Shown here: one piece after another, positions 1-39,753 of the stretch | How the letters are laid out: every line of letters begins with the position of its first letter | How positions within the stretch are numbered: position 1 is the first letter of the stretch | Assembly: GCA_015660815.1 (NCBI GenBank) | Contig: JACSDF010000015.1 | Span: 1 to 39,753, forward strand | Direction: 5' to 3' | Origin: Actinomycetota bacterium | Lineage (GTDB): Bacteria; Actinomycetota; Actinomycetes; Nanopelagicales; Nanopelagicaceae | Length of the DNA stretch: 39,753 nt | Position numbers and translations under genes: made by a program | The notes under the pieces: generated by a model | Databases searched by the model: none | The model's input: the letters and a program-made list of their open reading frames with translations, nothing else | Told to the model about the DNA's origin: nothing

Positions 1-127
1 CAATCGGGACCGAGCACTTGCAATTGGATCGGTTATTTTTGCCTTAGCCATGACACCGATTTTGCCCGCAGGACTACCCATTATCGCAACGGCGTTTATT
101 GCAATCGCGGTTGGATTGCGCCGATGA
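1..127 (+). CDS. azlC: AzlC-family branched-chain amino acid exporter subunit, C-terminal end only
   Basis: The reading frame is open from base 2 and ends with TGA at 125-127, giving about 41 residues of a hydrophobic C-terminus with two membrane-like stretches (around VIFALAMTPILPAG and IIATAFIAIAVGL). The identity rests mainly on position: the stop overlaps the next start as ATGA, and the next gene is AzlD-like. AzlC is the large and AzlD the small membrane subunit of a branched-chain amino acid efflux pump. The 5' part lies outside the window, so no other domain can be checked. Confidence 0.7.
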   Translation, partial: NRDRALAIGSVIFALAMTPILPAGLPIIATAFIAIAVGLRR

Positions 128-390
128 CTATTTTTTGGATCGCAACAATTGGTACAAGTCTAATTGCATTTGCGCTTAAGTTTTCAGGCCATTCAATTCC
201 ACAACATTGGTTAGAGAACCCAAAAATTCAGCGAATTAATGCTTTGATTCCTATCGCCTTATTGAGTGCGCTCGTTGGAGTTCAAACTTTTACCGAAAAA
301 AAGGAGATCATGATTGACCATCGACTCGCCGGGGTGAGTGTCGCCGTAGTTGCCTTAATTCTGAAAGCACCGTTTCCAATCTTTAGATAA
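124..390 (+). CDS. azlD: AzlD-family branched-chain amino acid transport subunit
   Basis: This is an 88-residue hydrophobic protein with about three membrane segments: residues 3-18, 40-55 (IPIALLSALVGVQTF) and 68-85. The pattern, with the central VQTF motif and a late RLAGVSVAVVALILKAPF segment, matches the small AzlD subunit that pairs with AzlC. It is translationally coupled to azlC through a 4-base ATGA overlap. It is a little shorter than the roughly 100 residues usual for the family: the last hydrophobic tail after KAPFPI is missing, and the 3' end overlaps the convergent thiol-protein gene by 8 bases. Confidence 0.8.
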   Translation: MTIFWIATIGTSLIAFALKFSGHSIPQHWLENPKIQRINALIPIALLSALVGVQTFTEKKEIMIDHRLAGVSVAVVALILKAPFPIFR

Positions 391-640
391 TACCCATCGC
401 ACTAAGTTTTGCTTTTAAATCGATATCTGAAGGCTCAGTCAGGTGCGTTCCATCGGCAAATATAATGACTGGAATTGAACGCATTCCACCGTTGATTTCA
501 ATAACTTTGTCGGCAGCTTTGACGTCGGCTTCAATATCTACGAGCGTGTAAGCGACGTTTAGTTCATCCATCAACCGCTTTGAGCGACGGCAATCTCCGC
601 ACCAGTCGGCGCTGTACATAGTGATCTGGCTTTGCGACAT
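383..640 (-). CDS. Mycoredoxin/glutaredoxin-like thiol-disulfide protein
   Basis: This 85-residue protein has a glutaredoxin fold signature: ITMYSADWCGDC at residues 6-17 with the CxxC pair at 14 and 17, then the cis-proline region SIPVIIFADG near residues 55-64. The spacing and the INGGMRSIPV block resemble actinobacterial mycoredoxin-1, which reduces mycothiol mixed disulfides. Here the active site reads CGDC where Mrx1 usually has CGYC. The ATG at 640 lies 14 bases after the dapB stop, with an AAGGGA-like ribosome site between, so it is probably the last gene of the dapB operon. Redox partner specificity is inferred. Confidence 0.8.
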   Translation of the reverse strand: MSQSQITMYSADWCGDCRRSKRLMDELNVAYTLVDIEADVKAADKVIEINGGMRSIPVIIFADGTHLTEPSDIDLKAKLSAMGII

Positions 641-654
641 GAGTATTTTTTCCC

Positions 655-1392
655 TTACATGAATTTGTCGAGGCCATGAGTTAGCCCCGGATGTGTTATT
701 ACATTGCGAATTCCTAGCAGTACACCTGGCATAAAACCTGCGCGATCAATTGAGTCATGGCGAATAGTTAACGTTTCGCCCAAGCCACCAAGAATTACCT
801 CTTGATGTGCAACCAATCCACGTGCGCGAACAGAGTGAATTGGAACATCGCCGACCTTTGATCCTCGGGCACCATCTAACGCTGAGCTTGTGGCATCCGG
901 CATCGCAGCTAACCCTGCATCATTTCGAGCTTGGCTCATTAACTGCGCTGTGCGGGTCGCTGTCCCACTAGGTGCATCCACTTTATCTGGGTGATGAAGT
1001 TCAATTATCTCCGCCGACTCAAAGTAACGAGCGGCTTTGGCAGCAAACTCCATCATAAGTACTGCGCCGATTGCGAAGTTAGGCGCAATTAAAACTCCAA
1101 CAGATGGATTCTCTTTAAGCCAACCGTTAACAATCGCAAGCTTGATGTCATCAAAACCCGTCGTACCAACTACGACGTTAAATCCATTATTAATTAAGAA
1201 CTCTAAGTTACCCATAACTGCATCAGGAGTCGTAAAGTCCACAACGACTTGAGTTCCAGAACCAATCAACTGCTCTAGTGAATCACCGATATCAAGAGAT
1301 GCAATTAGAGATATTCCCGCTTCGGCCTCAACGGCCTTAACCACTTCAGCGCCCATGCGCCCTTTTGCACCTAAAACAGAAACGTTAATCAT
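655..1392 (-). CDS. dapB: 4-hydroxy-tetrahydrodipicolinate reductase
   Basis: DapB reduces 4-hydroxy-tetrahydrodipicolinate with NAD(P)H in the diaminopimelate/lysine pathway, in the cytosol. The 245-residue protein has the dinucleotide site GAKGRMG (8-14), the GTTG motif (76-79), the substrate motif ELHHPDKVDAPSGTA (131-145) with catalytic HH at 133-134 and Lys137, and the late GGLGETLTIRHDS block. Length is normal. It starts with ATG overlapping the upstream peptidase stop as ATGA, so the two are translationally coupled; M16 peptidase followed by dapB is a common actinobacterial order. Confidence 0.97.
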   Translation of the reverse strand: MINVSVLGAKGRMGAEVVKAVEAEAGISLIASLDIGDSLEQLIGSGTQVVVDFTTPDAVMGNLEFLINNGFNVVVGTTGFDDIKLAIVNGWLKENPSVGVLIAPNFAIGAVLMMEFAAKAARYFESAEIIELHHPDKVDAPSGTATRTAQLMSQARNDAGLAAMPDATSSALDGARGSKVGDVPIHSVRARGLVAHQEVILGGLGETLTIRHDSIDRAGFMPGVLLGIRNVITHPGLTHGLDKFM

Positions 1393-2663
1393 TTCAACAC
1401 CTTCTCAAATTTAGAACTACTTTTAAATGGCCCGACGAGTGCAAGCGTAGGCGTTTTAGTGAGAAAGGCAGATGCAATTTCGCGAATGTCACTCTCATTG
1501 ACTTTAGAAACCGCCTTCAAAATTCCATCAAAACCCATAACATGACCATAGACGATCTCATTTTTACCGATGCGGCTCATGCGAGAACCTGAATCCTCTT
1601 GGCTCAAAACGAGCGAACCCCTGACTGCACCCTTTGCGCGTTCAATCTCTTCATGGCTCATGCCATTATCGGCCACATCAGCAAGGGTTTCGCGGATAAT
1701 CTCCAAAACTTCAATCGCTTTGGCAGGTTTGCATCCGGCATAAAAACCTATTTGACCACTCCCTGCAAACTGTTGGGCGTAGGCATAAACCGAGTAAGCA
1801 AGTCCGCGCTTTTCACGAATCTCTTGGAATAAGCGGGAAGACATACCGCCACCGAGAGCCGATGCCAAGATTCCCATCGCAAAACGTCGATCGTCGTGAC
1901 GGGCAACGCCCTCCATGCCATAAAACATGTGTGCTTGCTCGGTCGTGCGTGAGATCAGACCAACTGATTTCTGTGGACTCTTCTTAACGGCTGAATTTGA
2001 GCGAATTACTGGCGCACCCGTTACATCTAAGAAGCCATCGACCGAAAGTGCAGCTTCTACCATTTCCACAACTTTTTTATGTTTGATGTTACCGGCAACT
2101 GCAACGACTAAATCTTGAGGCAGATAACGTTTTTTATAGTAATTGTAAACGCTCTTTCGCGACATAGAATTTATTGATTCGATTGTGCCAAGAATTGGGC
2201 GACCTAATTGAGTATCACCATAATAGGTCTCGGCATATAAATCATGAACTAAATCACTTGGATCATCATCGCGCATCGCAATCTCTTCAAGGACCACTTT
2301 ACGCTCGGCATCGACATCTAGAGCAGTTACAACCGATGATGTAATTAAATCCGAGATGACATCAATTGCCATTGGTAAATCTGTATCGATGACACGTGCG
2401 TAAAAGCAGGTGTACTCCTTGGACGTAAAAGCATTCATCTCTCCACCAACGGATTCGATTGATGATGAAATCTCTAACGCCGATCGACGAGCCGTACCTT
2501 TAAACAATAAATGTTCGAGAAAGTGTGAAGCCCCAGCAACGGCCGGGGTTTCATCCCTTGAACCAACATTTACCCAGATACCAATCGCGGCGCTGCGTAC
2601 CGAAGAGACTTCTTCAGTAACGATACGCAGACCGCTAGGTAAAACTGTACGACGTACTGTCAT
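1389..2663 (-). CDS. M16-family zinc metallopeptidase (processing-peptidase-like)
   Basis: This 424-residue M16B-type peptidase carries the inverted zinc motif HxxEH at residues 47-51 (HFLEH), with the distal glutamate in LEEIAMRDDDP near 125-135. The second half holds the GGGMSSRLFQEIREKRGLAYSV block that shapes the active chamber. Homologues resemble the mitochondrial processing peptidase beta subunit and are single-gene proteases in actinobacteria with poorly defined substrates. The ATG immediately follows the pnp stop (TAA then ATG, no gap) and its own stop overlaps dapB. The full family length is present, so an active enzyme is expected. Confidence 0.93.
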   Translation of the reverse strand: MTVRRTVLPSGLRIVTEEVSSVRSAAIGIWVNVGSRDETPAVAGASHFLEHLLFKGTARRSALEISSSIESVGGEMNAFTSKEYTCFYARVIDTDLPMAIDVISDLITSSVVTALDVDAERKVVLEEIAMRDDDPSDLVHDLYAETYYGDTQLGRPILGTIESINSMSRKSVYNYYKKRYLPQDLVVAVAGNIKHKKVVEMVEAALSVDGFLDVTGAPVIRSNSAVKKSPQKSVGLISRTTEQAHMFYGMEGVARHDDRRFAMGILASALGGGMSSRLFQEIREKRGLAYSVYAYAQQFAGSGQIGFYAGCKPAKAIEVLEIIRETLADVADNGMSHEEIERAKGAVRGSLVLSQEDSGSRMSRIGKNEIVYGHVMGFDGILKAVSKVNESDIREIASAFLTKTPTLALVGPFKSSSKFEKVLK

Positions 2664-4868
2664 TTATTCGGCAGAACCTGTTGTTCCATCTTCAAGAACA
2701 GGAACCAAAGACAACTTGCCCTTTGGATCAATCTCGCCGATTTCAACTTGAATCTTGTCGCCAACCTTCATGACCTCTTCCAAGTTTTCAATGCGCTTTC
2801 CACCATGCATCTTGCGAATCTGGGATACATGTAAGAGACCATCTTTACCTGGCATCAATGAGATAAAGGCACCAAAGGCTGCCATCTTTACGACCGTACC
2901 TAAGTAACGCTCGCCAACTTCTGGCATCTGTGGGTTAGCAATGGCATTGATCTGTGCACGTGCAGCTTCGGCCGATGGGCCATCAACAGCGCCGATATAG
3001 ATCGTTCCATCATCTTCAATAGAGATATCTGCGCCAGTTTCATCTTGAATCTGATTAATAATCTTGCCCTTAGGTCCGATTACTGCACCAATCTGATCAA
3101 CTGGAATCTTGACGGAGATAATACGTGGAGCAAACGGGCTCATCTCATCTGGGCCATCGATCGCTTCATTCATTACATCAAGGATTGCAAGACGTGCCTC
3201 TTTAGCTTGAAGAAGTGCTCCAGCAAGAACCGATGCTGGAATTCCATCGAGCTTAGTATCTAACTGCAAAGCAGTAACAAAGTCTTTAGTTCCAGCAACT
3301 TTGAAGTCCATATCGCCGAATGCATCTTCTGCTCCGAGAATATCTGTTAGCGCAACGTACTCAACTTTTCCATCGACAGAGTCTGAGATAAGTCCCATTG
3401 CAATACCTGCAACCGGCGCGCGCAAAGGAACACCTGCGTTGTACAACGCAAGCGTTGATGCGCAGACCGAGCCCATTGAAGTTGAACCATTAGAACCAAG
3501 AGCTTCAGAGACCTGACGGATTGCGTAAGGGAACTCTTCGCGTGTTGGAAGAACTGGAATCAGAGCGCGCTCTGCGAGTGCACCGTGGCCGATTTCGCGA
3601 CGCTTAGGTGTACCAACACGACCGGTCTCACCAGTTGAATACGGTGGGAAGTTGTAGTTGTGCATGTAACGCTTGTGATTTTCTGGATTCAACGTATCTA
3701 ACTGCTGCTCCATTTTGAGCATGTTAAGCGTTGTGATTCCAAGAATCTGAGTCTCGCCACGCTCGAAAATTGCAGAGCCGTGAACGCGAGGAATAACTTC
3801 GACCTCGGCAGAAAGCGCGCGAATGTCGCGAAGACCACGACCATCGATGCGAATCTTGTCGCGAAGTACACGTTGACGAACAAGCTTCTTAGTCAATGAA
3901 CGGAAAGCCGCAGGGACTTCCTTTTCACGACCAACAAAGGCTGCTCCAACGCTTTCCTTAGTAAATGAGCTTATCTCATCGATCTTTGTTTCGCGCTCTT
4001 GCTTACCTGAAATAGTAAGTGCCTTGGCAAGATCGGATCCAGCTGCAGCTTCAACTGCGGCAAAGACATCATCTTGATAATCAAGGAAGACTGGGAACTC
4101 AGCGGTTGGCTTTGCAGCGACCTTTGCAAGTGCAGCTTGTGCATCGCAGAGAATCTTGATGAATGGCTTTGCAGCATCTAATCCTTGCGCAACAACTTCT
4201 TCATTAGGTGTTGGCGCTCCACCTGCAATGAGCTCGATAGTTTTAGTTGTAGCTTCTGCTTCAACCATCATGATCGCAACATCGCCATCATCGCTTATGC
4301 GACCTGCAACAACCATATCAAAGACTGCGTTAGCAACCTGTGAGTGGTTAGGGAATGCAACCCACTGTCCATCAATCAATGCAACGCGAACGCCACCGAT
4401 TGGACCTGAGAAAGGCAGACCTGCAAGTTGTGTTGACATCGATGCAGCGTTAATAGCAATTACGTCATACATATGATCAGGATCGAGTGCCATTACAGTC
4501 ACAACGATCTGAACTTCGTTGCGAAGTCCCTTAACAAATGATGGACGCAAAGGGCGATCGATTAAACGGCACGTAAGAATCGCATCCTCTGATGGACGAC
4601 CTTCACGACGGAAGAACGATCCAGGAATACGACCAACTGCATACATCTTTTCTTCAACATCTACTGTTAATGGAAAGAAATCAAATTGATCCTTTGGTGT
4701 TTTTGATGCAGTTGTTGCCGAGAAAATCATTGTCTGATCATCTAGAAATACTGCTGCAGCTCCTGCTGCTTGGCGCGCTAGGCGACCTGTTTCAAAACGA
4801 ATCTCTCGTTTTCCGAACTTTCCGTTATCAATTACTGCAACGGCTGATTGAACCTCTTGACCCTCCAT
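2664..4868 (-). CDS. pnp: Polyribonucleotide nucleotidyltransferase (PNPase)
   Basis: PNPase degrades RNA 3' to 5' by phosphorolysis. The 734-residue protein holds two RNase PH-like domains (the second with the [12 protein letters not shown] active-site block), then a KH domain ([14 protein letters not shown]) and a C-terminal S1 domain ([22 protein letters not shown]). The frame stays open to 4970, but the ATG at 4868 is preferred: it follows AAAGGAGG with ideal spacing, and the 34 extra upstream residues are not PNPase-like. It lies downstream of rpsO and behind two hairpins, the arrangement in which PNPase is post-transcriptionally autoregulated in other bacteria. Confidence 0.97.
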
Positions 4869-4889
4869 GGGTCCTCCTTTAGTTATGTT

Positions 4890-4913
4890 GAGACAGCTGC
4901 ATGCAACTATCTC
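4890..4913 (-). promoter_or_regulatory. Hairpin in the pnp 5' leader
   Basis: On the minus strand a 24-base inverted repeat runs from GAGATAG to CTGTCTC with TGCATGCA at its core. Eleven pairs can form with two G-U wobbles. It sits 21 bases upstream of the pnp ATG, next to the AAAGGAGG ribosome site. By analogy with rpsO-pnp leaders cut by RNase III in E. coli and Streptomyces it could be a processing or autoregulatory element. That role is inferred. Confidence 0.5.
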
Positions 4914-4994
4914 GGTTTCGGGCCACCTCACCGAATGAAAACAATGAATCTCCGATCGAAGTTCACGCACGCCTACATAGGGCTCTTGCGGAAA

Positions 4995-5025
4995 CCACTA
5001 CCGAGGACCATTGATCCTCAAGTGG
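4995..5025 (-). terminator. Two-part hairpin after rpsO (attenuator or weak terminator)
   Basis: CCACT (4995-4999) can pair with AGTGG (5021-5025), and inside it GAGGA (5003-5007) with TCCTC (5015-5019), giving a stacked stem about 18 bases past the rpsO stop. Only three T follow it on the minus strand, so complete termination is unlikely. It more probably protects the rpsO 3' end or attenuates read-through into pnp. Confidence 0.45.
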
Positions 5026-5042
5026 GTGGATCTTTCTTTTAT

Positions 5043-5312
5043 TTAGCGGCGAATACCGAGTTTTTCGATAATCGCACGGTAGCGATTGATATCTGTCTTT
5101 GCGAGATACTGAAGAATTCGACGGCGACGTCCAACTAGTAACAAAAGACCACGACGGTTGTGGTGGTCATGTGGGTTGGTCTTTAAGTGTGTGGTGATTT
5201 CTTCAATGCGCTTGGATAGCAAAGCGACCTGGGTCTCAGGACTTCCCGTATCAGTAGGAGTCGAGCCGTACTGTGCGACGATTGCTGCTGTTGCATCTGG
5301 TTTTAGTGCCAT
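5043..5312 (-). CDS. rpsO: 30S ribosomal protein S15
   Basis: This 89-residue protein is the standard length for S15, which binds the central domain of 16S rRNA. It has the family's [14 protein letters not shown] block (residues 21-34), the DHHNRRGLL segment and the basic [10 protein letters not shown] helix. The ATG at 5312 is preceded by TAGGAG about nine bases upstream. The rpsO-pnp pairing is near-universal. A hairpin in its own leader (5348-5371) could be an S15 autoregulatory element, though no match to a known S15 leader class can be claimed from the sequence alone. Confidence 0.97.
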
Positions 5313-5347
5313 GTGGTTGTGCTCCTATATTTCTGATGATCACGGGG

Positions 5348-5371
5348 TTTTCCGGTGTACCTCACGGAAAA
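5348..5371 (-). promoter_or_regulatory. Hairpin in the rpsO leader
   Basis: Arms TTTTCCG and CGGAAAA (7 bp, 10-base loop) form an inverted repeat about 36 bases upstream of the rpsO start, in the 118-base gap after ribF. There is no T-run after it on the minus strand, so it is not an obvious terminator. A leader structure controlling rpsO is possible. Confidence 0.35.
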
Positions 5372-5430
5372 TCGCTTTCTCGTTGGAGGCATAGGCTACC
5401 AGCGGGCCTGTGGATACGTGAAATCGAAAC

Positions 5431-6303
5431 TTAAAGCTCGGTCAGTTCGCGGGCTTTAGCGCAGTCCTTGGCCATTTGAACGAGCAAAGGCTCAAGACCA
5501 TCAAAGGTCAGTGTGTCTCGAAGACGCCAACCGAACTCAATTGTCGCCGCTTTTGTATACAGATCTAAACCCACTTGATCGAGTGCATAAGCCTCAACTT
5601 GGCGGCCACGTTTGCCGGCAAAAGTTGGATTCGTCCCAATCGAAATCGCTGCCGGCCAGCGATCGATTCCAACGGTTAACCATCCGGCATAAACGCCATC
5701 GGCTGGAATTGTTTGATGTTCAAGATCACCGAGGTTTGCAGTGGGATATCCAATTTCACGGCCTCGCTTTTCACCATGTACCACAATTCCATCTAAGCGG
5801 TGTGGACGAGTTAATAGTTCGCGAGCTTTTTCAACATTACCCTCGACGATAAGTTTTCTGATGCGAGTAGAAGAGACAACTTCTCCATCATCTGGGGCTA
5901 GATCTAAAACAATAGTTTCAAACTCCGCATGAGCTTTCAAAGTTTCAATATTTCCTGCAGCTTTGTGTCCGTAAGTAAAGTTTTTGCCGACAACCACCGT
6001 AGTTGCATGTAACTGCTGAACTAGGATTTTATTGACAAAATCCTCTGGAACCATGGCGGCAAACTCAGGTGTGAATTTCATGACTGCAACTTGATCGGCA
6101 TTGTGAATCTTTAAAAGCTCTATCCGGTCGGTAAGAATCGTTAACAATGTTGGTGCCCGCTCTGGTGCAAAAACGCTGACTGGATGCGGATCAAAAGTGA
6201 GCGCGATTATCTTTTCATCTCCGGCAATTGCTTTTGCACGGTTGAGCACATCTTGGTGTCCTTTATGGACTCCGTCGAATACTCCGATTACGACAACGCT
6301 CAT
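5431..6303 (-). CDS. ribF: Bifunctional riboflavin kinase / FMN adenylyltransferase
   Basis: RibF converts riboflavin to FMN and then FAD. The N-terminal nucleotidyltransferase domain has GVFDGVHKGH (residues 7-16) and the SSTRIR motif (144-149). The C-terminal kinase domain has GYPTAN (185-190) and the IGTNPTF block. At 290 residues it is slightly short at the N-terminus compared with many family members, starting almost at the first core strand, but every motif is present. It follows truB by 18 bases, the common truB-ribF order. Confidence 0.96.
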   Translation of the reverse strand: MSVVVIGVFDGVHKGHQDVLNRAKAIAGDEKIIALTFDPHPVSVFAPERAPTLLTILTDRIELLKIHNADQVAVMKFTPEFAAMVPEDFVNKILVQQLHATTVVVGKNFTYGHKAAGNIETLKAHAEFETIVLDLAPDDGEVVSSTRIRKLIVEGNVEKARELLTRPHRLDGIVVHGEKRGREIGYPTANLGDLEHQTIPADGVYAGWLTVGIDRWPAAISIGTNPTFAGKRGRQVEAYALDQVGLDLYTKAATIEFGWRLRDTLTFDGLEPLLVQMAKDCAKARELTEL

Positions 6304-6321
6304 TGGATTATTATTACCTAG

Positions 6322-7197
6322 TTAATTCGCTGCCGCGAACACCGCAATTGGCTTAGCAAAACCATCTTTATTGGCCAGCAGTGCAATCAAATCATTGGTA
6401 CCGCTCATAGCTGCATAAATTTCATCCGTTGGATTAGCCGATAATGGGCGGCCGAATGAGAGCTCTTGCCGCTCATCTAACGCTAACTCTCGAACTACAA
6501 AAACTGTGCGTGCCACATCGGCCAGAGCAAGTGTCGTGAATTCGCCACGCTTTAACTGCTCTAATGAGACCGCACCTTCAAGGGTAAATCCAGCAACTCT
6601 GCTTCTGCGAAGTGATGATAAATGCCCACCAACATTTAGGGCATTTCCGCAATCTCGAGCAATCGCACGGATGTAAGTTCCGGCAGAGCAAGTAACTTCA
6701 ATATCGATGTCAATTGTTGTGGCTAAATGACGAATAGCCAGAATATCTAACTGAGAGATTGTGACTTGGCGCGATGCAAGTTCGACGTTTTCACCTGCTC
6801 GAACACGGTCGTAAGCGCGTTCGCCATCGACTTTAACCGCTGAAACCGAACTAGGGCGCTGCATGATGACCCCGCGCATTTTTGCTAACTCAACTTCAAT
6901 CTGGGAATCAGTAATCTGTGAGACGTCACTTCGAGAAACAATTTCGCCATCGGCATCATCGCTGACCGTAGCGATGCCAAGCACCACGGTTGCTTGGTAC
7001 GTTTTATCGCCATCGGTGATGTACTGCAATAAACGTGTTCCATTATTAAAACCAAGTACCAAAATGCCGGTCGCCATTGGATCCAATGTGCCGGCATGGC
7101 CAACTTTTTTTGTTCCCAGTGCACGGCGAGCCACTGCAACTACGTCGTGACTTGTCATTCCTGGCTCTTTATCTACAACCAGAAAGCCGTGCTCGAT
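6322..7197 (-). CDS. truB: tRNA pseudouridine(55) synthase, probable ATC start
   Basis: TruB makes pseudouridine 55 in the T-loop of tRNAs. The catalytic aspartate lies in GHAGTLDPMATG. The first ATG in frame is at 7158, but that start would cut off the conserved motif I strand GFLVVDKEPGMTSHDVV, which is fully encoded just upstream. Back to the in-frame stop there is no ATG, GTG or TTG. An ATC at 7195-7197 has a GGAG ribosome site five bases upstream and would give M-E-H-G-F-L. I therefore place the start there. Alternatives are CTG at 7182, the shorter ATG at 7158, or a base error in an original ATG. The extended frame overlaps the rbfA end. Confidence 0.8.
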   Translation of the reverse strand: MEHGFLVVDKEPGMTSHDVVAVARRALGTKKVGHAGTLDPMATGILVLGFNNGTRLLQYITDGDKTYQATVVLGIATVSDDADGEIVSRSDVSQITDSQIEVELAKMRGVIMQRPSSVSAVKVDGERAYDRVRAGENVELASRQVTISQLDILAIRHLATTIDIDIEVTCSAGTYIRAIARDCGNALNVGGHLSSLRRSRVAGFTLEGAVSLEQLKRGEFTTLALADVARTVFVVRELALDERQELSFGRPLSANPTDEIYAAMSGTNDLIALLANKDGFAKPIAVFAAAN

Positions 7198-7199
7198 GG

Positions 7200-7634
7200 T
7201 TACTCCGACTCGATTATGCGTGGAGCTTTATATGGATCTTCTCCCCCGGCATACGTTGCGTTCTTACGCAGGGCAGCAACTTCGGCATCTTGTTCATGAA
7301 CTCGTGCAAGAAGTGAATCAAGTGCTTTAGCGCTTTCGGGCAGACCATCTTCAAAGAACTCAATCGAAGGAGTGATCCGCAAGCCAAGTTCGCGACCAAG
7401 GGCCGAACGAATCGCACCCTTTGCACTCTCTAACGCTGCCGCAGTTGATGCGCGGGCATCATCATCGCCCAGCACAGTATAAAAAACCGAGGCCATTTGT
7501 AAATCACCAGTGACTCGCGCATCAGTGACAGTGACAAAGCCAAGACGCGGATCTTTAATCTTTGTCTCGAGTATCTGTGCCACTACCACTTTGATGCGGT
7601 CAGCAACTTTTAACGTACGGTGTGATGGACTCAT
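7200..7634 (-). CDS. rbfA: 30S ribosome-binding factor A
   Basis: RbfA is a cold-shock assembly factor that binds 16S rRNA in the immature 30S subunit. The 144-residue protein has the KH-like core with [13 protein letters not shown] near residues 10-22, [27 protein letters not shown] (33-59) and [12 protein letters not shown]. It starts three bases after the infB stop and ends just before the proposed truB start, inside the infB-rbfA-truB transcription unit. Confidence 0.95.
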
Positions 7635-7637
7635 TTT

Positions 7638-10310
7638 TTATACCCGCTTTTTCTCGCGCATCTCAAATACCTGGATTGTGTCTCCCACGGCAATTTCCTT
7701 CATATTGCCAAGGCCAATGCCGCACTCGAAGCCTTCTTTAACTTCGGTTGCATCATCTTTGAATCGCTTAAGTGAATCGATAGTGAGATCATCGACGAGT
7801 ACTTTGTCACCGCGCAGGATGCGCGCCTTAGCGTTACGTCTGATGGTTCCATCTTTAACGATCGATCCAGCAATGTTTCCGGCCTTAGAGGATTTGAAAA
7901 TCTCTCGAACTTCAGCATTACCAACAATAAACTCTTCGTAGATCGGCTTGAGCAGACCCTTGAGAGAGAGTTCGACATCATCGATTGCTTGGTAAATAAC
8001 GGAGTAGAAGCGAACTTCGACGCCCTCTTGATCGGCAAATATTGCAGTCTGAGGTTCTGGCTTAACGTTAAAGCCAATCACAACTGCCGTCGATGCCGAT
8101 GCCAACGTAATATCGCTCTTCGTAATCGCACCTACGCCGCGGTGAATAACGCGAAGATCAACTTCGTCGCCAACATCAAGAGCCATAAGCGCCTCTTCGA
8201 GAGCTTCAACAGATCCGCTCACGTCACCCTTGAGGATTAAGTTAAGCGTTGAAACCTTGGACTGCTCCATGAAGTCCTCAAGCGATACCTTCTTGCGCGC
8301 CTTGGCGAGTTGAGCATTTCGCTCTGCCGCTTGGCGCTTTTCAGCGATTTGTCGCGCAGTACGATCTTCATCGGCTACTAAGAATGTATCTCCTGCACTT
8401 GGCACTGATGTAAATCCAAGTACCTGAACTGGGCGAGAAGGTCCGGCGGTCATGACGTTGTCGCCGTTTTCATCAAGCATTGCACGTACGCGCCCAAAGG
8501 CACCTCCGGCAACGATTGCATCACCAATCTTTAATGTTCCGCGCTGAACCAGCACTGTCGTAACGGGGCCTCGACCACGATCTAAGTGCGCTTCAATGGC
8601 AACACCGCGCGCACTGTCATCGGCAATTGCCCGAAGATCAATGGCTGCATCGGCGGTCAAGAGAATTGATTCAATGAGTGCATCTACACCAAGACCTGTT
8701 TTTGCAGAGACGTCTACGAAGATTGTTTCTCCGCCATACTCTTCAGCGATCAAGTTGTATTCCGTTAATTGCTGACGAACCTTGTCGGCGTTAGCGCCTT
8801 CTTTATCCATCTTGTTAACGGCCACAACGATAGGAACATCGGCGGCTTGTGCATGGTTTAACGCTTCAATTGTCTGCGGCATAATTCCATCATCTGCAGC
8901 AACTACAAGTACTGCAATGTCAGTTACCTTTGCACCACGTGCACGCATAGCGGTAAATGCCTCGTGACCTGGTGTATCGATAAATGTAATTGCGCGATTT
9001 GTACCGTTGTGATCATGGTGAATTTGATATGCACCGATGTGCTGTGTGATTCCACCGGCTTCGGATTTCATAACTTCACTCTTTCGAATTGCATCCAGAA
9101 GCGAAGTTTTACCATGGTCAACGTGACCCATGACAGTAACAACTGGAGGACGCGCAACAAGCATTTCTGGATCAAGCTCTGCGAGCTCGTCGGTTAAATC
9201 AATATCAAAGCCTTGTAGAAGTTCACGATCTTCATCTTCAGGGCTAACAATTTGGATTTCATATCCAAGTTGTACGCCGAGGATTTCAAATGTCTCTGCA
9301 TCAACGGATTGCGTCGCTGTAACCATTTCACCTAAGTGAAAGAGCGCTGAAACTAGTGCTGCTGGATCTGCGCCAATCTTGTCGGCAAAGTCAGCCAGTG
9401 AAGATCCACGTCGCATACGAATCGGAGTTTTTCCATCGCCGTGAGGAATAACTGCGCCACCGAGTTGTGGCGCTTGCATATTGTCGAACTCATCGCGCAA
9501 CGCCTTTCGTGACTTAGCTTTGCGACCTGATTTCTTGCTTGCATTTTTACCAAACGCTCCACCTGCGCCGCCGCGTTGAGGTGGACGACCGCCACCTGGA
9601 CGAGTTGGAGCACCAGTTGCCGGTACACCTGCAGGACCATTGCTCTTGTAGGGAGTTCCAGAAGCCGGTGCACTACCTGTTCGAGGTGGAAATCCAGCAC
9701 CTGCCGGTGGGCGTTGACCAGGTGGACGAGCGGCAAAGCCGGGTCGCACTGAACCTGGACGCGCTCCGGCCATTCCCGGACGAGGCGCTCCCGTTGGACG
9801 TTGTGGAGGACGAGGTACTGCGCCCCCTGTTGAAAATGGATTGTTGCCTGGACGCGGAGGACGTGGCACTGCAGAAACACCAGATGAGAATGGGTTGTTT
9901 CCGGGACGAGGCGCTGGCTTTGGTAAATCAACTGCCGGTACATCTTCAGCGGCACGCACTGCCTCTGCCTTTGCATGAAGCTCGGCCTTATGAAGTTCGG
10001 CACGTACGGCTTCAGCTTTTATCGCAGCTATATCGACGCCAAGTTCAGCGGCTAACTCAGCGGCTTGTTCGGCGCTTACTTCATCCTTGGGTTTGGCTGC
10101 AGATTTTTTCGCGGCAGCTTTCTTTACAGGCTTTTTTTCATCGAGAGGTTTAGCATCGGGAAACATTTCGACAAGTTTTCGCACAACAGGTGCTTCTACC
10201 GTCGATGATGCCGATTTTACGAACTCTCCTAAATCTTGGAGCTTTGCAAGAACTTCCTTGCTCTCCATACCGAGTTGTTTTGCTAACTCGTGTACACGGA
10301 CCTTTGACAC
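7638..10310 (-). CDS. infB: Translation initiation factor IF-2
   Basis: IF-2 is the GTPase that delivers initiator tRNA to the 30S subunit. I choose the GTG at 10310, giving [14 protein letters not shown], the usual IF-2 N-terminus, with GGGG six bases upstream; the frame extends 13 codons further to an ATG at 10349 but those residues are not family-like. The 890-residue protein has an IF2_N domain, a long Pro/Arg/Gly linker (about 130-270) with repeated RPGNNPFS units typical of actinobacteria, then the G domain with GHVDHGKT (395-402), DTPGH (445-449) and NKMD (499-502), and the C-terminal tRNA-binding domains. Confidence 0.97.
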
Positions 10311-10392
10311 ATTTTCCCCTGTCTTGGCCCGCATATTCTGCACATGCAAGCCCTAGTTGTTCGACCTCATAGTTCTAGCGAGCTCATGTGAG

Positions 10393-10410
10393 TTTCATAT
10401 CTTTCATATC
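10393..10410. repeat. Tandem 9-base repeat in the nusA-infB gap
   Basis: TTTCATATC occurs twice in direct tandem inside the 148-base gap between nusA and infB. On the minus strand it encodes part of a possible 17-codon frame (ATG ACC CCC ... CTC ACA TGA) with no convincing ribosome site. The gap is where actinobacteria usually carry ylxR, which is not present here. Confidence 0.4.
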
Positions 10411-10458
10411 CATTTCGTTTGTAGTGCAGGGGGTCATCGTATCCAATGATTACCCTCT

Positions 10459-11430
10459 TTACATAATGGGATTATCGGGATGAATATCGATTCGCCAGCC
10501 TGTTAAGCGGGCCGCTAAGCGTGCATTCTGTCCATCTTTTCCAATAGCTAGGGATAATTGGTAATCCGGAACAACTACTTTGGCGCAGCGTCCAGCCAAA
10601 TCGGTAATTTCAACTGAAACCACCTTTGCGGGGGCAAGGGCGTGAGCGACAAATACCGCTGGATCCTCCGACCAGTCAACAATGTCGATTTTTTCGCCAT
10701 GAAGCTCATCCATTACGGCACGGGCGCGAGATCCCATGGGTCCAATTAATGAGCCTTTAGGGCTTACTCCGGCGCGGTGAGATTTTACGGCAACCTTCGT
10801 GCGATGCCCTGCCTCGCGAGCAACGGCCATTATTTCAACAATGCGATCGTTAATTTCTGGGACTTCAAATGCAAATAACTGTTTCACTAGCGCCGGGTGA
10901 GATCGAGACAACATAATCTCTGGACCTTTCAGACCTTGTTTAACTTCAACTACAAAACACTTAATGCGATCACCATGGTTATAAACCTCTCCCGGAACTT
11001 GTTCTTGGGGAGGAATGCGACCTTCGGTGCGACCTAAATTTACGTTGATCATCTTTGGGTCGCGGCCCTGCTGAACTACACCAGAGATTACATCGCCAAC
11101 ATTTCCAGTGAATTCGCCAACTATGGATGCATCATTTGTCTCGCGCATCTTTAGTTTAATAATTTGACGGGCCGTCGACGTTGCAACACGTGAAAAACCA
11201 ACCGGGACATCTGGATCCTCGCCGATTCTTTCCCCGAGCTCATTGAACTGCGGAACTAGGATTGAAATCTCTCCGGTTTCACGATCTAAGTGGGCGCGCG
11301 CATGGCGCTTTGCTTCTTCGGTCTGGTTATATGCAGTGAGAACACCGATTTCAATTGCTTGAATTAACTGTTCAAGTGGAATCTCTTTTTCGGTTGTCAG
11401 CGCAACTAATGCACTCATCTCGACGTGCAT
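10459..11430 (-). CDS. nusA: Transcription termination/antitermination factor NusA
   Basis: NusA binds RNA polymerase and modulates pausing, termination and antitermination. The 323-residue protein has the N-terminal polymerase-binding domain, an S1 domain (GDVISGVVQQGRDPKMINVNLG) and two KH domains (SLIGPMGSRARAVMDEL, and SLAIGKDGQNARLAARL near the end). It lacks the acidic C-terminal repeats found in proteobacteria, as is usual for actinobacteria. The ATG at 11430 follows the rimP stop directly with AAGGA ten bases upstream; a second ATG four codons later is an alternative start. Confidence 0.96.
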   Translation of the reverse strand: MHVEMSALVALTTEKEIPLEQLIQAIEIGVLTAYNQTEEAKRHARAHLDRETGEISILVPQFNELGERIGEDPDVPVGFSRVATSTARQIIKLKMRETNDASIVGEFTGNVGDVISGVVQQGRDPKMINVNLGRTEGRIPPQEQVPGEVYNHGDRIKCFVVEVKQGLKGPEIMLSRSHPALVKQLFAFEVPEINDRIVEIMAVAREAGHRTKVAVKSHRAGVSPKGSLIGPMGSRARAVMDELHGEKIDIVDWSEDPAVFVAHALAPAKVVSVEITDLAGRCAKVVVPDYQLSLAIGKDGQNARLAARLTGWRIDIHPDNPIM

Positions 11431-11901
11431 TTAATTATCATCCTTACGGCTGAATTCAACTTCAACGTGAGCCTTCTTTATATTGGCAAGAACTATCGTG
11501 TGGGTTTTCATGCGACCCTTGATGTTTTCAATAAATACCGCATCGACATCGCGAAGTTCAGTAAGGCGTGCAGTCAACAAAGAACCATCATGCATCACCA
11601 TGGTTATAAGCCGGGATACGTTCTTTTCCCAATGACGGCGCTGCGTTAGTGGGCGGTCCACGCCAGGAGAGGTTACTTCGAGAGTGAAGGCTCCACTAAT
11701 GAGCTCAGTTTCATCTAAAAGTTCAGAGATTAATCGAGAGACAACGGTTACTTCATCAAGATTGAGTGGTTTGGGTCCATCGATGACACATGTGAGGATT
11801 TGATGATTACCAGGGTTTGAAATAAGTACTTGCTCAAGGAAGAATCCCGCATTTTCTACAGCAGGTCTGAGTAATTCTGTAAGGGAATCCTGAAGCGACA
11901 T
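11431..11901 (-). CDS. rimP: Ribosome maturation factor RimP
   Basis: RimP helps assemble the 30S subunit. The 156-residue protein shows the two-domain RimP pattern: the N-terminal GFFLEQVLISNPGNHQILTC strand region, SGAFTLEVTSPGVDRPL around residues 74-90, and the C-terminal SH3-like domain. It is the first gene of the rimP-nusA-infB group and ends directly against nusA. A promoter-like sequence lies just upstream, inside the end of the preceding permease gene. Confidence 0.94.
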   Translation of the reverse strand: MSLQDSLTELLRPAVENAGFFLEQVLISNPGNHQILTCVIDGPKPLNLDEVTVVSRLISELLDETELISGAFTLEVTSPGVDRPLTQRRHWEKNVSRLITMVMHDGSLLTARLTELRDVDAVFIENIKGRMKTHTIVLANIKKAHVEVEFSRKDDN

Positions 11902-11934
11902 AAGTAACTACTTTCTTATTAAGTTGTGACCATA

Positions 11935-11964
11935 ATCTTATCTAGAAACTTTGAAAAGTATCAA
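11935..11964 (-). promoter_or_regulatory. Candidate promoter of the rimP-nusA-infB operon
   Basis: On the minus strand TTGATA (11959-11964) and TAAGAT (11935-11940) are separated by 18 bases, a good sigma-70-type match, about 34 bases upstream of the rimP start. The -35 region lies inside the 3' end of the TauE-like gene. It is predicted by eye only. Confidence 0.45.
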
Positions 11965-12721
11965 TTCCCACTTTAAAAATTAGTGCAATGGTCACAAGGA
12001 GGAAAACCTTGCGGACCAACGTAGAACCACCTCGAATAGCCAAACGAGCACCGATTACAGCTCCCAATACATTTGCAACTCCAAGGGCCAGACCAATCTG
12101 CCAGATAATTGCACCATTTATTCCAAAGATAACAAGTGCACCAAGGTTGGTAGAAACATTGACCACTTTAGCGATCGCCGATGCCGTGATAAATGCATAA
12201 CCAAGAGATGCGACTAAGACAAGCATCAAGAATGAACCAGTGCCAGGTCCAAAGATCCCATCGTAGAAACCGATCACAATTCCAGAAAAAGCAGCAATCT
12301 GAACTCTGCGAGTTGAGTGATGGCGTAAAACTTCGATCTTTCCCAAATCAGGTTTTACCCAAGTATAGATTGCAACGACAATTAATAGGATTAAAACAAT
12401 GGGTCGCATGCTGGCAGTCGGAATTCTGGAAGCAAGTGATGCACCAGCTGCCGAACCAATAAAAGCTGGTAGAGCCATTGCAATCAACACTTTAGGCTCA
12501 GGTTTTATTTGGCGGCGATATAAACCTGCCGCCGTTGCCGTACCAAAAACCGAGGCCAACTTATTAGTTCCTAGAACCGTAACTGTTTCCGTTTTAGGCA
12601 AACCGATTAATAGAGCGGGAAGTTGAATTAATCCACCGCCGCCTGCGATGGAGTCAACAAAGCCCGCGAAAAATGATGCAGCTACAAGAAAAATCCCTGT
12701 TGTAACCGCGATATCACCCAT
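11942..12721 (-). CDS. TauE/SafE-family membrane permease
   Basis: This is a roughly 259-residue hydrophobic protein with about eight membrane segments. The N-terminal AASFFAGFVDSIAGGGGLIQLPALL and the repeat-related GIVIGFYDGIFGPGTGSF are hallmark motifs of the TauE/SafE (DUF81) family, linked to export of sulfite or small organosulfur anions; the substrate cannot be read from sequence. The frame opens at 12832, but the ATG at 12721 is chosen because it begins at the first membrane segment and limits the overlap with proS to the proS stop (12732). Upstream residues are the shadow of proS. Confidence 0.88.
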   Translation of the reverse strand: MGDIAVTTGIFLVAASFFAGFVDSIAGGGGLIQLPALLIGLPKTETVTVLGTNKLASVFGTATAAGLYRRQIKPEPKVLIAMALPAFIGSAAGASLASRIPTASMRPIVLILLIVVAIYTWVKPDLGKIEVLRHHSTRRVQIAAFSGIVIGFYDGIFGPGTGSFLMLVLVASLGYAFITASAIAKVVNVSTNLGALVIFGINGAIIWQIGLALGVANVLGAVIGARLAIRGGSTLVRKVFLLVTIALIFKVGIDTFQSF

Positions 12722-12731
12722 CAAAAAAAGC

Positions 12732-14456
12732 CTACTTAAGCAGTGATGCGATTGCCGATACCGCCTGTGAAAGAGCAACTTCGCTCTTATCTGCGCTTTT
12801 GCGAACACGTACTTCAACGTTTCCATCGGCAAGTGCCTTGCCGACTACCACGATAATAGGATTGCCAATGAGTTCGGCATCTTTAAACTTAACTCCTGCG
12901 CTTGCATCTCGGCGATCATCGAGCATGACGGAAATTCCTACCGCCTCTAAATCCAATCCAAGTTGGAGAGCGGTATCAAATGGCAGGTCATCTTTACCGG
13001 TGGCGACAATATGCACCTTTGCTGGTGCGATTTCAGCTGGCCAGTTAAGACCAATCTCATCACTTGTCTGTTCGGCAATTGCCGCTACGGCTCGCGATAC
13101 ACCGATTCCATACGAGCCCATTGTTACTACTTGAGATTTACCATGCTGATCTAGAACCGTCAGGTTAAGTGCTTCGGCATATTTTCGACCTAACTGAAAA
13201 ATATGACCTATTTCAATAGCCCTATCAATGACAATTTCGGTTGCACACTCTGGACAAGAATCTCCTGCGCGGACTTCGGCCGCCTCAATATATGTATCAG
13301 GAATAAAGTCTCGCCCATTTACAACAAATCGAGCATGACGATCTTTCTTATTGGCGCCGCTAATCCACGCTGTCCCAGGTGCTACACGCGGGTCTGCATA
13401 AAGAGTTATTCCAAATTTCTTCACATCTTGCGGCCCGATATAGCCTTTAACAAGCTGTGGGAATTTAGCAAAATCCGCCTCTTCAAAGACGCGAAGCTCA
13501 TGTACTCCACTTAAATTCTCTTGCATGCGCTTCAAATCAACTTCGCGATCACCGGGTACTAATACAGCCAAGGCGCGACCATCGGCCATCAACATAATAT
13601 TTTTTAAAGTATCGGCCGCGGTGTATCCACCACCGAATTTTTCATTCATAACGGCGACTAGTGAGTCAATCGTTGGAGTATTTGGCGTATCTAGCTCCTC
13701 AAGTGCTGGAACGGCAGATGAATCCGCCGCGGCGACTTTAGTGACCATCGCTTCGACATTAGCGGCATAGCCACAGTTAGGGCACAAGACATACGTGTCC
13801 TCCCCTGTTGGACATGGGGCTAAAAACTCTTCTGATTTCGATCCACCCATTGCACCTGATACGGCTTTAACGATGTTGTACCGCAATCCAAGACGGTCAA
13901 AACAACTGATGTATGCATCACGGTGGTTTTGATATGAAATATCCAGACCTGCATCATCAATATCAAATGAGTATGAATCCTTCATGACAAATTCGCGGCC
14001 TCTAATAATTCCGCTGCGAGGACGGGCTTCATCACGATACTTAGTTTGAATTTGATAAAGAGACAGTGGCAAATCTTTATACGATGAGTACTCACTTTTC
14101 ACCATCAACGTAAACATTTCTTCGTGCGTTGGCCCTAGTAAGTAATCTCCCCCTTTGCGATCTTGCAGGCGAAAAAGTGAAGGTCCGTACTCTTCCCAGC
14201 GGTGAGTAACTTCATAGGCCTCTCGCGGCAAAAGTGCTGGGAAATGGACCTCCTGAAATCCTGCTTGATCCATCTCTTGGCGCACGACATTTTCAATGTT
14301 TCGAAGCGTGATCACACCTAAAGGCAGCCAGGAATAAATTCCAGCGGCGATTCTGCGAATATATCCAGCACGAACAAGCAGTCGATGGCTTGCCACCTCA
14401 GCATCTGCCGGATCATCACGCAAAGTCCGCAAAAATAGTGTGGACATTTTCAACAT
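12732..14456 (-). CDS. proS: Prolyl-tRNA synthetase, bacterial type
   Basis: ProRS charges tRNA-Pro. The 574-residue length with an inserted editing (INS) domain between the catalytic motifs identifies the bacterial class II type. Motif 1 lies in [20 protein letters not shown] (within residues 37-57), motif 2 in [26 protein letters not shown] (about 141-166), the INS domain spans roughly 220-390, motif 3 is in [16 protein letters not shown] and a C-terminal anticodon-binding domain follows. The ATG at 14456 is 10 bases past the ispG stop; a second ATG three codons on is possible. Confidence 0.97.
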
Positions 14457-14465
14457 GAGGTGAGC

Positions 14466-15617
14466 CTATCTAATATCAACAGTTGGCATGCCTGATGCAA
14501 CGCCCGCGGCTTCCATTTCCTCGGCCAAGCGCATTGCTTCTTCGATTAAAGTTTCAACGATCATCGCTTCAGGAACGGTTTTAATTACCACGCCTTTCAC
14601 AAAAATCTGACCTTTACCGTTTCCAGATGCGACACCAAGATCTGCCTCACGTGCCTCCCCTGGCCCATTTACAACACAACCCATTACCGCAACACGTAAT
14701 GGAACGGTCATTCCCTCTAACCCTGCTTGAACTTTTTCGGCCAATGTATAGACATCTACTTGGGCACGACCACACGATGGACAGGAAACGATTTCGAGTT
14801 TGCGTTGACGAAGATTGAGCGATTCCAAAATCGAAATTCCAACTTTAACTTCTTCAACTGGCGGTGCCGATAATGAAACGCGAATAGTGTCGCCAATACC
14901 TTCTGCTAATAAAATTCCAAATGCCGTGGCCGATTTAATAGTTCCTTGAAAAATCGGTCCTGCCTCTGTGACTCCAAGATGTAATGGATAATCACATTGA
15001 GCGGCCAAAAGTCTGTAGGCCTTAACCATCGTGACTGGATCATGGTGCTTAACCGAGATTTTGATATCTGAGAAGCCATGCTCTTCAAATAACGATGCCT
15101 CCCACAACGCCGATTCAGCTAAGGCTTCAGGGGTAGCTTTCCCATATTTAGCCAGCAAGCGAGGGTCAAGTGAACCGGCATTCACTCCAATACGAATCGG
15201 AATGCCCGCATCTCCCGCCGCTTTTGCAACCTCTTTAACTTTATCGTCGAACTGCTTAATATTTCCAGGATTAACTCGGACCGCCGCACAGCCCGCATCG
15301 ATTGCAGCAAAAATGTATTTAGGTTGAAAGTGAATATCTGCAATAACTGGTATCTGCGATTTCTTAGCTATCTGCGCTAAAGCATCGGCATCATCTTGGC
15401 TTGGAACTGCAACTCTCACAATCTGACAGCCAGAGGCAGTTAGCTCAGCTATTTGTTGTAGCGTTGCATTGACATCAGATGTTAGCGTCGTACACATAGA
15501 TTGAACGCTCACTTGAGATTCACTACCCACACCGACTTTACCGACCATCATCTGCTTAGTCTTTCGACGTGGCGAAAGCGTTGGTGGTGGAGCGCTGGGA
15601 ATTCCTAAATCAACCAT
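14466..15617 (-). CDS. ispG: (E)-4-hydroxy-3-methylbut-2-enyl-diphosphate synthase
   Basis: IspG (GcpE) is the iron-sulfur enzyme of the penultimate step of the non-mevalonate (MEP) isoprenoid pathway. The 383-residue protein has the N-terminal TIM-barrel motifs ([23 protein letters not shown]) and the C-terminal cluster ligands in VSCPSCGR and [12 protein letters not shown]. It is grouped with dxr, another MEP enzyme, across the intervening M50 protease, the standard actinobacterial dxr-rseP-ispG arrangement. Confidence 0.97.
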
Positions 15618-15649
15618 GGCGCTATTCTGCCGTAATTATCGGCTAACCG

Positions 15650-16795
15650 CTAAAGATTGAGAATGACTGGATTAACAATATCTGCCACTAGAAGAAGCAG
15701 TGTTAATGCCGCCAAAATAACAAAAACCACCATCGTAATCGGCGTCAGAACTGTGACATCGATAGCAGCTGGTCTTGGGCGTCCACGAAGGCGGGCAAAT
15801 AATGCACGAACTTCATCGGCGATAGCAACGGCCATATGTCCGCCATCTAAAGGCAGAATTGGTAGGAGATTAAAAAGGCCCACAAAGATATTTAAGCTCG
15901 CAATAATTAAGATGAAGGTTCCAAAACGCTCCATCGCACTCAGATTATCGCTACTTACTGCCTGACCTGAAACACGAGCGACTCCGACCACACCTACCAA
16001 ACCATTTGCGTCGCGCTCTTCTCCGCTAACGGTTTGTCCCCACAACGCTGGGATCTTAGATGGAAGTTTTGCTAAAGATTTAACACTCTCAACCAAGAAA
16101 TCCTTTGTAACTATTCCCGCATTTTTAAATGAAGTGAACACCCCACTTCTCTTAAGTCCTGTTTCATTAACGATTCCTAGTAAGTATCTCGTCTCACCAT
16201 CAATAGTTTCCAACTTAGATGAGGCAGAGATAATTAAATCTTCACCATTACGATTGATTCCAAGCGTCAACTCTTTACCTTGTGATTCACGAATTGCCAT
16301 TACATCTTCATACCAGTTAGTCACTGGCTTTCCGTTAATTGAGGTTATTTCATCTCCAACCATAATTCCTGCAGATTGTGCAGCAGTTCCCTTCATGACC
16401 TCACCAATTATCGGAAGAACCTGCGTAGTTCCAATCCCGGCAAAGAGTGTGAAGAGAAGTACGAAACCGATAACAAAGTGAAGAAAGGAGCCTGCACCTA
16501 AAACAATTAATTTCTTCCCAGAGCTCGCTTTGTAAAATGCTCGATCCTCTTGACCAATCGGCATCTCATCGCCGGGAGTCATACCTTCGATTTTGCAGTA
16601 ACCACCTGCAGGGATCGCCTTTATTCCAAACTCAGTTTCACCGCGCTGCTGTGACCAGATGCGCCGTCCAAAGCCAACGAAAAACTCGGAGACCTTCATG
16701 CCATAACGTTTAGCAGTTAAGTAGTGCCCAAACTCATGAATCATGACTGAGAGCAGAAGGGCTACAACAAAGGCGAGGATTCCGAGTATCTGCAT
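15650..16795 (-). CDS. RseP/RIP1-type M50 site-2 metalloprotease
   Basis: This 381-residue intramembrane zinc protease has HEFGH at residues 20-24 in the first membrane segment, a PDZ domain in the middle (PIIGEVMKGTAAQSAGIMVGDEITSINGKPV, given here as about residues 129-159), and the conserved LPLDGGH zinc-site motif in a late membrane segment. Members cut membrane-bound anti-sigma factors (RseP in E. coli, Rip1 in mycobacteria). The ATG overlaps the dxr stop by one base (TAATG), so it is translationally coupled to dxr. Its substrate is not evident in the window. Confidence 0.94.
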   Translation of the reverse strand: MQILGILAFVVALLLSVMIHEFGHYLTAKRYGMKVSEFFVGFGRRIWSQQRGETEFGIKAIPAGGYCKIEGMTPGDEMPIGQEDRAFYKASSGKKLIVLGAGSFLHFVIGFVLLFTLFAGIGTTQVLPIIGEVMKGTAAQSAGIMVGDEITSINGKPVTNWYEDVMAIRESQGKELTLGINRNGEDLIISASSKLETIDGETRYLLGIVNETGLKRSGVFTSFKNAGIVTKDFLVESVKSLAKLPSKIPALWGQTVSGEERDANGLVGVVGVARVSGQAVSSDNLSAMERFGTFILIIASLNIFVGLFNLLPILPLDGGHMAVAIADEVRALFARLRGRPRPAAIDVTVLTPITMVVFVILAALTLLLLVADIVNPVILNL

Positions 16796-17940
16796 TATGG
16801 GGCCAATCGTATTAGAAGTTCATGGGCTCTGGCTCGTGCATTCTCTTCTATACCGCTGACATCGGCTAAATCCCGCAAGATAGATGTTGCATAACCCTGA
16901 CACGCTTCAACTACTTCCTGCACAAGGGGAAGAATCGAAGTGAAACCAATCTTTTGCGCTATGAAAGCCTCAACGGCAACTTCATTCGCGGCATTAAAAA
17001 TCGCTGACATAGCACCACCAGACTCTCCACAAACCCTTGCAAGTTCAACGGCAGGAAATTTTGCCGAATCAATTGGTTCAAAGCTCCAATTATGTTTAGT
17101 CCCCCAATCGATTGCGTCAGTGGCTTTTTCTAACCGCTCTGGAAAATTAAGGGCATAAGCAATTGCACCCTTCATATTCGGCGGGCTTGCCTGTGCAATA
17201 GTTGAACCATCTACATACTCAACCATTGAATGCACAACTGATTGACGATGAATAACTGCATCAATCGAGCTATAGGGCACATCAAATAAATGATGCGCCT
17301 CAATAATTTCAAGACCTTTATTCACTAACGTCGCGGAGTTAATAGTTACCACTGCGCCCATGTTCCAGGTGGGGTGTTTAAGTGCATCGGCCACACTTAC
17401 TGCTTGCAAATCGTTTCGCTCCATAAATGGTCCACCGCTTGCCGTTAAAATTAATCTGCGTACTTCATCTTTTTTACCCGCCAGCGAGCATTGCCAAATC
17501 GCCGAGTGCTCCGAGTCAACTGGAATAATCTGATTCACTCTTGCCTTTGACATCACTAGTTCGCCGGCGGCAACGAGTGATTCTTTATTAGCAAGAGCTA
17601 ACGTATTTCCAGCCTCAAGTGCGGCTAGGGTTGGTCCAAGCCCAATAGAGCCCGTAATTGCATTGAGGACAACATCGCATTCGATTGCAGCGATTTCAGT
17701 TGAGGCAAGCGGTCCATCGATTACAGTGACACCTGGAAGTGCGCGGCGAATTTCGTCGGCATTTTTTATTACGCCAACAAACTGCACATTAAATGCCTTC
17801 GCCTGCTCGATAACGAGAGTTGGATCACTGCCCGCCGATGAGATAGCAACAACTCGGAAGGAACCTTTATGTGTTGCAACAATTTCTAAAGCCTGTCGCC
17901 CAATCGAACCCGTCGAACCAAGAATTACTACCTCACGCAT
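16795..17940 (-). CDS. dxr: 1-deoxy-D-xylulose 5-phosphate reductoisomerase
   Basis: Dxr commits DXP to the MEP pathway, forming MEP with NADPH and a divalent metal. The 381-residue protein has the NADPH site LGSTGSIGRQAL (7-18), the NKESLV motif, the metal/substrate blocks VDSEHSAIWQ and TASGGPF, and the late GTKHNWSFEP region. It abuts the agmatinase stop with no spacer (TAA directly followed by ATG), so the agmatinase and dxr are probably co-transcribed. Confidence 0.97.
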   Translation of the reverse strand: MREVVILGSTGSIGRQALEIVATHKGSFRVVAISSAGSDPTLVIEQAKAFNVQFVGVIKNADEIRRALPGVTVIDGPLASTEIAAIECDVVLNAITGSIGLGPTLAALEAGNTLALANKESLVAAGELVMSKARVNQIIPVDSEHSAIWQCSLAGKKDEVRRLILTASGGPFMERNDLQAVSVADALKHPTWNMGAVVTINSATLVNKGLEIIEAHHLFDVPYSSIDAVIHRQSVVHSMVEYVDGSTIAQASPPNMKGAIAYALNFPERLEKATDAIDWGTKHNWSFEPIDSAKFPAVELARVCGESGGAMSAIFNAANEVAVEAFIAQKIGFTSILPLVQEVVEACQGYATSILRDLADVSGIEENARARAHELLIRLAP

Positions 17941-18939
17941 TTATCGATCCAGAAGATTTTGTGTTGGTGAATACTTCTCACCCGAGCGACGTTTGGCAAT
18001 CGCACTCAACGCCTCAAGTACGACCCGGTTAGCCAAGATCGCGGTTATATCGGCGTTATCAAAGGCCGGTGCCACTTCTACGACATCTATACCGACTACT
18101 GGTAGTTCAAAACAGATTCGGCGAACCGCTTCAAGGAGTTCGCGGCTAGTCATTCCGCCAGGTTCGGGTGTTCCTGTACCTGGTGCCATTCCTGGATCCA
18201 CAACATCTATATCAACTGATAAAAATACGCCATCACAACCATCCATCAGAATTTCAAAAGATTCATCTAAAACCGTATTTAAACCACGATGGTGAATCTC
18301 AGTCATCTCATACGAGCGCATTCCTTGATCGCGCATCCAGTCCAACGTCTTTGGACTTGGCCAATAGCCACGAAGACCAAGTTGCAAGAATCGATCACCA
18401 CGCACCGCTCCACTTTCAATTAAGCGACGCATCGGAGTTCCATGGCCAACTAACGCTCCATTTTCATCGCTAGCGGTATCGGCATGGGCATCAAAGTGAA
18501 TCATGGAAATCTTCCCCTGGCCCCGATGACGTGCAATGCCGGCAACATCTGCCGATGTCACTGAATGATCTCCGCCTAGAATTAATGGAATTGCCCCCGC
18601 CCTTGAAATTTTTTCAGTAGCAACGGCCAGCGTTTCCAAAGATTTAACTAGATCTCGCCCTGGCATATCTAAATCACCTGCATCAACGACTTTCATTGTT
18701 TTCAATGCATCGATTCGAAGCGCAAGATGTGGACGCTCACCATCGTGCGGAAGGTAATCTCCACCACGAATTGCTTGTGGACCAAACTTTGCACCAGATC
18801 GATATGAAGTTCCGCTATCAATTGGAGCCCCAACTATTACTACATCGGCATCGGCGAAAGTAGATTCAATATCTAAATCGCACCGTTCGATTCCAAGAAA
18901 GGTAAAGTCAGGGCCATACATATTGCCGTGGTTGGTCAT
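17941..18939 (-). CDS. speB: Agmatinase / ureohydrolase family protein
   Basis: This 332-residue arginase-fold enzyme has a complete binuclear manganese site: GGDHS (122-126), DAHAD (150-154) and SVDIDVVDP (241-249). Its length and the MAPGTGTPEPGG loop fit agmatinase, which releases urea from agmatine to form putrescine, although guanidinobutyrase and related ureohydrolases share these motifs. The presence of a polyamine importer and amine/aldehyde oxidising genes upstream supports a polyamine role. It is directly joined to dxr downstream. A TATAAT box lies about 100 bases upstream at the end of the preceding gene. Confidence 0.85.
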   Translation of the reverse strand: MTNHGNMYGPDFTFLGIERCDLDIESTFADADVVIVGAPIDSGTSYRSGAKFGPQAIRGGDYLPHDGERPHLALRIDALKTMKVVDAGDLDMPGRDLVKSLETLAVATEKISRAGAIPLILGGDHSVTSADVAGIARHRGQGKISMIHFDAHADTASDENGALVGHGTPMRRLIESGAVRGDRFLQLGLRGYWPSPKTLDWMRDQGMRSYEMTEIHHRGLNTVLDESFEILMDGCDGVFLSVDIDVVDPGMAPGTGTPEPGGMTSRELLEAVRRICFELPVVGIDVVEVAPAFDNADITAILANRVVLEALSAIAKRRSGEKYSPTQNLLDR

Positions 18940-19034
18940 TGCTTAAGAATAGGCGTTAAAAGCGACATCCGATACCTCGTCATCAAGAAATGGCGTAGAA
19001 AGCTATTTTTTTGCCAACGATGAGGGTAAATAAA

Positions 19035-19040
19035 ATTATA
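19035..19040 (-). promoter_or_regulatory. Candidate -10 box upstream of the agmatinase-dxr unit
   Basis: TATAAT on the minus strand overlaps the stop codon of the upstream flavoprotein and lies about 96 bases from the agmatinase start. No good -35 is visible at the normal distance. The intervening 96 bases hold no other recognisable signal. Confidence 0.25.
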
Positions 19041-20190
19041 ACCATCTTCTCAAAACATTGAGTTCGAAAGCTACTTTTCCCCAATGTCTGAGTCGGCTAG
19101 GAGGTTTCATTGTGATTTCTGGTGCTGGCTGGGCATAGAAATTACCAGAGCCAAATGCTGCTTTGCCAGAACCGATCTCAATGAAGCAGCCACCATGTCC
19201 ATCAAATATTCCCACCGCCTCTTTACCATTTATTTTTGCAATGATTGAACCTGCAACGGCAAGTGCCTGCGCATGTGCAAAGACCCCTGCCCTAGGCAAT
19301 GGCTTACCGATACCTAGAAGAATTTGAGTATTATCTCCAATTGCATAAACATTATCGAACTCAGTTCTCAAAGTATTTGCATCTGCATGTATCCAGCCAT
19401 CAGGCTGTGCGAGTAGGGAATCTGAAATTACTCGTGGGGCTGCGATAGGTGGCATATAAACAAGTAGATCAGTTTTCTCATCTTCATCGCCAAAATAAAT
19501 CTTCCCGTATTCAACGCCAGTAATTTGCACAGCAGGTCGGTAATCGATGCTCCGACTGGTAAGAATACTTTTTACTGCCTCAGAAACATTTTTGCCTGCA
19601 GTAGGCATCGGGGCTGGCTCTGCAGTACGTAACAAAACCTGAACTTTATCTCGAACTCCACGTTTACGAAGCCCTGAATCGATTAGTAAAGCGGCCTCAT
19701 ATGGAGCGGCTGGGCATTTATACAACGGCGAAGAGGTGACAACGGTAATCCGTCCTGATTTTAAATTCTCTAGCTCTTTGCGAAGTTTTTGTGCACCATT
19801 CAATGTTGCAAAAGTATGGCCGAACTCCGCTAAACCTAATACTCGATCAGTGGCCCAATCTGCTCCAAGAGTCACGATGAGGTGATCTGCATGGATATTC
19901 TTTCCTGAAACTTTTACAACTCGAGTCAGCGGATCAATAAATTCTACCGTTCCGATTACAACTTCAATTCCACGTCGCTCAATTCTTTTAAGTGGTCTCG
20001 TAACTTGTTTAGGTTCACGTGAACCGTTCATAACCCAGAGATATGAGGCTGCAAATGAAAAGTCCTCTTCTCTATTTATTAGAACGATCCGGTGCCTACG
20101 ATCTAAGTGCTTGCGCAATCGATTTGCAGCTGCTACTCCACCAACTCCTCCACCAAGGATGAGAACTGTTTGGCTCGAAGCTTTTCCCAT
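19036..20190 (-). CDS. Sulfide:quinone oxidoreductase / flavocytochrome c sulfide dehydrogenase-like flavoprotein
   Basis: This 384-residue flavoprotein begins with the FAD motif ILGGGVGGVAAANRL (11-25) and has a second dinucleotide region and the FAD-closing YAIGDNTQIL (282-291). Two cysteines sit at 159 (LYKCPAAPYE) and 335 (HGGCFIEIG). These are the two positions of the catalytic disulfide in SQR and FCSD-type enzymes. The C-terminal RLRHWGKVAFELNVLRRWL resembles the membrane-attaching tail of SQRs. It overlaps the DsrE-like gene by one base, so the two are translationally coupled. A role in sulfide or persulfide oxidation is likely, with the acceptor unknown. Confidence 0.8.
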   Translation of the reverse strand: MGKASSQTVLILGGGVGGVAAANRLRKHLDRRHRIVLINREEDFSFAASYLWVMNGSREPKQVTRPLKRIERRGIEVVIGTVEFIDPLTRVVKVSGKNIHADHLIVTLGADWATDRVLGLAEFGHTFATLNGAQKLRKELENLKSGRITVVTSSPLYKCPAAPYEAALLIDSGLRKRGVRDKVQVLLRTAEPAPMPTAGKNVSEAVKSILTSRSIDYRPAVQITGVEYGKIYFGDEDEKTDLLVYMPPIAAPRVISDSLLAQPDGWIHADANTLRTEFDNVYAIGDNTQILLGIGKPLPRAGVFAHAQALAVAGSIIAKINGKEAVGIFDGHGGCFIEIGSGKAAFGSGNFYAQPAPEITMKPPSRLRHWGKVAFELNVLRRWL

Positions 20191-20540
20191 TAGAAGACCA
20201 ATACCTTGTCAGCAGCCAGAGTATGGTCTGCCAAAGAATCCATAGTGCTTCGTTTTGAACCTTCGATAAGCATTTCATCGGAGATTCCACGGGCATCCAT
20301 GCAAGTTCCGCAGCATTCAATTACACCACTATTGCGGTGAACGATTGAGAGCATGCGATCAAGTTTGTAGTATCCATCCGGAGTTTTTTGATTCTGCATT
20401 GCTGCAGTGACACCGTCACCCATCAAAAAGATTGTGACACTTACTCCATCACGTTTAACTAGAGTTCCGGCCAAACGTATTGCGTTAAATGTAGAGTCCA
20501 AACCATAAGCCGAACCGTTAATAACGAATAAAATATTCAT
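20190..20540 (-). CDS. DsrE/DsrF-like family protein
   Basis: This 116-residue protein has the DsrE-like fold signature: an N-terminal ILFVINGSAYG strand-loop, a central ABC-like VTIFLMGDGV strand and a cysteine-bearing GVIECCGTCMDARG segment at about residues 73-86. DsrE-type proteins carry persulfide sulfur on a conserved cysteine, and pairing with an SQR-like enzyme suggests it accepts or relays sulfane sulfur. It is the first gene of a two-gene unit with its own promoter-like sequence. Function is inferred from fold and neighbour only. Confidence 0.78.
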   Translation of the reverse strand: MNILFVINGSAYGLDSTFNAIRLAGTLVKRDGVSVTIFLMGDGVTAAMQNQKTPDGYYKLDRMLSIVHRNSGVIECCGTCMDARGISDEMLIEGSKRSTMDSLADHTLAADKVLVF

Positions 20541-20562
20541 AATTCTTCTCTTTTCCGTTTTT

Positions 20563-20592
20563 ATTTTACTCCTTAGTATTGAGTTCTTGCAA
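20563..20592 (-). promoter_or_regulatory. Candidate promoter of the DsrE-SQR pair
   Basis: On the minus strand TTGCAA (20587-20592) and TAAAAT (20563-20568) are 18 bases apart, within the 90-base gap downstream of the amine oxidoreductase gene. The predicted transcript would start about 15 bases before the DsrE ribosome site (AGAGAAG). Predicted by eye. Confidence 0.45.
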
Positions 20593-20630
20593 TAAGCTCC
20601 TAAAATTGAAAGTAGGCAAAATCTCTGTTT

Positions 20631-22043
20631 TTAAGAATCGAAACCTAAGCCCAAAAAATCCAGAAGTTTGAGCCATAGATTGCGCTTGCCGCCCTTTTCA
20701 TCGGCCCTATTTATTGACCATTGCGTTAGGCGAATAAAGAAAAATCTAAATGGCTCAGGTGGGAAAGGCCATGGCTTTTTTCTAACCATTTCAAGACGAG
20801 TTCGTTCATTATCAACGCCATCTAATAAGTCGAGCATTACTTGTGCACCAAAACGTGTTGAGGCTACTCCAAGACCTGTATATCCCATTACATAAGCAAC
20901 GCGGCCCCGAAATGCTTTGCCCCAAAAAGGTGAAAAGCGGGAGCAGGTATCAATTGCACCACCCCAACCATGTGTGAATTTAATCCCCTTGAGCTGCGGG
21001 AAAGTTTCTAAGAAAGCCTCTGCCAGATGGGCATAAGTCTGTGCATCCGATTCATATTCTTGACGCACTTTTCCTCGGAAATTATAAATTGCATCATAAC
21101 CGCCCCACAAAATCTCATTATCCTTCGTCATTCGATAATAGTGGAATTGATTACCAGCATCAGATAAACCTTCGCGCCCTTTCCAACCAATTGAATCCAA
21201 TTGCTCGCGCGTCAAAGGCTCTGTTACTAATTGGAAATCATAAACAGGCACAACATATTTATGTGCACGTCTGACCAGTGATTTAAATACATTTGTTGCA
21301 AGTGCAATTTTTTGGGCATACACACTTCCGTAAGGTGTGTGAACAATCATGCCGCTATTAGTTCGCTCTAACCATTCAACATGAGTATTTTCAAAGATCT
21401 TAACGCCAAGTTTTATACACACTCGCTCTAAACCCCACACTAAACGTGCAGGATCAACAAGCGCAGTGCCATCTGGATCCCACAACGCTCCTTTATAGAG
21501 AGGAGATTTAACACGTGCTTGAATTTGGTTTTGATCCAAGAGTTCAACATTGTCGCCGAATGAGTTTCGCAGACCCGCCTCTTCAATCATCGACTCCATT
21601 TGCCATTCTTCTATTGCGACACGGAGCTCACCGTTCCATTCAAAATCACACTCAATGCCATATTTTTTAATTGTGGATTCAATGCCATCTAAATTTTCAC
21701 GGCCCATACGTTCGATAATCGCCATCTCATCTTTAAAACGGTTATAACCATTCATAAATCCATGCGTAAGTGAGTAGCTACAAAAACCACCGTTTCGCCC
21801 TGATGCCCCAGCGCCGGTTTCGCGTTGCTCGAGCAGAATTACTTCACGCTCTGGATTCTGCTCTTTTGCCAAAATGGCGGTCCACAGACCCGTATAACCA
21901 GCTCCGACAATGCATAAATCAGTTGTGGCATCACCGATTAACGTTGCATGCGGCAGAGGCTCTAGTGGATCTTCATCTAGCCAGTACAAAGCTGGCTGCA
22001 TATGTGAGAGGTGTTTAAGAATTGAGGGATCGATGGTTGCCAT
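20631..22043 (-). CDS. FAD-dependent amine oxidoreductase (PuuB/DadA-like, DAO family)
   Basis: This 470-residue DAO-family protein has the FAD site DLCIVGAGYTGLWTAILA (about 42-59) followed by VILLEQRETGAGASGRNGG (68-86), a signature shared with gamma-glutamylputrescine oxidase PuuB and related enzymes, and a late GYTGLGVASTRFGAQVM block. It sits at the end of the aldH-potDABC run, so oxidation of putrescine or gamma-glutamyl-putrescine to an aldehyde is the likely job. No gamma-glutamylputrescine synthetase (PuuA) is present in the window, so direct amine oxidation is an alternative. Confidence 0.82.
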   Translation of the reverse strand: MATIDPSILKHLSHMQPALYWLDEDPLEPLPHATLIGDATTDLCIVGAGYTGLWTAILAKEQNPEREVILLEQRETGAGASGRNGGFCSYSLTHGFMNGYNRFKDEMAIIERMGRENLDGIESTIKKYGIECDFEWNGELRVAIEEWQMESMIEEAGLRNSFGDNVELLDQNQIQARVKSPLYKGALWDPDGTALVDPARLVWGLERVCIKLGVKIFENTHVEWLERTNSGMIVHTPYGSVYAQKIALATNVFKSLVRRAHKYVVPVYDFQLVTEPLTREQLDSIGWKGREGLSDAGNQFHYYRMTKDNEILWGGYDAIYNFRGKVRQEYESDAQTYAHLAEAFLETFPQLKGIKFTHGWGGAIDTCSRFSPFWGKAFRGRVAYVMGYTGLGVASTRFGAQVMLDLLDGVDNERTRLEMVRKKPWPFPPEPFRFFFIRLTQWSINRADEKGGKRNLWLKLLDFLGLGFDS

Positions 22044-22061
22044 ATGGATACGAAGGCGAGT

Positions 22062-22898
22062 TTAGCGCGCTTTTTTACGACTTACCAACTGTCCTGCGAT
22101 AACTATCGCTAAAGCTAGAAAAAACATTGCAGAGCCTATGACGTTGGCCTGGGCAGGTATGCCGCGTGCGGCCGATACATAGACAAACTTTGGAAAAGTC
22201 GTCATTGTTCCCGAGTTGAAGTTCGTGATAATAAAATCATCGAAGGACAGTGAGAAAGCAAGTAAGGCGGCGGCGGCGATTCCAGGGGCAACCAATGGAA
22301 GTGTTACACGGCGAAAAGTCTCAACTTCATTGGCATATAAATCCATTGCTGCTTGTTCTAAACGAGGATCAAGGCTGGCAATTCGCGCCTTAACTGTAAC
22401 TACGACAAAAGAAATACAGAAAACTACGTGTGCAATTACCGTCGGCCAAAAACCTGGATTAACTTTGAAGACCAAGAAAAGTGAGAGTAGGGATGCACCT
22501 AAAACAATCTCAGGAGTCGCCATCGGTAAGAAAATAAGAAGGTTAGAGCTTGAACGACCTGCAAATTTATAACGAGCAATTGCAAAGGCAATCATTGTTC
22601 CAAGAATCGTAGAAAAGACGGTGGCTAAAAATCCAATTTTTATTGAGTTGCCAAGCGCTTCACAAATCTGTGGAGCCCCGCACGGGTTCTGCCAATTGTC
22701 AAAAGTAAACCCCTTCCAAATCAAATTACTCTTTCCAGAGTCATTAAATGAAAATGCGAAGGTATAGGCAACTGGAATAAATAGATAACTAAAACCAAAA
22801 AACATATAAATTCGTAGAAGATTTCTTCCGAACCAACGCGAAAGTCTGGCGTTTAATGGAATCGTCGGAATAGTTGCGGCAACGGTTTTAGTACTCAT
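22062..22898 (-). CDS. potC: Spermidine/putrescine ABC transporter permease (PotC type)
   Basis: This 278-residue inner membrane permease has about six membrane segments. The cytoplasmic EAA loop, which docks on the ATPase, is AAMDLYANEVETFRRVTLPLVAPGI (around residues 185-209), and the SFSLSFDDFIITNFNSG stretch after it is characteristic of PotC. It overlaps potB by four bases (ATGA), and the order potD-potA-potB-potC is the usual polyamine importer set. Confidence 0.93.
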   Translation of the reverse strand: MSTKTVAATIPTIPLNARLSRWFGRNLLRIYMFFGFSYLFIPVAYTFAFSFNDSGKSNLIWKGFTFDNWQNPCGAPQICEALGNSIKIGFLATVFSTILGTMIAFAIARYKFAGRSSSNLLIFLPMATPEIVLGASLLSLFLVFKVNPGFWPTVIAHVVFCISFVVVTVKARIASLDPRLEQAAMDLYANEVETFRRVTLPLVAPGIAAAALLAFSLSFDDFIITNFNSGTMTTFPKFVYVSAARGIPAQANVIGSAMFFLALAIVIAGQLVSRKKAR

Positions 22899-23755
22899 AC
22901 CAATTCGTCCGTTCCGGCTTTTCGAATATAGAGAGTTACAAGAATCAATATTGCTACCATCAAAGTAAATGAGAGCGCCGCGGCCGTCGGATAGTCAACA
23001 ATCTTGAAATAACGTGACTCAATTACATTACCAATCATCTTTGTATTAGGACTTCCGAGAATGGCGGCATTTACATAGTCACCAGCGGCCGGAATAAATG
23101 TCAGTAAGGTACCGGCGACGACTCCGGGCATCGAAAGCGGAACGGTAACTTTGCGGAAAGTTGTGATCGCATTGGCATAAAGATCTCCGGAGGCCTCAAT
23201 TGTGCGCGGATCGATACGCTCAAGAGATGCATATAAAGGCAGGGTCATAAATGGCAGGAAGTTATACGTCATACCTGCAACTACTGCGATTGAAGTCGAT
23301 GTGATTGTCGTTTGCTCACCCATTAAATTTAGAGAGCGCAGCGTTGGAACCAAGAATCCCTCTTCACCAAGGATTTGTTTCCATGCAACAGTACGAAGCA
23401 AAAACGATGTAAAGAATGGTGCAACAACTAGTACCAACAAAATATTCTTATACTTTCCTGATTTAAATGCGATTGCATAAGCAAGTGGATATGCGATTGC
23501 TAGAGCAAAGACCGTCGCCAAACTTGCATAGATGAATGAGCGACCAAATTGTTCTTTATTTTCGAGAAAGGCATTGATGTAGTTACTAAATGCAAAGCTC
23601 TGTTCGTATTGACCGGTATCACCACCAACAATGGCAGTCTGCGTCGATGTCTGTGCAAGGTTGATAATCGGCAATATAAAAAAGGTAAAGAGGAAAGCAA
23701 AACCTGGAAGTAACAAAAGATAGGGAACAGGCACCTTTGGCAAGGTCATGCTCAT
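22895..23755 (-). CDS. potB: Spermidine/putrescine ABC transporter permease (PotB type)
   Basis: This 286-residue permease starts with a membrane segment (YLLLLPGFAFLFTFFILPIIN) and has the EAA loop at SGDLYANAITTFRKVTVPLSMPGV, followed by TLLTFIPAAGDYVNAAILGS, a PotB-type motif. The ATG overlaps the potA stop by one base (TAATG), and its stop overlaps potC. It forms the membrane channel with PotC. Confidence 0.93.
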   Translation of the reverse strand: MSMTLPKVPVPYLLLLPGFAFLFTFFILPIINLAQTSTQTAIVGGDTGQYEQSFAFSNYINAFLENKEQFGRSFIYASLATVFALAIAYPLAYAIAFKSGKYKNILLVLVVAPFFTSFLLRTVAWKQILGEEGFLVPTLRSLNLMGEQTTITSTSIAVVAGMTYNFLPFMTLPLYASLERIDPRTIEASGDLYANAITTFRKVTVPLSMPGVVAGTLLTFIPAAGDYVNAAILGSPNTKMIGNVIESRYFKIVDYPTAAALSFTLMVAILILVTLYIRKAGTDELV

Positions 23756-24900
23756 TACTCGCTAATCTCGTCTGGATTTACTTCTGTTCCGGCCTCAATA
23801 TCTTCATCTCCTCGAAGACCAAAAGTAAAGTTAGGCTCCCAAGAAATAATCACTTCTTCGCCTTTATTAAATGGGGGCACCCCATCATCGTTTTGTTCAA
23901 AGACCATCAACTCTTGTCCCCATGGCATTGCAACTACATACTGCGTGCTCACGCCAATATATGAAACATCTTCGATCCGCCCACCAGTTAAAATGTTGCC
24001 ACGCACTGCCGAACCTGTTCGGGAGATGCGGAATTTCTCGGGGCGTATTCCGGCATAAAGGGAGCTATCAATGGCATGAGAGCGCGACTTCGGCATAGAA
24101 ATCTTTTGGCCAAAGAGATCGATAACTAAATTATCCCCATCATTTCCATCAATCTTTCCCTTAATCAGATTTGACTGACCAAGAAAGTTTGCAACAAATG
24201 CAGTCTCTGGATCATCATATAAATCAGCCGGCGAGCCCATCTGCTCAATCTTGCCCTCGTTCATAACTGCGATTGTGTCGGCCATTGTCATAGCCTCTTC
24301 TTGATCGTGAGTTACGTGCACAAAAGTGAGACCGACCTCGCGTTGAATCCACTTGAGTTCGATCTGCATTTGACGGCGCAGTTTCAGATCAAGTGCACCA
24401 AGCGGCTCATCCAAAAGTAAGAGTGCTGGTCGATTAACTATTGCACGTGCAAGTGCAATGCGCTGTTGTTGGCCACCGGATAACTGTGTTGGCTTGCGCT
24501 CGGCAAGGTGAGGAAGTTCAATAAGATTAAGCACTTTATCTACCTGCTCTTTAACATCTTTAACTCCGCGCCGGCGTAAACCAAATGCGATATTTTCAAA
24601 GATAGTTAAATGCGGAAAGAGCGCATAGTTTTGAAAAACGGTATTGATGGGACGTTGATAAGGACGGGTCGTAGTTATGTCGGTATCGCCTAAATGAATA
24701 CTTCCAACCGTTGGCTCTTCAAGACCTGCAACCATGCGAAGCGTCGTTGTTTTACCGCAGCCCGATGGACCAAGGAGAGCGAAAAAAGAGCCCTTAGGAA
24801 TCGTTAACGTTAAATCATCAACAGCTTTAAAATCACCGTAAGACTTGGTGATTCGTGTTAAGCGTAAATCCCCGCGTGCGGCAATTGGATCAATTGCCAC
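23755..24900 (-). CDS. potA: Spermidine/putrescine ABC transporter ATPase (PotA type)
   Basis: This 381-residue ATPase has Walker A GPSGCGKTT (44-52), the Q-loop at VFQNYALFPH, the signature LSGGQQQR (140-147), Walker B LLLLDEP (160-166) and the switch histidine in VTHDQEEA. A C-terminal TOBE domain (from about 290) fits the PotA/CysA/MalK group. The start is GTG at 24900, overlapping the potD stop (TAG/GTG). It energises import through PotB/PotC. Confidence 0.95.
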   Translation of the reverse strand: MAIDPIAARGDLRLTRITKSYGDFKAVDDLTLTIPKGSFFALLGPSGCGKTTTLRMVAGLEEPTVGSIHLGDTDITTTRPYQRPINTVFQNYALFPHLTIFENIAFGLRRRGVKDVKEQVDKVLNLIELPHLAERKPTQLSGGQQQRIALARAIVNRPALLLLDEPLGALDLKLRRQMQIELKWIQREVGLTFVHVTHDQEEAMTMADTIAVMNEGKIEQMGSPADLYDDPETAFVANFLGQSNLIKGKIDGNDGDNLVIDLFGQKISMPKSRSHAIDSSLYAGIRPEKFRISRTGSAVRGNILTGGRIEDVSYIGVSTQYVVAMPWGQELMVFEQNDDGVPPFNKGEEVIISWEPNFTFGLRGDEDIEAGTEVNPDEISE

Positions 24901-26072
24901 TAATTGCCTTGGGCCTGCTGAAACGCCTCGGCCCAGGTTGACTCTTCTGCTGGGGTCAATGAGCGAAATACATTCAATCGAGAAGAAGTATTTTCGCTAG
25001 GGAAAATGTACTCACTCGTTGCAAGCTCAGGTGCAATCTTTTCCATCTCAGCTTGTGCGCCTTGAACTGGACATACATAGTTAACGTAAGCGGCAACTTC
25101 GGCGGCAACTGCAGGATCGTAGTAATAATTGATTAATTTTTCGCCATTTGTCTTGCCTGTTGGTGACGCCGTGGATGGAATCATCAAGTTATCACCTGAG
25201 ATTGTTCCGCCCGACTCAGGAATTGCAAAGTCGAACTTGCCCTCATTCTCATTTGCGAGAATGAACATATCCCCTGACCAGCCAATAACCGCGGTTGCAT
25301 CTCCTGAAGTTAAATCTTCAGCATATTCATTGCCTTTAACTCCACGAATCCAACCATCGGAAATCTTGCCCGCCATGAAATCAACGGCGTTCATAAATTC
25401 ATCTTCAGTGACCTTTGTAATATCTACACCCTGAGCAAGAAGAATGACACCAATCGTGTCACGCATTTCTGACAGTACAACGATTTTGCCCTTGTTCTGT
25501 GGTGCAAAGAGATCATCGAGAGTACGTATGCCCTTTGGATTCTTTTCAGTATTCCACCCAAAGCCAGCCATAATGCCCTGCCACGTTAGTGTTGATTCGC
25601 GCATTGGATCATACGACGGAGATTTAAGTGAGTCCAAAATATTTCCCGCATTTGGAATATTTGCTAAATCAAATTTCTGTGTGTACCCAAGACGAATCCA
25701 TCGCGCCGCCATCCAGTCAGTTGGTGTGACTACGTCATAGCCAATGTCTTCGCCAAGCTTAAGTTGTGCCTGCACTTTTCCAAAGAACTCATCGTTGTCG
25801 TTGTAATCTTCAAAGTACTGGGCATCGATTCCAGTTGACTCAGAGAATTTAACAAGCGTTGGATATGTTTTGCTCTCCTCATCGAAATCTAAATACAAAG
25901 GCCAGTTGCCCCAGCGGACAATATTTTCTGCCGCTGAATCACCGCCGCCGCCACACGCTGCTAGTAATCCGACAGCTCCTAATCCGCCTGCGCCTGCAAG
26001 AACACTTCTGCGCGAAATGCGAGCGCCAAGAATTGAACGTGCCTCTGGTGAGATTGATCGCTCTGTGGCCAT
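24900..26072 (-). CDS. potD: Polyamine ABC transporter substrate-binding lipoprotein (PotD/PotF type)
   Basis: This is a 390-residue extracytoplasmic binding protein. The N-terminus has twin arginines (residues 21-22, SRRSVLAG) and a lipobox ending at Cys40 (LLAAC followed by a Gly run), so it is probably a Tat-exported lipoprotein. The mature part shows the PotD/F pattern: the NWPLYLDFDEE start, YDVVTPTDWMAARWI, TLDDLFAPQNKGKIVVL and the late INYYYDP segment. The ATG is preceded by AAGGAG at nine bases. Specificity between putrescine and spermidine is not resolved. Confidence 0.92.
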   Translation of the reverse strand: MATERSISPEARSILGARISRRSVLAGAGGLGAVGLLAACGGGGDSAAENIVRWGNWPLYLDFDEESKTYPTLVKFSESTGIDAQYFEDYNDNDEFFGKVQAQLKLGEDIGYDVVTPTDWMAARWIRLGYTQKFDLANIPNAGNILDSLKSPSYDPMRESTLTWQGIMAGFGWNTEKNPKGIRTLDDLFAPQNKGKIVVLSEMRDTIGVILLAQGVDITKVTEDEFMNAVDFMAGKISDGWIRGVKGNEYAEDLTSGDATAVIGWSGDMFILANENEGKFDFAIPESGGTISGDNLMIPSTASPTGKTNGEKLINYYYDPAVAAEVAAYVNYVCPVQGAQAEMEKIAPELATSEYIFPSENTSSRLNVFRSLTPAEESTWAEAFQQAQGN

Positions 26073-26112
26073 GCTGGTTTACTCCTTAGTCTGTGAGGTT
26101 CTGGCGCAAATT

Positions 26113-27537
26113 CTATGCCCCAAGATTGGTCATTACATGCTTAATCCGCGTGTAATCTTCAAAACCATACGCAGATAAATCCTTGCCATATCCTGAACGC
26201 TTAAAGCCACCATGCGGCATCTCTGCGACAACTGGGATATGGGTATTAATCCACACGCAGCCAAAGTCGAATGCCTTGGCCATACGCATCGCACGGCCAT
26301 GATCCTTAGTCCAGATACTGGAGGCTAAACCGTAATCAACTCCATTTGCCATGACTACCGCTTCAGCCTCATCACTAAAACTCTGCACAGTAATAACGGG
26401 ACCGAAGATTTCATTTTGGATCATCTCATCATCTTGACGAAGGCCGGCGACAACGGTTGCTGGGAAGAAGAAGCCTGGGCGATCTAGTGCACTTCCTCCG
26501 CTCATGACGCTGGCATGGGCTGGGACGCGATCAAGGAAGCCTGAAACTCTTGCTAATTGATTAGCATTATTTACAGGACCTAAGAAGACATCCTCATCTG
26601 GGGCACCAATGGCGATTGACTTTGCTTGGGCGCTCAAAAGTGCAACGAAATTTTCGTAGACGGTGTCTTGAACAATCACGCGAGTTGCGGCAGTGCAGTC
26701 TTGGCCAGCGTTGAAATATCCTGCAATCGCAATTGCCTCTGCTGCGGCCTCTAAGTCGGCGTCGGCAAAGACGACGACAGGAGCTTTTCCACCTAACTCT
26801 AAATGAACACGCTTAAGTTGGGTCGCTGCCGATTGAGCAACTTGAATTCCTGCTCCAACGGAGCCAGTGATTGAAACCATGTCTGGGCGTTTATGTTCTA
26901 CAAGGGAGCGTCCAGTTTCGCGCTCGCCACAGACCACGTTAAAGACTCCGTCAGGTAAAAACTCGGACATCAGTGATGCCATCCAAACCGTTGAAGCAGG
27001 TGTCGTATCACTTGGCTTCAAGACAACGGTGTTGCCCGCTGCTATCGCTGGTGCCCATTTCCACACGGCCATCATCATTGGATAGTTCCATGGAGTTACT
27101 TGACCAATAACACCTACAGGTTCGCGGCGAATCATCGACGTCATACCTGGCATGTATTCGCCGGCAGATTTACCTTCAAGATTTCTTGCAGCCCCTGCGA
27201 AGAATCGAATTTGATCGACCATTGGCGGAACTTCTTCCGTTGTAGTCAATGAAATTGGCTTACCTGTATTTCGGCATTCAATTGCAATTACTTCGCTCTG
27301 GCGATCTTCAATTGCATCTGCAATCTTTAACAGTGCGCGCTGTCGTTGCGATGGGGTTGAGTCGCGCCATCCCGGAAACGCATCACTTGCGGCTCTAAAT
27401 GCCGCATCGATATCGGCTGCGTTTGATTTCGGCGCAGTTGCATATGCCTGACCTGTTGATGGATTTATAAGTGAGCTAGTTTCACCGGACGTACTGTCTA
27501 CGGCGCTGCCATTAATGAAGTTCGTTAACTTTTCCAT
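26113..27537 (-). CDS. Aldehyde dehydrogenase, probably gamma-aminobutyraldehyde dehydrogenase
   Basis: This is a 474-residue NAD-dependent aldehyde dehydrogenase with the oxyanion/cofactor block TPWNYPMMMAVWKWAPAIAAG, catalytic Glu247 in LELGGK and catalytic Cys281 in NAGQDCTAATR. Length and the GQDC context resemble PatD/PuuC-type enzymes that oxidise 4-aminobutanal to GABA. The ATG at 27537 (M-E-K-L) starts at the family N-terminus; an ATG eight codons upstream (27561) is an alternative with no better ribosome site. It leads the potDABC and amine-oxidase genes, supporting a polyamine-degradation role. Confidence 0.88.
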   Translation of the reverse strand: MEKLTNFINGSAVDSTSGETSSLINPSTGQAYATAPKSNAADIDAAFRAASDAFPGWRDSTPSQRQRALLKIADAIEDRQSEVIAIECRNTGKPISLTTTEEVPPMVDQIRFFAGAARNLEGKSAGEYMPGMTSMIRREPVGVIGQVTPWNYPMMMAVWKWAPAIAAGNTVVLKPSDTTPASTVWMASLMSEFLPDGVFNVVCGERETGRSLVEHKRPDMVSITGSVGAGIQVAQSAATQLKRVHLELGGKAPVVVFADADLEAAAEAIAIAGYFNAGQDCTAATRVIVQDTVYENFVALLSAQAKSIAIGAPDEDVFLGPVNNANQLARVSGFLDRVPAHASVMSGGSALDRPGFFFPATVVAGLRQDDEMIQNEIFGPVITVQSFSDEAEAVVMANGVDYGLASSIWTKDHGRAMRMAKAFDFGCVWINTHIPVVAEMPHGGFKRSGYGKDLSAYGFEDYTRIKHVMTNLGA

Positions 27538-27570
27538 GGGGTTGAGCCTACCAACTGCCATAAAAGGTAA

Positions 27571-28692
27571 CTAGTCGGACCGAGTTTTTTCAGCGGCTGC
27601 TAACTGTCCACACGCACCATCGATTTCTCGGCCCCGAGTATCCCGAACCGTCACGGGAACCCCATAACTTTCCAAGATACGAACGAACTCGGCCTCATCT
27701 TCGCGGCGAGATGCGGTCCACTTCGAACCTGGGGTTGGATTGAGCGGAATCAAATTCACGTGAGCGTTGCGGTTCTTAAGAAGTCGGCCGAGTAAATCTG
27801 AGCGCCATGATTGATCATTGATGTCACGAATCAGGGCATATTCAATGGAATATCGACGCCCAGTACGTTTTTCATATTTATCGGCGGCGGCTAAAACCTC
27901 TTTAATATTCCACCGCGAATTAATCGGCACTAAGGTATCTCGAAGCTCGTCATCTGGGGTATGCAGCGAGACGGCCAAAGTTAGGGCTAAACCCTCTTCA
28001 GTAAGTTTTTCAATTCCATTGACGAGCCCTACCGTTGAAACTGTGACAGAGCGCGCACTGATTCCTAGACCATCTGGATTTGGATCGGTGATATTTCGCA
28101 CCGAACGCATCACTGCGTTGTAGTTAGCCAGTGGTTCTCCCATTCCCATAAAAACTATATTCGAAAGACGGGTTGGACCACCGGGAAGTTCGCCGTTTTC
28201 ACATGCTCGGGCGGCGGCAACTATCTGCTCGGTGATTTCGCCCGCACTTAAATTTCGGGTTAATCCAGCCTGACCCGTCGCACAAAAAGGACAGTTCATT
28301 CCACACCCGGCTTGGGATGAGATGCAGACCGTTACGCGATCGGTATAACGCATTAAAACACTTTCAACTAATACACCGTCGTGTAACTTCCACAAATCTT
28401 TACGTGTCATACCGTCATCGCACGATACTGATCGAACTAATTCAATAAGTTTTGGCGTTAACTGATCGGCGATACTTTGGCGCATATCAGCTGGGATATC
28501 ACTCCACGTTTGGGGATCATCGGATAGATGAGAAAAATAATGCGTTGCAACTTGTGTAGCACGAAATGCCGGCAAGCCCATTGATTTAGCAATATCGCGC
28601 CGTTCATCAGGGGTGTAATCAGCTAAATGCTTAGGTACTTTTTTGCGCTGGACTGGCTCATCGAAAACTAATTTAATCTCTGGAGTACTCAT
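27571..28692 (-). CDS. rlmN: 23S rRNA (adenine2503-C2)/tRNA methyltransferase
   Basis: RlmN is a radical-SAM enzyme that methylates C2 of A2503 in 23S rRNA and A37 in some tRNAs. The protein has the cluster motif CxxxCxxC at residues 130, 134 and 137 ([12 protein letters not shown]), the GMGEPLANY block, SLHT and the C-terminal cysteine in IDGACGQL. The start at 28692 is chosen because this ATG overlaps the cdsA stop as ATGA; an ATG six codons upstream is inside cdsA. In actinobacteria rlmN normally lies between cdsA and dxr; here about 9.6 kb of metabolic genes separate it from dxr. Confidence 0.96.
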
Positions 28693-29456
28693 AACCAGTT
28701 TTTCACACATTCAAGTGCTAGCCACAGGGCCGGCGCAGAAATCAAAACTGAATCTAAACGATCCAGCATTCCGCCGTGACCGGGCAGAAGCGTTCCCATA
28801 TCCTTGAGCGCTAAATCGCGCTTCATTGCACTTTCAATAAGATCACCGCAGGTTGCAGTAAAGACAATCATTAATCCCACTACTGCGCCGATCCACCATT
28901 TCATATCCATGATGTAATAAAAAGCCAGCGTTCCACCGATGACGGTAAAGATGAGGGATCCGATCAATCCCTCCCAACTCTTTCTTGGCGAGATTTTAGG
29001 TGCTAATGGATGCTTACCGAAAAGAACTCCGACGATGTAACCAAAAGTATCGTTACACGAAACTAAAACCACAAAGGTCATGACGCGCTCAAGGCCAGTA
29101 TCTGGGCGAGCAAGAAGTATGAGAAAACCACCTAAAAATGGCAAGTAAAGAAGTGAAAATGTTGTAGCCGTTGCGCTAGCGACAAAGCCTTCTGGGCCTC
29201 TGGTCAAAAGTTGTATCAGCAGTACTGGTATGGCTATCGCAGTGGCGATAGCAAGACCTGCGACTCCCCCGTTCCATGTAGCGTACGAAAGTGCAATTGA
29301 TGCGATTACTAGTGCTCTCAGTGATAAATAAGTGCCCCGAACTTTAAAAGCTCTAACGATTTCGCGAATACCTAAAAGCACGGCGACGGCTACAACTACC
29401 GCAAAGATTTCGCGTTGGTAGGCCAAAGCAAACCAAATTAGGGCAATCAGTGACAA
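28689..29456 (-). CDS. cdsA: Phosphatidate cytidylyltransferase, N-terminus uncertain
   Basis: CdsA makes CDP-diacylglycerol, the precursor of phospholipid head-group synthesis. The membrane protein has about eight hydrophobic segments and the C-terminal CDP-alcohol signature with [25 protein letters not shown] (spanning about residues 212-236), as well as [10 protein letters not shown]. The only conventional start is TTG at 29456, which lacks a ribosome site. The same frame stays open upstream to 29492 and encodes [11 protein letters not shown], which looks like the normal CdsA N-terminus, but no ATG, GTG or TTG occurs there. The true start appears to be lost or unconventional. Confidence 0.9.
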
Positions 29457-30040
29457 AGAGACGGCAATTGATGGCAGGAGATTTCGAGGAGTTCAGCCTC
29501 CTTGTGCTTAAAAAGCTCGTCGACTTTAGCCACATGATCTGATGTAATTTTTTCCAACTCTTTTTCTCCGCGTGCAACATCATCTTTGCCGACGTCGCCA
29601 TCTTTTTCCATTTTTTCAATCGCCTCTTTTGCAGCTCGGCGAATATTGCGCATAGAAATCTTTGAGTCTTCGGCCTTGCTTTTTACAAGCTTGATGTACT
29701 CCTTGCGTCGCTCTTCAGTGAGCTGAGGAAAATTGATTCGGATAAGAACGCCATCGCTCGAGGGGTTGACCCCTAAATCCGAATCACGTATCGCCTTTTC
29801 AATATTTAACATAGCGCTCTTATCAAATGGGGCAATCGTTGCTAAACGCGCCTCTGGTACTTGAATAGATGCCAGTTGAGAGAGCGCGGTATAAGTACCG
29901 TAGTAATCGACCATAATTTTATTAAAAAGCGATGGATGCGCACGACCCGTACGGATAGATGCAAAGTCATCTTTGGCAACCTCTACCGCTTTACTCATCT
30001 TCGTGTCGGCATCCTTAAGGACGCTTGCTACATCTGACAT
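29447..30040 (-). CDS. frr: Ribosome recycling factor, with an abnormal C-terminus
   Basis: RRF splits post-termination ribosomes with EF-G. Residues 1 to about 187 match the family from MSDVASVLKDADTKMSKAVE through IRTGRAHPSLF, the VPEARLATIAPFDK block and the final HKEAELLEI. Family members end at about this point (near 185 residues), whereas this frame runs on for [10 protein letters not shown] into the cdsA coding region. The ATG has AGAAGGAG at good spacing. The extra tail and the missing cdsA start suggest that the intervening bases have been lost. Confidence 0.93.
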   Translation of the reverse strand: MSDVASVLKDADTKMSKAVEVAKDDFASIRTGRAHPSLFNKIMVDYYGTYTALSQLASIQVPEARLATIAPFDKSAMLNIEKAIRDSDLGVNPSSDGVLIRINFPQLTEERRKEYIKLVKSKAEDSKISMRNIRRAAKEAIEKMEKDGDVGKDDVARGEKELEKITSDHVAKVDELFKHKEAELLEISCHQLPSLCH

Positions 30041-30104
30041 CGTTGCTCCTTCTAAAGGTGGATCTAAATATCTGGTGGCCGCCTGAAACCGCTGATGGCG
30101 ATTG

Positions 30105-30132
30105 TATATTACGAAAAGTGATTTATATTACG
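30105..30132. repeat. Direct repeat TATATTACG in the divergent frr/porC intergenic region
   Basis: TATATTACG occurs at 30105-30113 and again at 30124-30132, a 19-base period that would put both copies on nearly the same face of the helix. The region drives frr leftwards and the por operon rightwards, so a regulator site is plausible. A second AT-rich tract (30151-30170) separates the repeats from the por promoter. Confidence 0.35.
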
Positions 30133-30170
30133 TGCCCAAAAATAAGCGTAAATCAAGGGTTTTTTTCAAA

Positions 30171-30199
30171 TTGGCGCTGGCACTCACGACAAGTATTCA
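30171..30199 (+). promoter_or_regulatory. Candidate promoter of the por operon
   Basis: TTGGCG (30171-30176) and TATTCA (30194-30199) are separated by 17 bases, about 55 bases upstream of the porC start, whose ribosome site GGAGAGG lies at 30243-30249. Predicted by eye from consensus and spacing. Confidence 0.45.
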
Positions 30200-30254
30200 A
30201 TCCGTGATGCGCGAGGAGTAGTTTTTGTGTTGTAACTGCGACGGAGAGGTCCAT

Positions 30255-30824
30255 ATGTTTCAAGTGCGTATCCATGGCCGCGGTGGCCAAGGAGTGGTGA
30301 CTGCAGCCGAACTCCTGGCGCAATCTGCATTTGATGAGAAGCGCTTCGCGCAAGCTTTTCCGAGTTTTGGATCTGAGCGCACCGGCGCACCCGTTGTATC
30401 TTTTTGTCGGATCGCCGATTTCGAAATCCGTGTCCGCGAACCAATTATGTTTCCAGATGCAATTATCATTCAAGATTCAACGCTTCTGAAACAAATTGAT
30501 GTTTTTGCCGGCTTAAAAAGCGATGGCTACGCCCTTATTAATTCCACACGCACTTTTGAACAGTTAGGAATTGCAGAGATTGCAGACAACCACCCTCGTT
30601 TTATTACCGTACCGGCTACTGCGATGGCGATGGAGCATTTAGGTCGACCAGTTCCAAATGCCGTTTTGCTTGGCGCTTTTGCTGCGTTAACCAAAGTAAT
30701 TTCACTGCACTCGGTAACCGATGCAATCAATGAAAAATTTAAACCAAAAATCGCAGCCTCTAACTGTGCCGCAGCAACGGCTGCATATGAATATGTCTTA
30801 GCGATGGTGCCCGCAGATGCTTAG
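30255..30824 (+). CDS. porC: Pyruvate/2-oxoacid:ferredoxin oxidoreductase gamma subunit
   Basis: This 189-residue gamma subunit has the typical N-terminal IHGRGGQGVVTAAELLA (residues 6-22) and the SFGSERTGAPV block, both hallmarks of the family. The start at 30255 is chosen over an upstream ATG at 30225 because it follows GGAGAGG at five bases and begins exactly at the family N-terminus. It is the first gene of a tightly packed rightward operon and overlaps porA by eight bases. The enzyme oxidises a 2-oxoacid to acyl-CoA and CO2, passing electrons to ferredoxin. Confidence 0.92.
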   Translation: MFQVRIHGRGGQGVVTAAELLAQSAFDEKRFAQAFPSFGSERTGAPVVSFCRIADFEIRVREPIMFPDAIIIQDSTLLKQIDVFAGLKSDGYALINSTRTFEQLGIAEIADNHPRFITVPATAMAMEHLGRPVPNAVLLGAFAALTKVISLHSVTDAINEKFKPKIAASNCAAATAAYEYVLAMVPADA

Positions 30825-31998
30825 ACAAGTTGAGGGCTCTAAAGCCGTTGCCGATACCGTAGCTGCCTGCCGTCCACAAGTAATTTGTGCCTACCCAATT
30901 TCGCCCCAAACCCATATCGTCGAAGGCTTAAGTCAACTCGTTAAAAATGGCTCACTTGAGGGCTGCGAGTTTATAAACGTTGAATCTGAATTTGCCGCAA
31001 TGTCAGTGGCCATCGGTGCTAGCGCAACCGGCGCGCGCACATATACGGCCACGGCCAGTCAAGGACTTCTCTATATGGTTGAGGCGGTCTATAACGCATC
31101 AGGGCTAGGTCTTCCAATCGTTATGACCGTTGCAAATCGCGCGATTGGTGCGCCGATAAATATTTGGAATGACCATAGCGATTCAATGTCACAACGTGAT
31201 AGTGGCTGGATTCAGATTTATGCCGAAACTAATCAGGAAGCGGCAGATCTGCATGTTCAAGCCTTTAAAATCGCCGAGGATCTCTCGCTTCCCGTTATGG
31301 TCTGCATGGATGGATTTATTCTCACCCATGCATATGAGCGCGTTGATGTGCCGGAACAGGTTCAAGTAGATAAGTTTTTACCGGCCTTTGTGCCGCGCCA
31401 AGTTTTAGATCCAAATAATCCTGTATCAATCGGTGCGATGGTCGGGCCAGAGGCATTCACCGAAGTTAAGTACATGGCACATATGAAAAACCAACTTGCG
31501 TTAGATGTAATCCCTAAAGTTGCAAAGGATTTTCAAGAGGTTTTTGGTCGCAGTTCAGGTGGTTTAGTACGTGGCTACAAACTCGATGGCGCGGACACGG
31601 TCGTCATAGCTCTGGGATCAATTCTTGGAACAATTAAAGATGTTGTCGATGAAATGGTCGCCGCAGATATCGCTATCGGAGTTCTTGGAATAATCGCATT
31701 CAGACCATTTCCAACCGAGGCTGTGCGCGAAGCGTTATCAAAGGCAAAACGCGTCATTCTGGAAAAGGCGTTCCAAGTTGGTATCGGTGGAATCGTCATT
31801 GAAAATGTTCGCACCAGTCTGCGCGGAAGTTCAATCAAGGATTACACGGTTATTGCCGGACTTGGCGGGCGGCCAATTACTAAAGATTCGCTGAGAACAT
31901 ATTTGGATCGCGCATGCGTTGATGGAGTCGAAGAGTTAACCTTTCTAGACCTCGATCAAGAGTTAGCAGATAGCGAAATTTTGCGAGAGGTGTGGTGA
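30817..31998 (+). CDS. porA: Pyruvate/2-oxoacid:ferredoxin oxidoreductase alpha subunit
   Basis: This 393-residue alpha subunit has the family blocks AYPISPQTHIVEGL (residues 26-39), VESEFAAMSVAIGA, TATASQGLLYMVEAVYNASG and IWNDHSDSMSQRDSGW, and a C-terminal domain with VIALGSILGTIKD. Together with the beta subunit it forms the TPP-binding active site. The PorA-type sequence favours pyruvate over 2-oxoglutarate, but the substrate is inferred. Full family length. Confidence 0.92.
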   Translation: MLRQVEGSKAVADTVAACRPQVICAYPISPQTHIVEGLSQLVKNGSLEGCEFINVESEFAAMSVAIGASATGARTYTATASQGLLYMVEAVYNASGLGLPIVMTVANRAIGAPINIWNDHSDSMSQRDSGWIQIYAETNQEAADLHVQAFKIAEDLSLPVMVCMDGFILTHAYERVDVPEQVQVDKFLPAFVPRQVLDPNNPVSIGAMVGPEAFTEVKYMAHMKNQLALDVIPKVAKDFQEVFGRSSGGLVRGYKLDGADTVVIALGSILGTIKDVVDEMVAADIAIGVLGIIAFRPFPTEAVREALSKAKRVILEKAFQVGIGGIVIENVRTSLRGSSIKDYTVIAGLGGRPITKDSLRTYLDRACVDGVEELTFLDLDQELADSEILREVW

Positions 31999-32002
31999 GC
32001 AG

Positions 32003-33010
32003 ATGTCAACAACACCAATAAAGTTTTATCAAGTAGGAAGTTTTGCTATCGGCAATCGATTGTTATCGGCTGAAGATCGCTCGATTCAATCCGATCCTGA
32101 CCGCACTAATGCCCTGACTTCTGGCCATCGCGCCTGCCAGGGCTGTGGCGAAGCGCTAGGCGCACGATATGCATTAGATGCTGCCATGCGTGCAACCGAT
32201 GACAAGATAATCGCAGTTAATGCAACGGGCTGTTTAGAGGTTTTCTCAACTCCATATCCTGAATCATCATGGAGAATCGCATGGGTGCACTCACTCTTTG
32301 GAAACGCTCCAGCAGTTGCAACGGGTGTTGCTGCAGCGCTTAAAGCCCAAGGCAAAAGCGATATTCGCGTTATCGGCCAAGGTGGCGATGGTGCAACGGT
32401 AGATATTGGATTCGGCGCACTCTCTGGAATGTTCGAGCGAAATGACGACGTCTTGTACATCTGTTATGACAATGAGGCTTACATGAATACTGGTGTTCAG
32501 CGATCGGGTGCAACTCCCCCAGCCGCGCGCACGGCCACGACGCAAGCCGTTGGTGATAATCCTGGAAATGTTTTCGGTCAAGGGAAAAACCTTCCGCGTA
32601 TCGCTATGGCACATGAAATCCCATATGTTGCAACGGCAACCGTTGCAGATTTGCGCGATCTAGAGGCGAAAGTAATTAAAGCGATGTCCTTTCGAGGCGC
32701 GCGCTACATACATGTCTTAGTGCCATGTCCACTAGGTTGGGGTTCAGAATCCTGTGACACAATCAAAATTGCTCGCCTTGCCACTCAATCAGGTCTGTTT
32801 CCGGTCTTTGAGGCCGAATCCGGCGAAGTAACGTCATCGACGCCAATTCGACACCGTGTAAAAGTAGAAGAGTATTTAAAACTACAGGTTAGATATTCAC
32901 ATTTATTTTCGCCAAACCGACGCGATGATGTAATCAATCAACTACAGGCAACGGCCGATAAAAATATTTCCCGTTACAACCTAATCTCAACTGAAAGTTC
33001 GAGTATCTAA
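32003..33010 (+). CDS. porB: Pyruvate/2-oxoacid:ferredoxin oxidoreductase beta subunit
   Basis: This 335-residue beta subunit has the TPP motif GDGATVDIGFGALSG followed by the N-containing stretch ICYDNEAYMNTG, and cysteines placed to bind one 4Fe-4S cluster: CQGCGEA, NATGCLE and VPCPLGWG. The MNTGVQRSGATP block is the PorB hallmark. It overlaps the next gene by one base (TAATG). The polypeptide appears complete, so the catalytic alpha-beta-gamma core of the enzyme is intact. Confidence 0.93.
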   Translation: MSTTPIKFYQVGSFAIGNRLLSAEDRSIQSDPDRTNALTSGHRACQGCGEALGARYALDAAMRATDDKIIAVNATGCLEVFSTPYPESSWRIAWVHSLFGNAPAVATGVAAALKAQGKSDIRVIGQGGDGATVDIGFGALSGMFERNDDVLYICYDNEAYMNTGVQRSGATPPAARTATTQAVGDNPGNVFGQGKNLPRIAMAHEIPYVATATVADLRDLEAKVIKAMSFRGARYIHVLVPCPLGWGSESCDTIKIARLATQSGLFPVFEAESGEVTSSTPIRHRVKVEEYLKLQVRYSHLFSPNRRDDVINQLQATADKNISRYNLISTESSSI

Positions 33011-34507
33011 TGGAAAAACCATTTGCAATTACGCTCTCTGTTAACTCATCCCTTGCCAACCACACTGGATCCTGGCGTGTAGAAAAACCTGAATACGTCC
33101 ATCGCATGCCTCCATGTAACAACGCCTGCCCTGCCGGTGAAAATATTCAAAACTGGTTATATATCGCCGAAGATGGCGCGTATGAAGCTGCTTGGCGCGC
33201 ATTAATTATTGAAAACCCTTTTCCTGCGATTATGGGCCGTGTCTGTTATCACCCATGCGAAAGTGTTTGTAATCGTGCCCAATTAGATGAGGCCGTTGGC
33301 ATCAACTCGGTCGAGCGCTTCTTAGGCGATCACGCAATTGAAAAAGGTTGGAGCATTCCTGCCCCAACGGTAGAAAGTGGCTTTAAAGTGCTAATTATTG
33401 GCGCTGGTCCCGCAGGATTATCTGCGGCATATCACTTACGCAGAATGGGCCACAGCGTCACGGTTCGCGATGCAACACATGCACCGGGTGGAATGATGCG
33501 TTACGGAATTCCTAAATATCGCCTACCTCGTGAAGTCTTAGATGCGGAAATCAGCCTATATTCCAGCCAGTGAGGCTGCGCGGATATTAGATGCGATAAA
33601 AGTCTTGCATGATGTTGAAGATGGCAATCAGCCATTACTTGGTCGCAAAGTTGTTGTCTACGGCGGCGGTAATACCGCAATGGATGTCGCGCGCACTGCT
33701 AAACGACTTGGCGCTGAAGAAGCGATAATTGTTTATCGCCGAACCCGCGATAAGGCCCCTGCCAATGATGAAGAGATTACTGAGGCTCTTGAAGAGGGCA
33801 TTCTGGTTAAGTGGCTCTCAACCGTTAATCATGTTGATGAAAAAAGCATGCAGATTGAAAAAATGGCGCTAGATGCCGAAGGTTTCCCGCAACCAACTGG
33901 TGAGTTCGAAACTCTTGAAGCCGACTCTTTGATTTTAGCGTTAGGTCAAGAAGTTGATTTTTCTCTGCTAGGAAATAGCGCTGATTTAGATACTAAAGAT
34001 GGCGTGATGCCCGTTGATTCCACAATGATGACAACTCACCCAGGAATTTTTGCCGGCGGAGACATGATTCCAGCAGAGCGCACAGTCACGACTGGCGTTG
34101 GGCACGGTAAAAAAGCTGCGCGAAATATCGATGCCTGGCTGCGCAAAAGCGTTTACGAGAAGATTGATAATAAAGATCTTGTTACGTACGAGCAGCTAAA
34201 TACCTGGTACTACACCGATGCTCCGCACATTGTGCGCGAGCGTTTGGAGGCAACACGTCGAGCTAAGGATTTCTCCGAAGTCGTAAAGGGATTAGATGAG
34301 AGCAACGCCTTGTTTGAGGCACGGCGCTGCATGTCATGTGGCAACTGTTTTGAATGCGATAACTGTTTTGGGGTCTGTCCCGATAACGCCATTATAAAAT
34401 TAGGACCCGGCAAGGGCTTTGAGATTAATTTAGATTACTGTAAAGGCTGCGGAATCTGTGTTTCAGAGTGTCCATCGAGTTCAATCATTATGGTTCCAGA
34501 TAAATAA
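33010..34507 (+). pseudogene. GltD-like FAD/NAD(P) oxidoreductase with ferredoxin domain, disrupted by an internal deletion
   Basis: Two overlapping frames together make one gene. 33010-33573 encodes the N-terminal Fe-S domain (PCNNACP, VCYHPCESVCNR) and the FAD motif LIIGAGPAGLSAAYHL, through GMMRYGIPKYRLPREVLDAEI, then falls out of frame and stops. 33542-34507 resumes with SAYIPASEAARILDAI, the NADPH motif VVYGGGNTAMDVARTAKRLG, the FAD-closing GIFAGGD and two C-terminal 4Fe-4S motifs (CMSCGNC and CKGCGIC types). Family members have roughly 40-45 residues between these parts, including a VFLAVGA strand of the FAD domain. They are absent here. The second frame has its own ATG (33542), so a ferredoxin-bearing fragment could still be made. 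Confidence 0.85.
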
Positions 34508-34517
34508 ACCGTAAAGC

Positions 34518-34539
34518 AAAAAACCTTAGTTGACTAAAG
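34518..34539 (-). terminator. Rho-independent terminator of the rpsB-tsf-pyrH operon
   Basis: On the minus strand CTTTAGT...ACTAAGG forms a 7-pair stem (one wobble, minimal loop) that includes the pyrH stop codon and is followed immediately by six T. It closes the operon at pyrH and lies in the 18-base convergent gap before the por operon end. Confidence 0.6.
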
Positions 34540-35248
34540 TTCCAATCAGTTCACCTCGGACGGCACGACCAATATTTCCATTTTCCATTAAGTCAAAGAC
34601 AACTATCGGCAACTTGTTTTCGCGGCACAATGCAAAGGCTGCAGCATCGGCAACGGCAAGCGACTTAGTCAAAACCTCATCGTAGGAAATACTGTCGTAC
34701 TTAACTGCCTTCGCATCTTTCCTTGGGTCGGCGCTATAGACCCCGTCAACACCACTTTTTGCTAAGAGCAAAGCTTCGGCGCCGATTTCAAGCGCGCGTT
34801 GGGCCGAAACAGTGTCGGTTGTAAAATAAGGCATTCCAGCACCTGCGCCAAAGATAACTACGCGACCTTTTTCTAAGTGACGTATCGCGCGCAGCGGAAC
34901 ATATGGTTCGGCAACTTGTCCCATCGTGATAGCCGTCTGGACGCGGGTTTGGATTCCCTCTTTTTCTAGAAAATCTTGCAACGCTAAACAGTTCATGACC
35001 GTTCCGAGCATTCCCATGTAATCGGCGCGAGCGCGATCCATTCCGCGCTGCTGCAGTTCGGCGCCGCGGAAATAATTACCGCCACCAACCACAATCGCTA
35101 CCTGAACACCTGTGCGCGCAACGTCGGCGATCTGCTTTGCAATATCTTGAACAACATCGGGATCAACGCCGATGCCTTTTTCGCCACCAAAAACCTCGCC
35201 AGAAAGTTTAAGGAGCACTCGCCGATACGTTCCTCGTGTACCGGGCAT
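34526..35248 (-). CDS. pyrH: UMP kinase
   Basis: PyrH phosphorylates UMP to UDP in pyrimidine nucleotide synthesis. The 240-residue amino-acid-kinase-fold protein has [11 protein letters not shown] (residues 8-18), VGGGNYFRG (54-62) with [13 protein letters not shown] after it, [13 protein letters not shown] and the [15 protein letters not shown] block. The ATG follows AAAGGAGC at six bases. It lies after tsf as usual but is not followed by frr; a terminator overlaps its stop codon instead. Confidence 0.97.
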
Positions 35249-35307
35249 GAGTGCTCCTTTTAACTAGTAATCGGCTGGTTAAATCTTAGGCGTATCTCCC
35301 CTAAAGC

Positions 35308-36138
35308 CTATTGACCCACGCGGAAGCGGTGAAATGCCTTAACGGCCGTTCCTGCCTCATCGAGAATCTGCTTCACAGTCTTCTTAGCATCCTTAGCAAA
35401 AGACTGCTCAATGAGTGAGACATCCTTAACAAAACCGGTAACGCGACCTTCTACGATTTTCATAAGGGATGCCTCTGGCTTGCCCTCTTCAATCGCAGTT
35501 TCGTGGGCGATGCGTCGCTCATTTTCAATCAACTCTACCGGCACATCCTCGCGATTAACGAACTGCGGAGCAAAAGCTGCAATGTGCTGAGCGATATCTT
35601 TTCCAACTTCGCCGGCCTCTTTTACTAACTGAACAAGTACGCCGACCTGCGGTGGCAGATCTGGACTTGTACGGTGAAGATAAATGCCGACAGGCGAATC
35701 CTTAAGAACTGCAATTCGGCGAACTTCAATCTTTTCACCGAGCATCGCATTGGCTTCATCGATAACCGATTGGACCGTGTTTCCATTAGGCATTGTTGTT
35801 GTCAGAAATGATTCAACTGAATTAGATTGTGCATTTTGTAAATGCTTTAACAACTCATCGGCAAGTGCAACGAATCGATCGCCCTTGGCAACAAAATCGG
35901 TTTCGCAGTTTAGTTCGAGCATCACGCCGAGGTTTCCCTCAACCTTTGCAACGACGGCGCCATTTGAGGTTAAACGGCCTTCACGCTTAGTGACTCCCTT
36001 TAATCCCTTGACTCGGATAATGTCAATCGCTTTGTCGTAATCGCCATCAGCCTCATCGAGTGCCTTCTTGCAATCGAGCATTCCCGCAGCGGTAGCTTCG
36101 CGAAGTCTCTTTACATCGGCAGCTGTATATGCAGCCAT
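35308..36138 (-). CDS. tsf: Translation elongation factor Ts
   Basis: EF-Ts recycles EF-Tu by promoting GDP release. The 276-residue protein has the UBA-like N-terminus (VKRLREATAAGMLDCKKALDEADGD region, residues 9-33) and the core LELNCETDFVAKGDRF (about 75-90). Length is standard. It starts five bases after the rpsB stop with GGAGAG upstream, in the conserved rpsB-tsf-pyrH order. Confidence 0.97.
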   Translation of the reverse strand: MAAYTAADVKRLREATAAGMLDCKKALDEADGDYDKAIDIIRVKGLKGVTKREGRLTSNGAVVAKVEGNLGVMLELNCETDFVAKGDRFVALADELLKHLQNAQSNSVESFLTTTMPNGNTVQSVIDEANAMLGEKIEVRRIAVLKDSPVGIYLHRTSPDLPPQVGVLVQLVKEAGEVGKDIAQHIAAFAPQFVNREDVPVELIENERRIAHETAIEEGKPEASLMKIVEGRVTGFVKDVSLIEQSFAKDAKKTVKQILDEAGTAVKAFHRFRVGQ

Positions 36139-36143
36139 AGTAA

Positions 36144-37016
36144 TTACTCTCCTTCTACTGGCGCTTGGGCTTCAACGACAACGTCTGCTGTCACATCTTG
36201 AGCTGGAACCTCGGACAAAACATCGCTAGCCACTGGTTCGGACATCGCGATCTCTTTCTCCCAGTCGGCCATTGGCTCGCCAGCGGCAACCTCTGTTGGA
36301 GCATCTGACTTTGTCTCTTCCTTAACAACTGCAGAACGTGCAGCCAAGCCAGCAACAATTGCATCAGTAATAACACGAGTTAGCAGTCCAATTGAACGGA
36401 TCGCATCATCATTACCTGGAATTTTGTAATCAACTTCATCAGGATCACAGTTAGTATCTAGAATCGCAATCACAGGAATACCAAGTTTCTTAGCCTCTTG
36501 CACGGCAAGATGCTCTTTCTTTGTATCTACTACCCAAATCGCTGAAGGCAACTTAGTCATGTGACGAATTCCGTCAAGGTTCTTGAAAAGCTTCTCGCGC
36601 TCACGACGGAGCATCAATAGCTCTTTCTTTGTAAGCAGAAGATCGTTTGTATTCTCTAACGCCTCTAACTCTTTCAGGCGCTGAATACGCTTGTATACCG
36701 TTGGGAAGTTAGTAAGCATTCCACCCAACCAGCGCTCGGTGACAGTTGGCATTCCAACTCGTGCAGCCTGCTGAATGATTGGCTCGTGTGCCTGCTTCTT
36801 TGTACCAACAAATAAAATGTGACCGCCCTTGGCGACCGTATCCTTTACAAACTCATATGCATTATCGATTAGTCCAAGTGACTGCTGAATATCGATGATG
36901 TAAATACCGTTGCGCTCGGTGAAAATGAAGCGCTTCATCTTTGGATTCCATCGACGAGTTTGGTGTCCGAAGTGGACTCCACTGTCGAGAAGTTCTCGCA
37001 TTGTTACAACTGCCAT
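36144..37016 (-). CDS. rpsB: 30S ribosomal protein S2
   Basis: S2 is a late-binding 30S protein. The 290-residue protein has the family N-terminus [20 protein letters not shown] region (residues 6-25), the [12 protein letters not shown] motif, [19 protein letters not shown] and [16 protein letters not shown]-terminal extension after about residue 230, rich in Glu, Ala and Val, is typical of actinobacteria and probably disordered. The ATG follows GAAGGAG. A long structured leader precedes it. Confidence 0.97.
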
Positions 37017-37252
37017 GGCAGGGTTACTCCTTCATAGATTTAATGCGCACGCGCAAAAAACCCGCTCGGTTGTGGCTTAACGTTTGTTGAGCCCGTCGCA
37101 CTGAGAGTCATCGACCGAATAAACGGACCGAGATGATTCACCTGGTTTTAAGACCAAGGCAGTGCTGAGATGTCACCGGCAAATCCCCAAAGATTGGGAG
37201 CTCGCGGTGCAGAGCAGATTCTACCTGTAGCGGCCAAGCACTTTTTACCGAG
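37017..37252 (-). promoter_or_regulatory. Structured leader region of rpsB
   Basis: The 236-base gap between the glycosyltransferase stop and rpsB contains four successive inverted repeats in minus-strand order: 37184-37199 (TCCC/GGGGA), 37141-37159 (CC-TGGT/ACCA-GG with a bulge), 37105-37139 (an 8-pair stem with one wobble enclosing CCG/CGG), and a short AACC/GGTT stem at 37059-37071 followed by six T (37055-37060), then the GCGCGTGCGC palindrome and the rpsB ribosome site. A TAGAAT box (37218-37223) may be the -10. The layout resembles an attenuated ribosomal-protein leader; no known class is claimed. Confidence 0.5.
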
Positions 37253-37948
37253 CTAGCGGCGACCAATTAGGCGCAAAAACCCCCATGCCGTAATTCTCAC
37301 GATGGCCTCGAAGGCGATGGCAGAGGACATTTTGCTGACCCCATGTGCTCGCTCAATAAAGGTGATCGGGATTTCTCCGACAGTTGCTCCGCGAGCCAAG
37401 GCGCGACGAGTCATCTCTATTTGGAAGCAGTAGCCCTCACTCTTAATGCTTGCAATATCCATTCGCTGCAGAAGTTCCACGTCATAGATTCGAAAACCCG
37501 CAGTAACGTCTTTGATGCCCAAGGATAAAAGTAGGTTGGCATAGGCATTAGCCCCTCTAGAAAGAAGTTCGCGGAACTTGCTCCAGTTTTCGATTCCACC
37601 ATCGGCTACCCAGCGCGAACCAATGAGAAGTTCGTTGCTACCAATCCACTCCATCATCGTTACCAAATCACTGACTTGGTGGGACCCGTCGGCATCCATT
37701 TGAATAATATTTCTGTAACCGCGCTCTAAAGCGATGGCAAAACCAGTCCGGTAAGCGCTGCCTAGACCCAACTTTGATGCACGAGAGATTACTTCCACAT
37801 CGTGGGCACTGCATATGAGCGCTGTTCCATCGGGTGAACCATCATCGATTACCAAAACATCGACAGGCAGTTTTTCTAAAGAATCTAGGAGCGCCCCGAT
37901 ACTCTCACGCTCGTTATAAGTAGGTATAACTACTATCGAAGTATTCAC
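37253..37948 (-). CDS. Polyprenol-phosphate mannosyl/glycosyltransferase (DPM1-like, GT2)
   Basis: This 231-residue GT2 enzyme has [11 protein letters not shown] at the N-terminus (7-17), the nucleotide-sugar motif [10 protein letters not shown] (33-42), the metal site MDADGSH and the C-terminal [16 protein letters not shown] typical of DPM1-type polyprenyl-phosphate mannose synthases. Its product would feed cell-envelope glycosylation or lipoglycan synthesis. The start is GTG at 37948, overlapping the original xerC stop as GTGA, showing that the two were translationally coupled before xerC was damaged. No membrane segment is evident. Confidence 0.87.
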
Positions 37949-38753
37949 GCGCGTGGGTGCGCATTCTTAAATACTTTGTGTAGACGCTGCGTTGAAACAT
38001 GAGTGTAAATCTGCGTTGTTGCAAGGGATGCATGCCCCAAGATTTCTTGCACTGTTCGCAAATCGGCGCCACCTTCAAGTAGACAATCGCACTCAACGCT
38101 TCATACACAACGCTGCGAACTGTGCGCTGATCTATGCGACCTCCGCGGGAACCAAGAAAAACCGCTTTAGCAGATAACTCAGTTGCTAAAACTTCCCGCC
38201 CCTTAGACAACCAAACCTCTAATGCATTGACTGCCGGTTTTCCCATTGGAATCGTGCGCTCCTTATTGCCCTTACCTAATACACGAATCGTGTTTCGATT
38301 AAAATCAATATCATCTATATCTAAACCACCTCGCAAGGACAATGGAGACTCTTCATCACTTGCCCGAGCTGCCAAAGAATCCATCGCTAGCGTTGCACTA
38401 TTAATATCGAGAACACCGGGTAGCGTGCGATGCCCCTTCGGAGTCGCAAGGCTCGCCCCAACATCAGATGCTAGATATTTATTTTTGAAGGCCCACTTGG
38501 TAAATAAACGCACCGATACTGCACGGCGCGAAATTGTTGACCGAGCTCCACCTTTTACGCTCTGATTAGCCAGCCAAGATCGAAGATGAGAGAGCTCTAG
38601 TTTCGCGATATTAGTTAGACCGAGCTTTTCCAAATGATCTAAAAGTGATGAGAGATCGCCTATGTATGCGCGAATCGTGTGGTTCGATAGATTTCGCTCG
38701 GCATTAAGGTGCCGCTCAAAATCATTGAACAGGTTTTCAAACTCTTCATTCAC
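37945..38753 (-). pseudogene. xerC: XerC-type tyrosine recombinase, disrupted by two internal deletions
   Basis: XerC/XerD resolve chromosome dimers at dif. The N-terminal SAM-like domain (FNDFERHLNAERNLSNHTIRA region) is intact, as are GHRTLPGVLD, LGKGNKERTIPMGKPA with the catalytic lysine, and [18 protein letters not shown]. Two conserved blocks are missing. Between SPLSLR and GLDIDDIDF (near 38325-38333) the helix with the first catalytic arginine (ATGxRxSEL) is lost, in frame. After EALSAI (near 38081-38087) the HGLRHSAATH box is lost with a frameshift; the true C-terminus ([19 protein letters not shown]..., QIYTHV) continues in another frame to TGA at 37945. The gene as written cannot encode an active recombinase. 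Confidence 0.88.
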
Positions 38754-38756
38754 GAA

Positions 38757-38771
38757 TAAAGGTTACCTTTA
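38757..38771. repeat. Perfect palindrome upstream of xerC
   Basis: TAAAGGTTACCTTTA has seven-base perfect arms and lies four bases upstream of the xerC ATG, covering the position of its ribosome site. It could be a small operator or a translation-blocking hairpin, or chance in AT-rich sequence. The rest of the 75-base gap to cimA holds nothing else recognisable. Confidence 0.35.
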
Positions 38772-38828
38772 TGTTGCCAAGAATATGACGCTTGAGGCTG
38801 CTTGCGCCTTATTTTGCCCTGGTAAAAA

Positions 38829-39753
38829 TTATTTTTTACGCAGTAAGCCAAAAGTAATTGCATCTTCTAACGCCATCGCCGATGCGGCTATCACGTTTTC
38901 ATGCACGCCAACCGTGCTCCACTCGTTGGTCCCATCACTAGTTTCAACTAGAACACGAGTTATTGCACCAGTACCCAAACGGCCCTCAAGGATTCGAACT
39001 TTGTAATCGATTAGTTTTAACTGATCAAGTGCTGGATAGAATTGAATAAGACCTGAGCGAAGGGCGTTATCGAAGGCGTTAACTGGGCCGTTGCCAGTGC
39101 CGATGCAGACAATCTTCGTTCCCCTAGCAACAACGGTGACTTCGGCCTTAGTCAGGATGCTTTGATCTTCGGCGCGTTCAACTGTCGTTAACCAATGTTC
39201 AATTGTAAAAAAAGAGGGTCTCTTACCGCTAATTTCTTCATGGACTAAAAGTTCGAAAGAGGCATCGGCAGCCTCAAAGGAGAAGCCTTGTGACTCCATA
39301 TCTTTGACGCGGCTGACGATCCGTTTAATCAGTTCGTTATCGCCACTGATTGTGGATCCTCATGTTGGTAGAGCGCTGGATCTACTTTAATGGCACTGGC
39401 ATGTAGGCCAGCTTTATGGGCAAAAGCTGAAATTCCAACGTAGGGTTGGCGCGCACTAGATGAAACGTTAGTTACTTCTGCAACGGCATGTGCAATTCTA
39501 AATGCCTCTTGCAACGAGTTGTGCGGTAGAACTAACTGGTGTTTCTTTAATTCTAAGTTAGCGATTATTGTTACAAGATCGGCATTGCCCGTGCGTTCGC
39601 CATATCCATTTAAAGTACCTTGCACATGTGTGGCCCCAGCGGCGATCGCCGCCATTGAATTTGCTACTGCGCAACCCGTGTCATTGTGGCAATGAATACC
39701 TAAGCGGGCAGAACTTGCGGTGAGAACATCATGAACAACCTGTGATAACTCAT
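38829..39753 (-). pseudogene. cimA: Citramalate synthase, 5'-partial and disrupted by an internal deletion
   Basis: CimA condenses pyruvate and acetyl-CoA to citramalate for isoleucine synthesis. The reading frame enters from the window edge with the metal-site motif GIHCHNDTGCAVANS and NGYGERTGNADL, and continues to LYQHEDPQSV, then falls out of frame and stops at 39329. The downstream part resumes in another frame at DNELIKRIVSRVKDMESQGFSFEAAD and runs through the C-terminal regulatory domain (GNGPVNAFDNALR, DYKVRILEG, GVHENVIAAS) to 38829. Family members have about 30 residues between these pieces (an NDMRMLVSEMAGRAS-type helix). That block is missing near 39340-39346. Homocitrate or isopropylmalate synthase is less likely given the C-terminal domain. 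Confidence 0.87.

Follow-up and report, generated by a model that had tools for sequence, protein, structure and literature searches.

A conserved ATC at the expected start of truB in one subclade of Candidatus Planktophila suggests a non-canonical start codon

Our results support a model in which truB of this actinobacterial genome starts weakly at AUC in coupling with the upstream gene rbfA, with a low output that would fall when IF3 is abundant; we put the probability of this explanation as a whole at about 0.85. The window, meaning the whole stretch of 39,753 nucleotides that was analysed, is an entire contig (C45) of a 1.585-Mb, 64-contig genome and carries truB on the minus strand, within a stop-to-stop frame at 6322..7227 of its list of open reading frames. 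Read along that strand, the start region is ...GAG TCG GAG TAA CC ATC GAG CAC GGC TTT CTG GTT..., and ATG, GTG and TTG are absent from the truB frame between the upstream in-frame stop and the ATG at 7158-7156. The initial annotation, which named no strand, had stated that no canonical start lies between the in-frame stop and motif I of TruB (GFLVVDKEPGMTSHD), that this motif is encoded upstream of the first ATG, and that an ATC stands five bases after GGAG. All of this is borne out when the frame is read on the minus strand, where motif I starts before the first ATG and includes it. A near-cognate codon at a normal distance from a Shine-Dalgarno match is a property of genes with starts of the infC kind, and truB shares it (Table 1).

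Table 1. Features around the start of truB in the window
Feature	Position	Strand	Basis or remark
truB, ATC to stop, 291 codons plus stop	6322..7197	-	Initiator expected to be fMet
ATC, inferred truB start codon	7195..7197	-	Position and conservation in relatives
GGAG, Shine-Dalgarno-like, 5 nt before ATC, inside rbfA	7203..7206	-	Sequence
rbfA; stop TAA 7202-7200 ends 2 nt before ATC	7200..7634	-	Open reading frame and sequence
Predicted hairpin, truB +15..+38, CUGG...CCAG stem	7160..7183	-	Kept in ATC genomes and sisters
First in-frame ATG, codon 14, inside motif I	7156..7158	-	Start that a gene caller restricted to ATG, GTG and TTG would choose

To read this codon across Candidatus Planktophila, we searched 135 of its genomes, of which 110 yielded TruB, and read one locus in each of these 110 at its 5′ end, scoring a canonical start as missing when none lay within 25 codons before motif I. 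It is missing in 36 of the 110 genomes, the window included, and each of these 36 carries ATC as the third codon before motif I (codon -3). The codon before this ATC varies (ATC in 30 genomes, otherwise ACC, as in the window, AAA, ACG, AAC and, in two, GTC), so that the 36 genomes share only the second ATC. Each of the other 74 genomes does have a canonical start, the nearest being at codons -2 to -8 relative to motif I; 35 of these carry ATG at exactly codon -3, the others GTG, TTG or ATG nearby. Canonical truB starts were also found in all 20 relatives from other genera of the family (15 from one genus and one each from five others), which were sampled from about 153 with a match. These data speak to the simple alternative raised in the initial annotation, namely that a sequencing, assembly or single-strain error hides a true ATG, and to its proposal that the codon be checked in relatives. 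It could be argued for an error that the window is a single contig of a fragmented assembly and that ATG so often holds the start position elsewhere in the genus. However, the genomes without a canonical start are many separate assemblies, the complete genome of IMCC19121 (CP015605.1) among them, and this refutes the error, to which we assign practically no chance. Since all 36 genomes without a normal start have ATC, and close relatives thus do not uniformly carry ATG, the comparison indicates that the ATC is a kept feature rather than a sequencing error, and the proposal of a real ATC start gains support.

The product read from the ATC is a TruB over the whole length of the family. It matches TIGR00431 at 224.6 bits (cut-off 151.45), with protein residues 3-215 aligned to positions 2-210 of the 210-position profile, and it accounts for the one TruB_N match in the genome, where no second match was found. 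The PDB chains 1sgv, which we take to be TruB of M. tuberculosis, and 1r3f and 1k8w, presumably both from E. coli, align from query residues 4, 3 and 3, respectively. Residue 2 of 1r3e, presumably TruB of T. maritima, lies on query residue 2, so that the ATC falls on residue 1 of that chain. Between the ATC and the first ATG, the codons of the 36 genomes vary mostly silently: the Gly codon occurs as all four synonyms, Glu as GAG or GAA, Phe as TTT or TTC, Leu as CTG or TTG, and Val as three synonyms at each of two places, and replacements are few (GAT in 2 genomes, ATA in 3 and GCG in 1). Because of this pattern we conclude, from the genomes compared, that the codons following the ATC are translated and that translation begins upstream of the first ATG. 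In L011, L012 and L018 one additional base brings the rbfA stop into frame immediately ahead of ATC ATC GAR CAC, so in these three genomes translation must begin after that stop.

The same evidence bears on whether a shortened TruB is made from a downstream start, either the ATG at codon 14, which is present in all 36 genomes, or the CTG at codon 6, which is present in 35. CTG is a weak start in other bacteria. However, one of the 36 has TTG where the others have CTG, and mostly silent variation marks the codons that such a protein would lack. Furthermore, given that the family profile and three solved TruB chains align from residue 3 or 4, a start at the ATG would remove the first part of motif I together with what is presumably the first strand of TruB. 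A Shine-Dalgarno match lies 5-7 nt before the common ATC in all 36 genomes (GGAG in 22, AGGAG in 1 and AGGA only in 13), about 20 nt from the CTG. We therefore consider a downstream start very unlikely. Gene callers limited to ATG, GTG and TTG would nonetheless be expected to report, throughout the subclade, a TruB that is 13 residues short and lacks the first part of motif I. In the 30 genomes with two ATCs the exact start could be the earlier one, a position that reads ACC in the window; the Shine-Dalgarno match would be too close for that codon.

The spacer from the rbfA stop to the ATC is 2 nt in 32 of the 36 genomes, 3 nt in 3 and unreadable in 1, and stop and start thus lie within the few nucleotides expected for termination-reinitiation in all 35 that could be read. 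In the 74 genomes with canonical starts, the nearest start can precede the rbfA stop by up to 14 nt or follow it by up to 34 nt, and in 10 of them it is at 2 nt. With two genes so nearly contiguous, and with ten open codons in the truB frame of the window ahead of the ATC, reaching into rbfA, TruB might have no start of its own and instead arise by frameshifting or stop-codon readthrough as a continuation of RbfA. We judge this highly improbable: the frame relation varies, and with a mixture of 2-nt and 3-nt spacers frameshifting would have to serve one group and readthrough the other, which argues against a fixed mechanism. In addition, the truB frame has stops about five codons upstream in several genomes (for example L004, L016 and L017), and a conserved slippery run was not seen by eye.

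The canonical start of truB was lost, probably once, in one subclade of Planktophila, and AUC has been kept since. On a maximum-likelihood tree of 80 TruB proteins, out of 81 loci taken for it, the 29 ATC rows require one change, against a mean of 23.8 for shuffled rows; the branch that unites them has a low SH-aLRT value of 27, and its two halves have values of 92 and 94. Reversion to ATG would take one base change and is seen in none of the 36 genomes, nor does any have ATT or ATA. Codon usage at this position was compared with the rest of the gene in 29 full-length truB genes, which have 134 columns with an invariant amino acid. Seven of the 132 invariant columns other than Met and Trp use a single codon, and 6 of these 7 fall within the first 12 codons. 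The ATC at the start position is fixed in all 29 genes, as against two or three codons in each of the 7 other invariant Ile columns. Such conservation across species beyond coding needs is also found in genes with starts of the infC kind, and the fixity of AUC, for which none of the 36 genomes substitutes AUU, AUA or AUG, speaks for selection acting on this very codon.

A different account of the same codon is that ATC is used without regulatory meaning, coupling to rbfA having made the start codon nearly irrelevant so that loss of the canonical start drifted to fixation. The nearby rbfA stop fits this account, as does the strong dependence of re-initiation on short distances, though in three E. 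coli pairs a 2-nt spacer is reported to have already cost 5-70% relative to native overlaps (PMC10666635). Against drift stand the invariance of the ATC while other Ile codons vary, and the unusual fixity of the neighbouring CAC and of the first truB codons. On balance we think drift unlikely, though deserving of real weight.

Synonymous diversity is low across the first ten truB codons. Counted from motif I, the first nine usable columns have a mean of 0.179 in 28 ATC rows, a value equalled or undercut in 2 of 209 windows of columns. For 12 sister rows that start with GTG or ATG the matching value is 0.201 (1 of 202), and for 25 more distant ATG/TTG rows it is 0.520 (70 of 196), all three groups having been picked from the TruB tree. 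Part of this constraint can be accounted for by a predicted hairpin at +15..+38, in which UCUGGU pairs with RCCAGG. Its six pairs, from 15-38 to 20-33, are predicted in all 36 ATC genomes and in all 14 sister genomes with canonical starts, and the mean energy of the segment +13..+42 is -9.10 kcal/mol in the former, -8.83 in the latter and -3.72 in the other 60 genomes. Codon choice is compatible with the hairpin: its Leu codon is CTG in 35 of 36 genomes, and further along these genes CTG accounts for only 107 of 815 Leu codons. Of 2,000 random synonymous sequences, 63 attain the -10.2 kcal/mol of the window and 600 the value of the weakest member, so the effect is moderate, and the alignment gives no covariation support because the pairs are nearly invariant. 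Since sisters with canonical starts share the hairpin, it is probably older than the ATC start. The expected 30S footprint ends just before this position, which makes a role of the hairpin in initiation plausible. A larger fold that adds downstream pairing (z -2.39) did not persist when the alignment was folded, and Rfam gave no match to a known RNA family over the truB start region. The only Rfam match was an Actino-pnp RNA elsewhere in the window (RF01688, 4943-5012 on the minus strand, 55.5 bits against a gathering threshold of 47.7), at the upstream end of the pnp frame.

In the model that we favor, with truB starting weakly at AUC, this codon would be read by the ordinary initiator tRNA with a third-base mismatch, giving a protein that begins fMet-Glu-His-Gly-Phe-Leu. 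The AUC would be reached by way of the GGAG or AGGA site 5-7 nt upstream and the end of rbfA 2-3 nt away. Ribosomes would finish rbfA at its stop and a fraction would restart at AUC or, alternatively, fresh 30S subunits would bind GGAG and start there with fMet-tRNA; the closeness of the rbfA end to the AUC suggests that initiation is probably partly re-initiation. The hairpin, lying just past the 30S subunit, may help to place the ribosome. TruB output would then be low and coupled within an operon that also holds infB and rbfA, and it would be set by start-codon fidelity, falling with abundant IF3 as it does for infC. The genome has an ordinary-looking initiator tRNA (L213) with GGG/CCC in its anticodon stem, which we take to be the initiator feature (ARAGORN, 30 of the 39 tRNA places). 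We also considered a special initiator tRNA with the anticodon GAU; within the same 30 places there is only one tRNA-Ile(GAT), and on our reading it has no initiator features. As to how weak such starts can be, AUA and AUU are reported to reach about 10% of the AUG level in S. aureus reporters (PMC13009471), and an ATT start in E. coli is quoted at about 0.3% of ATG (PMC10666635).

The gene for IF3 itself, infC, also lacks a canonical start in the window's genome (contig C39, 72181-72693, minus strand, L223). Its start region reads ...AAGGAG CACACA GTC AGC ACT GAA CCA CGC ATT AAT GAT. In the best 30 of 113 genus genomes with IF3, the aligned start codon is GTC in 20 and ATC in 10 and sits after AAGGAG or GGGAG at normal spacing; among these best 30, the open frame has no canonical start before the R-I-N-D motif in 13, and in 17 a canonical codon occurs farther upstream, at least 13 codons before that motif. 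No report of a GTC start of infC was met in the passages covered, and sigR of Streptomyces is described as the first documented GTC start to its authors' knowledge (PMC5472188). The same paper describes IF3 as a repressor of non-canonical starts in Streptomyces, including the GTC of sigR, and quotes a 3- to 15-fold rise for non-canonical starts when IF3 is defective in fidelity. Extra IF3 is reported to lower re-initiation in E. coli at a reporter site without a Shine-Dalgarno sequence (PMC2268962). By analogy, truB may be exposed to IF3 twice, through its non-canonical start and through an rbfA that ends 2 nt away, although unlike that reporter it has a Shine-Dalgarno match; IF3 control of truB appears likely. 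The non-canonical infC of the same genome strengthens this link, as far as comparison of genes can, and does not prove it.

These considerations raise the possibility of a regulon read by IF3 through start codons, in which infC (GTC or ATC), truB (ATC) and perhaps comEC would be held down together and the hairpin would form part of the truB signal. We regard this as tentative and rather doubtful. If it were true, TruB output, and hence tRNA pseudouridine 55, would track IF3 and ribosome supply. TruB recognises a T-loop motif as its target, and the G-G-U-U-x-x-A of the hairpin partly resembles it; in the boldest form of the regulon reading, TruB would, by analogy with that target, bind the hairpin and control its own weak start. 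To look for similar genes, the window was compared with IMCC19121 over 32 gene pairs, and 115 kb of contig C39 with IMCC19121 over 114 pairs, some of them shadow frames of the rRNA operon. Read by eye, these 32 and 114 pairs gave truB and infC as the only genes whose coding sequence extends beyond every canonical start; the other pairs listed showed short stretches or mismatches outside third positions, which we read as ribosome-binding sites or overlaps between genes.

Experiments have characterised very few non-canonical start codons in bacteria, according to PMC5472188, and infC is reported to start with AUU in E. coli, ATC in Streptomyces and AUA in S. aureus (PMC5472188, PMC13009471). Like infC, truB is a translation-machinery gene with a near-cognate start. 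Unlike infC, it does not encode the fidelity factor, so no direct autoregulatory loop follows; it closely follows rbfA, and among the genomes read its ATC is confined to one subclade of one genus. The GTC start of Streptomyces sigR (Feeney et al. 2017, PMC5472188) is another conserved non-canonical start in an actinobacterium that escapes standard prediction, with two differences: repression of sigR by IF3 was proven by mutation and immunoblot, whereas truB is known from comparative sequence, and the sigR site is an extensive AGGAGGTG, whereas truB has GGAG, AGGAG or AGGA. In S. aureus, cvfC1 (AUU) and ccpN (AUA) are likewise described as having conserved non-canonical starts outside infC that lower output; unlike truB, they come with extended Shine-Dalgarno sites and ribosome-profiling evidence, and re-initiation does not come up for them in the passages covered (PMC13009471). 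The very short distance from stop to start places truB within the measured coupling range of termination-reinitiation pairs, but the E. coli pairs in the passages covered are native overlaps or AUG reporters, whereas the truB start is non-canonical and follows a 2-3 nt spacer (PMC10666635, PMC2268962). An ATC or AUC start is mentioned in two bacterial papers (PMC10210955 and PMC10303841), and no earlier report of a non-canonical truB start was found among the open-licence PMC papers listed. A conserved AUC start in truB would therefore join those of infC, sigR, cvfC1 and ccpN, with the gene being new. Its origin can be traced on a tree, a built-in control is offered by sister species whose ATG or GTG stands at this codon or close to it, and a relative with a complete genome, IMCC19121, is at hand. 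With infC as a partner in the same genome, truB would allow a test of whether IF3 controls a group of genes by way of their start codons.

Three further observations concern neighboring lineages and genes. In a separate lineage (L072, L086, L088, L093 and L094; 67-70% TruB identity), motif I is preceded by GTT GTG ATT GCG CAC; the GTG is a canonical candidate, the position of the ATC reads ATT, and a purine-rich run ends 5 nt before this ATT. This lineage is possibly a second shift towards a non-canonical start. The 3′ end of rbfA (window 7200-7257, minus strand) is unusually fixed at the nucleotide level, with GGGGGAGAAGATCC in 18 of 19 aligned relatives, a fixity that is partly due to coding and perhaps to more than coding. 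Finally, a comparison of IMCC19121 with another genome of the set (G132; 186 pairs) was too similar to inform, yet it pointed to a comEC-like gene (Pfam Competence), which in the window's own genome is locus L334 (contig C2, 12954-14102, minus strand). In 29 of 30 loci, ATG, GTG and TTG are missing ahead of its conserved D-Y/F-R motif and first hydrophobic stretch, and in these 29 the stop of an upstream open reading frame (TAA or TAG) overlaps an NTA codon two codons before the motif. In one locus (L308) the upstream frame and comEC are fused in a single frame, and the comEC pattern could reflect a frameshift, a fusion or another non-canonical start.
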